From assembly GCA_015232315.1 (NCBI GenBank), contig JADFZZ010000013.1, positions 1 through 64,000 on the forward strand: 64,000 bases of DNA, written 5' to 3'. Within the stretch, counting starts at the first letter, position 1. Every line of letters starts with the position of its first letter. Source of the stretch: SAR324 cluster bacterium (GTDB taxonomy: Bacteria > SAR324 > NAC60-12). Below the pieces are notes generated by a model. It did no database searches and was not told the DNA's origin. It was given only the letters and a program-made list of their open reading frames with translations. Below are positions 1 to 64,000 of the stretch, piece after piece. Both the position numbers and the translations under genes were made by a program.

Positions 1-48
1 TCTTGATTTCATAATTGGACATAGGATTCTCGCATCAAAAGGTTCTTT

Positions 49-852
49 TTGGGGGAAAATAACGCAAAATCCAGTGTATTCCTGTTCTACAACATATTCA
101 AATCACCTGCACAGCTCGGAAAATTTCTGGAACAGGGTGACAGTGTCATTGTGGTCAGTCACAGTGAACAGGAACTGGAGCAATTTGAAAAAGAATTCAA
201 AGCCTATCCGATCCTTTGCTGGTGTTTTGATCTCGGACAACCTGACTCAGCAGAGCAACTTTATGCAAAGTGCCATGCAGAACAACCTAAAATTGATGTG
301 CTGATTAACAACGCGGGTTTTGGTATTTTTGAGAATCATGTGGAACTTTCGTTGCCTCGCTTGAAATCCATGCTGAATCTGAACATGAATACGTTGGCGG
401 TGTTATGTCATTTATTTGGAAAGGACATGGAACAACGTGGAAATGGCAACATCATCAATATCGGCTCAACCGCCTCTTTCCAGCCTTTGCCCAGAATGGC
501 AGCTTATGCGGCAACGAAAGCCTTTGTGGTGAGTTTTTCAGCCGCGCTGGCAGAAGAATTGAAACCTGCTGGAGTTTTTGTTTCCTGCGTATGTCCCGGA
601 ACAACTCGAACCGCTTTTTTAAATGAAGCAGGAATCATCGCGGACAATGCCCGGATTGGCACCATCTCCTGGATTGCTGATAAAATCGCGATGGAACCGG
701 CACAGGTAGCGGACACAGTCTGGTCCGCCTACCTGGAGCATCAGCCATTTTCTGTGGCAGGCACCTTCAATCAGACACATTACAAGGCCTCACGATTCTT
801 ACCGGCCAAAATATTTAAACCGCTGATTTCAAGGCTGTTTGACAAACATTAG
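49..852 (+). pseudogene. SDR-family oxidoreductase lacking its N-terminal cofactor motif
   Basis: From about nt 121 the reading frame is a good short-chain dehydrogenase: the NNAG motif (LINNAGFG), the catalytic Ser (INIGSTASF), the YxxxK motif (YAATKAF) and PG (CPGTTRTAF) are all present. The N-terminal first beta strand with the TGxxxGIG NAD(P)-binding loop is missing. Genuine homology appears to begin at FLEQGDSVIVVS, normally the segment after that loop. Just upstream, nt 107-120 read acctgcacagctcg, the end of a repeat found elsewhere in the window (4462-4639 and near 23200). The only in-frame start is a TTG at 49 with no clear ribosome-binding site. I infer that an element insertion or rearrangement removed the 5' end, so the protein probably cannot bind NAD(P). 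Alternatively the true start lies upstream of the window in another frame. Confidence 0.6.
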
Positions 853-859
853 AATAAAA

Positions 860-997
860 GTAAGCGTTCAGCTTTTAGTATTCAGCTTTCAGTGTTTATG
901 TGCCTCAGAAGCATTATGACTCAATAGCAGAAAATATCGTTTGGCTTCCAGGCCTTGAGAATTTCTGAAAACTGATAGCTGACGGCTGAACGCTTAC
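860..997 (+). repeat. 138-bp MITE-like element, copy A
   Basis: The element starts and ends with a perfect 13-bp inverted repeat (gtaagcgttcagc). It is flanked by an exact 8-bp direct repeat, gaataaaa, at 852-859 and 998-1005, as expected for a target-site duplication. A nearly identical copy lies inverted at 11632-11770 with a different 8-bp duplication. It has no coding capacity. It lies between the SDR remnant and the end of bcp. Confidence 0.85.
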
Positions 998-1011
998 GAA
1001 TAAAACAGGTT

Positions 1012-1479
1012 TCACCCTGAAGATGTCAGCGCTTTCAGCAGTTGCTGGGCGTGGCCTTCAGCTTTGACCCGGGGAAATACTTTTGAAACGAGTCCTTGAG
1101 CGTTCAGAATAAACGTCGATCGGATAAGACCCATATAGGTCTTTCCATAATTTTTTTTCTCCCCCCATGCCCCGAACGCTTCAGCCAGTTGATGATCCGG
1201 ATCACATAACAACGTGAACGGCAATTGATATTTTTCAATGAACTTTTGATGGGCGGCTTCCCTGTCAGGACTCACTCCTAAAACAGTGACACCCAGTTTA
1301 CTGAATTCAGTCCAGTCATCCCGTATTCCACAGGCTTCTTTGGTGCACCCCGGTGTGTCATCTTTTGGATAGAAATAAACAATGACCTTGTTTCCCGCAA
1401 ACTGCTGTAATGTAACCGGCGTTCCATTCTGGTCGGTGACCTGAATATGGAGAGGCGCAGTATCTCCTGATTTAAGCAT
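1012..1479 (-). CDS. bcp: Thioredoxin-dependent thiol peroxidase (Bcp/PrxQ)
   Basis: This 155-residue protein has the length and fold signature of the Bcp/PrxQ peroxiredoxins. It reduces H2O2 and organic hydroperoxides in the cytoplasm using thioredoxin. The active-site stretch YPKDDTPGCTKEACG carries the peroxidatic Cys45 and, five residues on, Cys50, the usual resolving Cys of the atypical 2-Cys subgroup. It is the last gene of a minus-strand group with a thioredoxin-like protein (3868-4233), a class III cyclase and a small protein. A thioredoxin gene in the same group fits its need for an electron donor. The start ATG at 1479 gives the family-typical N-terminus (MLKSGDTAP). Confidence 0.93.
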   Translation of the reverse strand: MLKSGDTAPLHIQVTDQNGTPVTLQQFAGNKVIVYFYPKDDTPGCTKEACGIRDDWTEFSKLGVTVLGVSPDREAAHQKFIEKYQLPFTLLCDPDHQLAEAFGAWGEKKNYGKTYMGLIRSTFILNAQGLVSKVFPRVKAEGHAQQLLKALTSSG

Positions 1480-1499
1480 GGGTTCCTGTTTCTTAAAGA

Positions 1500-1718
1500 T
1501 TATCTGGAAATAATGAAAAAACTCCCATCCTTATTGGCATCAACCGAACCAATTTTCCAGCTCAGACTGGAATCTTTCTGCATTTCATCACTGATAATCA
1601 TCATTTCAATGGCATTGCTCGGGCTGAAAATTTTAACTTCCTTGAAATATGCCAGCGCTTCCCGTGCATATTCAATGATCTTTTCTTTGCAATATTTCAT
1701 TAATTCTTCATCTCCCAT
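1500..1718 (-). CDS. Small hypothetical protein
   Basis: A 72-residue protein that I do not recognise. I chose the ATG at 1718 because it follows a strong GGAGG five bases upstream; a longer frame to 1769 would overlap the end of the cyclase gene. The sequence is soluble and mixed alpha/beta, with a helical N-terminal half (EELMKYCKEKIIEYAREALAYF) and a C-terminal part ending DANKDGSFFIISR. It has no membrane segment or signal peptide. Its position 25 bp after the cyclase gene and 20 bp before bcp indicates co-transcription. Confidence 0.65.
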   Translation of the reverse strand: MGDEELMKYCKEKIIEYAREALAYFKEVKIFSPSNAIEMMIISDEMQKDSSLSWKIGSVDANKDGSFFIISR

Positions 1719-1743
1719 AATTCCTCCCCATAGAGAATGTTCT

Positions 1744-3801
1744 TCACTTCGTAGAAAACACAATCTCACCCTGCCATGAATCAGCCGGTGGTGTTTCGAT
1801 CAGTTTTTCAATCTGTTGCAACAGCAATTTTGAGGCCAGATCATGATTGGTGTCGAGTAATTGCTGAAACCCAGCACGGGCCTGTTCAAACTGACGTAGA
1901 TAAAATTGTTGGAGCGACTTTTCATACAATGTTGCCATTTCAATCCGTTCTGTCAGTTCCGTCGCATTTGAAGATTCCCCGATCAACTCATAGATCGTAA
2001 CCGGAAGAGTTTTGCCCTTGACCACAATCCGTCCCAGTTCACGAGTGACAAACTGACCTGCGGTTTGTTTGAAAGTAGCATCACTCATGATCACATCCGT
2101 TCCAAACATCTTGTTTACTCCCTCCAGACGGGAAGCAAGATTCACCGCATCCCCAATGACCGTGTAATCATAATGTTCCATGGAACCAATATTGCCAACC
2201 ACCATGTCACCAGTATTGATGCCGATCCGTACCCTGAGTTCAAAGCCTTGTGACAATTGCCAGCGGTCTCTTAGCTTTTTGGCTTGAGCCTGCATCATCA
2301 GCGCGGTTCTGCAGGCCTTGACCGCATGATCTTCAAAATGCAGTGGTGCACCATAAATGGCCATGACCGCATCGCCCATATATTTATCCAGAGTTCCTTT
2401 TTGCGCAAAAACGATGCGGGTCATTTCACCAAGATATTCATTGAGTTTTTCCACCAGTTCCAACGGCGTCATTTTTTCGGAAAAGGAGGTGAATCCCTGC
2501 AAATCAGAAAACAACGCACTCAGTTCACGAGTTTCTCCGGAAAGTTGAATTTGTTCAGGCGATGCCATCAATTGGTCAACGACCGACGGTGACAGATATC
2601 TTTTGAAGGTGGATTGTAGAAAACGCGTCTGCTGAATTTCACTGAAATAGCGGATCAATTGACAGGCAACAAACAACACCCCCAGATTCAATACTGGAAA
2701 CGCAACGGGAAGAATGACCTGCCGCTGATTGAACAGCAGCACGGATAACCAGAGCCATCCGCCAGACAGGACAAGCAACGCTATGACTTCCAGTACCGGG
2801 GACGCCAGTAAAAACAGGACTGATGAAAAAAACAAAAAAACCGTCATGATCCAGAAAAAAGTATTTGTGGAAAATTCATACAGATACCTGTCATTCAGAA
2901 TCATGTTGATAGCCAGAACATGCAATTCTGCACCAAACGTTGAAAGATAACCATTGAATCTTGTGCTGAACGGAGTTTGAAACGTATCTCCCAGATATTC
3001 AATACCGGAACCAATGATTACTATTTTACCCTGAAGGTAATCGGCAGGAAGATCAAAAATATCAATTGCTGAGAAAACTGGAAATGGATTTTGTTCCTGA
3101 TCCAGACGACTGGGGCTACCCGCAAAATTGAGCGTCAGCATTCCCTGACGCAGAAACGTTTGTGGAACAGGATGTCCGGTGTAAAGGCGGTATAACTGGT
3201 CTGAGAACGCGGGGGTCTCTCCGGAACCACCCAGATTGATCCAGCGGACGACGCCATCTGCGCTTTGCCGCACTTCTGTAATGCCTGCCTGAGCATGTTG
3301 AGCAAAAACAGGCAGAATATTGCTCATTCCTGCCCTGCCAAATTCGGTAGACTGGTCATCATGCACCGGGATCTGGGCCAGCACTACCTGCTTACCGGCA
3401 ACAGCCAAGGCCTGCTCAAGGGCGTTATCTCCTTCCTGAAGCAATGTTCCCCAGGTTTCTTGAGTGTCAGGTCCTGTAGCGGGGCGATCCAGAATAAAAT
3501 CAATGCCAATACCTGCCACCTGTTTTTCATGGAGATTCTGTATGAGTTCCGCCAGAAGTTTGCGGGGAGTGGGCAATATTACGCCATACTGATCAGTGGT
3601 GAGTTCATCCACCAGAGCCAGAATCACTGGTGAATTGTCATAATCCTGAGGTCCTCTGAGCAAAAACCGGTAATCCTGAGACCGAAGTTCCATCGGTTCC
3701 ATGAACACTCTTGAAAAATCCAGAAAAATGAATCCGCTTAGCAGAACGGAGAGGACCATCCCAGCCAGAATTTTATGAACAGGTTTGAGTTTTTGCAGCA
3801 T
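1744..3801 (-). CDS. CHASE2-domain class III adenylate/guanylate cyclase
   Basis: A 685-residue membrane sensor enzyme that should make cAMP or cGMP. An N-terminal membrane segment (about 9-28) is followed by a periplasmic CHASE2 sensor domain (about 35-300), three more membrane segments (about 317-390) and a cytoplasmic class III cyclase domain (about 425-610). The catalytic domain has both metal-binding aspartates: FSDLQGFTSF near residue 432 and KYMGDAVMAIYG near 477. The downstream motif DYTVIGDAVNLASRLE is also intact. The Lys in KYMGD favours ATP, but substrate choice cannot be settled by reading. It lies 66 bp downstream of a thioredoxin-like gene and upstream of bcp, which suggests a link to redox stress. 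Confidence 0.92.
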   Translation of the reverse strand: MLQKLKPVHKILAGMVLSVLLSGFIFLDFSRVFMEPMELRSQDYRFLLRGPQDYDNSPVILALVDELTTDQYGVILPTPRKLLAELIQNLHEKQVAGIGIDFILDRPATGPDTQETWGTLLQEGDNALEQALAVAGKQVVLAQIPVHDDQSTEFGRAGMSNILPVFAQHAQAGITEVRQSADGVVRWINLGGSGETPAFSDQLYRLYTGHPVPQTFLRQGMLTLNFAGSPSRLDQEQNPFPVFSAIDIFDLPADYLQGKIVIIGSGIEYLGDTFQTPFSTRFNGYLSTFGAELHVLAINMILNDRYLYEFSTNTFFWIMTVFLFFSSVLFLLASPVLEVIALLVLSGGWLWLSVLLFNQRQVILPVAFPVLNLGVLFVACQLIRYFSEIQQTRFLQSTFKRYLSPSVVDQLMASPEQIQLSGETRELSALFSDLQGFTSFSEKMTPLELVEKLNEYLGEMTRIVFAQKGTLDKYMGDAVMAIYGAPLHFEDHAVKACRTALMMQAQAKKLRDRWQLSQGFELRVRIGINTGDMVVGNIGSMEHYDYTVIGDAVNLASRLEGVNKMFGTDVIMSDATFKQTAGQFVTRELGRIVVKGKTLPVTIYELIGESSNATELTERIEMATLYEKSLQQFYLRQFEQARAGFQQLLDTNHDLASKLLLQQIEKLIETPPADSWQGEIVFSTK

Positions 3802-3867
3802 GGCAGGGTCTCTTTGAATAATAACGGAAGGAAATGTTCGTGATATTTAACCACGAACATTGAAAAC

Positions 3868-4233
3868 TCAGCTCTCGATCTTGAAAATTTCCTGGATCAA
3901 TTGCTTGAAGGTTGCTTTGGGCAATGCTCCCATCGCCATTTGTGGTTTTTCGTTCTTTGGAACAAACAGCAATGCCGGAATGCTGCGAACCCCGAACATA
4001 GCGGCCAGTTCCTGTTGTTCTTCTGTGTTGATTTTATAGATATCCACTTTGCAACAATATTCCTTGGCAAGTTCCTCAAGAACAGGGGCTACCATTCTAC
4101 AGGGGCCACACCAGTTGGCATAAAAATCAATAATACAGGGATTTTCTCCCTTGAAACTCCACTCTTTTGATTTTTCAAAATCAAAAACTTTTTCCTTAAA
4201 TGTTTCTTTGGTCAGATGTTCCACATTGGCCAT
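3868..4233 (-). CDS. Thioredoxin-family protein
   Basis: A 121-residue cytoplasmic thioredoxin fold with the canonical WCGPCR active site in FYANWCGPCRMVAP and the cis-proline region VRSIPALLF. The start ATG at 4233 (MANVEHLT) follows AGGA at suitable spacing. A longer frame to 4317 would add a basic stretch untypical of thioredoxins. The 40 residues before the active site are slightly longer than in E. coli TrxA. It is the first gene of the group thioredoxin, cyclase, small protein, Bcp, and is a plausible reductant for Bcp. Confidence 0.88.
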   Translation of the reverse strand: MANVEHLTKETFKEKVFDFEKSKEWSFKGENPCIIDFYANWCGPCRMVAPVLEELAKEYCCKVDIYKINTEEQQELAAMFGVRSIPALLFVPKNEKPQMAMGALPKATFKQLIQEIFKIES

Positions 4234-4451
4234 AAAAGTCCTGTCAGTGAGAATGATTTTCCGGGATTTCATAAAACGCCTTCTGGACCAACCCGGTTCA
4301 GGTCTACAGTTAGACAACTTTTGCCACTTCAGGTATTTCTGATTTATGTCATAGTCAATGCTTGAAGAGCAAGGTCAAAAATTGTATTTTTACCTTTGAC
4401 TTTACAAAATGTCTTTGACAAGTCCAGATAATGAACCAGACATTGACGGCT

Positions 4452-4649
4452 GAAAACTTTCGAGCTGTGCAGGTACTTTTTTAGCCACGAAGTACACGAA
4501 GAACACAAAGTAAAAAAGGGAATATGTACCAGAAAACTTGAAAATCAGGGTTTCACGGAGGACTTCATTTATATAAAAAACCTTTTTTTCGTGTTCTTGG
4601 CGTTCTTGGTGGCTCATTTTCAAACCACCTGCACAGGTGGAAAACTTTC
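4452..4649. repeat. Short non-coding element with ctgtgcaggt inverted ends
   Basis: The core at 4462-4639 has inverted ends sharing ctgtgcaggt, and an inner pair of matching arms built on gccacgaagtacacgaagaacac and its near-complement. Identical 10-bp direct repeats (gaaaactttc) flank it at 4452-4461 and 4640-4649, consistent with a target duplication. A related end occurs at about 23150-23220, and a 14-bp exact match lies in the damaged SDR gene at 107-120. The open reading frame across it (4402-4623, minus) is a by-product. The rest of the 482-bp gap between 4234 and 4715 shows no gene. Confidence 0.65.
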
Positions 4650-4715
4650 AACGCATGAATGGGAAGACGTGTTATCAGTATCGAGATAACAACAGTTGGC
4701 ATTTTGGAGAGTATC

Positions 4716-6443
4716 ATGAACAAATATGAGCTGAAAAAGCTGTTTTTGCTTTGGGGATGTCTTGTTGGGATCAGTGTGGCAAAAGCTCTCTGGCATTATG
4801 AGAACGTCATCACTCTTTTAGTGGATTTAGTATTGTTCATGATTTTGGACGCGGGACTTACGACAGCAATCTGGTGGTATTGGCGTAAGGAAAACCATGA
4901 CACTTCAGCCAGATATCAGTCAACCCTTGAGCATATTTATTTCAATCTGGAGGAACAGTCTGTTCCTGAATTTCCGTCATTTGGATCGCTTTCTGAGAAC
5001 CTGGGTGCCTCCTTGGAACGGCTGAATGAACGTATGGAACAATTCCAGTCAAGCTATTCCCAATTAGCGAATGGTGCTGAAGATTTAACGGATTTACAGG
5101 ATAAAATCGGACAACAGGCCCAGTTGGCAGACAACAAGTTGTTTAATGGACAGCAAAACCTGGAGTCATTGCTGAAATTATTGCAGACTGTCGCTTCAGG
5201 CACAGAAAAAGCCTATTCCAATATCGTTTCTGTTTCGTTTGCCATGGATCAACTGAGTTCAAACATTGATACGGTCGCCGCGTCAGAAACACAGATTGCC
5301 ATCAGTATCAAGGATATCAACAACCATATTTCCACCATCAGCCTGGATATCAGAAAAATCTCCCAGTTTCTGGATAATTTTTCATCCTCGCTGCAATTGA
5401 TCCATAAAAACACCAAACAGGCTATCCAGGTTACCGGAGAAGTACAACAGCATGCCAACACCTCGCTGAATGAAATGAAAACTCTGGAAGACAGAAGTAA
5501 ACAGATTGGAAAAATAATAAAAATAATCGAAGCCATTTCGCACAAAACCAACATGCTGGCACTCAATGCCGCCATAGAAGCCGCCAGCGCGGGAGAAGCC
5601 GGAAAAGGTTTCGGGGTAGTTGCTTCAGAAGTCAAAAATCTCGCACGTCAAACACTGGAAGCGGATCATGAGATTGAAGAGTATATCACCCAGATCCAGC
5701 GGTATGCAACCAGCACTCTCGGGCACACAGACAAGGTTTATCAACTGGTTCAGCAAATGGTCGAAGTCAGTCAGACTGTTGATCAATCCATGTCCCGAAG
5801 CAATCAAGCCGCGCTTGAAATCAAACAGGCCATTGACGAAATTTCACAGTCAGCCATGGAATCCGCTCTGCATACCAAAGAAGCTTCGACAGGACTGGAT
5901 GAAATCACCAATTCCATCAATCAGGTTTCCAATACCGGCCGTCAAATCGCTCATCGTTTTTCAGAGGCTTCCCGCGAACTCCTGAGTGTCGCGAAAATCA
6001 GTGGTAACTTTACAGGTACGGTTAAATCATCCATCCAGGAAATTCATGAAGTACAACATGTTATCTCCGCAATCCAGGAACTGGACGCACAAAGTCGTCA
6101 AGTGATTGACAATCTTGTTGAGGGTTTACAACACCATGAAAAAAAAGAGGTTGATCCGGATTTGGAGCTTGAACCTGAAACGTTATTACCTCATCCCAAA
6201 ACACAGGAAATGTCACATACACCTGTGATTGCGGGTAACCCAACTCCAGTTCCCTCACAGGAAATCAAAGACTCGGACATTCTCTCGACAGCCCCGAATC
6301 CAAAAGAGGTCAGTGAGACAACTGATGAAAAAACAGACAACCAGGAAACTCAGGCAACGATGACTTCCGGGTTGGAAAATAACCGTGAAAAACCATCCTC
6401 AGATTCTTCTGACACTGAAGAAGAATATGATTTTTTTGTTTAA
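4716..6443 (+). CDS. Methyl-accepting chemotaxis protein, membrane hairpin type
   Basis: A 575-residue chemoreceptor. Two membrane segments (about 8-28 and 35-55) are joined by only a few residues, so there is no periplasmic sensor domain and no recognisable HAMP. A long coiled coil leads to the conserved signalling hairpin ([20 protein letters not shown], then [15 protein letters not shown]). The last 100 residues are a Pro/Glu/Thr-rich acidic tail ending YDFFV. I chose ATG 4716 because it follows GGAGAG; a start at 4659 would lie next to the repeat. A bacteriohemerythrin gene begins 20 bp downstream, so oxygen or redox state is a likely cue (inference). Confidence 0.9.
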
Positions 6444-6463
6444 CCTCCAGCAAGGATTACCGT

Positions 6464-6874
6464 ATGTCATTACTCACATGGTCGGAAGCGTTTAGTGTGA
6501 AAATTAATTCTATTGATGAGCAGCATAAAAAACTGATCAACATGATCAATGGACTGCATGACGCGATGCAGTTGGGCGATTCAAAAAAAGTCATTGAAAA
6601 AATACTGGAAGGACTGGCTGTTTATACGGTAAAACATTTTGGTTATGAAGAGGAATTATTCAGGAAATATGGCTATCCACAATCAGAACAACACATCAGG
6701 GAGCATCAGGCTCTGGTCAATCAGGTAGTGGCTTTGCAAAAACGACTCAGTACTGAAGAAAGTTTCATGCTGGGAGTAGAGATTCTTGAGTTTTTAAAAA
6801 ACTGGCTGATCAATCATATTCAAGGCAGTGACATGAAATATTCAGCGTTTCTTGTCGAAAAAGGTGTGATTTGA
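6464..6874 (+). CDS. Bacteriohemerythrin
   Basis: A 136-residue four-helix O2-binding protein with a non-heme di-iron site. All expected ligands are visible: His21 (DEQHKK), His58 and Glu62 (HFGYEEE), His77 and His81 (HIREH), His118 and Asp123 (HIQGSD). The N-terminus MSLLTWSEAFSVKI matches the family. It follows the chemoreceptor gene by 20 bp and probably forms an operon with it. It may deliver or buffer O2 or act as a sensory partner. Confidence 0.93.
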   Translation: MSLLTWSEAFSVKINSIDEQHKKLINMINGLHDAMQLGDSKKVIEKILEGLAVYTVKHFGYEEELFRKYGYPQSEQHIREHQALVNQVVALQKRLSTEESFMLGVEILEFLKNWLINHIQGSDMKYSAFLVEKGVI

Positions 6875-6909
6875 TCAGAATTGTTATTCATCAATAAAAA
6901 AGGAGTATT

Positions 6910-8496
6910 ATGGACACATCATCTCGCTGGACCCGATTTCAAACTTTCTATCAAAACTACAAATCTTTGGGAATGGCACTGGATATTTCCAGAATGAATT
7001 TTTCTGCGGACTTTTTTGAAAAGCACCAGTCCTCCATTCAGCAGGCACTGACATCCATGAATCAATTGGAAAAGGGTGCCATCGCCAATCCTGATGAAAA
7101 CCGGATGGTTGGCCATTATTGGCTACGGAATGCAGACCTTGCCCCCACAGCGGAAATTGCCAAAGTCATTCGTGATACCGTGGAAAAGATCATTGAATTC
7201 TCCAGTTCCATCCATCATGGTCATATCAAATCCCAACGTGGTAAAAATTTCAGTCAGGTGCTCCTGATCGGAATTGGCGGATCGGCGTTAGGCCCTCAGT
7301 TTGTGGCCAACGCGCTGGGAGGCAGTGATGATCTGATGAGTTTTTATTTTTTTGACAACACCGACCCTGATGGGATGAATCGGGTGTTGTCCAGAATCGG
7401 ATCCAGACTGGATGAAACCCTGACACTGGTGATTTCCAAGTCTGGCGGAACCAAGGAAACACGGAATGGCATGCTGATCGCCAAGGCGGCCTATGCCAGG
7501 GCAGAGTTGAACTTTGCCAGACATGCCATTGCGATCACGGGAGAAGGCAGTGAACTGGACAACCTGGCCAAAGAAGAAGATTGGCTCAGTCGTTTTCCCA
7601 TGTGGGACTGGGTGGGCGGTCGTACCTCTGAAATTTCAGCCGTTGGGTTGCTGCCAGCCGCACTTCAGGGGATTGATATTGAAGGCATGCTCCAGGGAGC
7701 CCATGACATGGATGAAGCAACCAGAAATGTGAATTTGCTCCAAAACCCCGCGGCGTTGATTGCCCTGATGTGGGTACACATGGGAGAAGTCGGCACCACC
7801 AAAGATCTGGTGTTTCTGCCTTACAAAGACCGACTGGAATTGGTGAGTCGGTACCTACAGCAGTTGATCATGGAATCCATTGGTAAAGAAAAAAATCTCA
7901 AGGGTGACATCGTGCATGAAGGCATTGTTGTTTATGGTAACAAGGGTTCAACCGACCAGCATGCTTATGTTCAGCAACTTCGGGAAGGTCCGGCAGATTT
8001 TGCGGTAACTTTCATTGAAGTGTTGAAAGATGAACCGGGAACCAGTCTCATTGTGGAAGAAGATGTGACTTCCGGAGATTATCTGCACAGTTTTTTCATG
8101 GGAACCCGAAACGCGCTGTATGACAATGCACGGGAATCCATGACTATCACCATAGATGAAGTATCACCAAAAACGGTTGGCGCCCTGATTGCGTTGTTTG
8201 AACGGGCCGTAGGTCTATATTCGTTTATGAAAGGAATCAATGCCTATCATCAGCCGGGCGTTGAAGCCGGTAAAAAAGCCGCCACAGAAATGATCGCCAT
8301 TCAACGAAAAGCTTTGGCTCATTTGCGAAACAATCCATCCAGATCGTTTTCTGTGGAAGAACTGGCACGTGAACTGGATTCTGAAAAATCCCTTGAAGAA
8401 CTGTTCAAGATCCTCAATCATCTTGCGGTTAATCAACGTGTGTACGTTGAACCCGCCAGCACTGTGTTTGGCTCCACATATAAAATCAAAAACTAA
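6910..8496 (+). CDS. pgi: Glucose-6-phosphate isomerase
   Basis: A 528-residue cytoplasmic enzyme interconverting glucose-6-phosphate and fructose-6-phosphate. SIS-type sugar-phosphate motifs are clear: LLIGIGGSALGPQF, VISKSGGTKETRNG and the GDIVHEGIVVYGNKGSTDQH region with the catalytic His. It resembles the cyanobacterial/plastid-like branch in length and motif spacing. The last 60 residues (SFSVEELARELDSEKSLEELF) look like a short winged-helix-like extension. An AAGGAG site precedes the ATG. There is no obvious functional link to the neighbours. Confidence 0.95.
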   Translation: MDTSSRWTRFQTFYQNYKSLGMALDISRMNFSADFFEKHQSSIQQALTSMNQLEKGAIANPDENRMVGHYWLRNADLAPTAEIAKVIRDTVEKIIEFSSSIHHGHIKSQRGKNFSQVLLIGIGGSALGPQFVANALGGSDDLMSFYFFDNTDPDGMNRVLSRIGSRLDETLTLVISKSGGTKETRNGMLIAKAAYARAELNFARHAIAITGEGSELDNLAKEEDWLSRFPMWDWVGGRTSEISAVGLLPAALQGIDIEGMLQGAHDMDEATRNVNLLQNPAALIALMWVHMGEVGTTKDLVFLPYKDRLELVSRYLQQLIMESIGKEKNLKGDIVHEGIVVYGNKGSTDQHAYVQQLREGPADFAVTFIEVLKDEPGTSLIVEEDVTSGDYLHSFFMGTRNALYDNARESMTITIDEVSPKTVGALIALFERAVGLYSFMKGINAYHQPGVEAGKKAATEMIAIQRKALAHLRNNPSRSFSVEELARELDSEKSLEELFKILNHLAVNQRVYVEPASTVFGSTYKIKN

Positions 8497-8604
8497 GGAA
8501 CTTTCAAAAAACAACATGGAAAACTTTCTGGTTACGAACGTCCCGTTCGTGACCGTTCCATAAAATTTGATCCTTGATGTTCCACCTGATTTGTGTTTTC
8601 TCAC

Positions 8605-8663
8605 GTAGGGGCAGACCTGTGTGTCTGCCCGGGATCATGGCAAACACACAGGTTCGCCCCTAC
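8605..8663. repeat. Hairpin-forming gtaggggcag repeat, copy 1
   Basis: The arms gtaggggcagacctgtgtgt and its near-complement ending gcccctac form a stem of about 20 bp with two mismatches, between pgi and msrA. Related sequences lie near 23123 and 42550, each preceded by a similar stretch (tttgggtttt). It may also act as a bidirectional terminator, but there is no T tract. A smaller dyad (acgaacg tcc cgttcgt) lies at about 8534-8550. Confidence 0.7.
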
Positions 8664-8688
8664 AATTTAATGAAAAACATTGGGAACT

Positions 8689-9213
8689 ATGGAAAAAGCT
8701 ACATTCGCAGGCGGTTGTTTCTGGTGCATGCAACCACCTTATGACCAGCAAGCAGGAGTTCTTTCCACAGAAGCAGGGTATATGGGTGGAACAACGCTGG
8801 ATCCCACCTATGAACAGGTTTGTTCAGGAACTACCGGGCATGCGGAAGTCATTCAGGTGACCTTTGATGCTGAAATTGTAAACTATGAAACCCTGCTGGA
8901 AATATTCTGGAAAAATATTGACCCAACCACAATCAACCGTCAATTTGCCGATCAGGGCACCCAATACCGCACCGCGATTTTTTATCATAATGAATCCCAG
9001 CATCAACAAGCTCTCGCCTCAAAAGATCGATTGCAGAAAACCGGAAAATATTCTGGCCCCATCGTCACAGAAATCTCTCAGGCCTCCAGGTTTTATCCCG
9101 CGGAAAACTACCATCAGCAATATTATAAAAAGAACTCCCTGCACTATGAAATGTATAAACAGGGCTCCGGCAGGGCCGGTTATGTAAAAAAAATGTGGGG
9201 AGATCAACACTGA
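8689..9213 (+). CDS. msrA: Peptide-methionine (S)-S-oxide reductase MsrA
   Basis: A 174-residue enzyme reducing methionine-S-sulfoxide in proteins, with thioredoxin as usual reductant. The GCFWC catalytic motif is at residues 9-13 (ATFAGGCFWCMQPPYD). The substrate-binding motifs GYMGG, YEQVCSGTTGHAEVIQV and DQGTQYRTAIFYH are intact. I prefer ATG 8689 (MEKATF); a TTG lies three codons upstream. The ribosome-binding site is weak and the hairpin repeat ends only 25 bp upstream, so that repeat may shape its leader. Confidence 0.95.
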   Translation: MEKATFAGGCFWCMQPPYDQQAGVLSTEAGYMGGTTLDPTYEQVCSGTTGHAEVIQVTFDAEIVNYETLLEIFWKNIDPTTINRQFADQGTQYRTAIFYHNESQHQQALASKDRLQKTGKYSGPIVTEISQASRFYPAENYHQQYYKKNSLHYEMYKQGSGRAGYVKKMWGDQH

Positions 9214-9305
9214 CGTTGCTCTTGTCATTCCCCTGTGGTTTATATTATTAATGCCTGTTAATCTCCAACATCAATCTACCCCACTTTCCCTCAATCAGGA
9301 GTTGT

Positions 9306-10487
9306 ATGGCTATTTCCCGAAAAATGGAAGAATCCATGAGTCGGTCTTCATGGATACGTCAAATGTTCGAAGAAGGCGAACGTATGAAACAAATTCATGG
9401 TGCCGCGAACGTGTTTGATTTTTCACTGGGAAATCCTGTGTTGGAGCCGCCTCCTGAAGTACATGCGTCGTTGATCAGGTTATTGCAGTCCAATCATGGA
9501 CTTCACCGCTACATGCCGAATGCGGGACTTCCCGGCACACGACAATTTGTGGCCGATGAACTGAGTCTGCAAAGTGGTTTGAAATTTGATAAAACTGATG
9601 TGGTCATGTCCGTTGGCGCTGGTGGTGGCCTGAACGCCCTGTTCAAGGCGATTCTGGATCCTGAGGATGAAGTCGTGGCGTTGGCACCCTATTTTGTGGA
9701 ATATGGGTTTTATGTGGATAACCATGGTGGAAAACTGGTGGTTGCGCATACAGACAAAACCTTCCAACCGGATCTGAACAATCTGGATGCTGTGATGACA
9801 TCAAAAACCAAAGCGGTCATCATCAATTCCCCGAATAATCCAACAGGGGTCGTCTATTCCCGGGAAACAATCAATCAACTGGGCGCGTTTCTTCGTGAAC
9901 AGGAAAAACAATGGGGACATCCGATATTTCTGATTTCCGATGAACCCTACCGGAATATTGTGTTTGATGACATCCACCCCGGCAATGTTTTTTTAAGCCA
10001 TCCTAATTCTGTCATGGTAACTTCTCATTCCAAGGATCTGGGACTTGCTGGCGAAAGAATCGGTTTTGTGGCCATCCACCCGGACATGGAAGACCGCAAA
10101 GCACTGCAAAACGCACTGGTGCTGACAACCCGTATTCTTGGCTTTGTGAATGCGCCGGCATTGATGCAACACCTGTTGCCTGAACTCAAAGGCGTCCGGA
10201 TTTCTTCCGCGATCTATCAGGATTTGCGTGATCTGTTTTATGACGCGCTTACAGGGATGGGATTCAAAATCATCAAACCCCACGGAGCCTTTTATATGTT
10301 CCCGGAATCGCCAGTGAACGATGAAATTGAATTTATCAGGCAGGCCCTGACTGAAAATTTACTGCTTGTTCCCGGACGTGGGTTCGGATCCCCAGGCTAT
10401 TTCAGGATCGCTTATTGTTTTGAGCGTGACAAAATCGAACGTTCGTTGGAACGTTTTGAGCGACTCGCCCAATTTTACGGGCTTTAG
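9306..10487 (+). CDS. PLP-dependent aminotransferase, class I/II
   Basis: A 393-residue fold-type I aminotransferase. Visible motifs are NSPNNPTGVVYS, the cofactor-contacting SDEPYRNIVFDD, and the Schiff-base lysine in TSHSKDLGLAGERIGF. The C-terminal Arg region that binds substrate carboxylate is in GYFRIAYCFERD. The substrate cannot be read from sequence; aspartate/alanine-type specificity is typical of the family. An AGGAG precedes the ATG. It faces the minus-strand genes that follow, and there is no clear terminator in the 29-bp gap. Confidence 0.9.
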   Translation: MAISRKMEESMSRSSWIRQMFEEGERMKQIHGAANVFDFSLGNPVLEPPPEVHASLIRLLQSNHGLHRYMPNAGLPGTRQFVADELSLQSGLKFDKTDVVMSVGAGGGLNALFKAILDPEDEVVALAPYFVEYGFYVDNHGGKLVVAHTDKTFQPDLNNLDAVMTSKTKAVIINSPNNPTGVVYSRETINQLGAFLREQEKQWGHPIFLISDEPYRNIVFDDIHPGNVFLSHPNSVMVTSHSKDLGLAGERIGFVAIHPDMEDRKALQNALVLTTRILGFVNAPALMQHLLPELKGVRISSAIYQDLRDLFYDALTGMGFKIIKPHGAFYMFPESPVNDEIEFIRQALTENLLLVPGRGFGSPGYFRIAYCFERDKIERSLERFERLAQFYGL

Positions 10488-10516
10488 AACATCGAAACCA
10501 GGAGCATGGAAGTGCT

Positions 10517-10777
10517 TTATTCAGCAGGCTTTTCAGCTTCAGGTTTGACTGGAGGCTCAGGAAGTTTCTGTTCTGGAAGGATTTCTCCATTTTGGATTTT
10601 TTCACGGAGACGTTCAGTCATTTCATGGGCAAATTTTTCCTGAAACTGTTGCATGAACGCGTCTTCAAATTTTTTCATTGCTACTTTTTTCAGTTTCCTG
10701 CGAGTGTGCAGGAAACTCATCAGCAGTCCTCCCAGAAAAGAGCAGACAATCAGAGCGACAAGATACAACCATTTCAT
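10517..10777 (-). CDS. Small membrane-anchored coiled-coil protein
   Basis: An 86-residue protein that I do not recognise. One N-terminal membrane helix (about 3-24, WLYLVALIVCSFLGGLLMSF) is followed by a basic stretch, a charged helix likely to form a coiled coil (about 30-65), and a Pro/Glu-rich tail. GGAG lies eight bases before the ATG at 10777. It sits 68 bp downstream of an exported protein gene on the same strand. It is probably anchored in the inner membrane with its helix in the cytoplasm. Confidence 0.65.
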   Translation of the reverse strand: MKWLYLVALIVCSFLGGLLMSFLHTRRKLKKVAMKKFEDAFMQQFQEKFAHEMTERLREKIQNGEILPEQKLPEPPVKPEAEKPAE

Positions 10778-10796
10778 TTTCAGTCTCCGGGGGTGC

Positions 10797-10822
10797 GGGC
10801 TTTTCCATGAAAGAAAAAGCCC
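10797..10822. other. Inverted repeat between two minus-strand genes
   Basis: The arms gggctttt (10797-10804) and aaaagccc (10815-10822) form an 8-bp stem with a 10-base loop in the 68-bp gap between the exported protein gene and the small membrane protein gene. No T run follows on either strand, so a terminator role is uncertain. Confidence 0.35.
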
Positions 10823-10845
10823 TGAGGGATCATTTGACAGGAAAA

Positions 10846-11511
10846 TCAGGGAAGTTTTTCGAGTTCTTTTTCAATGGCTTTGCCAATCGCTTGCCATGCT
10901 CTCAGATCAGCCTGGGTTTTTGTTCTGAACTGGTACAGTCCATTGACATATTTCTGGGTCGCTGAATAATCAACTTCCATTTCTCCACCATTGATTGTGA
11001 CTTTCATCAGAACACGTTCCCCTTTTTGTCCCACAGTTGGACCAGCCATGCTCTTTTGTTTTCCACCGATGTCAATCACTGTTTCAGCCTTGACCGGGTC
11101 ATTTTCGAGAATAAACCCTTCTGTATGAAAACATTTCTGCACCCCTTCGCACTTCAACGGCAGATCAATATTGGTCACAAAAGGATTCTTGCCCGGATAA
11201 GGAACAGTATCAATCACAAGCAGTGTTCCGTCTTTTTGCAGGGTAATGCCCATCAGCAGATTGGCGCCCATAGGAATGACCTTGTTCAGCACAAAGGACA
11301 GGGATGAATTTCCAATTTTAATATTGACTGAAAACTGAAGTTCTCCTCGCTTCAAGGCTTCAGGATCATAGATAGTATTTTCAACTTCACCAAACACGAC
11401 AAAGCACGGAACAGGTGCGTTTTTACACAAGTCGTCGGATGCCCAACCATATCCGGCCATAACCCACAGCAAGGCCATGACACCAATTGTTCGTTTCAAT
11501 ATTACTTTCAT
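10846..11511 (-). CDS. Exported protein of unknown function
   Basis: A 221-residue protein with a clear signal peptide (MKVILKRTIGVMALLWVMAGYGWA, cleaved near residue 24-25). I chose ATG 11511 because GGAG precedes it by six bases; a TTG lies four codons upstream. The mature part is beta-rich and has two Cys pairs that could form disulfides (CKNAPVPC and CEGVQKC). A C-terminal helix (about 190-221) is charged. I do not recognise the family. It is likely periplasmic or outer-membrane associated. Confidence 0.75.
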   Translation of the reverse strand: MKVILKRTIGVMALLWVMAGYGWASDDLCKNAPVPCFVVFGEVENTIYDPEALKRGELQFSVNIKIGNSSLSFVLNKVIPMGANLLMGITLQKDGTLLVIDTVPYPGKNPFVTNIDLPLKCEGVQKCFHTEGFILENDPVKAETVIDIGGKQKSMAGPTVGQKGERVLMKVTINGGEMEVDYSATQKYVNGLYQFRTKTQADLRAWQAIGKAIEKELEKLP

Positions 11512-11631
11512 GCGCGTCTCCAAGCAATTCTGTTTTTAATTTAAATCCGGCATATTACCGCCCCAGTTGACACATAGCAAACTTCAGGCCACGTGTCAGC
11601 AAGTTTTTTATATAGAAGCCGAAGAAAATTA

Positions 11632-11770
11632 GTAAGCGTTCAGCCGTCAGCTATCAGTTTTCAGGAATTCTCAAGGCCTGGAAGCCAAACGATATTTTCT
11701 GCTCTTGAATCAAGAATGCTTCTGAGGCACATAAACACTGAAAGCTGAATACTAAAAGCTGAACGCTTAC
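11632..11770 (-). repeat. 139-bp MITE-like element, copy B
   Basis: The reverse complement of copy A (860-997), differing mainly in a short central stretch. It has the same perfect 13-bp inverted ends and is flanked by an exact 8-bp direct repeat, gaaaatta, at 11624-11631 and 11771-11778. Different duplications at the two copies show independent insertions. It lies in the 477-bp gap between divergent genes (11512-11988), which otherwise holds AT-rich DNA with no gene I can support. Confidence 0.87.
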
Positions 11771-11988
11771 GAAAATTATTTGATAAAAAGATCATGATAA
11801 ATCTGAAATTTTTTGTTATCAATAAAGACAACGCATTAAATGACACTTTGTTGTTTCTGCTGAGTGTGTGAGAACTGTGCATAATCACCCACTTTTAATT
11901 CAAGAAAAAATATACCTGTATGGTCTGATTTTTGGATATGACGGTCAGAACATTTTTAATTTTCAGACACCATAAGCCATAACTTAAT

Positions 11989-14013
11989 ATGCGAATTACT
12001 TTGTCAAAAATTGTGATCCTGGCAGGATTGATCGGTATTTTGACCGGACTGAGCCTTGCAAGTTGGGAATCCATCAGCCTTAGTGATCTGCATCAACAAA
12101 CCGCATATCGGCAACAACTCAATGAATATTTGAATAAATTACAGTCCGATCTGGATCTGGCCGGAAAAAAGCATTTGGCTCTGCTTCAATTGTCTGTCCC
12201 GGAACAAACTCAATCCAGCGATGCTTTGCTGGAAGCAATCATTCCAAAGCTTGATTTTCAAGGATTTCCAGAAAAATCCCGTGCTTCAATGAAGCAATCC
12301 CTTCAGCAATACATTGAGGCACTGCGGCAATTCAGAAACACAAGCGTTCCCCTTTATTCTCCAGACTCCGCAACTCGGAAAACGCTGTCAATCGTTCAGG
12401 AACAGGAAATACAACAGGGATTGGCAATTCACAAACTGCTGTCCAGGGTTGTCAGTCTGGTAGAATGGACCCGACAAACTTACAGTTACCTTCCTGAAGA
12501 CACCTCCGTTCATGAGGATTTGCTCAACTCAGTCAAACAGGAATGGCTACTACTGCGAGAGCAACTTCATTCAACCTGGACCGGATCTTCCGGGGATCTC
12601 AATGAACTGGAAAGCCGTTTATTGACTTACATCGGTTCCGTTCAACAGATTTCGATGCTCTACAGTAAAAACAGGATCAAAGGTGGAGTGGAGGAACTCA
12701 GGATTCTGGAATTTATCCAGCAAATGCAGGAATCGCTCTCACTTGGACAAAACCAGGTATTACTCCGTTACCTGCAATTAGAAAACTCCCGTTTACGCTT
12801 CTTTCAGACTCTGGATCAATCTGAGCAGAACCTGATGAACAAAGATCTGGTGGCACTTTACAATTCGCTGAATTCGGCAAAATCCAACGCCATGCTTCAA
12901 AGCATACAGCAGGAACAGCAGCGCTTTGCTGAAATGATCCAGGCCAAAACAGAATTTCAGACAAGTCGGCAGGAACTTCAGGTTTCATGGGATCTTCTGG
13001 AATCTCGCTGGCAATTGCTCAGAAACGAAGTGCTCACCCCTCAAGAGGAATATCCATGGTTGTTCGTCCGCTGGATTCTATGGGGGGTTCCTGCCGCTAT
13101 GGGATTTTTTATTGCGGGAATTGTTTTTTTCTGGATGACTTACCAGAAAAAAACACAGACGAAAATGAATCAGACCGGGCGGGAATTGAGTGATGTTGCC
13201 ATCCGCCTGTCCAATAATACGGAAAGCCAGGAAAGTACGGTGAATGATATTGTGGTGATTCTGGAAGACATGGATGTAACAATTAAGCACATTTCCGAAC
13301 AGGCGACACTGATTGTGGATGCCGCACATGAATCAGAACGCCTGGCAGAATCAGGTGGGAACGTCGTCCAACATACGGAAGAGGCCATGCGAAGGATTCA
13401 GGAATCGTCGGAGCAGATGGCAGAAATCATTACCACCATCACGGATCTTGCGGAACAGACCAATCTTCTGGCATTGAATGCGGCGCTTGAAGCCGCACGG
13501 GCCGGTGAACATGGAAAAGGCTTTGCTGTGGTTTCTGATGAGGTGCGCAAACTGGCTGAGCGCAGTGCAAAGTCCGCATTGGAAATCACAAGGTTGATTG
13601 AACAAAGTCGGGAGCGTGTGAATGAAGGCACGGTGCTGTCTCGTGATGCGGGCAGTACCTTGGGATTGATTGTAACCCAGGTCGAACAAACGGCGGCGCT
13701 GGTGGATACAATTTCAGAAACCAACCAGTCTCAGGTTTCCTTTGCTGAACAGATCAGCGATTCCCTGCGAAAAATTTCGATGGTGGTCCGTACCAATCGG
13801 CATACGATTGAATCGTTGTTTGGCTCGGTCCGTGAGTTGATTCCCTCCAGGGGACAACCCCGCATGTCCCACGCAAAAACACCGCAAAAGTCGTTATCAG
13901 AGAACAAAAAGTCACACACCCCCCCGCTGCTGAGTCAATCCGCAAAAATCTCTGAAAAAAAAATGGTACAAAAACAGGATAAAAAACAAAACAAGGCCTT
14001 TCTGGACTGGTAG
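11989..14013 (+). CDS. Methyl-accepting chemotaxis protein
   Basis: A 674-residue transmembrane receptor. An N-terminal membrane helix (about 7-26) is followed by a long helical, Gln/Leu-rich periplasmic domain (about 30-355) of the helical-bundle type. A second membrane helix (about 362-386) leads to the cytoplasmic signalling domain, whose hairpin reads [20 protein letters not shown] then [18 protein letters not shown]. The HAMP region is poorly defined. The last 60 residues are basic and Ser/Lys-rich. It lies about 200 bp upstream of the CheA-like hybrid, and the two probably work together. Confidence 0.92.
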
Positions 14014-14033
14014 TTCATCATTACTCGACAGTG

Positions 14034-14201
14034 GTAAGTTCTCAGCTTTCAGTTCTCATTTTTTTTGAGTTTATTGAAATTATTATGATTTTTTATATAA
14101 GCCAAAAAGCTTATTTGAAAGTTTGATGTTTAGGAAATTTTTAATTTCAATGACTTACAAAAAGCTGAAGGCTGATAACTTAAAACTTACAACTCTTGAG
14201 A
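14034..14201. repeat. Degenerate MITE-like repeat before the hybrid kinase gene
   Basis: The left end gtaagttctcagctttcag and the complement of the right end (gtaagttttaagttatcag) resemble each other and the ends of the 138-bp MITE. The right-hand 40 bp (14162-14201) recur with one mismatch at 32826-32865. There is no clear target duplication, so this is an older or partial copy. It fills most of the gap before the ATG at 14218. Confidence 0.5.
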
Positions 14202-14217
14202 TCATTAAAGGAAAATT

Positions 14218-17007
14218 ATGTCACAAATATTGATCATCGATGATGAAGTAATGATACGAGACATGCTGTCGAATAGTCTGAATAGAAAAGGTTACAGCAC
14301 AATGACGGCTGAAGATGGCGCAAAGGGGTTGGAAATTTTCCGGCAGCATAGGCCGTATGTCATTATTCTGGATTTGAATATGCCCAAAATGAGCGGTCTG
14401 GAGTTTTTGAAACAACTCGACCCGGAAATTCTGACCCAATTTGCCATTATTGTTCTGACTGGTCATGGGGGTGATAAAGAGATTGAAGAATGCTATCGTC
14501 TCGGTGTGCAATCGTTTTTAAGAAAACCGGTCAATCTGTTTGAACTCAAGGGAATCATAAAGCGGGCTTTTGATTTAAAGGAGGCAAGTGATCAGGTTGT
14601 TCAACTTTCCAGTAAACTGACTTCCATGCTGAGAAATCTTCCCGATCTGATCTGGGAATGTGACACCAATCTTGTTTTCAGTTATGTGAGTGAAAATGTG
14701 AAAAGTATTCTGGGTTATGAACCACAGGATCTGATCGGGAAAAGTATTTCTGATTTTCTGGTTGACGAGGATGTGACCCAGTTTTATTTCAAATTTAAAA
14801 AAGATGTTTCATCCCTGAGCGTGGAAATCCGTGAACTTACTTTGCGGTTCAAAGCCAAGGATGGGAGCATCCTTCCCATGATGATTTCCGCCAATCAGGA
14901 ACGAGATGTTCAAGGCAATGTCAAAGGCATGACAGGAATCAATCGGGATGCGTCCACACTTTCTTCACTGGAAAAAAGCATTGAAAATATGACAGAGAAC
15001 ATGCTGATCAAGATCAATGAACAATGCCGGTTGATTTATGCGGATCCTGATGTGTTAAAGTACTTACCATCCTCGCTCAACCTGGAAACAACCCCCCTGG
15101 ACTTCATCAGTATGATCACGGATCCCTCGTTGGGGGCCCTGTTTCCATTCGCTTTTGATCAGCAGGAAGATCTCCCTTTTCCTGTGGATGTTGTGCTTAA
15201 AGATGATGCCGGAAAATCAAAAATATTCAGAGTGAAACTGGGTTTCAACGCTGAAGAAAACTGTTTGCAGGGACAAATGCTTCCTTCTGGAGCAAATGAC
15301 CAGGTGGCCGTTATGAATGAAAAAATGGCGGAGCAGGAGAAGGCCCTGGAAAACTCGATCATGATAGATGAGGACACTCGCCAGAGTATCCTGTCAGACA
15401 GCAACAATCTGGCCAATGAAATACTCGGTTTGATCAAGTCGCTTGAACCCTTCGGGTTTGAAGGGAGTAAGCTGTTCAACATCGAAGAATACACCCTGTT
15501 CATTCGCGGAAAAAACATGGCCGATTACATTGAAAAATTAAGGATGCTGGGCAACAAGGTGCATGGACTCAAGGGAACCTCGGGTTTCTTGATTCCTGCC
15601 AGCAAGGAATTATGTCATCGAATGGAAGAAATCACGAAACCGCTTGCTGACCATAAACTCATATTGATCCGCCCTGTCGCATTGTTGCTCAAACAATTTC
15701 TGTTCAAGATTCAGAGCATGCTTGAACAATATGGACAGGATCCTGAAACGGATTTTGATCTTGAGGACTGGCCTTTAAAAATTGAACAGGCTCTCGAATC
15801 ATCACGTTCCTTCATTGGGGATCAGGAGAAAATATTTGTCAAACTGTTGCAGGAACGAACCAGCGATGCCGGAGAAGTCCGGATCAGGAAAGAAGAATAT
15901 CTGTCTGTTTCACTGTCAGGCTATGAAAAACTGTCTGAACAAATCAAAAACATGTTTTATATGGTTTCCGCGAATATTTCAGAGGAATCATTGATTCAGG
16001 TTTCTAACACCTACAATGATTTTCTGGACACTCACCAGCGGATCAAAAAAGTACCACTGGATATGTCACGATATGAACGTCTCATTCCCAGCATCGCGGT
16101 TCAATATAGCAAACTGGCCAGCTTTACCTACATTGACCATGGTGTTCACGCTGACAAGGAGTTTTGGAATGCCATGCATGAAATTTTCAATCACAGTCTG
16201 AAAAACTCGGTCATTCATGGCATTGAAACTGTTAAGGAAAGGGAACAAATCAACAAGCCTGAAATTGGAAATATCACTGTCGAAGTTCAGGAAGATGCCC
16301 TGCATCTTTATATAACAGTCAGGGATGATGGTCAGGGAATCAATATGCCCAAAGTGATTGAGAAAGCGCTTGAAAACCGCATCATCACCAGGGAACAGTT
16401 GGATCAAATGACTGATGAGCAGATCCTTGCTCTTGTCTTCATTCAGGGCGTTTCCACAGCGGAAAAACTGGATGACAACGCCGGAAGAGGCGTGGGTTTG
16501 AATGCGGTCCATGAAGCTATGCTCAAATTTCAGGGCACCTGTAGCATTCAATCAAGCCCGGGAAAAGGCACCAGTTGGAATTTCATATTCCCCAAAAGCA
16601 ATGTTTCCATTCCCTGCTTTGTCGTCACTGTCGGCAGTTTCAAACTGGCCATTCCTGAAGACAGTGTTGAAGCCTTTCACGGATACCGCACAGAAAATCT
16701 CACCCACCTCAATCAGAAACTGGCCTATCATTATCAGAATGAAGCGATCCCTGTGCTGGATTCAAGATCATGCTTTGATCAGGATGTGGTGATTGAGGAA
16801 AATCATATCCGCAGGATTCTGATTCTGAAAACCCGCTTTGAAAAAATGGGACTGATCATCAATGACATCATCTATCATGCGACCCTCCCTTTGCTGGCAT
16901 TGCCTGAGGAATTCAAGCCTGTTCCTGTCTATCTGGGCGCAACGTTACTCGGAAATGATCCGATTCTGGTGTTTAATGCCAATTCCGAAGTATTGAATCA
17001 GGCCTGA
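14218..17007 (+). CDS. CheA-like hybrid: REC-PAS-Hpt-ATPase-CheW
   Basis: A 929-residue soluble signalling protein. A receiver domain (1-120) has the acidic pair Asp8/Asp9 and phospho-acceptor Asp52 (ILDLNMPKMSG). A PAS domain (about 140-255, LIWECDTNLVFSYVSENV) and a weaker PAS-like segment (about 260-380) follow. An Hpt-like domain contains His449 in KVHGLKGTSGF. The ATPase domain (about 640-800) has CheA-type boxes NHSLKNSVIHGIE, DDGQGIN and GRGVGLNAV. A CheW-like domain (about 800-929) ends the protein. CheA normally starts with Hpt and carries no receiver or PAS. It probably couples receptor arrays to another output. An AAGGA site precedes the ATG. Confidence 0.88.
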   Translation: MSQILIIDDEVMIRDMLSNSLNRKGYSTMTAEDGAKGLEIFRQHRPYVIILDLNMPKMSGLEFLKQLDPEILTQFAIIVLTGHGGDKEIEECYRLGVQSFLRKPVNLFELKGIIKRAFDLKEASDQVVQLSSKLTSMLRNLPDLIWECDTNLVFSYVSENVKSILGYEPQDLIGKSISDFLVDEDVTQFYFKFKKDVSSLSVEIRELTLRFKAKDGSILPMMISANQERDVQGNVKGMTGINRDASTLSSLEKSIENMTENMLIKINEQCRLIYADPDVLKYLPSSLNLETTPLDFISMITDPSLGALFPFAFDQQEDLPFPVDVVLKDDAGKSKIFRVKLGFNAEENCLQGQMLPSGANDQVAVMNEKMAEQEKALENSIMIDEDTRQSILSDSNNLANEILGLIKSLEPFGFEGSKLFNIEEYTLFIRGKNMADYIEKLRMLGNKVHGLKGTSGFLIPASKELCHRMEEITKPLADHKLILIRPVALLLKQFLFKIQSMLEQYGQDPETDFDLEDWPLKIEQALESSRSFIGDQEKIFVKLLQERTSDAGEVRIRKEEYLSVSLSGYEKLSEQIKNMFYMVSANISEESLIQVSNTYNDFLDTHQRIKKVPLDMSRYERLIPSIAVQYSKLASFTYIDHGVHADKEFWNAMHEIFNHSLKNSVIHGIETVKEREQINKPEIGNITVEVQEDALHLYITVRDDGQGINMPKVIEKALENRIITREQLDQMTDEQILALVFIQGVSTAEKLDDNAGRGVGLNAVHEAMLKFQGTCSIQSSPGKGTSWNFIFPKSNVSIPCFVVTVGSFKLAIPEDSVEAFHGYRTENLTHLNQKLAYHYQNEAIPVLDSRSCFDQDVVIEENHIRRILILKTRFEKMGLIINDIIYHATLPLLALPEEFKPVPVYLGATLLGNDPILVFNANSEVLNQA

Positions 17008-17147
17008 GTGTCCGAAGGACCAAAAACTCAAACTATAGGCACCTTTCATTAGTCAGGGAAATCTTTTGACTGTGTTGTCGACCTTTGATAGGTTCCCCTC
17101 CCATTCATTTGATGAATCATTTATTCGGGAGGGAGGCCCTTGGTTGA

Positions 17148-17633
17148 GTGCAACGCCAACAATTGATTCCATCCATCACAATGTGTCTCCTTTGGGGAAT
17201 GTTCCTGATTCCCTGTCAATCCTGGGCCATTGAGCCAGACCAGCCTATGACCGAAACCGGGTTGAAACACCTGATGCAGTTGAATATACAAAGTATGGTG
17301 ATTTTGATGACAGGAATTTTGAACAATGAAAATTACCAGCAACTGTTGTTTCAGGCCTATGGCCTTCAGGAACATGCCACCCAGCTTCTGGATTACAATC
17401 AGGGCAACAATCTTCCAGATCGCAAAGCGTTCTATTCCTATGCGATTCAGATGCAGTCACATGCCGGACATTTGATCAACACCATCCTCCAGATTCAACG
17501 AAGATTTGGAACGCATCCCCAGGAATCAGCGGCCTTGAGAGTTGTCGCAATCAGGGAATTCGGAGGAATTCTGACAATGTGTGTGAGCTGCCATACCGTG
17601 TTTAAAAAAACTGAAACAACAGAGGCAAAATGA
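17148..17633 (+). CDS. Exported cytochrome c'-like protein
   Basis: A 161-residue protein with a signal peptide (cleaved near SWA-IEP, about residue 27) and a single heme c motif, CVSCH, near the C-terminus (about 145-149). A helical body with a C-terminal CxxCH is the plan of class II cytochromes c (c' or c556), which bind heme in a four-helix bundle and may bind NO or transfer electrons in the periplasm. The start is a GTG at 17148; a stop lies in frame just upstream, and GGGAGG is 12 bases away, rather far. It overlaps the next gene by four bases. Confidence 0.75.
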   Translation: MQRQQLIPSITMCLLWGMFLIPCQSWAIEPDQPMTETGLKHLMQLNIQSMVILMTGILNNENYQQLLFQAYGLQEHATQLLDYNQGNNLPDRKAFYSYAIQMQSHAGHLINTILQIQRRFGTHPQESAALRVVAIREFGGILTMCVSCHTVFKKTETTEAK

Positions 17634-17893
17634 CGACTTCCAGCCATAACCAATCCAATTGCCTCGAATGTCCACACTGGACCGGGGACATCTCAGCCTG
17701 TCTGTCGTTTACAAATCCATGGTCCACGAGCAAACAGATTCATTGTTCTTTGCTAAACCGAACCTTTGTGATGGAAATAATGACCCGTCAAAATTCCGAA
17801 CAACTGGAATCTATCAACGATAAAAGGCCAAAGTTTAGTGAATCCTCAAAAGGAAAAAGATATCTTCATCCCTCCAGATTGGTCTTATCGTAG
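17630..17893 (+). CDS. Small Cys-containing hypothetical protein
   Basis: An 87-residue frame starting within the stop codon of the cytochrome gene (ATGA overlap), which suggests translational coupling. Four cysteines lie in the first 40 residues (CLECPHW, then ISACLSF and IHCSL), a pattern that might bind a metal. The remainder is polar and basic. I do not recognise it, and composition alone cannot rule out a chance frame. Confidence 0.45.
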   Translation: MTTSSHNQSNCLECPHWTGDISACLSFTNPWSTSKQIHCSLLNRTFVMEIMTRQNSEQLESINDKRPKFSESSKGKRYLHPSRLVLS

Positions 17894-17976
17894 AGCAATA
17901 GAATAATTCGGGCACTAAAAGTAGTGTTGGGAGGTGCTGTCTTTGGTGGGTTTGGATTCCGCAAATTAAAACAATA

Positions 17977-18810
17977 TCATGTCTGTGCCCCGACTTCTTT
18001 CCAGATTGAAACAAAGTGGGTGATATTTCCCCATTCATCCTTGATGGGTGTGATGGTTTGATCGACATCAAATAAATCTCCATTTTTGCGTCGATTTTTA
18101 AAAGACAATCGGACCACCTTGCCGGAGTGGATTTCTTTCCAGAAAAAATTGTAAAATTTTTCATCATAAATGCCTGATTTTACAATAGAGGGTGTTTTCC
18201 CCATCACTTCATGGCGTAGAAATCCCGAGATTTTTTCAAAGGCGGGATTCACAAATTCAATTTTCCCCTGAAAATTAGTAATCACAATGCCATCAGCCGT
18301 TTGATTGACTGCATCAGACAATTTCTGCAGTTCTTTTTCTACAATTTTACGTTGTGAGATTTCATATTCCATTTTCTGATTGAGTTTTTGTAATTCCGCA
18401 GTACGGCTCACCAGAGCTTCTTCAATGCTCTTTTGCTGTAGCTCAACCTGCACCTGAAGAAACGCATGTGAAATCTGGGCCAGAAGTTCCTCATAGGAAT
18501 ACTGTTTTTTTACATAGGCAAAAACACCATAATTGATAAACCGTTTCAAAAATTCTTTTTCAATATCTTCTGCATGTAAAATCACTTTGGCCCAGGGTTG
18601 GTGATGTTTGATGTTATGTACCAGTCTGACACCCTCACTGTCAACCATGCTGGTGATGACCACATCCCACTCATATTCCCGACCGATCAGGGTCACATCT
18701 TCCGGAGACTTGCAGAACGTCGGGATGATATCCGTATTGTCCAGCAATTCCTTCAAGGCGAGAACCTGTTCATAATCATTCTCAATGATAAGCAACCGTA
18801 ATAGTTTCAT
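17977..18810 (-). CDS. Pseudo-receiver/PAS protein
   Basis: A 277-residue cytoplasmic protein. The first 115 residues follow the receiver fold (LRLLIIENDYEQVLALKELL), but the phospho-acceptor position in WDVVITSMVDSEG is Ser rather than Asp, so phosphorylation is unlikely. A coiled coil (about 118-165) leads to a PAS domain (about 165-277) with the PAS/PAC pattern GIVITNFQGKIEFVNPAF and FKNRRKNGDLFDV. There is no kinase, GGDEF or DNA-binding output. I chose ATG 18810; a TTG at 18822 is the alternative. It begins only nine bases after the lpxD stop. Confidence 0.8.
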   Translation of the reverse strand: MKLLRLLIIENDYEQVLALKELLDNTDIIPTFCKSPEDVTLIGREYEWDVVITSMVDSEGVRLVHNIKHHQPWAKVILHAEDIEKEFLKRFINYGVFAYVKKQYSYEELLAQISHAFLQVQVELQQKSIEEALVSRTAELQKLNQKMEYEISQRKIVEKELQKLSDAVNQTADGIVITNFQGKIEFVNPAFEKISGFLRHEVMGKTPSIVKSGIYDEKFYNFFWKEIHSGKVVRLSFKNRRKNGDLFDVDQTITPIKDEWGNITHFVSIWKEVGAQT

Positions 18811-18818
18811 AGCCAGTC

Positions 18819-19880
18819 TCAAGAATGTTGAATAGAGTCTTCCAGCACACGGATCCGTTCAAAAAGTTCTTCCAGACGATTGATTCGTGCCTGGGTCTGA
18901 CGCCATTCGTCAAGAGGTCGTCCCGGCATTCCAGCCACTACGCTTCTATCCGGGGTTTTTGCTGTAATCACGGCTCGAGCGGCTACCGTGACATGATCGC
19001 CAACTTCCATATGATCCCTGATTCCTGACTGTCCGCCCAAAATCAGGTGATGGCCGGTTTTGGTGCTGCCACCTACGGCTGTTTGGGCAGAAATCAATGC
19101 CTGCTCACCAATATCGACATTGTGAGCAATCTGAACCTGATTATCAATTTTGCTCCCTTTGCGGATCAACGTCTGATTGAATCTGGCCCGGTCAATTGTG
19201 GTGCATGAACCAATCTCAACATCATCCTCCAGAACTACAATTCCGACCTGTGGGATTTTAATGTTGATCCCCTGGCGCTGGAAATATCCATGCCCATCCG
19301 AACCGATCACTGCACCGGCGTGGATCGTCACCCTGTCGCCGATCCTGCATTCTTCACGGATCACCACATTGGGATAGATCATACAATCCCGGCCAAGGCG
19401 TACATTTTCCATAATCACACAGCCAGCATGAATCCAGGTGTTAGCACCAACAATCACCCCCGGATAAATCACTGCGTGAGGTCCAACAGTCACCCCGTCT
19501 GCCAATTGTGTTCCGGGATATATCACAGCGTTTGGATGAATGTTGCCATCCGGTTCGGGTTGCGGATGCAACCACTCGGTTATCTGCACATGTAAGGCGA
19601 GTGGATCTTCGGAAAATATCAGATGGTGATTGGGACTGTTGATATCAGGAGGAACAATGATGGCAACTTCATTATACAGTGTGTCACTGAAATCCGCATG
19701 GGTTTGATGCGCCATTCCCCGTGGAATCGGCACACTGGTCATCCCCATCGGCGAGGTGATGTAACAGATACCTCCGGGAGACAACTGATCCACCCCACAA
19801 GCATGAGTCAGAAGGAGATCCCCATTTCCCTGGAAAGGTACTTCAAAATACTCCGACAGTTCTTTAAGTGTGTATTGCAT
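18819..19880 (-). CDS. lpxD: UDP-3-O-acylglucosamine N-acyltransferase LpxD
   Basis: A 353-residue left-handed beta-helix acyltransferase adding the second hydroxyacyl chain in lipid A synthesis. An N-terminal uridine-binding domain (about 1-100) precedes hexapeptide repeats (about 105-300). The catalytic His253 lies in QIAHNVDIG, and GSDGHGYFQ corresponds to the family GxDGFGF motif. ATG 19880 follows AGGA. No lpxA, fabZ or bamA is adjacent, so this copy stands outside the usual lipid A cluster. It could be a second LpxD, or act on a different nucleotide sugar. Confidence 0.88.
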   Translation of the reverse strand: MQYTLKELSEYFEVPFQGNGDLLLTHACGVDQLSPGGICYITSPMGMTSVPIPRGMAHQTHADFSDTLYNEVAIIVPPDINSPNHHLIFSEDPLALHVQITEWLHPQPEPDGNIHPNAVIYPGTQLADGVTVGPHAVIYPGVIVGANTWIHAGCVIMENVRLGRDCMIYPNVVIREECRIGDRVTIHAGAVIGSDGHGYFQRQGINIKIPQVGIVVLEDDVEIGSCTTIDRARFNQTLIRKGSKIDNQVQIAHNVDIGEQALISAQTAVGGSTKTGHHLILGGQSGIRDHMEVGDHVTVAARAVITAKTPDRSVVAGMPGRPLDEWRQTQARINRLEELFERIRVLEDSIQHS

Positions 19881-20305
19881 AAACAATCCTGGAAGTGAAC
19901 ATAGGATATTTTTGATTGAATGTACTGAACAGATAAGTACCCGAACAAAGGTTACAGATTTATGGTCGGTAATACAATAATGTTTCAGGATATTCCAGTG
20001 AGGTCTTGTCGCAAATGTTTTTTTTATATGGTTTCAACTTGGAGCCTCGATTGAAAAGGTGTTCTACTCCACATAAATGGGAGAGTAAAGCAAGATTTCC
20101 ATTACACATCAATCGCCTCCAACAGACCCTTTGAAGTGACTATAGTCCTTGTATTATGGCTTGCCAAAAAAGAAGCTTTCTGTTTTAACAGGCTCATCTT
20201 CATTGTCTGTGTCCCGTTTATTCACAATGAGGAGAAAACTCTTCACCGGCATGTTTCTGTCTGAACAGGCTGTTACTCAACAACATTGAAAATAGAAGGA
20301 GAATC
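19881..20305. other. Intergenic region between divergent genes
   Basis: This 425-bp gap separates lpxD (minus) from the binding protein gene (plus) and must hold both promoters. I see no open reading frame with a convincing start, no strong hairpin and no recognised repeat. Confidence 0.5.
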
Positions 20306-21067
20306 ATGAAACTCAAGCACCTCATTTTGGCAGTATTTGTCTTATGGATAACCCCGGTTTATGCCGATACCATTTCTCTACGCGCTGATGAATGGTGTCC
20401 TTACAACTGTAGTCCGGAAAGTGCCAAGCCAGGATTCATGATTGAAATTGCCAAAGCCATTTTTACCGGGGCGGGACATCAACTGGATTATCAGATTCAA
20501 CCCTGGGCAAGAGCCATTGAAGACACTCGCGGTGGAAAATTCAACGGAATTATAGGTGCCTCCAGAGGAGATGCTGAAGACTTTATTTTTCCTGAAAATG
20601 AGCAGGGAAGCCAGACTATGTCGTTTTTCGTCAAAAAAGGCGATTCATGGACATACAGCAATCTTGATTCCCTGAAAAATCGGGTCCTCGGTGTCATCAA
20701 GGATTATGCCTACAGCGATGAACTGGATCAATACATTGAAGCCAATGCAAAAAACTCCAAGGCTGTGCAGGTCGCATCTGGCGAAAACGCCCTGGAAATC
20801 AACGTCAAAAAAATTCTGGGAGGCCGGATTCAGGTCATCCTGGAAGATCCAAACGTAATTGCTGAATATCTCGAAAACAGCAATCAACAGGGAGCCCTGG
20901 AGGTAGCTGGTTCACTGGACAAGGACAATCTGTATATTGCCTTTGGTCCCCAAAATCCAAAATCAGCGCAATATGCCAAATTGTTGTCTGACGGAATGAA
21001 CAGCCTGAGAAAATCAGGAGAACTGAAAAAAATCTTAAGCAAATATGGCATAAAAGATTGGAAATAA
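20306..21067 (+). CDS. Periplasmic solute-binding protein, family 3
   Basis: A 253-residue exported protein with a signal peptide (MKLKHLILAVFVLWITPVYA, cleaved after residue 20). The mature part has the family 3 (amino-acid type) binding protein fold: DEWCPYNCSPESAKPGFMIEI, then VLGVIKDYAYSDELD at the second domain and the C-terminal helix LRKSGELKKILSKYG. No ABC permease or ATPase gene is nearby. A chemoreceptor starts 16 bp downstream, so it may serve chemotaxis rather than uptake (inference). AGAAGGAG precedes the ATG. Confidence 0.88.
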   Translation: MKLKHLILAVFVLWITPVYADTISLRADEWCPYNCSPESAKPGFMIEIAKAIFTGAGHQLDYQIQPWARAIEDTRGGKFNGIIGASRGDAEDFIFPENEQGSQTMSFFVKKGDSWTYSNLDSLKNRVLGVIKDYAYSDELDQYIEANAKNSKAVQVASGENALEINVKKILGGRIQVILEDPNVIAEYLENSNQQGALEVAGSLDKDNLYIAFGPQNPKSAQYAKLLSDGMNSLRKSGELKKILSKYGIKDWK

Positions 21068-21083
21068 TGAAAGCCGGGAGAAA

Positions 21084-23024
21084 ATGATGAGAGGATTGGT
21101 TGTTAAAATCGGGGTTGGTGTGGCCGTATTGATTTGTATCATCCTGCTACTTTCCGCCGCCCTGAAGATTTATTTATTCTCTCTCAATGTGAATGAAAAA
21201 TCCATGATCCAGTTGACAGCACAAGAACAACAATCTCGTCTGCAACTGGACAAGGAAGAAAAAGCACTTCAGAGCAAAATCACTCAGACTGTGAATATTC
21301 TATCCACGATTCTGGTGGATTCTGTTTATGATTACGCGTCAGAACGAACTGTCAAACTGATCGTGCCCTTTCTGGATGATGACATATTGATGGTGTATGT
21401 GCTGAATGATCAGGAGGCCCTTTTCGCAGGCATGGAACGTTCGACGGATGGCACCATGAAAGAACTTTCAGGCCTGGAACAATTATCTGGAGACGCATAC
21501 ACAACCTCAGTGTTGAAACATGATGAGGAATCCATAGGAAATGTGGTTGTGCGCTATTCCAGAGATCGAATCACCGCACTCAAGAAGATCATTGAACAGG
21601 AAAGCCTTAAAACCCGGAAAAAAATGCTGGAGGAAAAACAACATGATATCTGGCAGAATATCACGCAGTATTCAATTGAAGGAATCTCTGTTTTTGTTGT
21701 GTTGCTGGTGTCCATTTGGTGGTTGACCGTGCGGGTGGTCATTCTGCCAGTCAGGCACTTACAACGACAAGTCCATGAAATGGCCTCCGGTAATCTGAAT
21801 TTTCAGTTTGATTATCAGACAAACGATGAACTGGGCGATTTAGCACAGTCGCTCGAACAAATGCGTGAAGTGATTCAGCATCGCATCACCAGAACGTTAA
21901 TGGAGTCCTCTCAGGAACTCTCCCGGGTATCCGGAAATCTGGGTGAGGCCTCCTCAAGTCTGGTTGATGAATCGAAATTCCTTCACCAAAAAAATGATGC
22001 GATCATGGGTTCCATCACACAAATCACCCAACAGATTGGAGGTGTGGCGGCGGCAACAGAACAAGCATCCCAAAATATCCGTGAACTCAACAGAACCATT
22101 CAGACCTTGAGTGCCAACATTCAACAGGTGGAAAACTCTTCCGGACACATGGATCAGTATATTCAGAACAGTGTTCATCATGTTCAACAGATTTCAAGCG
22201 ACCTTCAACAAGGCTCCAGGACCGTTTCAGGACTGTCTGAAAAAATGGAAAACATTTACGAAAACACAAACACCATCGTTAAAGTTTCCAATCAGGCGGC
22301 CAGGGAGGGAACTCAGGCCTTGGAAGTGACCTATTCGCTGACGGAACGGGCAGGCAACATTTCAAATATTACCCGAATGCTGGAAGACATTGCCGCACAA
22401 ACAAGCATGTTATCACTGAATGCATCCATTGAAGCGGCAAAAGCTGGCAATGCCGGGCAGGGATTTTCGGTGGTGGCCGCAAGTATCAGACAACTTGCCT
22501 CTCAGGCCAGTCAATCCAATGAACAGATTGTCGCAGAAATCGGACAGATTCACCAACTCATCATCACCACACAATCAACCGTGAAAAATGTGAATGATCG
22601 TTTGGTTGATCTTGTGAAACATAACAAAGACGTAGCAGAGTTAATTCTACATGAAAATCAGAACATTCATGAGTTTTCTGACCGAATGCGTCATATCATG
22701 GAATCCAGCCATGCCATGGTGGATAGTGTGGAAATGGTGAGAAAAGAACTTCTGACAGTCAACGATTCGATCGGACATATCGCTGAGGAAGCTCGTTATT
22801 CTTCAGCTAATCTGGATGAAACGACAAGCGGACTGATTGAAATTGCGCAATCCTCTGGTCAGATGCGTCAATCTTCCAACAATGTGAGCCAGACCATTCA
22901 AGGGGTTGTGACCGCAATTCAGCAAATCAGCGACATGGCCGAAGGCACCAGAAAACAAGCCACAGAAGTCATACGCATTTCAGAACAACTCGATACGTCG
23001 CTGGCCTTCTTCCATCGATCCTGA
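21084..23024 (+). CDS. Methyl-accepting chemotaxis protein with HAMP
   Basis: A 646-residue receptor: membrane helix (about 7-33), a small periplasmic domain of single-Cache size (about 35-190), a second membrane helix (about 197-220), HAMP (about 220-275) and a long signalling domain. The hairpin reads IAAQTSMLSLNASIEAAKAG then GQGFSVVAASIRQLA; several positions differ from consensus. GGGAGAAA lies before ATG 21084. It is probably in an operon with the binding protein gene ending 16 bp upstream, which may present ligand to it. Confidence 0.92.
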   Translation: MMRGLVVKIGVGVAVLICIILLLSAALKIYLFSLNVNEKSMIQLTAQEQQSRLQLDKEEKALQSKITQTVNILSTILVDSVYDYASERTVKLIVPFLDDDILMVYVLNDQEALFAGMERSTDGTMKELSGLEQLSGDAYTTSVLKHDEESIGNVVVRYSRDRITALKKIIEQESLKTRKKMLEEKQHDIWQNITQYSIEGISVFVVLLVSIWWLTVRVVILPVRHLQRQVHEMASGNLNFQFDYQTNDELGDLAQSLEQMREVIQHRITRTLMESSQELSRVSGNLGEASSSLVDESKFLHQKNDAIMGSITQITQQIGGVAAATEQASQNIRELNRTIQTLSANIQQVENSSGHMDQYIQNSVHHVQQISSDLQQGSRTVSGLSEKMENIYENTNTIVKVSNQAAREGTQALEVTYSLTERAGNISNITRMLEDIAAQTSMLSLNASIEAAKAGNAGQGFSVVAASIRQLASQASQSNEQIVAEIGQIHQLIITTQSTVKNVNDRLVDLVKHNKDVAELILHENQNIHEFSDRMRHIMESSHAMVDSVEMVRKELLTVNDSIGHIAEEARYSSANLDETTSGLIEIAQSSGQMRQSSNNVSQTIQGVVTAIQQISDMAEGTRKQATEVIRISEQLDTSLAFFHRS

Positions 23025-23087
23025 TTCAGGAACATCCCAAAAGTGAAATTTGGCTTGGTCGCATTTTCGGCCATGTGTAAAAAAAAC

Positions 23088-23216
23088 GGTCTTTGATTTA
23101 CCACTTGTTTGGGTTTTGTCCGGTAGGGGCAGACCTGTGCGGTCTGCTTCCCTTTTTTACTTTGTGTTCTTCGTGTACTTCATGGCTAAAAAAGTATCTG
23201 CACAGCTCGAAAAATT
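23088..23216. repeat. Composite of two dispersed repeats
   Basis: The left part (about 23088-23148) matches the gtaggggcag repeat family seen at 8605 and 42550, including the stretch cacttgtttgggttttgtc. The right part (about 23150-23210) matches the 4462-4639 element over about 50 bp, ending tgcacagctcg. Only one arm of each element is present. The element end runs directly into the last codons of the minus-strand chemoreceptor gene. No gene is supported here. Confidence 0.6.
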
Positions 23217-25595
23217 TCACGTCTTATCCAGTTTGAAGGCACCATCCCAGTTGGATGGGGTGACGGTATTCTCCCATTGAAAGCTTGTAGAAACGTTGTT
23301 GAGCGTGGTGGCAACTCCGGAGAGTGCCTCTGCGTTTTGTTTTAACTGGTTAATTCCTTTATTGATTTCAACAATGGCTGTTTGAATTTTCTGGACATTG
23401 TTATTGACCGCTTTGATACTGGTAGACAACTCCGCGTTAGAATGGGCAATTTCTTTGACTCCCGTAGAACCTTCTGAAACATTGCGAGATACGTCACGTG
23501 ACGCAATAGAAGCTTCAGCGGTGGAACGTGTGATTTCCTTGACTGCCGTGTCCGCATTCTTGACATTGAGAACGGTTTCATTGGCAGTGACTACGATGGA
23601 TTCAACATTCAATCTGGTTTGCTCTGAGGCCGTACTTTGTTCTCCAACGGATTGAGCAATGGCAAGACTGATGTCAGCGACCTTTGCGATGATCTCGGAA
23701 ATCGTCTGAGTGCTGGTTAACGATTCGTCCGTATATTTTTGAATTTCTTCAATTTCTTTTGCTATTTCGTTGCTGGCATCGGCTGTTTGATGGGCCAGTT
23801 CCTTCACTTCAGCAGCGACTACCGCAAAACCCTTACCTGATTCACCTGCACTTGCGGCCTCGATGGTCGCATTGAGCGCCAGCATGTTGGTCTGTGACGC
23901 GATATTATTGATCAGTTGAACAAATCCGCCGATTTTTTTGGAAATTGTTCCTAACTGGTGCATGGCCTTGAGTGTGATCTGAATTCCTTTGTTGGCATTC
24001 GAGGAAATGTTCATGGCGTCATTCGTTTTATTGGAAATATCAGCCAAGGCTCCGGATAATTTTTCAATTGTAGCTGCGACTGCGTTAATATCATTGGCAA
24101 TTTTATCAATGTTAATCGTTACGCTGGACATATTGGTGGAAGATTGCTCGGCAGAACTGGCAATTGTTTGCATATTAATACTGAGTTCGGCTCCCGAAGA
24201 ACTCACGGCCAGGATATTTGCGGCAGCCTGTTCGGTGGCGGCAGCCACAGTATCCATATTGGAGTTAATCTGTTCTGACGCAGATGCGGTCATTGTCACC
24301 TGATTTTCAATAGTCCCGATATTGTTCGCCATTTGAGCGGTAAAATTGGCCAGTTCCTGAGAGGTACTCAACACATTCCTTGCATTATTCTGTAAATATC
24401 CAAGCACTTTGGACATTTTCGACAGGGTGAGTTCATAGTCTCTGGCCATCATACCAATCTCATCCTGACGGGAAAGATCCTCTGACGGAAGATGATACTT
24501 GAGATTGTTTTCGCCCAATTTATGTAATCCTTGTGACACGCGAAAGATAGGACGTGTGATGGATTCTGCCACAAGAAATAAAATGAAGGCCAGAATCAAG
24601 GCAACCACGATTGTGGCGATAATCATGATATTCCGTACATTTTTATAAACACGTTGATAACTTTGGACATCCTGTGCAAACACGATAACTCCAATTTGAC
24701 GTTGGCTGTAATCGGAAACAGGAAAGGCAAAGTACACATGGTGATCACTTTGAAACGGTTGTGATAACCCCTGACTTCCTTCTTCCAGAAGAGCAAGGGA
24801 TGTCTGATTCTCAAACAGCTTTTTATCGGTTGAGGTGACATAAACGAATCGGTTTTCCAGTGCCGGGTTGTTCAATGTTTCCTGAAGCTTTGTCGCAATA
24901 TCTGTCAGTTCATAGTTCATAAACACGGCCAATCCATCCCCTTCCGTTTTGGTGATTTTTTCAAGAATGGGATTAAATTGCGAAAACACTTCTACCGATC
25001 CCAAATGTTTGCCATTGGGACTTGTTACAGGAACGATTCCCCGAATGACAAAACCGCCTCGGCCCACTTCAATTCCGATAATTCTGGGTTGTGTCTGCCG
25101 GTTAATATTCACCACGGTATGGCGAAAGGATGAAAGATCATCCGAAATATCTTCACCATTGTTCGTTTGCTTTTTTTGCCACACCCGCAACAGACTGCGA
25201 TTATTGGGCAGATGAAAATGAAGGTAAAAATCTTTCTCTCCTGTATGAGATCTGAAGCCGTCTAATAAGGGATTAAAAAATTCACGAAGTTTTTCTCTGG
25301 CCTGTTGTGTCCGTGAATCATGGGGATCGTCAATATTTCCGGAAAGCGCTTGTTGATAGGCCTCAATCACTACCGGGAAGCGACTGAACATGGCCGCCTG
25401 GGCCAAGCTGTTTTGCGCTGAACTCCGCAAGGTGTTTTCAATAGCTGTTTTCATTTTTATTGCTTCTGTTTGCATGCGCCCTGATTGCATGGTTGAGATT
25501 GTGTTGGTAAAGAAAAAATAAGCCGACAAAATCACAATCAGAATGGTGAGTAATACAGGAACAATAATTTTATTTTTTAAGTTTATACGTAGCAT
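23217..25595 (-). CDS. Methyl-accepting chemotaxis protein, double-Cache type, odd C-terminus
   Basis: A 792-residue receptor if started at ATG 25595 (MLRINLKNK); an upstream ATG at 25628 is possible. Domains: membrane helix (about 10-32), a large periplasmic Cache-like domain (about 35-330) with the pattern [19 protein letters not shown], membrane helix (about 332-355), HAMP (about 355-410) and a signalling domain with [20 protein letters not shown] then [17 protein letters not shown]. The last residues, [11 protein letters not shown], resemble the beginning of a hemerythrin domain (compare TWSEAFSVKI in the 6464-6874 protein) but stop at once. The stop codon abuts a dispersed repeat, so a lost C-terminal domain is possible. 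Confidence 0.88.
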
Positions 25596-25746
25596 CAGAT
25601 TGCTCTTTGGCGTTGTTAACGGAAACATCTCAATGTGAGCGTAGTAAAAAGACCAGAACGTCAAATTTTCAAGACTAATTGAGCGTGATGGTTTTTTTAC
25701 TATCCGGATTGGTTACGGAGTTTCTTCAGGAACAGTCACACAGGCA

Positions 25747-27006
25747 TTATCCACAGCCGCCGCTTGCCGCTTTCTTCTTTTGAAGCTTTACCTTGTGAAC
25801 TGGTGAATGGTCCGCATGTTCTGAGTGTGGCAGTTCAGGAAATGCGGCAGAGACGCGTTCATCTACGGCACGTGTGAATTGATAGCGCAACGGTTCATTC
25901 CCCTTATCATGGATGGCCACACGACGGGCAATCGTTGTCTCGACCTGATACACGTCAAGCCAATGATTGATTCCGCCTTCCAGAATATACAGATTCAATA
26001 GCCCATGGGCTTTAAGCAGTTTCCAGGCTTGTGTCGCGCGTTGTTCTTCATTGGAAATTAAAATAATGACAGTGTTTCCGGGATGAGGCGCCAGAGATTT
26101 GGCAAAGGATGAATTTTCCAACTGAGCAAGCGATACCAGCCTGGATTCTGACAGATGAAACAGATTGAAATCACTTTCATTGCGAACATCCAGCAGTTTC
26201 AGATAGATGGATGTTTCATGCATGAGATTCAGCACTTCAGCAGGCGGAACGTACACCTCACGATTGGATAATTTCAGTATTTCCTGTTCCTGAATCAGGC
26301 TCCATTTATCTTGTAGCGTGGGTTGTCCTTTGACTGAGATCAACACAGCGACAGCGATCAGTCCTGCGGATAATATCAATTTTACCCGGTTTCGGGGCAT
26401 CAGTGATATTTTAGCCAAGGGGATCTTTCCGCCAAAAAACTTTTCACTGATTTCAGCTCCATAAAAGGCGGCCAACGCAATCAGAATCAGTCCCAGCAGT
26501 ACGATTCCAGCATCAATCCCGAACAAGTCCGCAAGGGTGAAGCGTCCCATGTCGGTGGAGCGCCAGAAAGTGTCAAAAAAACCCACACTTTCACTAAACA
26601 GAAAGACGCCGAAGAGTACTCCGAGGACAAAAAACAGTCCGTCAATTTTCAGGGTAGACATGGCCACCACAGAGGTGCCCGGACAGAAACCGCCAATGAC
26701 AAAGCCCACACCCATGACCAGACCACCTACAATTCCGGGAACCATGTAGGTCGGATTGACCCAAACCCGGTCGAAATCCAGAAATCCGAGGGAGGTGGCC
26801 GTAAAAATCAGGGTTGCGGTCACAATGATTCCGGTGAACATGACTTTCAGCACAGTCATGTCTTTAAGATAGAATTGCCCGGCAAGTTTTCGGGAATCGC
26901 CAAACCCGGACATTTCCAGAACAGCCCCGAACCCCAGGCCGATCAGCAGTGCGACAACATAGGAACCGGATACGCCCCAAAGTTCAACAAGATCAAACGG
27001 TGCCAT
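25747..27006 (-). CDS. YeeE/YedE (TsuA-like) transporter with C-terminal rhodanese-like domain
   Basis: A 419-residue inner-membrane protein. The first 240 residues hold about seven or eight membrane segments and the family motif GGFCPGTSVVAMS, whose Cys is conserved in thiosulfate-uptake proteins of the YeeE/TsuA family. A rhodanese-like domain follows (about 260-365). Its active-site loop reads ILISNEEQRATQAW, with Ser318 where rhodaneses have the persulfide-forming Cys, so it is probably not catalytic. The tail is charged, His-rich and ends SGGCG. It is the last gene of the sulfur locus, 27 bp after a second YeeE-type gene. Confidence 0.88.
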   Translation of the reverse strand: MAPFDLVELWGVSGSYVVALLIGLGFGAVLEMSGFGDSRKLAGQFYLKDMTVLKVMFTGIIVTATLIFTATSLGFLDFDRVWVNPTYMVPGIVGGLVMGVGFVIGGFCPGTSVVAMSTLKIDGLFFVLGVLFGVFLFSESVGFFDTFWRSTDMGRFTLADLFGIDAGIVLLGLILIALAAFYGAEISEKFFGGKIPLAKISLMPRNRVKLILSAGLIAVAVLISVKGQPTLQDKWSLIQEQEILKLSNREVYVPPAEVLNLMHETSIYLKLLDVRNESDFNLFHLSESRLVSLAQLENSSFAKSLAPHPGNTVIILISNEEQRATQAWKLLKAHGLLNLYILEGGINHWLDVYQVETTIARRVAIHDKGNEPLRYQFTRAVDERVSAAFPELPHSEHADHSPVHKVKLQKKKAASGGCG

Positions 27007-27033
27007 AACAAACTCCTTTCATTCATGGACTCC

Positions 27034-27561
27034 TCAGGTCCAAAGTTTTCTGACAAACCAGGCAACCACATATCCGCCGGCAAAGACACACAGCATAAAA
27101 ACCCAACTCCCAACAGACAAAACCGCACCTCCGCTAAGAGCCTGTCCTGAGGTACAGCCACGGGCAAACCGTGCGCCAAAGCCCATGATGGTGCCACCGG
27201 TAAAAGCCATGATCAGACGGGTACGATTCGTGATTTGCGGCCCTTTCTGAATTTCCACCTTCAGTCGTCGATGCACCCAACCAGAGAGCAATCCGCCCAG
27301 AAAAGTCCCGGCAAGCATGAATACGCCTGTATTGGCTAACGGGTTTCTGTCTCCACCAGCCCATTGGGCCATATAGGCGACACGATCCACATGATTGCTG
27401 GCCACCAGATCAAGCATGGCCACCTGTAGTTGGTTGATCGCACCTGAAGCACCCAGTCCATTGCCGGTAATGTAGAAAGCGAGGAATAAAACGACCCCCA
27501 GCAGAGTTCCTCCCAGATAGGGATTGATATAAGGTTTTTTAATGACAGTCACAGCATTCAT
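27034..27561 (-). CDS. YeeE/YedE-family (TsuA-like) half-size transporter
   Basis: A 175-residue membrane protein with four or five hydrophobic segments. The motif GARFARGCTSGQALSGGA carries the family Cys thought to relay thiosulfate. ATG 27561 is chosen because GGGAG precedes it; an ATG four codons upstream lies inside that site. Together with the adjacent 25747-27006 protein it gives the two halves (GGFCPG type and RGCTSG type) that in other family members occur as one chain. Sulfur-oxyanion uptake for the neighbouring cytochromes is the likely role. Confidence 0.87.
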   Translation of the reverse strand: MNAVTVIKKPYINPYLGGTLLGVVLFLAFYITGNGLGASGAINQLQVAMLDLVASNHVDRVAYMAQWAGGDRNPLANTGVFMLAGTFLGGLLSGWVHRRLKVEIQKGPQITNRTRLIMAFTGGTIMGFGARFARGCTSGQALSGGAVLSVGSWVFMLCVFAGGYVVAWFVRKLWT

Positions 27562-27582
27562 AAGATCTCCCATTGAAAGTTA

Positions 27583-28830
27583 TTAATCCACATCCACCTT
27601 ATCAAAGCCGCCGATCATGGCCTTGATATTGGAAGTAACAGTGTGTCCAGTGGTTGTCAAATACACATGGAGTATGACAAAAGAGAAGAACAGCCAGGAA
27701 CAAAGGGTGTGAATCGGAGCGACCCAGGTGAGTCCGCCAATAGCCAGAGAAAGTTCAGGCCAGCGTTCAACGCCCCACATGAGCAGTCCCGTGAGTACCT
27801 GGGTGGGGAGCAGAATATTCAAGATGACCAGATAGGTGATCTGCTGCAACGGGTTCAGTTTCCGGTCCGGTGTCTTTTGTAGCGGATGAGGTTCACCTTT
27901 GAAGATGCCTGACGTGTAATAACGAATCTGCGCCATGGTATCCGTTACGAAACTCTTCATTCGTGGAAAATATTGACGGATTTCCGCACTGGCCAGATGA
28001 TAAAACAGTGAAAGGAACGCATTGGCAATCATGATAAATGCCAGAATATTGTGGACATATACCGCTCTGTCGATCCCCAAAACTGAAAAATTCCAACTGT
28101 AATGAATTTCAAAACCGGTGAACATCAGCAACAAGATACTCAACGCGGATGTCCAGTGCCAGAGACGTTCGTAAAAAGTGTACATGTATACGGTGGAAGT
28201 GTTTGTGTGGTGCGGAGGATAACGCTTCCGGGAATAGAAACGGTACCCGCCATGTCCCAATAACACCAGACAGGTTAAAAACAGAAACAGTAATCCAGCC
28301 CTGTCAACCAGACGTGATTTTGTTGTACCCAACACATAAAAACCCGAACCACTCAAATTTCTTTGCAGACTCAGACTGCCATCGGTCTTCACGGTCAGTT
28401 CCGCCTGTGAGGTGAGGGATTCTGCCATAGGGGGCATGACATTGCCTGGCAGATAGCTTGCCAGCTTGATTTCCCGGTTCAGGCGGGAATCTTCCCCATG
28501 GCAGAACCTGCAATCCCGTGCGACTCCTGCTCCACGAACAATGCCGTGGTGAACTTTTCCGACTTCAAGTTTTCCGGTAATTTCGGGATTTTCAAATCCT
28601 GAAGCCTGAAGTTGACGTTTCATGAAAAGCATTTTTTCATCCGAATCCAGCCGTAGTTCTTTCAATGTCAATTCTCCGTCCTTGTTTTGATCAAAGGCGG
28701 AAAGAATACTGGGGCGATATGTGCCATTTTCCAGAAAAACAGGTTTTAGTTGTTCCGGGGACACGGGTTCCTTCATTGAACCAGAAACCCAAAACCAACG
28801 CGTGAATACATTGAACGGTGAAAATTTTTC
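27583..28830 (-). pseudogene. 3' part of IS-interrupted multiheme cytochrome c/cytochrome b gene
   Basis: Codons run open from the IS junction (28830) to the stop at 27583. An ATG at 28776 would give 397 residues but has no ribosome-binding site. The fragment holds an EF-hand-like loop (DQNKDGELTLKEL), one heme c site (CRFCH), a membrane helix, then a cytochrome b561-type domain with about four helices and His residues in FYERLWHWTSA, YVHNILAF and ILHVYLTTTGHT. It resembles the b subunit of thiosulfate and formate reductases. With the IS and one copy of the 8-bp duplication removed, it continues in frame from the gene ending at 30192. See 30192-31178 for the other half. Confidence 0.85.
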
Positions 28831-30195
28831 CTGATTATACCGGATTTAGGGGAGGGGTATTTTCAAACTGAAATATTCAAATTTTTATGAGAATATGTGT
28901 GTCTTGCTAACTCACTATTCTTATAAAGGTATTTATGGATATCTCGAATCTGAAAGTATTACCCCGCCCGAATCGTGTAATCTGCTTGGCCATTACTTTA
29001 GAAATATACCAAGTCATTATCAAGGACGCATCCTTGTTTAGAGGCTATTTGGATCAACAAATTGCCCAATTTTGTGAACTGTTTCCCCCTGAAATTGTTT
29101 CAGGCTACCGTATGAAAGATATGTATCACTCCAGGAAACTTTCTATTACCATCCGACGCATAGAAATCCATGGGACCCATTACACTCTCCGTCCTTCTTT
29201 TGTAATGCCCTATCTGACAGGCTATGTGAAGGATATTGAAAACGCGCTTTTTTTGCGTAAATTTGAAGTTCCGTTCTGGGGGTTGAGTTATGTTTTTGGT
29301 AAAAATGCCATGTATTGGTACCGGATAGAGCAAACTCTTGGACGCAATAGCCTTGTGGGTACCACGGTTCAGAACGCTGAAAAACTACCGCAAGACATCA
29401 GTGCCGACGAAAAGCACACCTGGATTCTCGGAGAAAAAGTCTATATAGCGACTACCGTAGGAAATCATTGTATCCTTGGGGCTTCTGTGGCCTCAAACGC
29501 GGATGAAAAGGCTTTGACCGAAGCCTATCAAACGTTCAAAGAAGAAGCTCAACGGATCAAGCCTGAATATTCCCCTCGAAGTGTCAATATCGATGGCTGG
29601 CAATCCACGCAGAACGCCTGGAAAACCCTGTTTCCCTTCATTTCTATTATTCTTTGCTTTTTACATGTGTTCATCAAAATTCGAGATCGGGCCAAAAAGA
29701 AGTTCAAGAGCCAATTTAACGAAACAGCCGATCAACTATGGGAATGTTACCAGGCTCCCAACAAACGATCCTTCTCTCAAAGAATTCGACGTTTGTGTGA
29801 GTGGGCTAAAAAAAATGATCTTCCCCAAGTGATCCTCAAACCACTCGAAAAATTACACAAAAACCTTGACAAATTCAGTAACGCTTATGATTTGCCGGGA
29901 GCTCATCGTACCAGCAATATGCTCGATCGCCTCATGCAGAGGATGGATCGTCACTTGTTCTCCACTCAGTATTTCCATGGGAATCTCTCTTCAGCGGAAC
30001 TCAGTATCCGAGGATGGGCTCTTCTCCATAACTTTACTCCATCCAATCCAAACACCGTTAAACATCATAAAGGTGCACAAAGCCCGGCTGAGCGGCTCAA
30101 CCAATTCCGTTATCATGATAGTTGGCTCCAAAATCTCTTGATTTCAGCTTCATTGGGAGGTTATCGGAGCCCTCCCCTAAATCCGTTATAATCAG
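28831..30195 (+). mobile_element. Complete insertion sequence, 1365 bp
   Basis: The element has 26-bp inverted ends with one mismatch (28831-28856 and 30170-30195; core ggatttaggggaggg). An exact 8-bp direct repeat, aatttttc, flanks it at 28823-28830 and 30196-30203. It holds one transposase gene. Both ends and the duplication are intact, which points to a recent insertion. It lies inside a respiratory gene on the opposite strand. The 8-bp duplication, end length and transposase motifs fit an IS256/MULE-like group; I cannot name the family with certainty. Confidence 0.93.
28935..30191 (+). CDS. DDE transposase, IS256/MULE-like
   Basis: A 418-residue transposase with no frame break. Likely catalytic landmarks are the Asp in ADEKHTWILG, the Asp in VNIDGWQST, the CxxH motif in IILCFLHVFIK that marks MULE/IS256-type enzymes, and TSNMLDRLMQRMDR, which resembles the third-acidic-residue helix but with Asp in place of Glu. 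The gene ends inside the right inverted repeat. The start ATG at 28935 is weakly supported (AAAGGT upstream). It appears intact and may be active. Confidence 0.85.
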   Translation: MDISNLKVLPRPNRVICLAITLEIYQVIIKDASLFRGYLDQQIAQFCELFPPEIVSGYRMKDMYHSRKLSITIRRIEIHGTHYTLRPSFVMPYLTGYVKDIENALFLRKFEVPFWGLSYVFGKNAMYWYRIEQTLGRNSLVGTTVQNAEKLPQDISADEKHTWILGEKVYIATTVGNHCILGASVASNADEKALTEAYQTFKEEAQRIKPEYSPRSVNIDGWQSTQNAWKTLFPFISIILCFLHVFIKIRDRAKKKFKSQFNETADQLWECYQAPNKRSFSQRIRRLCEWAKKNDLPQVILKPLEKLHKNLDKFSNAYDLPGAHRTSNMLDRLMQRMDRHLFSTQYFHGNLSSAELSIRGWALLHNFTPSNPNTVKHHKGAQSPAERLNQFRYHDSWLQNLLISASLGGYRSPPLNPL

Positions 30196-31178
30196 AATTT
30201 TTCATCACCAATCGCATCTGACTGAACAAACAGATAGGGGGTATAGCCTTCAATAAATCGGGCATTGAGGGAGGTGCCCCGGCTATTTTCCATGGAACGG
30301 TATTCAATCATCGCGGTTCCTGTTTCAGTCAGAACTGTTTGATCCACAGATTGATAAGCAGGTCCCAGCAATTGGGGAACATGACAGGCCTGGCAAGCCA
30401 ATCTTTCCAAATGCCGCTGTTTGTAGGGAAACTGATCATGCACCACCATAGGATCATGACAGGTTTTACATTGAATGGTCACCAGCTCATGGTTGGGATG
30501 CTGCAGACGTTCGGTGGTTGAGATTTGTCGCGGATCATTCCGCAAATGGTTTGGCCCACTGGCGGTTGCGGCCTTAATGTTTCTCGCCTGGACAGGGTTC
30601 GTGTGACAATCCACACAAGCAACCTGGCGCTGGAGGTGTATGTCCCAGGGATAATGCCGTGCTGCTTTTCCCCTGATATTCAAATAGGAATCCGCGATTT
30701 TCTGGGAGGACAGGATTTCTCCGGTCAATGAAGTCAAGGCGCCGGCAGGTGACTGTTCAAAATCATCTGGAAGTATCAACGGCGTTGTTCCTGAATGATA
30801 AATCCCATGACATTGACCACAATGGTTGTTCGTGGGCGATTGTATGGTGATATCCTCCCGAACCAGTGTCCCATCCACTTCCATTCGCACGGTCGCAAGA
30901 TCAAGTTTTCCGTCTTTCAAATGACAGTTCACACACTCCAGTTGCACGTCTGTATTGAAATGGGAATTATGCTGGTTGATATAGGTTGTATCGTGGCATT
31001 GCCCACAGGTCTTGTTGGCTGAAAATTCCGCCTTCGATTCCGTAACAGCTACGCCCTTCAGGTCAAGAACCCTGAATAGCGGATGGATGGGGTTGGTTTG
31101 AGCCTGAGCTATTCCCGTGAATAGAACAATGGTCAGGCCAAGAAGGACGCAGAGGTGTCTGAACAGGTTGATGTTCAT
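30192..31178 (-). pseudogene. 5' part of IS-interrupted multiheme cytochrome c/cytochrome b gene
   Basis: The 328-residue fragment begins with a signal peptide (cleaved near AQA-QTN, about residue 27) and carries six heme c motifs: CGQCH, CVNCH, CGQCH, CVDCH, CKTCH, CQACH. Its last Phe codon and stop are created by the IS end. Before insertion the frame read GDEKFSPFNVFTRWFWVSGS and on into the 27583-28776 frame. The uninterrupted protein would have 740 residues, seven heme c sites and a C-terminal cytochrome b: a membrane quinol module for the octaheme enzyme encoded just upstream. Its ATG overlaps that gene by four bases. A secreted hexaheme fragment may still be made. Confidence 0.88.
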
Positions 31179-32635
31179 TGTGCCCTCCTTTCAACAGAAG
31201 CCTTCAATTGAAAATTTCGTCCACCGACATCAATCGGATCCTGTTCATAACCTAGCGCATTCCAGTCCATTCTGGAATTTTCACCATGACAGTCATCACA
31301 GTTGAGAGCGTTTTCTTTGGGACCGACCATGTGAGATAACGGCCAGTACATGGCAGACTGGGTAAAACCAAATTCACCACTGAACGGAATGCCAGAGGCT
31401 TTGGCACCCAGCGTCAGTGCTTTCTGCCAGTCAAAGTCTGACCAATAGCCGCCTTTCCCCGAGGTGGTAGGCGGAAGAAAATAATTGAATTTTTTGTCGT
31501 AGGGTTGGATGGCTCGATGAACCTTGAACGGCCAGATTTTGGCATTGGGATCATCAATCCCTCCCAGCGGTTTGTTGATATCTGTCACTGTTTCAGGATT
31601 GATAAGATCGCCCAGAAGATAACGGTCCACGTTCATATTGAACCAGTAGTATTCAGGCGTCAGATCCTGCCCATAGATAAATTCGCCCTTGATGCGCAGA
31701 TAAACGTGGGGGTCATCCTTACGAGAGACATCTCCAGCCTTTGACCAGTCCCAATCTGTTTTTGTGGGAATTTTTTTGGCATACTTGGGGATATGACAGG
31801 TCTGGCAAGCCAGAGACGCGATATGGGTATTGATCCGCTTGTCCTGATGCGTGCCCTCGTGGCAAGCGATACAATCCACACCGTTTCTGCTTGTAACCGA
31901 CACAGAATAGGCGGTTCCGGGAATATTATGATTTTGTGTGCGATGGCAATCCACACATAACAAATCATATTTTCCCATGTGAACATCATCCCGCTCACTG
32001 CCGTAAATCAATGTGTCATCCATGTCGCCATGTTTGACGGCCAGTCCGCCTCCGCCGTAAAAATGGCAAGTGCCGCAATTGTCACGCCGGGGATATCCAA
32101 CCCCCTTGGCGACAGCCTGAAGATCAACGCTGGCATCGGGAAGCCCCGCACCGGCCTTGACATAGCTTCCGGTCCAGTCGTGACAACTCAGACAGTCCAC
32201 ATTTTCTTCACTGGAGAAATCAAAAGATTCGTCTTTCCAGCCGTATCCCGCATGACATTTGGTACAGGATGCCCAGTTGTCGGTAATGCTCAGACAAAAG
32301 TTATTCAGCAGATTCTTCTTGCCCACTTTCATGGGTTTGTGATTACCAATGACTTCTTCGTGGGTTCCAACCCATGTCCAATGTGACGTTTTCATGAATT
32401 GACGTGCCGATTCAGGATGACACTCCAGACATTTTTTTGTGACAGATTGCGGAGTCTGAAACGGTTCGGTGAAATACGCAGAATGATCCAGATGAGTCCG
32501 GACCGGACGTATGAATGAAGAAGTTGCTTTCTGCGTCCCCTGAATTGGATAAAATATGAAGATTGGAATCAACAGGATCACACTTGTTAGAAGGATTCCT
32601 GTCGCAATCACCCATTTGGTTTTGTTCTGAGTCAT
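31175..32635 (-). CDS. Octaheme c-type cytochrome, tetrathionate reductase (OTR) family
   Basis: A 486-residue protein with an uncleaved or signal-anchor helix (about 8-29) and eight heme c motifs: CLECH, CTKCH, CLSCH, CGTCH, CVDCH, CIACH, CQTCH, CDDCH. Number, order and length fit the OTR family described from Shewanella, which reduces tetrathionate (and nitrogen oxyanions in vitro) in the periplasm. AGGAG precedes ATG 32635. It overlaps the multiheme/cytochrome b gene by four bases, so electrons would come from the quinol pool through that partner, now split by an IS. Reduction or oxidation of sulfur compounds are both possible. Confidence 0.92.
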   Translation of the reverse strand: MTQNKTKWVIATGILLTSVILLIPIFIFYPIQGTQKATSSFIRPVRTHLDHSAYFTEPFQTPQSVTKKCLECHPESARQFMKTSHWTWVGTHEEVIGNHKPMKVGKKNLLNNFCLSITDNWASCTKCHAGYGWKDESFDFSSEENVDCLSCHDWTGSYVKAGAGLPDASVDLQAVAKGVGYPRRDNCGTCHFYGGGGLAVKHGDMDDTLIYGSERDDVHMGKYDLLCVDCHRTQNHNIPGTAYSVSVTSRNGVDCIACHEGTHQDKRINTHIASLACQTCHIPKYAKKIPTKTDWDWSKAGDVSRKDDPHVYLRIKGEFIYGQDLTPEYYWFNMNVDRYLLGDLINPETVTDINKPLGGIDDPNAKIWPFKVHRAIQPYDKKFNYFLPPTTSGKGGYWSDFDWQKALTLGAKASGIPFSGEFGFTQSAMYWPLSHMVGPKENALNCDDCHGENSRMDWNALGYEQDPIDVGGRNFQLKASVERRAQ

Positions 32636-32825
32636 AGCATCTCCTGATTGATATCACAGCACTGTGTTTTTTGTTTCAGCATTCATCAAAGATTATTGAA
32701 GAAGACATGAGGCAAGGAAGGTGAGGCTCACCACTGATGGTTGTTCTGATGTGCCCTCATCATTCGTTTACCGTATTAGTAATATGGGCACCTTTCAAAA
32801 AGACTGAGTTCAGAATCACTGCTAA

Positions 32826-32865
32826 AAGCTGAAGGCTGATAACTGAAAACTTACAACTCTTGAGA
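32826..32865. repeat. 40-bp copy of the 14162-14201 repeat
   Basis: Matches 14162-14201 at 39 of 40 positions (gaaggctgataact ... acaactcttgaga). It lies in the 261-bp gap between the sigma-54 activator and the octaheme cytochrome gene, 31 bp from the activator's stop. No other gene or strong hairpin is visible in the gap. Confidence 0.7.
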
Positions 32866-32896
32866 GAATCAGCACAACCGCGCGTTTATATTTGTG

Positions 32897-34612
32897 TCAA
32901 TTGATCTGAAAGCGCTTCATCTTTCGCCAGAGGGTACTTTTATCCATGCCTAATGCCATCGCCGTTTTTCCCCGGTGTCCCTTAAATTTTTTAAGTGTAT
33001 TTTGAATATGCTGTTTTTCCGCAAAACCAACCGGATTTTCACCGGCAGTGAAGATGGGGGCCGGGGTGTCCAGATCATACCATAGATGCTCAGGAAGACA
33101 CTCCAGTTGGATCACTTCATGCCGGCACAATACAAATGCGTGTTCCAGGATATTTTCCAGTTCACGAATATTTCCCGGCCAGGAATAATTTTGGAATATT
33201 CGCATGACACTGGCTGAAATCCCTTTGATATTTTTATCAAAACGGATTCTGAATTTTTCCATGATGTTTTCCAGCAACAGCGGGAGGTCTTCCAGACGAT
33301 TTCGTAAAGGAGGCAGTTCTATGCCAATGACATTGAGCCGATAATATAAATCTTCCCTGAAGCGTCCTTTCTCAATTTCCTCAACAAGATTTTTATTGGT
33401 AGCGGCAATGATTCTGGCATTCACATGAATGAACTGGGTTGCGCCCACCCTCTCAAATTCTTTGGTTTCGAGCACTCTTAACAATTTCACCTGCACCGCC
33501 GGAGAAATATCACCGATTTCATCCAGAAACAGAGTTCCGCCATAAGCCTGTTCAAACTTGCCTGGCTTGGTATAGCTTGCGCCGGTAAACGAGCCTTTTT
33601 CATGACCAAAAAGTTCGCTTTCCAGCAAAGATTCAGCATAGGCACTGCAATTGACTGGCATAAAAGGTCCTAATTTTCGTTTGCTTTTCAAATGAATGGC
33701 GCGCGCGACGAGTTCTTTGCCTGTTCCGCTTTCACCTGTGATCAGTACCGTGCTGTCTGTCTGAACCACGCTATCCATGAGAACATATATTTTCTGCAGT
33801 GATTTGCTGTGTCCGATGATGTTTTCAAATCTGAACCGCTCTTCCAGATGATTGGTAAGATTTTTGATATCACTGATATCCTGAAAAGATTCTACACCGC
33901 CAATATGCTCTCCTGAACGACTGAAGAGCGGTGCGGAACTGACCCGAATGGGAATGAGTTGACCGTTTTTCCTGGTGATCAATAATTCATTTCCCATGAT
34001 AGGCTCCTGTTTGATGATCGAGCATTCCATATGACAACCATTGCGGCAAAGCTGTGACCTGAAAATTTCCCAACAGGGTTTTCCAAGTACTTCCTGAGCG
34101 GAATAGCCGGTAATTCTTTCAGCAGAAGGGTTGAAAGCTGTAATCACCCATTTATTATCAATGGTGAATGTTCCATCCAACAGACTGTCAAAAATAGCCT
34201 GAAGTCGGCTTTTCTCATCAAACCCTTTTTCACCGGAAATTTGATCCTCCAGAGAACAGGTTTCAGGCAAAGAACTTTGGTAAAATGTAATAACGACTCC
34301 AGAACTGGAAGCATCTTTGGATTTGAGAGGAAGGATCGATGCCTGAACAGAAATGATTCCCTCGGCAACGGTTTGGCATTCCAGTTCCAGTTTTGAGAAA
34401 GACTGATTGTTCCGGATTGAAGCCATCAAACAGGATTCTGCGGAATTTTGGGTCAGCAACTGATCATACTGCCGGAATAACAGGGAATCTTCCGGAAAAC
34501 CTGTGATTTGGCGGACTGCGTCATTCATGGCGATAATCTGCAAATTGGAGTCAATCACGAGTAATCCCGTTGTCAAAGGCGTTGTTGACACGAGTGTATC
34601 TAACGTATCCAT
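32897..34612 (-). CDS. Sigma-54-dependent transcriptional activator with PAS domains
   Basis: A 571-residue enhancer-binding protein. Two PAS domains (about 10-115 and 130-250; LVIDSNLQIIAMNDAV and FTIDNKWVITAFNPSA) precede an AAA+ domain (about 262-490) with Walker A GESGTGKE, the sigma-54 contact loop GSFTGA and the Walker B motif LFLDEIGD. A Fis-type helix-turn-helix closes the protein (KTAMALGMDKSTLWRKMKRF region). ATG 34612 follows GGAG; a start at 34630 is less likely. It lies directly upstream of the sulfur locus on the same strand and probably controls it in response to a small molecule or redox cue (inference). Confidence 0.93.
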   Translation of the reverse strand: MDTLDTLVSTTPLTTGLLVIDSNLQIIAMNDAVRQITGFPEDSLLFRQYDQLLTQNSAESCLMASIRNNQSFSKLELECQTVAEGIISVQASILPLKSKDASSSGVVITFYQSSLPETCSLEDQISGEKGFDEKSRLQAIFDSLLDGTFTIDNKWVITAFNPSAERITGYSAQEVLGKPCWEIFRSQLCRNGCHMECSIIKQEPIMGNELLITRKNGQLIPIRVSSAPLFSRSGEHIGGVESFQDISDIKNLTNHLEERFRFENIIGHSKSLQKIYVLMDSVVQTDSTVLITGESGTGKELVARAIHLKSKRKLGPFMPVNCSAYAESLLESELFGHEKGSFTGASYTKPGKFEQAYGGTLFLDEIGDISPAVQVKLLRVLETKEFERVGATQFIHVNARIIAATNKNLVEEIEKGRFREDLYYRLNVIGIELPPLRNRLEDLPLLLENIMEKFRIRFDKNIKGISASVMRIFQNYSWPGNIRELENILEHAFVLCRHEVIQLECLPEHLWYDLDTPAPIFTAGENPVGFAEKQHIQNTLKKFKGHRGKTAMALGMDKSTLWRKMKRFQIN

Positions 34613-34684
34613 GGTTTTCTCCGTGCACATTTCACAGTATAAATGAGGTCGTTCATAATTGCCCTGACAGGACCAGCGTTGATG

Positions 34685-35770
34685 TTAAAAAAATCCTTCA
34701 TCCTCAGTGATGTCAATAGGAATTTCCTGTTTGAAATCTTCAGGAGATGATGCTTTGGCGAGGGGGTGTTCCAGTTTTGTTTCCAGAAAGGGAGATACTG
34801 CCCGTCGATACCATTCAATGGCTTTTGCCTCATTCTTCAAGAGGCCATATCCATTTTCATAGATGAGTGCAAGTTTGACCTGAGCTTCCACATACCCTGC
34901 TTCAGCCGCCGCGGTGTACCATTGAATCGCTTTTTTAGGGTCTGCTTCAGTTCCACAGCCATATTGATACATGATGCCCAAGTTTGTTTGAGCCTGTGAA
35001 TGTCCTTGTTCCGCCGCCTTTTCATTCCACTTGAAGGCTTCACGCTCATCTTTCTCCACGCCGCATCCGGCCTGATACATCAATGCCAGGTTGGTTTGCG
35101 CCTGGGGATTGCCATTTTCAGCGGCCCTGCGATACCATCGTACAGCTTCACTTTCCTGTGTTTTGACACCCAATCCTTTTTCATACATCATTCCAACTTT
35201 GACCTGTGCTGAAGAATAACCCTGCTCCGCGGCTTTTAGATACCACTTGAACGCTTCCGCATAATCCAGGCTCACGCCATCCCCCTGGAAATACATGTCT
35301 CCAAGATTACTTTGAGCACGTCGATAGCCCTGATCAGCAGCCTGATGATACCATTTGTGAGCTTGCTGAAAATGACGTCCCACACAGGAACAATGAGCAT
35401 ACATCCATCCCAAATTTGTTTGAGCTTCCAGATCGCCTTTTTTGGCCAACGCCAACATTCCTGTGTAAGCTTTTTGATAATACTCAACGGCCTTGCTTTT
35501 ATCCTGTGGCACTCCGGTTCCCAGTCGATACATTGCCGCCAGATGATAATACGCAAAGGGATGCTGTTGTTTTTCTGCTTTTTTCAGCCATTCGAGGGCC
35601 AGGTTGTAATCCTTTTTGATTGCTTCTCCTCGACGATATTCCCCTCCCAGTGTTGCCTGGTAATAGGGATCGCCGTTTTCTGCCAGTTTCTGGATTTCCA
35701 TGAGTGGCATTGCATGGAGAACTGCATTTCCGCAAACAAATATCATCATTAACAGCAATATTTTTTTCAT
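34685..35770 (-). CDS. Exported Sel1-repeat protein
   Basis: A 361-residue protein with a signal peptide (MKKILLLMMIFVCGNAVLHA, cleaved after residue 20). Eight or nine Sel1-like repeats of about 36 residues follow, with the pattern A..NLG.MY..G.GV..D...A..WY.KAAEQG. The C-terminal 40 residues are acidic and unrelated. Such solenoids are protein-interaction scaffolds in the periplasm or envelope. ATG 35770 follows GGAG at six bases; the frame extends upstream to 35842 without a good site. No operon partner is evident. Confidence 0.88.
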   Translation of the reverse strand: MKKILLLMMIFVCGNAVLHAMPLMEIQKLAENGDPYYQATLGGEYRRGEAIKKDYNLALEWLKKAEKQQHPFAYYHLAAMYRLGTGVPQDKSKAVEYYQKAYTGMLALAKKGDLEAQTNLGWMYAHCSCVGRHFQQAHKWYHQAADQGYRRAQSNLGDMYFQGDGVSLDYAEAFKWYLKAAEQGYSSAQVKVGMMYEKGLGVKTQESEAVRWYRRAAENGNPQAQTNLALMYQAGCGVEKDEREAFKWNEKAAEQGHSQAQTNLGIMYQYGCGTEADPKKAIQWYTAAAEAGYVEAQVKLALIYENGYGLLKNEAKAIEWYRRAVSPFLETKLEHPLAKASSPEDFKQEIPIDITEDEGFF

Positions 35771-35937
35771 GGTGAACTCCAATTGTAGAAAAATGGTTGG
35801 TTGATTCACCCTGATTAGATTCTGGATGACCAGAAACTCCAAGGGTATAAGTCATCTATCTACAAAAGATGTGCCGTTTCATGAATATTGTAAATTATTG
35901 AAATTTAACAACATATATGGATATTAATTTAGGCGGT

Positions 35938-36086
35938 ATTGCAAATACGCAATCATAATTCATTGCAGAAGCATCCCTTTTTATGAAATAGAGCCAGTGG
36001 AGTCTTATCCCTGCGTGCACCATTTTATCAAATGCAAAATAGATTGCACCAGTGCAATTGTTTCTCGCAATGTTGCATTGATGCAA
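35938..36086. promoter_or_regulatory. Cluster of three attgc/gcaat dyads
   Basis: Three hyphenated inverted repeats share the half-site attgc(a): attgc-N6-gcaat at 35938-35953, attgcac-ca-gtgcaat at 36043-36058, and ttgcat-tg-atgcaa at 36073-36086. They lie in the AT-rich 319-bp region upstream of the Sel1-repeat gene (start 35770) and next to the end of the ABC ATPase gene. Related repeated dyads are what a transcription factor operator array looks like; the factor is unknown. The rest of the gap shows no gene. Confidence 0.4.
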
Positions 36087-36089
36087 TCA

Positions 36090-37064
36090 CTAAGAATATA
36101 AAAAACAACGAACCTGATGCTGGTCGTTTATGCTGGTCAGGTCAGGATGTTCCTGCTGGCATCGGGGCATTTTTCGGGAGCAACGATCATAAAACCGGCA
36201 ACCCGGGGGCAGAGCACTGAGAGGTGGGACATTGCCCGGAATGGAAACAAAGGAGTTTCGTTCTTCTGAAGGTCGGGCCTCCTGCAAGGCGCGGGTATAG
36301 GGATGGGAGGGGTTTTGAAACAATGTTTTGACAGAGGAAATTTCCACAATTTCGCCAGCATACATCACGGCCACACGATCTGACAGATAGCCCACAATAT
36401 CCAGATCGTGACTGATAAAAATCATACTCATGCCCGATTCTTCCCGGAGTTTTCTGATTTGTTCCAGAATCTGGGCCTGGGTTGTCACATCCAGAGCTGT
36501 GGTGGGTTCATCCGCAATCAACAATTGGGGGGAGCAAGCCAACGCCATGGCAATCATCACCCGTTGTCGCATTCCGCCTGAAAACTGATGCGGGTAGCTG
36601 GAAGTTCGTTGTTCAGGATCAGGAATGCCTACTTTTTCAAACAGTTCAATGACACGTTTGGCGCGCTTCTGTTTTCCCAGTGAGGTGTGTTCTTTCAGGA
36701 CCTCATCAATCTGCCGGCCAACAGTATGGACAGGATTCAACGCCGTCATCGGTTCCTGAAAAATCATGCTGATTTCATTACCGCGGATGCCACGCATCGT
36801 TTCATTGGTCGCCGTTAATAATTCTCTTCCCTGCCAGGAAATGGATCCTTCCGTTCGCTCCAGTGGGGGGGATAAAATCAGACGCATAAGGGAAAGTGCC
36901 AGCATGGATTTTCCACATCCTGACTCCCCGACAATTCCCAGTGTTTCACCAGAATGCAGTTCAACATTGATATGATCCAGCACACACAGTTGTTTTTTGA
37001 TTGTTGTCAGATACAGCGAATAATCACGCACTTGAAGGAGTACAGAGTCAGTCATGGTTATCAT
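36090..37064 (-). CDS. Dipeptide/oligopeptide ABC transporter ATP-binding protein (DppD/OppD type)
   Basis: A 324-residue ABC ATPase: Walker [10 protein letters not shown]-loop [10 protein letters not shown], signature SGGMRQRV, Walker B LLIADEPT and the switch His in FISHDLD. The C-terminal Cys-rich oligopeptide-family extension is present ([15 protein letters not shown]). The ATG at 37064 overlaps the stop of the upstream permease gene. Its DppF/OppF partner ATPase and a substrate-binding protein are not encoded next to it, so the transporter must draw them from elsewhere or this subunit acts as a homodimer. Confidence 0.92.
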
Positions 37065-37876
37065 TTATGAAGTTGGGGATCATAATAATCACGCAAGGCA
37101 TCCCCCAGCAGATTGAAGGCCAGCACCACCAGCATGATCGCGATTCCCGGGAAAATGGAGACATGCGGCGCTTCCAGCAGATAATCCTTGCCATCCGCCA
37201 GCATGGAACCCCAACTGGGTGTGCCGGGTGGAACTCCCAGGCCAAGAAAACTGAGACTTGATTCAGAAATGATGGTTCCTGCCAGACTGAAGGTGGTCTG
37301 AACGATGACAGGATGCAGGATATTGGGTAAAATATGACGGAACATGACCCGGAAATCCGAGATTCCTGAGGTTTTGGCGGCAAGAATATATTCCTCCTCT
37401 TTCACGGATAACACTTGACCTCTCACCAGACGGGTATAACTGACCCAGCCTAAAACCGTCAGGGCAAAGACCACATTATTGATATCAGGCCCCATCACCG
37501 CGACCAACGCTATGGCCAACAACAGGCCGGGAAACGCCATGAGGATATCCACAATCCGCATGATGATGCTATCCAGCCAACCACCGTAGTAGCCGGAAAT
37601 CAGCCCGATGCTGATGCCGACCAACGACGAAATGCCAACGACCCAGAAACCGACATACAGGGAAATTCTGGCGCCATACAGCATACGGCTCAAAATATCA
37701 GATCCATTCTGGTCCATTCCCAACCAGTGTCTGGCTGTGGGGCCTTCCAGTTGTGCCACGAGATCCATTTCTTCAGGTGAGAACGGCGCAAGCCATGGCG
37801 CAAACACAGCCGGTAATAAAAAACAGATTAGGATAAAAAGGGTCAGACCCGTGAGTTTTTTATCGCGAAGTATCAT
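37061..37876 (-). CDS. Peptide ABC transporter permease (DppC/OppC type)
   Basis: A 271-residue inner-membrane permease. The start is ATG 37876, overlapping the stop of the previous permease (ATGA); the frame extends further without a ribosome-binding site. It has an N-terminal membrane helix (LTLFILICFLLPAVFAPWLA), then five helices and the cytoplasmic coupling motif EAA...G (ILAAKTSGISDFRVMFRHILPN). It pairs with the 37873-38793 permease and the DppD-type ATPase. Confidence 0.92.
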   Translation of the reverse strand: MILRDKKLTGLTLFILICFLLPAVFAPWLAPFSPEEMDLVAQLEGPTARHWLGMDQNGSDILSRMLYGARISLYVGFWVVGISSLVGISIGLISGYYGGWLDSIIMRIVDILMAFPGLLLAIALVAVMGPDINNVVFALTVLGWVSYTRLVRGQVLSVKEEEYILAAKTSGISDFRVMFRHILPNILHPVIVQTTFSLAGTIISESSLSFLGLGVPPGTPSWGSMLADGKDYLLEAPHVSIFPGIAIMLVVLAFNLLGDALRDYYDPQLHK

Positions 37877-38793
37877 TGCAGTCGCACCCGTGGATCCAGA
37901 AAAGTGTAGGAAATATCTGTCAGCAGATTGATCAGCACATAACTGCATGCGATAAAAATCACACAGCCCTGAACCAATGGATAATTTCTGGTCTGAATGG
38001 CATCAATCAGCAAACTGCCGACGCCCGGCCAATCAAAAATCCGTTCGGTAATAATGGCTCCCGAAAGCAGAATTCCGACTTGCAGTCCAATCACGGTCAC
38101 AATGGGAATCGACGCGTTGCGCAAGGCATGCTGAAACAAAATCCGCATTTCTGAAATGCCTTTGGCCCGTGCCGTCCGGATGTAATCTTTGGACAATGTT
38201 TCAAGAACAGAAGAACGGGTGATGCGTGACAGAATGGCGGCCAGGGAGGTGCCCAGTGTGATGGCCGGGAGGATGAGATGCAGGAAAGTTCCCCGTTCAT
38301 TGACCGGCAACCAGTCCAGTTGGATGGAAAATATGAGAATGAGCACAGGACCCAGCCAGAAATTGGGAATGGAGACACCAAGCAGAGAAAAAAACATGGC
38401 CAGATGATCTACCCCTTTGCCACGGTTCACTGCCGAAATCAGACCGAGGGGAAGGGCGATGAACAGCGTAACCACCATGGCACCACCCATCAATTCGACC
38501 GTTGCGGGAAGACGATCGAGAATTTCATCCAGCACGGGACGTTTGCTGTGAATGGAAACCCCCAGATTTCCCTGTGCCAACTGGGTCATGTAGTTCCAGT
38601 ATTGCAGATGAATCGGCTGATCGAGTCCTAATTGACGAGACAAGGCTTCTTTGTCAGTCGCCAGTGCGGAATCACCCAGCATCAGATCAACAGGATCACC
38701 CGGAATGAAATGAATCAGCAAAAAAACCAATGTCACCACGCCGAGCATCACCGGAATCAGCAACAGTAATCGACGAACCAGAAATTGCCCCAA
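37873..38793 (-). CDS. Peptide ABC transporter permease (DppB/OppB type)
   Basis: A 306-residue inner-membrane permease with the family N-terminus (FLVRRLLLLIPVMLGVVTLV) and the GDP motif (HFIPGDPVDLMLGD). Six helices follow, with the coupling loop YIRTARAKGISEMRILFQHAL. The apparent start is TTG 38793 with AGGGG seven bases upstream. It begins 27 bp after leuD on the same strand, so it may be read through from the leu genes. Confidence 0.92.
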   Translation of the reverse strand: MGQFLVRRLLLLIPVMLGVVTLVFLLIHFIPGDPVDLMLGDSALATDKEALSRQLGLDQPIHLQYWNYMTQLAQGNLGVSIHSKRPVLDEILDRLPATVELMGGAMVVTLFIALPLGLISAVNRGKGVDHLAMFFSLLGVSIPNFWLGPVLILIFSIQLDWLPVNERGTFLHLILPAITLGTSLAAILSRITRSSVLETLSKDYIRTARAKGISEMRILFQHALRNASIPIVTVIGLQVGILLSGAIITERIFDWPGVGSLLIDAIQTRNYPLVQGCVIFIACSYVLINLLTDISYTFLDPRVRLQ

Positions 38794-38820
38794 AGTTTTC
38801 CCCTGAATCAGATATTTGAA

Positions 38821-39441
38821 TTAACCCACGAACATCCAGGGGGCCGATTGACGGTACTGTTGTTCAAAGGCCATGATTTTTTCCTGAAACTGAAGGGTCC
38901 AGCCAATATCATCCAAGCCTTTAATCAGGCAATCTTTGGAAAAGGCATCCACCTTAAATGAAAAGTTTTTGCCTGCTGGGGATGTGACTTGTTGTGTTTC
39001 CAGATTCACCGTCAGTTGATAACCTGGTGTCGTCTCAATTTCATCCATCAGGGATTGAACTTCGCGGGGTCCCAGCACTACGGGCAAAATACCATTTTTA
39101 AAACAATTGTTATAAAAAATATCCGCAAAACTCGGGGCAATGATGCAACGGAATCCATAGTCCAGCAAGGCCCATGGCGCATGTTCGCGACTGGAGCCAC
39201 AGCCGAAATTGTCTCCGGCCACCAGAATCTGCGCTCCTTGATAACGGGAAGTATTCAGTACAAAATCAGGATTGATCTGAGTTCCCTCCTGATCCAGGTA
39301 TCGCCATTCATGAAACAGGTGAACGCCGAAACCGGTACGTTCGATTTTTTTAAGAAATTGTTTGGGAATGATCGCGTCAGTGTCCACATTCATGCGGTTC
39401 AGTGGCGCGGCAAGAGCTTTGAGTGTGTGAAACGGTTGCAT
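38821..39441 (-). CDS. leuD: 3-isopropylmalate dehydratase small subunit
   Basis: A 206-residue swivel subunit of the leucine-pathway isomerase that converts 2-isopropylmalate to 3-isopropylmalate. Family motifs are intact: [21 protein letters not shown] and [17 protein letters not shown]. Its length (about 200) matches the bacterial LeuCD type. It lies 58 bp after leuC. No leuA or leuB is in the window. Confidence 0.95.
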
Positions 39442-39499
39442 AGATTTTCATCCGGAAAAAATTATTCATCAGGGATGCATGACACATCCCTCTCGAAAA

Positions 39500-40897
39500 T
39501 CAGGAAATCGTGCGGATATCGACAAAGTGACCAAATACTGCGGCGGCGGCGGCCATTACAGGACTGACAAGATGAGTTCTGCCTCCGCGTCCCTGCCGAC
39601 CTTCAAAATTTCTGTTACTGGTGGAAGCACACCGTTCTTCGGGTTGTAGCATGTCCCCATTCATGGCAAGGCACATGGAACATCCGGCTTCACGCCATTC
39701 AAAACCCGCTTCTTTGAAAATTTTATCCAAACCTTCCTTTTCTGCCTGTTGCTTGATCAAGCCACTACCGGGAACAATCATGGCTTTTACTTTTTTATCC
39801 ACCTGCCGGCCTTTGACAAAGGTTGCCACAGCCCGCAAATCTTCAATGCGGGAGTTGGTGCAGGAACCGATAAATACGGTATCCACATGAATATCCTGAA
39901 TCGGCATGTTGGGTTTCAATCCCATATATTCCAGCGCGCGTTCCAATGATTTTCTGAGGTTGGCATCTTTCACAGCGGCAGGGTCCGGCACATTTTCCGT
40001 CACCGCGCTCACCATTCCCGGACTTGTTCCCCAGGTTACCTGTGGCAGAATATCTTCCGCCTGTAACGTCACAATGGTATCAAACTGTGCGTCTTTGTCG
40101 GAAGGCAGTTGTTTCCATGCGGCAACAGCTTTGTCAAAAACGTCTCCTTTGGGTGCGAACGGGCGACCGTTGAGGTAAGCAAAGGTTTTTTCATCCGGTG
40201 CGACCAATCCAGCTCGTGCGCCTGCTTCAATGCTCATATTGCACAGCGTCATGCGCCCCTCAACAGACATTTCCTCAATCACTTTACCGGCGTATTCCAT
40301 CACATATCCGGTACCCCCGGCGGTGCCGATTTTACCGATAATGGCCAGAATCACATCTTTAGGCGTTGAGCCTTTGGGTAATTTTCCTTCAATTTTGACC
40401 AGCATTGTTTTGGGCTTTTTCTGCTGAAGTGTCTGGGTTGCCAGCACATGCTCCACTTCAGAGGTTCCAATTCCAAATGCCAGCGAGCCGAAAGCACCGT
40501 GTGTCGCAGTGTGAGAATCTCCACAGACGATGGTCATTCCGGGCAGGGTCAAGCCTTGCTCAGGTCCAACAACATGCACAATACCCTGTCGTTCATCATC
40601 AATATCAAACAGGGTCACACCAAAATCCTTGCAGTTTTGGCGGAGTGCTTCCACCTGTCTGGCCGAAATCGGATCAGAAATAGGTTTGTCACGGTCGATG
40701 GTTGGGATATTGTGATCGGGTACCGCATAAGTCGATGCGATATTTCGAACTTTGCGTCCTGCTAATCGCAGTCCTTCAAAGGCTTGAGGTGAAGTCACCT
40801 CATGCACCAGATGCCGGTCAATGTATAAGATGGTATTGCCTTCCTGTTGATGCACCACATGGGCATCCCATATTTTTTCAAACATTGTCTTTCCCAT
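39500..40897 (-). CDS. leuC: 3-isopropylmalate dehydratase large subunit
   Basis: A 465-residue aconitase-family subunit holding the [4Fe-4S] cluster. Cluster cysteines are seen in [15 protein letters not shown] and in [12 protein letters not shown]; the substrate motif [12 protein letters not shown] is intact. ATG 40897 ([10 protein letters not shown]) follows a strong AAGGAG; the frame reaches 40921 without another good site. It forms an operon with leuD and perhaps the peptide transporter genes. Confidence 0.96.
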
Positions 40898-40928
40898 AAA
40901 CTCCTTGGGGGAACAGGTCACTAAGAAT

Positions 40929-40960
40929 GATTCCTGTGCGTTACAGATCAGGAATCCTGA
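40929..40960. other. Dyads in the leuC leader
   Basis: gattcctg (40929-40936) pairs with caggaatc (40949-40956) across a 12-base loop, and tcagga/tcctga overlaps it (40948-40960). They lie about 30-60 bp before the leuC start on the transcribed side. No T run or leucine-rich leader peptide was seen, so a regulatory role is only possible. The remaining gap to 41183 shows nothing else. Confidence 0.3.
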
Positions 40961-41183
40961 TACTTAATTTTCAGGGATTGTGAAAAGATGGGGCGATAGT
41001 ATCAAAATAAGCGTTCGAGTCAAGAACTGTTGAAGTCGCCTTCGCATAATTTAATCTTCGTTGGATCAGTTGGTTTCAAATAAAAAAACTTCTGCATGCT
41101 ACGAACGTCTGGAGTATGAAAATCTGGAAACTGAAGCAGTCCCTTGCAATTTCCATTCACGTAAGTGCAGGTATTATCTCAGA

Positions 41184-42287
41184 TCAAAACAATCTATAAA
41201 CATAGCCTCGTAAATGGATATTAATCCCCCCGGAACCTCCACCATGGCTTCTACTATATAAATTAGTAGACCCATATTCAATGTCATGCAATACAGCAGA
41301 ATAATTATCTGAAGATCCAGAATATGCGGCCATGTATTCATTAGCCTGATTGTTGTTAAAACTTAAAAAGCAGCCTGAGACAGATGTATTACCGACAACA
41401 TCAATCACAAGGGATAAAGCAATCACTATCGGGGGAACATATGTTGATATATCCGTTCCAGTTAAAGTGGTATCAGAAGAAAAAGCTCTTAACACGTACA
41501 TTCCAGGTGTATTACCAGCCTCATCTTTAGGAACAATCACATGATTGTCCTGCTGAATAAATGGCAGAAAATCAGTTCCAGTATTATGAACAACCCCCAC
41601 TAGCCTGTTATGGGTATATCCAGATGGCATTGTGGGGACAGTAGATGAAGCAGAAAGCAGACTTGCTGTAGTTGTTCCATTCCAAATCACCCAGATATAA
41701 TACCAACTATTAGCCGCTTCAGAGCCTGTATCCAATCCATTTGCACCTGAAACCGTAATGTCCACCGTACTGCTAACGTTTGAGAGCACCTTTGTAATAT
41801 TATTGCTGTCATAGACCGTCAGAAAATCTGCGGTTATATCGACCTGATAGGTGGGGTTAGTGGTATTGGTTTTGATGATGATTTTGTAATCCCTTTGAGG
41901 AATTTTATAGGAATCTGAGGAAATAGTTCCTCCCGACAGTGTCCCACTGACACTCATATTTCCTGTGACTGCAGGATTTCCTGTAATGTTGAGGCTATTT
42001 CCGACGGCTTGAATTTTACCAAGCAATTCATTGACAGCACTATAAACCGTATTGAATTGAGAGTTGATAGCGGAAGAACTGATGACTGTACCCGATTTGA
42101 AATCTGTGCGACTGATGCTGGACGGAGTATCAGCATAACTCAGGATTGCCAGAAAGACAGAGCAGATAGTAATCCCCAGAATGGTAGAAGGCAGATGAAA
42201 CCATCTTTTCTTTTTTTCATCCTGTTCGATGCGTTGAAGACGTTTTTCCAGTTGCTCAATTATATTTTTAGATGTTTGGTCGTTCAT
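41184..42287 (-). CDS. Membrane-anchored fibre-like protein
   Basis: A 367-residue protein that I do not recognise as a family. A short coiled coil (about 8-28) and basic stretch precede one membrane helix (about 34-54). The outside part begins TDFKSGTVISSSAINSQFN, a pattern common in tail-fibre-like and surface proteins. It continues with Ser/Thr/Asn-rich beta repeats and ends in a Gly/Ser-rich C-terminus (SHGGGSGGINIHLRGYVYRLF). ATG 42287 follows AGGGGG; the frame extends to 42341. It is probably surface exposed; trimeric fibre assembly is a guess from composition. Confidence 0.7.
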   Translation of the reverse strand: MNDQTSKNIIEQLEKRLQRIEQDEKKKRWFHLPSTILGITICSVFLAILSYADTPSSISRTDFKSGTVISSSAINSQFNTVYSAVNELLGKIQAVGNSLNITGNPAVTGNMSVSGTLSGGTISSDSYKIPQRDYKIIIKTNTTNPTYQVDITADFLTVYDSNNITKVLSNVSSTVDITVSGANGLDTGSEAANSWYYIWVIWNGTTTASLLSASSTVPTMPSGYTHNRLVGVVHNTGTDFLPFIQQDNHVIVPKDEAGNTPGMYVLRAFSSDTTLTGTDISTYVPPIVIALSLVIDVVGNTSVSGCFLSFNNNQANEYMAAYSGSSDNYSAVLHDIEYGSTNLYSRSHGGGSGGINIHLRGYVYRLF

Positions 42288-42513
42288 TGTTCCCCCTTGA
42301 TTAAAAAATGTGGTTTTTTTAGGTGGTTGGCTACTATTCATATTTATGTGCTATATCAAATTGAAAGTTCTCAGACAAATATATTATTCGGAAAAGTTCG
42401 GAAAAGTTCTGAATAAGTTGGAATAAGTTAGTGAAAATAATGGTTTAATAAGAGATCAACACTCTTTTAATAAAAAATGATTGATCACATTTCCGGCAAT
42501 CGGTCAAAAAATA

Positions 42514-42606
42514 GGCCTTTGATTTGATCCACTGTTTGGGTTTTATGCTTTTGGGGCAGCCCCTGTGTCTGATCTGGAGTTGGAGGAATACACACCCCTA
42601 CAATTT
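42514..42606. repeat. gtaggggcag-type repeat, diverged copy
   Basis: Shares the stretch cctttgatttgatccac..tgtttgggtttt with copies at 8570 and 23088, followed by ggggcag...acacccctacaattt. The hairpin is imperfect here, so this copy is older. It lies in the 490-bp gap between divergent genes (42288-42777), which otherwise has no supported gene. Confidence 0.55.
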
Positions 42607-42777
42607 GTGGCCGAAAATAGGATCAACCCCAACTCAATAAATGCTAATACTACCGTAACACGTTGCTAACATTTTCCGTTTAGGGTTAGCCGGTCGTTCC
42701 CCAACATCATCTGAGTGAGGTTTTGCTTTGGGTAACAGGCACCTGTAACTATTTTTAACCGATTGATGGAGAGATCT

Positions 42778-43359
42778 ATGCGTATATTTGCCATAATGAT
42801 AATGCTGACACTGGTACTGGGATGTTCAGCGTCCAGTAATAAACCTATGAGTGAGGAACATCAAAACATGGAATCCGGTACAGAGGAAGTCTCCATGAAG
42901 CCAGCACAATTGGAGAGTTCCACCAATTATTATGTCTGGAGTTATGAGGGCCGGATTTATGTCATCCACAATGAGAACGTCAACGCCAAATTTGAGGAGT
43001 TTCCTCACATGCCTTTCACAAAGACCATCCTTGGATTGGGGCCGGAAGGTGAAACAGTGGTGTTTGAGGTAGACACTAAAAAACCTGAAGTCACCGAAAG
43101 ACTTGAAGCGCTTTATGCAGGCAAACCCTGGCTTGTGTCGTCTGCGGATGATCTGAAGGTATGGCAAAAGGGATCCAGATTGTTTGTGGTGGGTAATCAA
43201 AAAACGAATGAATCTTTCAAGGAAACCGGACACCTGCCCTATACCAAAACTTTTCTGGGAATGGGACCGAATGGAGAAACCGTTGTCTTTGAAGTAGACC
43301 CCAAAGATGATTCCTTTCAGACACAATTGATTGAAAAATATAAATCCTCCCGAATGTAA
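42778..43359 (+). CDS. Lipoprotein with a duplicated domain
   Basis: A 193-residue protein starting at ATG 42778 after GGAGAG. It has a lipoprotein signal with lipobox LVLGC (Cys16). After a linker, two copies of a module of about 48 residues follow (about 52-100 and 127-176). They share VW...GR.YV....N..F.E..H.P.TKT.LG.GP.GETVVFEVD. I do not recognise the module. The protein is likely attached to the outer or inner membrane and faces the periplasm. It is the nearest gene upstream of pfaA, but 625 bp away. Confidence 0.78.
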   Translation: MRIFAIMIMLTLVLGCSASSNKPMSEEHQNMESGTEEVSMKPAQLESSTNYYVWSYEGRIYVIHNENVNAKFEEFPHMPFTKTILGLGPEGETVVFEVDTKKPEVTERLEALYAGKPWLVSSADDLKVWQKGSRLFVVGNQKTNESFKETGHLPYTKTFLGMGPNGETVVFEVDPKDDSFQTQLIEKYKSSRM

Positions 43360-43546
43360 GCCACAGTCTTTCCTGCCTTAAATCATTTGGTGATGAAATC
43401 CTCTGGTCCGCCACGATGTCATCACCATGCGACGGATTGAGCCGGATCCCGGGTTCCCCCATTGTTTCCTCTGACTCATGATTGTTCCCAGTTTCTATTC
43501 TGAGATGGACAGTTCTTTGAGCACAAAATAGAACAAACCTCACACT

Positions 43547-43680
43547 CAGTGCTGTTTAATTTTCTAAAAAAGGATGCGTAGGATGGGTAGAGCCTTAGCG
43601 ATACCCATCGAGTTTTGTTGGGTTTCACTTCGTTCTACCCAACCTACCCACCATGCCAAACCAATAATTAAACGACACGG
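43547..43680. repeat. 134-bp MITE upstream of pfaA
   Basis: Ends are 15-bp imperfect inverted repeats (cagtgctgtttaatt against ccgtgtcgtttaatt, 12 of 15). An exact 9-bp direct repeat, cctcacact, flanks it at 43538-43546 and 43681-43689. The middle contains an inverted pair built on gtaggatgggtag and ctacccaacctac, a motif common in dispersed repeats of many bacteria. It sits 304 bp before pfaA in the 625-bp gap 43360-43984, where I see no gene; it may alter the pfa leader or promoter region. Confidence 0.82.
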
Positions 43681-43984
43681 CCTCACACTAAACCAACGAT
43701 ATCCGGAATCAAAAGATTGAATACCGGGTGCGTTGGTATCAAAATTTCCACCTTTTGACCTAAAAATGAAGTTGAACTTGAGTCTGGGATATTTTAGAGA
43801 TTATATCTCCCTTCTTTTGAAGCAGGAACCCTACTGGATTCTATGATTTTACGAACATTTACTTTCGTGACAACGACTCCGAATGTCCTCAGTTTTTCAG
43901 AGCGGTAATTACCCGGTTCTCTCCGCATAAATAATATCAGGACATCTATCCCCTTATATAAACCGGAATTTTTGAGAGATACAC

Positions 43985-46900
43985 ATGGCACGCAGCAAAC
44001 AGAATACTGACCCGTTGAACTCAGCTCTTCAGCGCACTCCCATTGCCGTTGTCGGCATGACAGGTGTATTTCCTGAGGCGCATAATCTTGGCGAGTATTG
44101 GGATAATATCCTGAAAGGTGTGGACTGTATTCGTGATGTTCCTCCATCCCGTTGGAGTCTGGATGACTATTATGACCCTGATCAGAACACCCCGGACAAA
44201 ACATACTGCAAACGTGGCGGTTTTCTGCCGGAACTGGATTTCAATCCCATGGAATTTGGATTGCCTCCCAATATTCTGGAAGTCACCGATGTTTCACAAT
44301 TGCTGGCGCTGGTGATTGCCCGTGATCTGCTGGATTCTTCAGGTTATGGTGAGTCCAGAAATTACGACCGGAACAAAATGGGAATCGTACTCGGATTGGG
44401 TGTCGGACAAAAATTGATTGGCCCCCTGATTTCAAGACTTCAATATCCGGTATTGGCCAAAGTTCTGAAAAGTGTGGGCGCCAGTGACGCTGACATAGAA
44501 AATGTGGTGGAAAAATTCAAAAAAGCCTACATCCGCTGGGAAGAAAACTCCTTTCCCGGAATGCTGGGGAACGTGGTTGCGGGACGCATCGCCAACCGCC
44601 TTGATCTGGGTGGTATCAACTGCGCGACCGATGCGGCCTGTGCCAGTTCCCTGGCGGCTGTTCGGCTGGCAGTCAGTGAATTGCTGGAACACCGCAGTGA
44701 AATGATGATTACCGGAGGCGTGGATACAGACAATTCGATTTTCATGTATCTGAGTTTCAGTAAAACCCCCGCATTCACTACCGCAGACCGGGTACAAACC
44801 TTCGATGCGGACTCCAAAGGAATGATGGTGGGCGAAGGCATCGGAATGGTTCTGCTCAAACGACTGGAAGACGCGGAACGGGATAAAGACCAGATTTTTG
44901 CGGTACTCCGCGGAATTGGCGCGTCCAGCGATGGTAAATTCAAAAGCATTTACGCACCTCGTCCGGCCGGTCAGGAAAAAGCACTGATTCGTGCCTATGA
45001 AGATGCGGGAATCAACCACCAGAGTATCGGCTTGATCGAAGCGCATGGAACAGGAACCGGAGCCGGGGACGTGTCTGAATTTCAGGCGTTGAACAAAGTG
45101 TTCAGTGTGGATAATCCCCAAAAACAGCACATTGCCCTCGGCAGTGTCAAATCCCAGATCGGACACGCCAAAGCCGCCGCAGGAGCCGCCGGATTCATCA
45201 AGGCTGTTCTGGCCCTGCATCACAAGGTTCTGCCGCCAACCATCAATGTCAAACAACCTAATCCCAAACTCAATGTCCAGGATTCTCCGTTTTACATCAA
45301 TACCGAATCCCGACCATGGATTACGCAAAATGGTGAATCCCGCCGTGCAGGAATCAGTGCCTTTGGCTTTGGGGGCACCAATTTTCATATTGTCCTTGAA
45401 GAATATCATCACGAACTCACCGGCAAACGATTCAACCGGATGGCGTCACCGGTGTTGATTCATGCGGAAACCCTGGAGGCTTTGAAACTAACCCTCAAAA
45501 ACAGTCTGGACCAATTACAGGGGCCCGATGGTCCACAACAATTTCCGGGATGGCTGGAAAACCATGGAATTCGGGAAATCCCCACGAATGATGTGCGGTT
45601 GGGTTTTGTGTGTGACAAACGTGAAGACGCCATCAGCAATCTGGAAGACGCTCTTCGGCTGTTGAGTGAAAAACCGGATCAGGACGCATGGGAGTCTTCC
45701 GGCATACATTTCCGCAAACAGGGACTTAAAACATCCGGCAAAGTGGTTGCGCTTTTTCCCGGACAAGGTTCCCAGTATCTCAATATGGGACGTGAACTGG
45801 CTAACTCATTCCCTGATATTCAGAAAGCCTATGAACAGATTGACGCCTTGTTTGTCAAAGATGGCGCTGAGCCGTTGTCCAAAAGAGTATTTCCGATTCC
45901 TGTTTTCAGTTCAGAAGAGACTGCTGTCAATCAGGATATTCTGCAATTGACCCAACATGCCCAGCCTTCCATCGGGACCTTCAGTGTAGGCTTATTCAAA
46001 ATTCTGGAAAAATGTGGCTTCAAGGCTGATTTTACCGCTGGTCACAGTTTTGGTGAACTCACCGCGCTGTGGGCGGCGGGTGTGCTCAATGATCCTGATT
46101 ATTTTGCGCTGGCCCGGGCTCGTGGAAAAGCGATGGCCGCTCCGGAGGATCCGAATTTTGACGCGGGCACCATGGCGGCTGTCATGGGTTCGACCGAAGC
46201 GATTCAGGCTGTGATCAATGATTTTCCCAATATCAAAATCGCCAATTTCAACTCACAAAAACAAAACGTGATTGCCGGTCCCAAACAAGAGGTCATCGAA
46301 GCTCAGAAAGCTTTGAAAAAACAAGGCTTGTCCGCAGTGCTGCTTCCGGTTTCCGCGGCCTTCCATACGCCGTTGGTGGGACACGCACAGAAACCGTTTG
46401 CCGACGCCATCGACAAAGTGACCTTCAAGGCTCCAGTCATTCCTGTTTATTCCAACGCAACCGGCCAGGCCTATCCCAAAACGCCGAAAACCATTCAGAA
46501 ACAACTCCAGGAGCATATTCTGCACTCTGTCAGATTTCAGAATGAAATCGAAAATATTTATCAGGATGGCGGGACCATTTTTGTGGAAATCGGCCCTAAA
46601 AACGTATTGACCAAACTGGTGGAAACCATTCTCAAGGGTAAGGATTTTCTGGCGATTGCCCTCAATCCAAATCCCAAAAAAGACAGTGACAGCCAACTGC
46701 GTGAAGCCGTTGTCCAGTTGAGTGTGGCTGGTTTCCCACTGCATGATTTTGACCCCTTCCAACCCACGCTGGAACCACCCAAAAAGACAAGTCCGGTCAG
46801 TGTGAAATTGTCAGGAAACAACTATGTCAGTCCCGCGACGTCCAAAGCCTTTGAAGACGCGTTGAAGGATGGTTATCGATTGCAGGGATTGGGAAAAATC

Positions 46901-49900
46901 CAGCAAACCGCCGGTACCACAGAAGCCACGCCCCAGGTTATAAAAACCCCCTCAAGTCCTGTGGTCAAAGCTCCGGTCGCCGCACCGGTTCAACCACCGC
47001 AAGCTGTAGTTGCGAAGCCTTCAACCCAGGTTATTTCGTCACCATCCGTATCCATTCCATCAGGGAGTCAACCGGCTATGAAACATACATCCTCTTCCGA
47101 GTTATCATCACCCCAGACTGTTTCCAACGGCAGTCCTCAACTGGAAAGAGTCATTGACAGCATTGAGCACAGTCTGTCTCACTTCTATACGTTGCAATCG
47201 GAAACCTTGAGAGTGCATGAAAAGTATCTGGAAAGCCCACGGGAATATTCCAGAACTTTCCTGGAACTGATGAAACTTCAGACAACGCTTGTGCAGAACA
47301 ACGCTGATATGCAGGTGATTTCAAACATGGAACATGGCATGGATATGTTTCATAATCATCAGGGAGAAACCCTGCGGGTTCATGAGCAATACCTGCACAC
47401 CCAGGCCGATCATTCACGAAGCGCTCTGGAACTGATGAGAGAACAATACAACGCCGTAGCCCACAGCATTGGCATGCCACAATCCGGGACAACCCTTGTT
47501 TCCACACCAGCACCGCGTCTGGAACAACGAGCTGCGGCACAGCCACAGATTCCAGTTCGAACACCAGTCCCCTCAAGACCTGCGCCTGTTCCTCCAGTGG
47601 CATCGCCGGCACCAGTGGTCACAGCGCCCAAACCAGTACAGGCACCAGCACCAGCACCCAAAGCAGCAATTCCCCAGTCCGCTCAAAGAGTGCAGCAACC
47701 TCCAACGCCGATAAAACCAGTGGTAGCGCCAGCACCTGCCGCACCATCAAAACCCGGTGTGGATGCAGAGCAACTGACAAAAACCATGCTTTCTGTAGTA
47801 AGCCAGAAAACTGGATATCCCACTGAAATGCTGGAACTCGGGATGGATATGGAAGCCGATCTGGGTATCGACTCTATCAAGCGGGTGGAAATCCTTGGCA
47901 CTGTCCAGGATCAATTTCCTCAATTGCCACAGATCAATCCGGAGGAACTGGCTGAATTACGCACGCTGGGTCAGATTGTGGATAAAATGAAATCCTTTAT
48001 TCCTGCCGGTGGAAGCTCCGTTTCGGTAGCGGCTCCAGTTGCCCGAACCGCAAGTATCCCTGCATCCCCGGCATCAACCACGGGGGCAGTCAACCTGAAT
48101 CAGGTGACAGACATCATGCTCAAGGTCGTGAGCGCAAAAACGGGCTATCCTGTAGAAATGCTGGAACTCGGTATGGACATGGAAGCCGATCTCGGCATTG
48201 ACTCCATCAAACGGGTGGAAATCCTTGGAACCGTGCAGGATCAATTGCCGGGCTTGCCACAGATCAACCCCGAAGAAATGACGGAGTTACGAACTTTGGG
48301 TCAAATTGTTGACAAAATGAAATCCAGCCTTGGAAGTGCCGCACCTGCTCCTGTTCAAGCACCAGCGGTTCCGTCAACTCCGGTGCCCTCCGCCCCGGCG
48401 ACCACAGTCCCGGCACAAACAGTCGGAACTGGACTGAATGTGGAACAAATCACCCAGACCATGCTCAAGGTTGTGAGCGCAAAAACGGGCTATCCCGTAG
48501 AAATGCTGGAACTCGGAATGGATATGGAAGCCGATCTCGGCATTGACTCCATCAAACGTGTGGAAATTCTCGGGACTGTGCAGGATCGTCTCCCCGGTCT
48601 TCCGGAATTCAATCAGGAAAGCCTGGCAGAACTGCGAACCCTTGGTCAAATTGTGGAATACATGAAACAGCAAACAAGTTCCGCAGGACCTTCTCACGAA
48701 GCTCCGGTAAAAAAAAAAGCCCTGACCAATCTGGTACCCTGCAGGGTCGCTAGACTTCAAAACATCCCCAATCCGGACTATCTGCCCTTCACTGGAGAAG
48801 GGCAGACCTGTCTGCTCACTCATGATGGCACCCCGTTGACTGCCGAACTGGCCCGACTCCTTCAGGAACAGGGCTGGGATGTTTGCGTGCTGATTTTCCC
48901 GGAATCCATAGTTGCCTCACCAGTTGTCATTCCACGGGAAATTCCACAGGTGGTCATGTCTGAAACGGGTGAAACCGCTATCATCAATACCCTACAGTTG
49001 ATCCGGGCAAAAACGGGCACGATCCAGGGGATGATTCATCTTAACCCCATTCAAAAATCTGTTGCCACCATTGAATTTTCAGATACCTCCAGAGCGTTGC
49101 TGTTGCACGTATTTCTTCTGGCAAAGCACATCAAAGACGATCTGAACCATACCCGAAGCACCTCCAGAAATTTTTTCATGACGGTGGTCAGACTGGATGG
49201 ACGTTTGGGACTTGCCGGACCTCACACATCCATCATTGAGGGTGGAATTGCCGGTATTTCCAAAACAGCCATGCGAGAGTGGCCTGATGTTTTCTGTCGC
49301 ACAGTGGATTTGCACCCGGAGCTTTCAGTTCAGCAAGCCGCGTCTTTTATCATGGCCGAAATGCATGATCCTGATTTGAGGCTGATGGAAACCGGCTATA
49401 CGTCGAAAGGAAGAGCCACCATTCTGGATGAAGTTGTCTCAGAAATTCAGTTGGAACCAACCCCTGGGCTTGTTACTGCGTCTTCGGTATTTCTGGTGAG
49501 TGGCGGCGCTAAAGGCGTCACCGCAGAATGCGCGATTCAACTGGCACAGAACAGCAAGTGCAAACTGATTTTAATCGGACGTTCCAACTATTCCGCCAAT
49601 GAACCGGAATGGGCCAAAGGCTGTGACGATGTCACCGAACTCAAACGGAGAGTGATGGAACATCTTAAATCCACAGGGGACAAACCGACTCCCGCAAAAA
49701 TTCAGCAACATCTGTCACCCGTGTTGTCCGGCAGGGAAATCAGAATGGCCTTGACTCGCATTCAGCAGGCAGGCGGTCAGGCGGAATACATCAGCGGGGA
49801 TGTGACAAACGCCGTAGATCTGAAACAGAAAATTGACCCCATCGTCAAAAAATGTGGTGCGATCACAGGTCTCATTCATGGTGCGGGAGTTCTCGCCGAC

Positions 49901-51187
49901 AAATGGCTGGAAAAGAAAACGATCAAAGATTTCGAAGCGGTTTATTCAACTAAAATTGATGGACTGAAAGCACTTCTGAGTCTTGTTGAACCCAATCAAC
50001 TTCAGCATCTGGTCATGTTTTCTTCCGCGGCAGGTTTTTATGGAAATCCGGGACAGGTGGATTATTCTGTGGCCAATGAAATTTTGAATAAAACCGCATG
50101 GCGCATGAAGCAACAATATCCGAAATGCCATGTGATTACCTTCAACTGGGGACCATGGGATGGGGGCATGGTCACTCCCGAACTCAAGCGAATGTTTACC
50201 CAGAAACAGGTATACATCATTCCGCTGGATCATGGTTCGCAACTGTTCGCACAATGCCTGACTTCCGCCAATGCTCCAGTTCAGATCATTGTCGGTAGTT
50301 CCATGCAGAGCGAAGGCGAAGTGCGTTATCCGGAACTGCGTTCATGGCATTTTTCCAGAAAACTCCGGGTAGAAGCCAACGCGTTCACCAAAGATCATGT
50401 GATTGGGGGGAATCAGGTGTTGCCCACCGTTTCAGTGATTGCGTGGATGGCTGATGCCTGTGAACAGATCTATCCCGGATTCACGTTTTTTCGCTGTGAT
50501 GATTACACCATGTTCAAAGGTGTGGTGTTTGATGAAACCCTGGCTGATGAATATTTTGTTGATTTGCGGGAAACGCTGAAAACGCCCGATGAGATAGATT
50601 TTGAAGTGAAAATTCAGAGTCTGGATTCCAAAGGGAACAACAGAGTTAATTACGGCGCAAAAATCAAACTGGTGCGAGTCATGCCTGAACGAGCCGTGTA
50701 CCAGTCGTTGGATCTAACCCGGCGTGAACCTGTTGATGGCAATATTTTTTATCAAAACGGCACCCTGTTTCATGGACCGCTGTTTCAGTCGATAGAAGAG
50801 GTTTTGAACCTTCAGGCTGAAAAACTGACCATGCGTTGCAAAGCGGTCGCCGTGAATGAAGCGGTTCAGGGACAGTTTCCGGTCAGAACCTTTGATCCAT
50901 TTTCCGCTGATGTACAATTTCAGGCCATGCTGATCTGGGCCAGACATTTTTATGATGCGGCCAGTCTGCCTTCACGGGCAGGTATCGGTGAACACTACCT
51001 GTCTGTCCCGGCAGGCGCGACCTTTTATGTGTCACTGGACATCCGCAAGCATTCAGCGTCCAATCTGGTCGCGGACATCACCGTCCATGATGAAAACGGA
51101 CTGATCTACACACGTGTCATCAATGCGGAAGTGACTCTGAGTAAACAGTTGAATCGATTGTTTGTGCCGGCAGGAAGTAAGAACTAG
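43985..51187 (+). CDS. pfaA: PUFA synthase subunit PfaA (KS-MAT-3xACP-KR-DH)
   Basis: A 2400-residue iterative, polyketide-synthase-like enzyme for long-chain polyunsaturated fatty acids. Ketosynthase (about 15-465): Cys219 in DAACASS and His in EAHGTGTG and SQIGHAKAA. Malonyltransferase (about 586-890): Ser688 in GHSFGE. A linker (about 1055-1160) has two copies of a TLRVHE.YL motif. Three acyl carrier domains carry the phosphopantetheine serines 1297, 1407 and 1522, each in LGIDSIKRVE. Ketoreductase (about 1835-2110): GGAKGVT loop and Tyr2027. The C-terminal 280 residues are a hot-dog dehydratase-like domain. No phosphopantetheinyl transferase gene (pfaE) is in the window. Confidence 0.96.
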   Translation: MARSKQNTDPLNSALQRTPIAVVGMTGVFPEAHNLGEYWDNILKGVDCIRDVPPSRWSLDDYYDPDQNTPDKTYCKRGGFLPELDFNPMEFGLPPNILEVTDVSQLLALVIARDLLDSSGYGESRNYDRNKMGIVLGLGVGQKLIGPLISRLQYPVLAKVLKSVGASDADIENVVEKFKKAYIRWEENSFPGMLGNVVAGRIANRLDLGGINCATDAACASSLAAVRLAVSELLEHRSEMMITGGVDTDNSIFMYLSFSKTPAFTTADRVQTFDADSKGMMVGEGIGMVLLKRLEDAERDKDQIFAVLRGIGASSDGKFKSIYAPRPAGQEKALIRAYEDAGINHQSIGLIEAHGTGTGAGDVSEFQALNKVFSVDNPQKQHIALGSVKSQIGHAKAAAGAAGFIKAVLALHHKVLPPTINVKQPNPKLNVQDSPFYINTESRPWITQNGESRRAGISAFGFGGTNFHIVLEEYHHELTGKRFNRMASPVLIHAETLEALKLTLKNSLDQLQGPDGPQQFPGWLENHGIREIPTNDVRLGFVCDKREDAISNLEDALRLLSEKPDQDAWESSGIHFRKQGLKTSGKVVALFPGQGSQYLNMGRELANSFPDIQKAYEQIDALFVKDGAEPLSKRVFPIPVFSSEETAVNQDILQLTQHAQPSIGTFSVGLFKILEKCGFKADFTAGHSFGELTALWAAGVLNDPDYFALARARGKAMAAPEDPNFDAGTMAAVMGSTEAIQAVINDFPNIKIANFNSQKQNVIAGPKQEVIEAQKALKKQGLSAVLLPVSAAFHTPLVGHAQKPFADAIDKVTFKAPVIPVYSNATGQAYPKTPKTIQKQLQEHILHSVRFQNEIENIYQDGGTIFVEIGPKNVLTKLVETILKGKDFLAIALNPNPKKDSDSQLREAVVQLSVAGFPLHDFDPFQPTLEPPKKTSPVSVKLSGNNYVSPATSKAFEDALKDGYRLQGLGKIQQTAGTTEATPQVIKTPSSPVVKAPVAAPVQPPQAVVAKPSTQVISSPSVSIPSGSQPAMKHTSSSELSSPQTVSNGSPQLERVIDSIEHSLSHFYTLQSETLRVHEKYLESPREYSRTFLELMKLQTTLVQNNADMQVISNMEHGMDMFHNHQGETLRVHEQYLHTQADHSRSALELMREQYNAVAHSIGMPQSGTTLVSTPAPRLEQRAAAQPQIPVRTPVPSRPAPVPPVASPAPVVTAPKPVQAPAPAPKAAIPQSAQRVQQPPTPIKPVVAPAPAAPSKPGVDAEQLTKTMLSVVSQKTGYPTEMLELGMDMEADLGIDSIKRVEILGTVQDQFPQLPQINPEELAELRTLGQIVDKMKSFIPAGGSSVSVAAPVARTASIPASPASTTGAVNLNQVTDIMLKVVSAKTGYPVEMLELGMDMEADLGIDSIKRVEILGTVQDQLPGLPQINPEEMTELRTLGQIVDKMKSSLGSAAPAPVQAPAVPSTPVPSAPATTVPAQTVGTGLNVEQITQTMLKVVSAKTGYPVEMLELGMDMEADLGIDSIKRVEILGTVQDRLPGLPEFNQESLAELRTLGQIVEYMKQQTSSAGPSHEAPVKKKALTNLVPCRVARLQNIPNPDYLPFTGEGQTCLLTHDGTPLTAELARLLQEQGWDVCVLIFPESIVASPVVIPREIPQVVMSETGETAIINTLQLIRAKTGTIQGMIHLNPIQKSVATIEFSDTSRALLLHVFLLAKHIKDDLNHTRSTSRNFFMTVVRLDGRLGLAGPHTSIIEGGIAGISKTAMREWPDVFCRTVDLHPELSVQQAASFIMAEMHDPDLRLMETGYTSKGRATILDEVVSEIQLEPTPGLVTASSVFLVSGGAKGVTAECAIQLAQNSKCKLILIGRSNYSANEPEWAKGCDDVTELKRRVMEHLKSTGDKPTPAKIQQHLSPVLSGREIRMALTRIQQAGGQAEYISGDVTNAVDLKQKIDPIVKKCGAITGLIHGAGVLADKWLEKKTIKDFEAVYSTKIDGLKALLSLVEPNQLQHLVMFSSAAGFYGNPGQVDYSVANEILNKTAWRMKQQYPKCHVITFNWGPWDGGMVTPELKRMFTQKQVYIIPLDHGSQLFAQCLTSANAPVQIIVGSSMQSEGEVRYPELRSWHFSRKLRVEANAFTKDHVIGGNQVLPTVSVIAWMADACEQIYPGFTFFRCDDYTMFKGVVFDETLADEYFVDLRETLKTPDEIDFEVKIQSLDSKGNNRVNYGAKIKLVRVMPERAVYQSLDLTRREPVDGNIFYQNGTLFHGPLFQSIEEVLNLQAEKLTMRCKAVAVNEAVQGQFPVRTFDPFSADVQFQAMLIWARHFYDAASLPSRAGIGEHYLSVPAGATFYVSLDIRKHSASNLVADITVHDENGLIYTRVINAEVTLSKQLNRLFVPAGSKN
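48106..48660 (+). repeat. Near-identical ACP domain repeats inside pfaA
   Basis: The second and third carrier-domain coding blocks (about 48106-48320 and 48451-48665) are almost identical at the DNA level over the stretch from gtgagcgcaaaaacgggcta to the KRVEIL codons. The first block (about 47773-47990) is more diverged. This indicates a recent duplication or gene conversion and a site of likely copy-number change. Confidence 0.8.
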
Positions 51188-51196
51188 GGTTTTGAT

Positions 51197-51520
51197 ATGC
51201 TTGGAAAATTAACACAGTATCTTCAATTTCAGTTGCATGAATATCAAATTGAATATCGGGTGCATTCAACTCAACGAATGGCTCAACGGAATGTTACTGT
51301 TGAGGATGTGGAATCATCGTTACTGAATGGTGACGTCATTGAAGAATATCTGTCTGATTTTCCATTTCCAAGTGTTCTTATGAATGCTGTAACCCCAAAA
51401 GGAAGAAGGTTGCATGTGGTAGTTGGAATGAATCATATAGCAAAAATACTTGTGATTATAACTGTTTATGAGCCTGATCCTGTCAAATGGGATATTTCTT
51501 TTACGAAAAGGATTTTATGA
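51197..51520 (+). CDS. DUF4258-type protein, probable toxin of a TA pair
   Basis: A 107-residue soluble protein matching the DUF4258 pattern: YRVHSTQRMAQRNVTVEDVE near the N-terminus, then ngDVIEEYLSDFPFPSVLM, GRRLHVVVGM and a C-terminal IITVYEPDPVKW. Proteins of this type are often the toxin partner of YgiT-type zinc-finger antitoxins, and such a gene follows with a four-base overlap. It starts nine bases after the pfaA stop, so it should be co-transcribed with pfaA. Toxicity is inference. Confidence 0.82.
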   Translation: MLGKLTQYLQFQLHEYQIEYRVHSTQRMAQRNVTVEDVESSLLNGDVIEEYLSDFPFPSVLMNAVTPKGRRLHVVVGMNHIAKILVIITVYEPDPVKWDISFTKRIL

Positions 51521-51741
51521 AATGCGCAATTTGCCATCATGGACAGACCGAACCTGATAAAATTCATGTGACATTGAAAAGAGACAATACCATTCTGGTG
51601 TTTCAAAATGTACCTGCTCAAGTTTGTGATAATTGTGGAGAAGAATATCTATCTTCCGAAACAAACCACTTATTGTTGGAACAAGCCAATCGGTCATTTG
51701 CTCACCATGAGTTATTGAGTCTTCTTGATTTTGTCGCATAA
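51517..51741 (+). CDS. YgiT-type zinc-finger protein, probable antitoxin
   Basis: A 75-residue protein starting at ATG 51517 inside the previous stop (ATGA). Two CxxC pairs (Cys3/Cys6 and Cys37/Cys40) match the YgiT/MqsA N-terminal zinc-binding domain: MKCAICHHGQ and VCDNCGEEYL. It lacks the C-terminal helix-turn-helix of MqsA. With the DUF4258 protein it forms a compact type II-like toxin-antitoxin pair lying between pfaA and pfaC. Confidence 0.85.
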   Translation: MKCAICHHGQTEPDKIHVTLKRDNTILVFQNVPAQVCDNCGEEYLSSETNHLLLEQANRSFAHHELLSLLDFVA

Positions 51742-51875
51742 TGATCAAAGGCGAATCCTGTGTTTTCTGTGAGGAGATGATTTTTGGGGTAGAATGCTTA
51801 AAATATTTATAAAACCTTTTTAACAATTCAGCCCCGCATAACGGCACTATTCTGTTTCAAATAAGGATAAAAAAT

Positions 51876-54800
51876 ATGGAAAAAATCGCAGTGATTGGTT
51901 TGTCAAATCTGTTTCCTGAAGCGAAAACTCCTGAGGAATTCTGGAGCAATCTGATTGGACAGAAGGATTCCCGGACGGTTGCCACAGAAAGACAGATGGG
52001 AACGGATCCGACAGTTTTTTATAATGACAAAAAAAGTGTTCCCGACCGATATTACTGTCTCAAGGGTGGATATATCAATGATTTCAGTCTGGATTATGAA
52101 GATTTGAATCTGCCCTCTGAGCAAATTGCCGCACTGGATGATGTGTTCAAATGGTCGTTGTATGTGTCCAGAGAAGCATTGAAAGACAGCGGATATCTGG
52201 GAAAACGAACCGAACTGGCCAAAACAGGAATCATTCTGGCCAACCTGTCCTTTCCAACCAAATGGTCCAATCACCTGTTTTTTCCCATTTATCATTCCGC
52301 GTTGGAACATCACCTCAAACAATTGTTGAATGACCAGAATTTCAAACTGGAACGCTACCTGCCGGAAAGCCCGGTTTCCCCCTACAATGCCATGATTTCA
52401 GGCTATCCCGCCGCTGTCGCGGCTCAGGCACTGGATTTGGGAGGCATCAATTTTGGACTGGATGCCGCCTGTGCTTCGTCGTTGTATTCCGTCAAACTGG
52501 CCTGTGATTATCTGCTCACACACAAGGCGGATATGATGCTGGCTGGCGCAGTCAGTGCCGCGGATCCGTTTTTTGTCAATATGGGTTTTTCAATTTTTCA
52601 GGCTTATCCACAAAATCACCAGAGTCGCCCTCTTGATAAAAACTCCCAGGGATTGTTTGCCGGAGAAGGTGCGGGAATGCTGGTGCTAAAACGCTACAAC
52701 GATGCCTTGAAAGATGGCGACCGGATCTATGCCACCATTCTCGGAGAAGGTGTTTCCAACGATGGCAAGGGACAGTTTGTGCTGAGCCCGAATCCCCGGG
52801 GGCAGATTCTGGCCTTTGAACGGGCGTATGCCGACGCCAAAGTGGAGCCTACAGTGATTGATTATGTGGAATGCCACGCCACTGGAACCCCTCTGGGTGA
52901 CAAGGTGGAAATGGCTTCCATGGATACTTTTTTCGGACGCTATGGAGTTTCGCCGCTCATTGGCTCCGTCAAATCCAATCTGGGACATTTGCTGACAGCC
53001 GCGGGAATGCCCGGCATGTTGAAGGTGATTCTGAGCATGTCTGCCGGGGAAATTCCCCCCACCATCAACTTGACTGATCCCTTGAGTTCACCCAATCAGG
53101 TCATTCCTTCCAAAAATATTCCGACTCAACCGATCGCATGGCCTGGCAAGGAAAAGGATTCGATCAAACATGCCGGGGTGAGTGTGTTTGGTTTTGGCGG
53201 ATGCAACGCACACCTGATTTTTGAACAGGAAACAGAAGAATCCTCAGGCAATTCAAGACAACTCCTGTTGTCAGATCCGCTCCCGGTTCGTGAACGCAAG
53301 CCGCTCGCACCGATGGCAATTATCGGCATGGAGGCATTCTTTGGTTCATGCCATGGGCTGGCGGCCTTTCACAAAACATTGTATGACGGCATTCAGCATT
53401 TCATTAACCTTCCAGAAAAACGCTGGAAAGGGATCGACCAGTTGGGGGATCTCCTGAAATCGTATGGACTGCCAGAAGGAAAACCCCCGATTGGCGCATA
53501 TATTGACGAATTTGGAATTGATTTTTTACGTCATAAAATTCCGCCTGTGGCCAATGATCCACTCATTCCCCAGCAATTGCTGATGATCCATGTGGCGGAT
53601 GAAGCCCTTAAAAACGCAGGGATGAAGGAAGGTGGGAATGTGGCTGTGCTGATTGCCATGGGCACTGAACTGGAATTGCATCAATTCCGGGGACGGGTGA
53701 ACCTGGATGATCAGATTCCTCGAACATTAAAAAACTATCCCGGTTTGTCTGAAGAACAGAAACAACAACTTCTTGGTCTGTCCAAGGACAGCATCCACGA
53801 CACCGCCCAGATCAACCAATACACCAGTTTTATCGGCAATATCATGGCCTCCCGCATTTCCTCACGCTGGGATTTCACGGGTCCGTCTTTCACGATTTCC
53901 GCAGAAGAAAATTCAGTATTCAAAGCACTGGAAGTCGCACAGATGCTACTGGATCTCGGTGAAATTGACGCCGCGGTGGTTGGTGCTGTGGATCTGGCGG
54001 GAAGCATTGAAAACGTGCTGATACGCAACCGGATTTCACCCGTGAATCAGGGCAGTGTGACCATGAGTTTTGACCGGCAATCCAGTGGCTGGAGTGTCGG
54101 CGAGGGCGCGGGCGCCGTGGTGCTGAAACGTGCGGACGCGGCCAGAAAAAATAACGACAGGATTTATGCTGAAATCCGCTCCATTGGTGTGAGTCATGGC
54201 CAAACCGCGGACTCTGTCCTCAAAGCGGCTCAAATGGCAATGCATGATGCCGGAGTGAAATCCGGAAATATTGAATATCTTGAACTGTATGCCAGTGGCT
54301 TTGGCGAAGAGAATCATCATGAAATTCAAGGTTTGCTGAAAGCCTATGAATCACAACCGACTCTGAACTGCGCTGTCGGCAGTGTGAAATCCAGCATTGG
54401 GCATACTTTCGCGGCATCAGGAATTGCCAGTTTGATCAAAACCGCCTTGTGTCTGCATCATCGTTTCATTCCCCAAACACCGGGATGGAACGCACCCAAA
54501 AAGCCGGAATTGTGGCAGAATGGTCCATTTTATGTCCCGGTAGAGTCCAAAACATGGTTTGTGGATAACGAGGATGAAACCCGGTTTGCCGCCATCAGTG
54601 GCCTTGGTCTCGATGGAACCTGTTCCCATCTGGTACTGTCGGAAGGTCCAAAATCCGTAGCTCATGCCGGACGTTACCTGGAATCATGCGCCGTGACCCT
54701 GTTGCCCTTGTGCGCTGAAGATGCCGGACATTTGAAACAGGCGTTACAAACTCTGCGGCAGGAACTGGCCTCTGAAAAACCTGTCCCGGAAATCGCCTGG

Positions 54801-57800
54801 GAACGATTTCTTATTTCACAGCAAACTCCTACAGCAGCATTTGCCGCGGCCGTGGTGGGGGAAAGCCGCGAAGAATTGATCCGGGAAATTGAAATGATGA
54901 TCGGCGCACTGGATGAAACCGCCAGCAAACGGAAAAGCTGGACTTCACTGAAAGGCAGCACCGTCACTTTCAAGCCCTTGGGAAACACGGGCAAAGTCGC
55001 GTTTGTCTTTCCCGGCGGCTTCAATTCTTATCCGGGAGTTGGGAAAGATATTTTTCAATTGTTTCCTGAACTGCATGATCAGGTTTCCTCGCACACCACC
55101 CAACTCAGGCAGATGGTTGGCGAACGCTGGTTGAACCCGCGAACCATTGCCCGTATGAGCGATGCTGAACTCAAGCAGTATTCCATGGCCATGGTGGATG
55201 AAGCCATCATGATGTTTGAAAGCGGCATCACCTATGCCGTGATGTATACCGACATTATCCGTGAAATTTTTAAGGTGAAGCCTGACATGACCTTGGGTTA
55301 CAGCATGGGCGAAGTGACCATGATGTATGCTTTCGGGGTTTGGGGACGGACCGATCAGATGAGTCAGACGCTCAAGACCTCGCCCGTATTTCAGACACGA
55401 TTGGCCGGACCAATGGACACCGTGCGTGAAGCGTGGGGTATTTCACCAAACGATTATCCCGGAAATGATCATTCATTCTGGAAATGCTATACCCTGAAAA
55501 CCCGGATTGAACGGGTCAGGGACGCCTTGAAAGATGAACCGAAAGTGTTTCCGATCATCATCAACACCGCTGAAGAAATCGTGATTGCAGGAGAAGACAA
55601 GGCCTGTGCCCGGGTTATACAGAAACTGGGCTGTGACGCGATGCTGGTGCCAATGAGTGATGTGATGCATTGTGAACTGGTGAATGCGGATCATGAAGCG
55701 TTGAGAACTCTGCACGACTGCGCTGTCGTTCACACTCCGGATGTAGCCTGTTATTCCGCTGTCGGCTTCAAACCCCTTTCACTCACCACCGGGGCCATTG
55801 CCCAAAACATCGCTGATTTGTATTGCACGCAAGTGGACTTCCCTCGTCTTGTGCAACAGACATGGCAGGATGGTGCCCGCATTTTCATTGAACTTGGTCC
55901 ACGGGGAAGTTGCACCAAATGGATTGGCGAAACGCTGAAAGACCAGGAACATCTGGCGATAGAAATTGATCGCCGGGGAGTGAAGGAGGCTGTCAGTATT
56001 GTGCGTCTGCTGGCACGACTGTTCAGCCATCGAGTGCCGATGGATCTGTCCAGACTGTATCCGGAACCTCAAGCTGTGGCCAATCAAAAATCATTGATCC
56101 GACAGATCCCTTTGGGGGGAAGGTTGATGCAGTCAGTAGTTTTTAACGACGCCAATCTGGCATTGTTTGGCAAAAAACCGAAAGAGGTTCCTCCTGTCGC
56201 CATTACAACCGTAAAGTCGGACCAGACAGCAACACCTGCGAGTGTTCTTCAAACAGCAAATGCCACACCCAAACCCGAAATGACACGTCAGAAACCGATT
56301 CCGTCTCCGGCGCCTGCGTCCAAACCGATTTCTGTTCAATCTCAAATTTCAAAACCTGTGACCCCATCGGTAACCATGCCTAATGCACCTGTTCCTTCTG
56401 TAACAGCAATTCGTTCAGTATCCACGGTTCAACGCCCGGCAGAAACTGTGAATTCCGCTCATGTTCATGAACATTCCAGTGTCTACGAAAGCAATTTATC
56501 CACAGTAAGTTCGATGCACACCGCATTTCTGGAAACCCGACAACTGGGAATGCTGCAACTGGCAGAAATGATCAAACTTCAGGCTGTTTATCAGACTCTG
56601 CATCAGACAGGTTCAGCTATTACGTATCATGTTCCACATGCTGCGATATTGCCGGTGACTCCGGTCCCGTCAGTTCCTGCGCAAAAAATTTTCCAACAGG
56701 CACCCGCACCAACAAGAGAAAAACTCACCAGAACAGACGTGATCTGGGATCAGGAAGATCTGGTGGAATTTGCTGAAGGCAGGATCGGGAATGTGTTTGG
56801 TCCGGAATTTGACATCATTGATTCCTACCACCGCCGAGTCCGACTGCCTACCACTGATTATCTGCTGGTAACCCGTGTGACCAAACTGGATGCCAAACCC
56901 CATGTGTTTGAACCATCTTCATTGACAACCGAATATGACATTCCCCACGATGCTTGGTACTCCATTGATCATCAGATTCCCTGGGCAGTTTGCGTGGAGT
57001 CGGGCCAGTGCGACCTGTTGCTGATCAGCTATCTTGGCATCGACTTTGAGTGCAAGGGCGAACGGGTTTATCGTCTGCTGGACTGCACCCTGACTTTTAC
57101 TGATGAATTGCCCAAAGATGGCGAAACCCTGCGATATGACATTAAAATCAATTCTTTTGCCCGGAATGGTGGAAACCTGCTGTTTTTCTTCAGTTATGAG
57201 TGTTTCGTGGAAAACAGACTGGTGCTGAAAATGGATGGCGGATGTGCTGGATTTTTCGATGATCAGGAACTGGAACGGGGCAAAGGCGTGATTCTGACCC
57301 AAAAAGAACTGGATGAAAAAAGCCGGATTCAAAAACAATATTTTGAACCGTTGATCCAATGCCCCAAAACATCCTTCAACAAGGATGAACTGCTACAAAT
57401 CATTCATGGTGACCTGCTTGCCTGTTTTGGTGGCAATTATCAACAGCAGGGGAACAATCCATCGTTGCGGTTTGCCGCTGAAAAAATGCTGATGATCGAA
57501 CAGATTGTTTCCATTGAACCCCATGGCGGCGCCTGGGGACTTGGATTGGTGATCGCAGACAAGGAACTGGATCCTGAACACTGGTATTTCCCCTGCCACT
57601 TCAAGGATGATCAGGTGATGGCCGGTTCCCTGATGGCTGAAGGTTGCGGACAACTCCTGCAATTTTTCATGCTCTATCTGGGTTTGCAAACTCTCACACA
57701 GGATGCCCGGTTCCAGCCCATTCCTGGTCTGCCCCAGAAAGTACGTTGCCGGGGACAGGTTTTGCCGCAGAAAGGTATTTTGCGCTATCGCATGGAAGTG

Positions 57801-59129
57801 ACCGAAATCGGTCTGTCGCCAGTGCCCTATGCCAAAGCCAATGTGGATATTCTGCTGGGCGACAAAGTTGTCGTGGATTTCCGTGACCTTGGCATTCAGT
57901 TGACTGAAAAATCAGTCACTGATCCTGTGCCGGGAATGATTCGGTCCCAGGCCACTCAAATTCAGACAAGGCAACAGACACCCGCAAAACCGGAACTGTT
58001 CAATAAATATCAACTGATAGAATTCGCGACCGGCAAAATTTCAAACTGCTTTGGACCCGAATTTGCGATTTATGACAATCGGCAACCACCCCGAACGCCC
58101 AATGGTGATTTGCAGTTGATTGACCGTGTGCTGGAAGTGACCGGAGAACGACATAATTTCAAGGAACCTTCCGCTGTTGTTTCAGAATACGATGTCCCGG
58201 TTGACGCCTGGTATTTCAGGGGGAATTCCCATCCTTCATGGATGCCCTATTCGGTGATCATGGAAATTTCACTCCAACCCAACGGCTTCATTTCCGCATG
58301 GTCCGGAACCACACTGCTTTATCCGGAGGTGGATTTTTATTTCCGCAACCTGGATGGCAAGGGAAAACTGCTAAGGGATATTGATCTGCGAGGCAAAACC
58401 ATCACCAACAAATCGAGACTGTTATCAACAGTTTCTTCTGGAAACACGATCATTCAGCAATTTGATTTTGAATTGCTCCATGACGACGATCCTTTTTATC
58501 AGGGAACCGCTGTGTTTGGCTATTTCACCAAAGACATGCTGGTCAATCAGGCTGGACTGGATGCCGGACGCAAAACAGTTCCCTGGCATGAACGGGAACA
58601 GATTGCGCCACACAGTATGGTGAAGGTGACATTGAAAAATATGGAATCGCCCTTGTTTCAGGCACCTGCCGGAAAACCCCATTACCGCCTGGCGGACTGG
58701 CAACTCAATTTTCTGGATGAAGTGCTGATTTCACCGCAGGGTGGAACCGCTGGCAAAGGATACATTCATGGTTTGAAAAATATTGATGTGTCAGACTGGT
58801 TTTTCCCGTGCCATTTCCATCAGGATCCTGTCATGCCCGGTTCTCTGGGTGTGGAGTCCATCCTCCAGGCAATGCAGGTATTCTGTCTGCAACAGGGCTT
58901 GGGATCATCGTTTCAGTCACCGCGTTTCACACACAGGCTTGACACCGTGTTCTGGAAATACCGTGGACAGATCATTCCGGCCAACCGCCAGATGACCATC
59001 GAAGTGAATATCACCGACATTCAGCAGACTGCGGATTGTGTGACCGTGATTGCCAGGGCGAACCTGATGAAAGACAACCTGCGGATTTATGAAATCACCG
59101 ACATCGCCCTGTGTGTGGTGGAAGCATGA
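51876..59129 (+). CDS. pfaC: PUFA synthase PfaC with fused PfaB-type acyltransferase (KS-CLF-AT-DH-DH)
   Basis: A 2417-residue subunit. An active ketosynthase (about 1-455, Cys199 in DAACASS) is followed by a chain-length-factor-like KS (about 478-925) with Glu678 in place of the Cys. Next is an acyltransferase (about 1041-1370) with Ser1143 in GYSMGE; in Shewanella-type clusters this is a separate protein, PfaB. A Pro/Ala-rich linker contains a helix (SSMHTAFLETRQLGMLQLAE) like the one in PfaA. Two FabA-like dehydratases end the protein, with His1908 (FPCHFKDDQVMAGS) and His2313 (FPCHFHQDPVMPGS). AAGGA precedes the ATG. Confidence 0.95.
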   Translation: MEKIAVIGLSNLFPEAKTPEEFWSNLIGQKDSRTVATERQMGTDPTVFYNDKKSVPDRYYCLKGGYINDFSLDYEDLNLPSEQIAALDDVFKWSLYVSREALKDSGYLGKRTELAKTGIILANLSFPTKWSNHLFFPIYHSALEHHLKQLLNDQNFKLERYLPESPVSPYNAMISGYPAAVAAQALDLGGINFGLDAACASSLYSVKLACDYLLTHKADMMLAGAVSAADPFFVNMGFSIFQAYPQNHQSRPLDKNSQGLFAGEGAGMLVLKRYNDALKDGDRIYATILGEGVSNDGKGQFVLSPNPRGQILAFERAYADAKVEPTVIDYVECHATGTPLGDKVEMASMDTFFGRYGVSPLIGSVKSNLGHLLTAAGMPGMLKVILSMSAGEIPPTINLTDPLSSPNQVIPSKNIPTQPIAWPGKEKDSIKHAGVSVFGFGGCNAHLIFEQETEESSGNSRQLLLSDPLPVRERKPLAPMAIIGMEAFFGSCHGLAAFHKTLYDGIQHFINLPEKRWKGIDQLGDLLKSYGLPEGKPPIGAYIDEFGIDFLRHKIPPVANDPLIPQQLLMIHVADEALKNAGMKEGGNVAVLIAMGTELELHQFRGRVNLDDQIPRTLKNYPGLSEEQKQQLLGLSKDSIHDTAQINQYTSFIGNIMASRISSRWDFTGPSFTISAEENSVFKALEVAQMLLDLGEIDAAVVGAVDLAGSIENVLIRNRISPVNQGSVTMSFDRQSSGWSVGEGAGAVVLKRADAARKNNDRIYAEIRSIGVSHGQTADSVLKAAQMAMHDAGVKSGNIEYLELYASGFGEENHHEIQGLLKAYESQPTLNCAVGSVKSSIGHTFAASGIASLIKTALCLHHRFIPQTPGWNAPKKPELWQNGPFYVPVESKTWFVDNEDETRFAAISGLGLDGTCSHLVLSEGPKSVAHAGRYLESCAVTLLPLCAEDAGHLKQALQTLRQELASEKPVPEIAWERFLISQQTPTAAFAAAVVGESREELIREIEMMIGALDETASKRKSWTSLKGSTVTFKPLGNTGKVAFVFPGGFNSYPGVGKDIFQLFPELHDQVSSHTTQLRQMVGERWLNPRTIARMSDAELKQYSMAMVDEAIMMFESGITYAVMYTDIIREIFKVKPDMTLGYSMGEVTMMYAFGVWGRTDQMSQTLKTSPVFQTRLAGPMDTVREAWGISPNDYPGNDHSFWKCYTLKTRIERVRDALKDEPKVFPIIINTAEEIVIAGEDKACARVIQKLGCDAMLVPMSDVMHCELVNADHEALRTLHDCAVVHTPDVACYSAVGFKPLSLTTGAIAQNIADLYCTQVDFPRLVQQTWQDGARIFIELGPRGSCTKWIGETLKDQEHLAIEIDRRGVKEAVSIVRLLARLFSHRVPMDLSRLYPEPQAVANQKSLIRQIPLGGRLMQSVVFNDANLALFGKKPKEVPPVAITTVKSDQTATPASVLQTANATPKPEMTRQKPIPSPAPASKPISVQSQISKPVTPSVTMPNAPVPSVTAIRSVSTVQRPAETVNSAHVHEHSSVYESNLSTVSSMHTAFLETRQLGMLQLAEMIKLQAVYQTLHQTGSAITYHVPHAAILPVTPVPSVPAQKIFQQAPAPTREKLTRTDVIWDQEDLVEFAEGRIGNVFGPEFDIIDSYHRRVRLPTTDYLLVTRVTKLDAKPHVFEPSSLTTEYDIPHDAWYSIDHQIPWAVCVESGQCDLLLISYLGIDFECKGERVYRLLDCTLTFTDELPKDGETLRYDIKINSFARNGGNLLFFFSYECFVENRLVLKMDGGCAGFFDDQELERGKGVILTQKELDEKSRIQKQYFEPLIQCPKTSFNKDELLQIIHGDLLACFGGNYQQQGNNPSLRFAAEKMLMIEQIVSIEPHGGAWGLGLVIADKELDPEHWYFPCHFKDDQVMAGSLMAEGCGQLLQFFMLYLGLQTLTQDARFQPIPGLPQKVRCRGQVLPQKGILRYRMEVTEIGLSPVPYAKANVDILLGDKVVVDFRDLGIQLTEKSVTDPVPGMIRSQATQIQTRQQTPAKPELFNKYQLIEFATGKISNCFGPEFAIYDNRQPPRTPNGDLQLIDRVLEVTGERHNFKEPSAVVSEYDVPVDAWYFRGNSHPSWMPYSVIMEISLQPNGFISAWSGTTLLYPEVDFYFRNLDGKGKLLRDIDLRGKTITNKSRLLSTVSSGNTIIQQFDFELLHDDDPFYQGTAVFGYFTKDMLVNQAGLDAGRKTVPWHEREQIAPHSMVKVTLKNMESPLFQAPAGKPHYRLADWQLNFLDEVLISPQGGTAGKGYIHGLKNIDVSDWFFPCHFHQDPVMPGSLGVESILQAMQVFCLQQGLGSSFQSPRFTHRLDTVFWKYRGQIIPANRQMTIEVNITDIQQTADCVTVIARANLMKDNLRIYEITDIALCVVEA

Positions 59130-59149
59130 TAAAAACGTAAGGATTGTTT

Positions 59150-59266
59150 ATGCCCGAAGTTTACGAAATATTAACGGAAATTCAGAATCCCGCCCTTTAT
59201 TTCGCACCGGTTATGATCAATGAAGAAACCGCCAGATTGATGATTCATCGAAATATTGATTGCTGA
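59150..59266 (+). CDS. Possible 38-residue protein
   Basis: A short frame (MPEVYEILTE...HRNIDC) starting 20 bp after the pfaC stop, with AAGGA at good spacing. It might be a small gene or the remnant of a longer one. I do not recognise it. It ends 18 bp before the antitoxin gene. Confidence 0.35.
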   Translation: MPEVYEILTEIQNPALYFAPVMINEETARLMIHRNIDC

Positions 59267-59284
59267 TCATCCAAAAGGAAAACC

Positions 59285-59545
59285 ATGGTTACAAGAGAAT
59301 TGCTTAAATCAGAAATAGACAGGGTCAAAGATGAGCATTTGATTGCATTATACAATATCATCAAAGTTTTTGAATTACCGGAAGGGTCCATCTTGCCTGA
59401 TTCAGGAATCAAGCCGAATGAGATTGAAACGACACAGTACCCGGACTGGCATCATTTTATAGAAACAAGTTATGGCTGTTTGCGGGATGACCCTATCGAA
59501 CGTGCCTCCCAAGGCAACTATGAAACCAGGGAGACTATTGAATGA
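59285..59545 (+). CDS. Probable VapB-like antitoxin
   Basis: An 86-residue acidic protein: an N-terminal helical part (TRELLKSEIDRVKDEHLIAL) like DUF2281/Phd-type antitoxins, then a flexible acidic tail ending NYETRETIE. It overlaps the PIN-domain gene by four bases (ATGA), the standard layout antitoxin then toxin. AAGGA precedes the ATG. The exact antitoxin family is uncertain. Confidence 0.72.
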   Translation: MVTRELLKSEIDRVKDEHLIALYNIIKVFELPEGSILPDSGIKPNEIETTQYPDWHHFIETSYGCLRDDPIERASQGNYETRETIE

Positions 59546-59943
59546 AGTATCTATTGGATACCAACACATGTATTCGTTTTTTGAATGGACGTTCTGAGCA
59601 AATCAAAATGCGAATTGAGGGTTTAACTCCCGATGAAATCCTGCTTTGTTCTATTGTTAAAGCAGAGTTGTTTTATGGAGCATTGAAGAGCCAGTATCCT
59701 GAAAAAAATCTTGCCAGGCAGCTTCAATTTGTAAATCGTTTTTTATCTCTATCCTTTAATGATACCGCAGCAGATGCGTATAGTCACATTAGAACCCAAT
59801 TGGAAAAAAAGGGCACCCCAATCGGACCAAATGATTTGATAATCGCATCAATTGCCGTTGCCAATAAACTGATTCTTGTCTCCCATAACACGAAAGAGTT
59901 TTCCAGAATTCCAGACCTGATGCTCGAAGATTGGGAGCTGTAG
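59542..59943 (+). CDS. vapC: PIN-domain ribonuclease toxin (VapC family)
   Basis: A 133-residue PIN-domain protein with all acidic metal-binding positions: Asp6 (YLLDTNTCI), Glu42 (VKAELFYG), Asp98 (GPNDLIIA), and Asn116 in VSHNTKEF, a common variant. VapC toxins cleave tRNA or rRNA. With the preceding antitoxin gene it forms a second toxin-antitoxin pair, this time between pfaC and pfaD. Confidence 0.92.
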   Translation: MKYLLDTNTCIRFLNGRSEQIKMRIEGLTPDEILLCSIVKAELFYGALKSQYPEKNLARQLQFVNRFLSLSFNDTAADAYSHIRTQLEKKGTPIGPNDLIIASIAVANKLILVSHNTKEFSRIPDLMLEDWEL

Positions 59944-59993
59944 TCAGCACGTAGATATGCCTATTTATTGATCAACCCTCAGACAGGAACGTT

Positions 59994-61622
59994 ATGAATC
60001 CTACAAATTTTACACCAGTTCAATTCACAAGTCGGTCATCAACGCCTCATTTCGGGTGGCGTGTGCCGGAAAGTACAGTTGAGTTCGATGCGGGCTCCAT
60101 CAAGGCGTTGTTGCTTGATTCTTCCAATCCCTGTTATCTGGTGTCAGTCAATGGTCAGTTTGGCATCAGCCAGCAGGCATTCACAGTAGCCGAATTTCCA
60201 GATGGCATATCGGTAGAGGCGTATGTTCCAGCGATTCCTGTCGATCAACTGGGGGATGCGGGTTTCCTCCACACTCACGGAACCCGATATGCCTTTTATG
60301 CCGGAGCGATGGCCAACGGAATTGCTTCAGCAAAAATGGTGATCGCACTCGGACAGCACGGTTTTCTGGGGAGTTTTGGTGCGGCTGGTTTGGTGCCAGC
60401 CACTATTGAAAAAGCGATTCATGCCATTCAAACCGCACTGCCGAACGGGCCTTATGCATTCAATCTGATCCACAGTCCCAGTGAACCCGCTCTGGAACGG
60501 GGTGCCGTGGAACTTTATCTGAAACATGGGGTTCATACCGTGGAAGCCTCCGCGTTTCTGGATTTGACACCATCGATCGTGTATTACCGTGTGTCGGGAC
60601 TGGCAGAAACTCAGGAAGGGCACATTCAGGTGAATAACAAGGTGATTGCCAAAATTTCAAGAGGCGAAGTGGCCTCCAAATTCATGCACCCTGCCCCGGA
60701 AAAAATACTGTCACAACTGGTTCAGCAAGGAATGATCAGCGAACGCCAGGCTCAACTGGCCCAATATATTCCTATGGCTGATGACATCACGGTAGAAGCG
60801 GATTCAGGAGGACACACGGACAATCGACCGTTGGTTTCTTTGTTGCCATCCATCCTTTCATTACGAGATGACCTGCAGGCGCAGTTGGGGTATGCGACAC
60901 CAGTCCGTGTTGGCGCAGGTGGGGGCATTGGCACTCCGATGGCCGCTTTGGGGGCGTTCATGATGGGTGCGGCGTATATTGTGACTGGTTCTGTCAATCA
61001 GGCCTGTGTTGAGGCCGGAGCATCAGAACACACCCGCAAATTGCTGGCTCAGGCGGATATGGCCGATGTGACCATGGCTCCGGCCGCGGATATGTTTGAG
61101 ATGGGCGTGAAACTGCAAGTGTTGAAACGGGGAACGTTGTTTGCGATGCGTGCGCAGAAACTCTATGAACTTTACATGGCGTATAATTCCATAGAAGAAA
61201 TTCCAGCCGCGGAACGTGAAAAAATTGAAAAACAGATTTTCCGGCAAAGTCTGGATCAAGTCTGGCAAACCACGGTTTCGTATTTTTCTGAACGTGACCC
61301 TCAGCAGATCGAACGGGCAAAGGATAATCCCAAACGCAAAATGGCTCTGATTTTTCGCTGGTATCTTGGTCTATCTTCCCGCTGGTCCAATTCAGGTGAA
61401 CCCGGCCGGGAAATGGATTATCAAATCTGGAGCGGTCCGGCCATGGGGGCGTTCAACGCCTGGACCCATAATTCCTATCTGGCAGACTATACCCAGCGTC
61501 ATGTTGTCGATGTGAACTGGCATATTCTTTCCGGAAGCGCCTATCTCTACCGCATCCAGCAACTTCAGCTCCAGGGGGCGACATTTTCACCTGAACTGAC
61601 CCGCTATATTCCTTATCAATAG
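59994..61622 (+). CDS. pfaD: PUFA synthase enoyl reductase PfaD
   Basis: A 542-residue FMN-dependent enoyl reductase of the PfaD family (nitronate-monooxygenase-like TIM barrel). Visible motifs are HTHGTRYAFYAGAMANGI, GLVPATIEKAIHAIQ, the flavin phosphate-binding region VRVGAGGGIGTPMAALGA and AAYIVTGSVNQACVEAG. It works with PfaA and PfaC to reduce selected double bonds during chain growth. AGGAAC lies before the ATG. It completes the set A, C(+B), D; the phosphopantetheinyl transferase is not in the window. Confidence 0.95.
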   Translation: MNPTNFTPVQFTSRSSTPHFGWRVPESTVEFDAGSIKALLLDSSNPCYLVSVNGQFGISQQAFTVAEFPDGISVEAYVPAIPVDQLGDAGFLHTHGTRYAFYAGAMANGIASAKMVIALGQHGFLGSFGAAGLVPATIEKAIHAIQTALPNGPYAFNLIHSPSEPALERGAVELYLKHGVHTVEASAFLDLTPSIVYYRVSGLAETQEGHIQVNNKVIAKISRGEVASKFMHPAPEKILSQLVQQGMISERQAQLAQYIPMADDITVEADSGGHTDNRPLVSLLPSILSLRDDLQAQLGYATPVRVGAGGGIGTPMAALGAFMMGAAYIVTGSVNQACVEAGASEHTRKLLAQADMADVTMAPAADMFEMGVKLQVLKRGTLFAMRAQKLYELYMAYNSIEEIPAAEREKIEKQIFRQSLDQVWQTTVSYFSERDPQQIERAKDNPKRKMALIFRWYLGLSSRWSNSGEPGREMDYQIWSGPAMGAFNAWTHNSYLADYTQRHVVDVNWHILSGSAYLYRIQQLQLQGATFSPELTRYIPYQ

Positions 61623-61642
61623 ATTCCCTCCTCATCCTTGTG

Positions 61643-61719
61643 ATTCAAGCTGGTCGCTGTCGCTTGAATTTGGAAGTGGTGAATGGGTAACGAGCGACTC
61701 ATGGACTCCTTACCCATTC
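61643..61719. other. Two inverted repeats after pfaD
   Basis: attcaagc (61643-61650) pairs with gcttgaat (61662-61669), and gaatgggtaa (61681-61690) pairs exactly with ttacccattc (61710-61719). They lie 20-100 bp after the pfaD stop and could end or stabilise the pfa transcript, though neither is followed by a T run. The rest of the 274-bp gap to 61896 is AT-rich with no gene. Confidence 0.4.
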
Positions 61720-61896
61720 AAACTGTAACATGGAAAATGAATGGTGCCGAAAAAACTGATACAGACTCAATTTTTTAAACTTGCTATTCTGTTTTGATTC
61801 AATCTAAAAGTTGCCAACGCTTAATTCAAAATAAGCAAAAATTAACAAAACTTACCATAACGATGGCAATACTCACCCCGCTCAAACAGGATATTT

Positions 61897-63300
61897 ATGG
61901 TTTCACCGGCTACTCGTATTTCTCAAACAGAAACAGTTGATCTTCAAACTCAGATGGAAAAAAATCAATTTCCAGCACTGATAACTCCACCCGTTGAATC
62001 AGGCTGGAACCAATTCCGACGCTGGTTTGGGAAAGGTGTTTCCTGGAGCATAAGCGCCTTGAACGGACTCATTGGCGATTATATGCATGAACAAAAAAAT
62101 GAACTGACCGTGACCATGGGGTTTTATCTTCATCACCAGCATATTCCAATGACCGGGGAATCCTTGAACAACTATTCTGAGGCCCCGTCTTCAAGGATAT
62201 GCGTATTGATTCATGGCTTGTCCTGCAATGAAGATCCATGGCAGTTTTCGGATGGTTCCGGGGATGATTACGCCAAATTACTTCAACGGGACTCAGGCTA
62301 TACGCCGTTTTATTTGCGCTATAATTCCGGACTTCATATTTCCCACAATGGTGAGAATTTGTCAGCCTTGCTGGATCAACTTCACAGGAATTATCCAGTA
62401 GACCTTGAGGAGATTGTATTGATCGGGCACAGCATGGGAGGATTAGTCGCACGGAGTGCCTGTCATTATGGCTGTGAAAAACAGCAGGAATGGACTCAGA
62501 AAATTAAAAAAATATTAGTCCTTGGATCGCCCCATCAAGGCGCGCCACTGGAACAGGTAGTGAATGTCACGACCCATATTCTGGATGCCATTCCAACGGT
62601 TTATTCCCGTTTGGCCAGTGATTTTTTTAAAATCCGCAGTGCGGGCATCAAAGACTTGCGGTTTGGTTATATTACCCACGAAGATTGGGATGGACATCAT
62701 CCGGATACTTTATTAAAAAACACTAAAACAAAGCCTCGTCTTCCTGAAAACATTGAACTGTATGTGATTTACGGGGTTATTCATGAAACACGAGAACATC
62801 TGATCAATGAATGGTTTGGGGATGGCATGGTACTGAAAAGAAGTGCCCAGGGAAGATCGTCAAACAAAGAGCATTGTCTGGGTATTCCAGAAGAAAGAAT
62901 TCATGGATTTCCGGGAAAGGGACATCTCACCCTGATGAACTCCAGGGAAGTTTATGAAGTGATCCATCAATGGTGTACCCGTGACCTGGAGACCTCCAGT
63001 GGTGTCATGGACAACAACGGGAGTGCTTCACCGAAAACTGTGCCACCCATAGAATTAAAACCTGAAATGTTAAAAGGCGCTGTCAAACTCCTGAACACTG
63101 GCATTGAGCAAGGCATTCAGGCCTTTGAAAAAGTCCATGCGTCTATTGCACGAACTCCTTATGAAATATTATCCATGATTCCGGTCGTAGGAATTGTTTC
63201 TGAGGTCGTCAGAGAGATCAATAAACATTCTTTCCAACAAACCTGTCAGCGAATTCGAGATGTGAACAATATAGCGAATGAGTTTGTACAGCAAATCTGA
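61897..63300 (+). CDS. Alpha/beta hydrolase, lipase/PGAP1-like
   Basis: A 467-residue protein without a clear signal peptide. The hydrolase core (about 100-370) has the oxyanion stretch VLIHGLSCNEDPW and the nucleophile Ser179 in LIGHSMGGLVARSA. A later GKGHLTLMNS region could hold the catalytic His. The pattern resembles triacylglycerol lipases and PGAP1-like esterases. The C-terminal 90 residues are helical with a hydrophobic stretch (ILSMIPVVGIVSEVV) that may bind membrane. Location after the PUFA synthase suggests acyl-lipid turnover, but this is inference. Confidence 0.82.
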   Translation: MVSPATRISQTETVDLQTQMEKNQFPALITPPVESGWNQFRRWFGKGVSWSISALNGLIGDYMHEQKNELTVTMGFYLHHQHIPMTGESLNNYSEAPSSRICVLIHGLSCNEDPWQFSDGSGDDYAKLLQRDSGYTPFYLRYNSGLHISHNGENLSALLDQLHRNYPVDLEEIVLIGHSMGGLVARSACHYGCEKQQEWTQKIKKILVLGSPHQGAPLEQVVNVTTHILDAIPTVYSRLASDFFKIRSAGIKDLRFGYITHEDWDGHHPDTLLKNTKTKPRLPENIELYVIYGVIHETREHLINEWFGDGMVLKRSAQGRSSNKEHCLGIPEERIHGFPGKGHLTLMNSREVYEVIHQWCTRDLETSSGVMDNNGSASPKTVPPIELKPEMLKGAVKLLNTGIEQGIQAFEKVHASIARTPYEILSMIPVVGIVSEVVREINKHSFQQTCQRIRDVNNIANEFVQQI

Positions 63301-63324
63301 TAAAAGCATAAAACAGAATCGTAT

Positions 63325-64000
63325 ATGGCAGAGACACATACCCCGAAAAAAATACACCATGGGTGCTTGATCGGAGCCTTTGATTTATTCAATGCATGGC
63401 ATGAGATGACCCTGCAAATTGTGGGAAATCAATGTGAGCATCTGGATATCCTGATCACCGATGCCAATTCTGACACAGTGTGGTCTGGTGATATTCGAGC
63501 AGAAATGATTGCGGCGACTCATTATGTGGAACATGCGGGTTTGGTTTCCGCAACCGGAGTCACACCTGATGTTGACGTTTTTTTTGCGTGTAAAGATCAG
63601 GATTTATCTGCAATCAATTTACCGGCGAATATCCCTGTTGTTTTGCTGGATGTTTCAATGACAGAGAGCGAAGCCAGTCGATTGTTGAAAACGAGAATTG
63701 AAAGTGGCGCATGGTCACACTATCCCGAGGAAAAACAATGTTCAGGGAAAATAATTCAGGAACATGAACTTGCCTCCAGGGTGTCTGAATGGAAACAGAA
63801 TTCGCTTCAAATCGTTACAACCAACGGGAGTTTTGATTTATTGCATCCGGGTCATGTGCGCTATCTTCAGGAGGCTCGTAGTCATGGGAATTTATTGATC
63901 ATCATGGTCAATGACGATGCCTCTATTCGTGATAGAAAGGGAAATCAACGACCAGTTTTTTTACAACGGGAACGCATGGAGGCATTATCCATGTTACGTT
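63325..64000 (+). CDS. Tandem nucleotidyltransferase (RfaE2/HldE-like C-domain), 3' end missing
   Basis: The frame is open from ATG 63325 to the window edge (225 codons). From about residue 165 it matches cytidylyltransferase-type enzymes that activate heptose-1-phosphate or glycerol-3-phosphate: TTNGSFDLLHPGHVRYLQEA with the HxGH motif, then IIMVNDDASIRDRKG, closest to the ADP-heptose synthase domain. The first 110 residues look like a second, degenerate copy: LIGAFDLFNAWHEMTLQIV and HLDILITDANSD occupy the same order, but HxGH is lost. The start has only a weak ribosome-binding site. Confidence 0.78.
   Translation, partial: MAETHTPKKIHHGCLIGAFDLFNAWHEMTLQIVGNQCEHLDILITDANSDTVWSGDIRAEMIAATHYVEHAGLVSATGVTPDVDVFFACKDQDLSAINLPANIPVVLLDVSMTESEASRLLKTRIESGAWSHYPEEKQCSGKIIQEHELASRVSEWKQNSLQIVTTNGSFDLLHPGHVRYLQEARSHGNLLIIMVNDDASIRDRKGNQRPVFLQRERMEALSMLR

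Follow-up and report, generated by a model that had tools for sequence, protein, structure and literature searches.

The window, the whole 64,000-nt stretch of DNA that we analyzed, belongs to contig 13 of the 5.25-Mb draft genome of a SAR324 bacterium and contains a pfa cluster in which pfaA, pfaC, pfaD and both vapBC genes run in one direction. The cluster begins with a pfaA-type PUFA synthase gene (43985..51187, + strand) encoding a protein of 2400 aa with Pfam KS, AT, ACP repeat, KR and DH domains. The next large gene (51876..59129, + strand) is of the pfaC type and encodes 2417 aa; according to its NCBIfam matches, the KS and FabA domains of this protein are pfaC-like and its AT region is PfaB-like. 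The pfaD enoyl-reductase gene (59994..61622, + strand; 542 aa; TIGR02814, 678.8 bits) follows. As the earlier note had described, a toxin-antitoxin (TA) pair lies between pfaC and pfaD. It consists of a VapB-type antitoxin gene (59285..59545, + strand; 86 aa) and a VapC toxin gene (59542..59943, + strand; 133 aa), which overlap by the 4 nt ATGA (59542-59545), and it is located 155 bp downstream of pfaC and 50 bp upstream of pfaD. Between pfaC and vapB, the gene caller and the sequence indicate a 38-aa open frame (59150..59266, + strand), which is preceded by a Shine-Dalgarno-like TAAGGA; it had no Pfam match and no convincing relative among the compared loci. Internal promoter and terminator sites at the pfaC-pfaD junction were no commoner than in shuffled sequences. 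Two promoter-like sites were found there compared with 2.8 expected, both on the - strand and none on the + strand.

The other internal junction of the cluster holds a TA pair of a different family, as had also been claimed. A gene for a DUF4258 protein, a putative toxin (51197..51520, + strand; PF14076, 71.6 bits), begins 9 bp past the end of pfaA and is followed by a gene for a YgiT-type zinc-finger antitoxin-like protein (51517..51741, + strand; TIGR03831, 45.3 bits), so that this pair occupies 51197-51741 of the pfaA-pfaC junction. The longest open reading frame of the zinc-finger gene starts at 51487, and from the sequence we read the ATG at 51517 as its likely start, which gives a 4-nt ATGA overlap with the DUF4258 gene. 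The same order, with the DUF4258 gene ahead of the YgiT-type gene, is met in a second pair on contig 23 of the host (G000:C23).

The toxin at 59542-59943 is firmly placed in its family. Its Pfam PIN match reached 63.8 bits against a cut-off of 23.6, and it scored above the curated cut-off of the NCBIfam family NF047863, "tRNA(fMet)-specific endonuclease VapC" (149.2 versus 140 bits). Solved VapC chains of the tRNA(fMet) type aligned with it from end to end (best E 8.9e-27), and the acidic residues D6, E42 and D98 of the toxin are in register with the D, E and D of the best-matching chain. Cleavage of the initiator tRNA by VapC is established in Shigella and Salmonella and has been shown for Leptospira (PMC4105405). 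The pfaC-pfaD pair resembles the tRNA(fMet) VapBC systems of these bacteria (NF047863; PDB 3tnd, 6ifc) in toxin family, length and catalytic acids as well as in the antitoxin-then-toxin order and the overlapping gene ends, but the N-terminus of its antitoxin is not of the AbrB-like type that is paired with most SAR324 VapC relatives. Those relatives, in the sampled SAR324 genomes, mostly have an AbrB-like partner with the motif AKLFxNGxSQAVRLP.

The designation of the antitoxin as VapB-like is supported by its role and its position upstream of VapC and by the match of its C-terminal tail, but not by a family assignment, since no Pfam or NCBIfam family matched the 86-aa protein. When it was compared with plasmid proteins, no match was obtained at E 0.01, and a looser limit returned tail matches only. 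Over its last ~44 residues it aligns at 43% identity with the product of the gene immediately upstream of a VapC gene on a Nostoc plasmid. Over the final 29 residues, several further Nostoc and Scytonema plasmid proteins match at 48-55% identity, and at least five of these adjoin an annotated VapC or PIN gene. No paralogue was found in the host genome and no convincing homologue in SAR324 relatives. The antitoxin thus appears, from these alignments, to combine a different N-terminal part with a toxin-binding tail that is conserved; modular antitoxins of such make-up are well known. Overall, the pair at 59285-59943 is an intact, ordinary type II VapBC module.

The closest plasmid homologues of the toxin, from cyanobacteria and Chloroflexi, are 56-57% identical to it, among them those of plasmid-borne VapBC pairs in Nostoc and Herpetosiphon (NZ_CP091916, CP000876), whereas the best match in 57 other sampled genomes, mostly of SAR324 relatives, reached 43%. 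The partner of the Nostoc VapC shares the C-terminal tail of our antitoxin and differs in its N-terminal part. That Nostoc pair is plasmid-borne, as is the Herpetosiphon pair, unlike the one studied here, but it too is enclosed by what resembles an operon, with hsdM on one side and hsdS on the other. The greater closeness of the plasmid toxins favors, short of proving, horizontal transfer, and the pfaC-pfaD VapBC was probably acquired in this way. Neither pfa TA pair showed a convincing target-site duplication or convincing direct or inverted flanking repeats, and the stretches before vapB and after the YgiT-type gene had no second copy elsewhere in the host genome.

The earlier note had proposed that TA modules are selected as anchors of this large cluster. 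We surveyed other pfa and pfa-like clusters, using loci from 80 genome contig records and further SAR324 stretches. The organization of pfa genes differs between bacteria (PMC4882568); about 82 other clusters showed the junction before pfaD, and about 211 internal junctions were available in total. In this survey, which pools hosts of differing TA density and includes cyanobacterial pfa-like clusters, a TA pair was present at 1 of the ~211 internal junctions and thus in 1 of the ~82 clusters. The single case, in Oscillochloris sp. ZM17-4, is a YefM/YoeB pair (L107:9399-9954; PhdYeFM 57.6 bits, YoeB 115.2 bits) that separates a pfaC-like from a pfaD-like gene. The junction corresponds to that of the host VapBC and the cluster is homologous, but the TA family is unrelated and the pair represents a separate event. 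The other SAR324 pfa clusters that we examined were free of TA pairs at their internal junctions. In the nearest of them, that of SAR324 PL25a_bin.125, the gene order is the same and the pfaC and pfaD proteins are 51-66% identical to those of the host; only 61 bp precede pfaD and ~70 bp separate the pfaA and pfaC matches, and both junctions are therefore too small for a TA pair. Elsewhere, pfaA and pfaC of a further family member are separated by the gene for a 302-aa protein that looks acyltransferase-like by eye and is not a TA component (L130:3495-4403), and the long pfaC-pfaD junction of a Trichodesmium MAG (L035:7192-8351) contains apparent remnants, also judged by eye, of a Uma2-type nuclease gene. 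Because surveyed junctions sometimes hold extra genes such as YefM/YoeB and the 302-aa protein, pfa clusters accept an insertion now and then, and few of them contain a TA pair. Our literature search returned no paper on TA pairs within pfa clusters.

We estimated the TA density of the host from family searches and from twenty 20-kb stretches (400 kb) whose coordinates were picked before their content was seen. Genes were predicted with a home-made caller, and TA modules were spotted by eye and then checked against Pfam, where some matched weakly. The sample contained ~339 genes and 7 TA-type modules, which extrapolates to ~92 modules per genome (95% CI 37-189, a wide interval given the small sample of 7). 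Both neighbors could be resolved for 5 of the 7 modules, and all 5 lie in the same sense between co-directional genes. Among ~214 co-directional junctions between non-TA genes, 5 hold TA modules, an occupancy of ~2.3%; four of these junctions contain resolved modules, with two modules in one of them, and the fifth, at a stretch edge, contains HepT/HEPN pairs. At this occupancy, ~1.1 pairs of filled junctions flanking a single gene are expected per genome, with a range from 0.18 at 0.9% occupancy to 3.6 at 4.2%; at the low end, a double occupancy would be uncommon, with a probability of 0.16, although chance would still produce one in about 1 genome in 6. Counted by distance, 37 to 92 modules should give 2 to 12 neighboring pairs no more than 8.1 kb apart.

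The position of the pfa pairs is also the usual one. Outside the window, 19 of the 24 modules with resolved neighbors sit in sense between co-directional genes. Ordinary two-gene units do so at a rate of 61% (69/114), so that the excess of the TA modules over them is slight (p 0.045), but it is strong in comparison with insertion in random orientation (p 4e-5). These counts and orientation statistics identify the sense position inside gene runs as the normal TA setting in this genome, and they agree with the weaker alternative offered in the earlier note, that the junctions tolerate insertions. Other runs of the host are filled similarly. In a MoxR/Bat-like run on contig 20 (L131), a YgiT-finger gene occupies one internal junction and a Phd-like pair with a PIN gene another, and two VapBC pairs stand two genes apart in one co-directional run on contig 1 (L134). 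On contig 15 (L132), a VapBC pair lies 12 bp and 3 bp from neighbors that by eye look restriction-modification-like, and a TA module is also found in the neighborhood of valS. Separately, we observed four TA-type modules (VapBC-like, DUF5615/DUF433, HepT/MNT and HEPN/MNT) within 7 kb of one host stretch (L163:12796-19689).

Two filled junctions in one three-gene cluster had been considered unlikely to be chance. The host TA density, which predicts about one such neighboring pair per genome, and the two further runs with modules at two internal junctions argue otherwise, and since chance alone supplies about one case, the double occupancy of the pfa cluster is unsurprising in this host. The earlier note would have taken TA pairs at a similar density in most operons of the host as evidence against its reading. 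Most operons do not carry them, but in a softer form the objection stands, since the filling of ~2% of co-directional junctions suffices to make the pfa case unremarkable. Within the intervals given, the arrangement requires no special explanation.

Short noncoding interspersed repeats of ~100-200 bp are scattered through the host genome (56 in 644 kb), for example at L131:7670-7762, L131:8325-8536, L135:5309-5435, L139:5642-5764, L143:5786-5911, L143:6614-6736 and positions 43568-43673 of the window. Such a repeat lies within 250 bp of 16 of 31 TA modules compared with 21 of 150 control gene pairs (14%; Fisher p 1.6e-5), and the DUF4258/YgiT pair on contig 23 has one repeat family on both sides. 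At another locus, the 97-bp 3′ end of a decayed VapC gene is duplicated (L142:5729-5825 and 6986-7082; 99% identical), with the two copies flanking a stretch that contains a ParD/RelE-like pair, which suggests TA module turnover.

Several other explanations were weighed against simple insertion. If TA modules were selected as anchors that guard a large, dispensable pfa cluster against loss by addiction, one would point to this cluster, with both of its internal junctions filled, and to the independent arrival of YefM/YoeB at the pfaC-pfaD junction of Oscillochloris. However, the modules do not recur with the cluster, as the only other case in ~82 is of a different TA family and the other SAR324 pfa clusters examined have none. 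Nor are they enriched over other host junctions, given the genome-wide filling of ~2% and a chance prediction of about one such double occupancy, and the survey already suggests that TA pairs are not more frequent at pfa junctions than at matched ones of the same genomes. The presence of TA modules in unrelated host runs (MoxR/Bat, restriction-modification-like, the valS neighborhood) likewise indicates that pfa is not special. We therefore regard selection for anchoring as highly improbable. A lineage-specific co-option, in which both modules stabilize or regulate this particular cluster, would be invisible to a cross-genome survey whose nearest cluster is as distant as that of PL25a_bin.125; we consider it very unlikely, although a shade less so.

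Recruitment of the pair as an operon regulator, with its autoregulated promoter or the activity of VapC tuning the output of pfaD and of PUFA, is no easier to credit than anchoring. The sense orientation and short gaps on either side (155 and 50 bp) are compatible with co-transcription, but the junction offers no promoter-like site on the + strand and VapBC is not conserved in other pfa clusters. The repeats provide a further possibility, namely that TA modules, including the pfa pairs, spread as cassettes by recombination between flanking copies. The frequent proximity of repeats to host TA modules and the bracketed pair on contig 23 speak for such a process. However, no interspersed repeat lies within 250 bp of either pfa pair, unlike many host TA modules, and the flanks of the pfa pairs have no other genomic copy, so that for these two pairs we judge it the most improbable of the alternatives.

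Taken together, our data make it very probable that the VapBC pair is an ordinary passenger inserted in the pfaC-pfaD junction of a TA-rich SAR324 genome, with no part in PUFA synthesis and no role as a conserved anchor. As a putative course of events, VapBC would have entered the junction in the sense direction, and the DUF4258/YgiT pair between pfaA and pfaC would be the result of another insertion, broadly similar but independent. The ATGA overlap is expected to couple the translation of VapB and VapC, whose complex would be inactive. Upon loss of the labile VapB, VapC is predicted to cut the initiator tRNA and thereby stop translation, and cells that lose the module would be penalized. Such self-addiction, together with a sense insertion between genes that leaves the operon unbroken, could explain why the module persists. 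Parts of the published literature (PMC7280312, PMC2701414) favor regarding chromosomal TA systems as selfish elements for the most part.

The association of TA modules with short interspersed repeats in this SAR324 genome may deserve a proper study of its own. The arrangement leaves the view of PUFA synthesis unchanged, but it illustrates that in a TA-rich genome chance can be expected to produce a striking gene order, and the filling of ~2% of co-directional junctions provides a base rate for assessing any claim that TA modules anchor a gene cluster.
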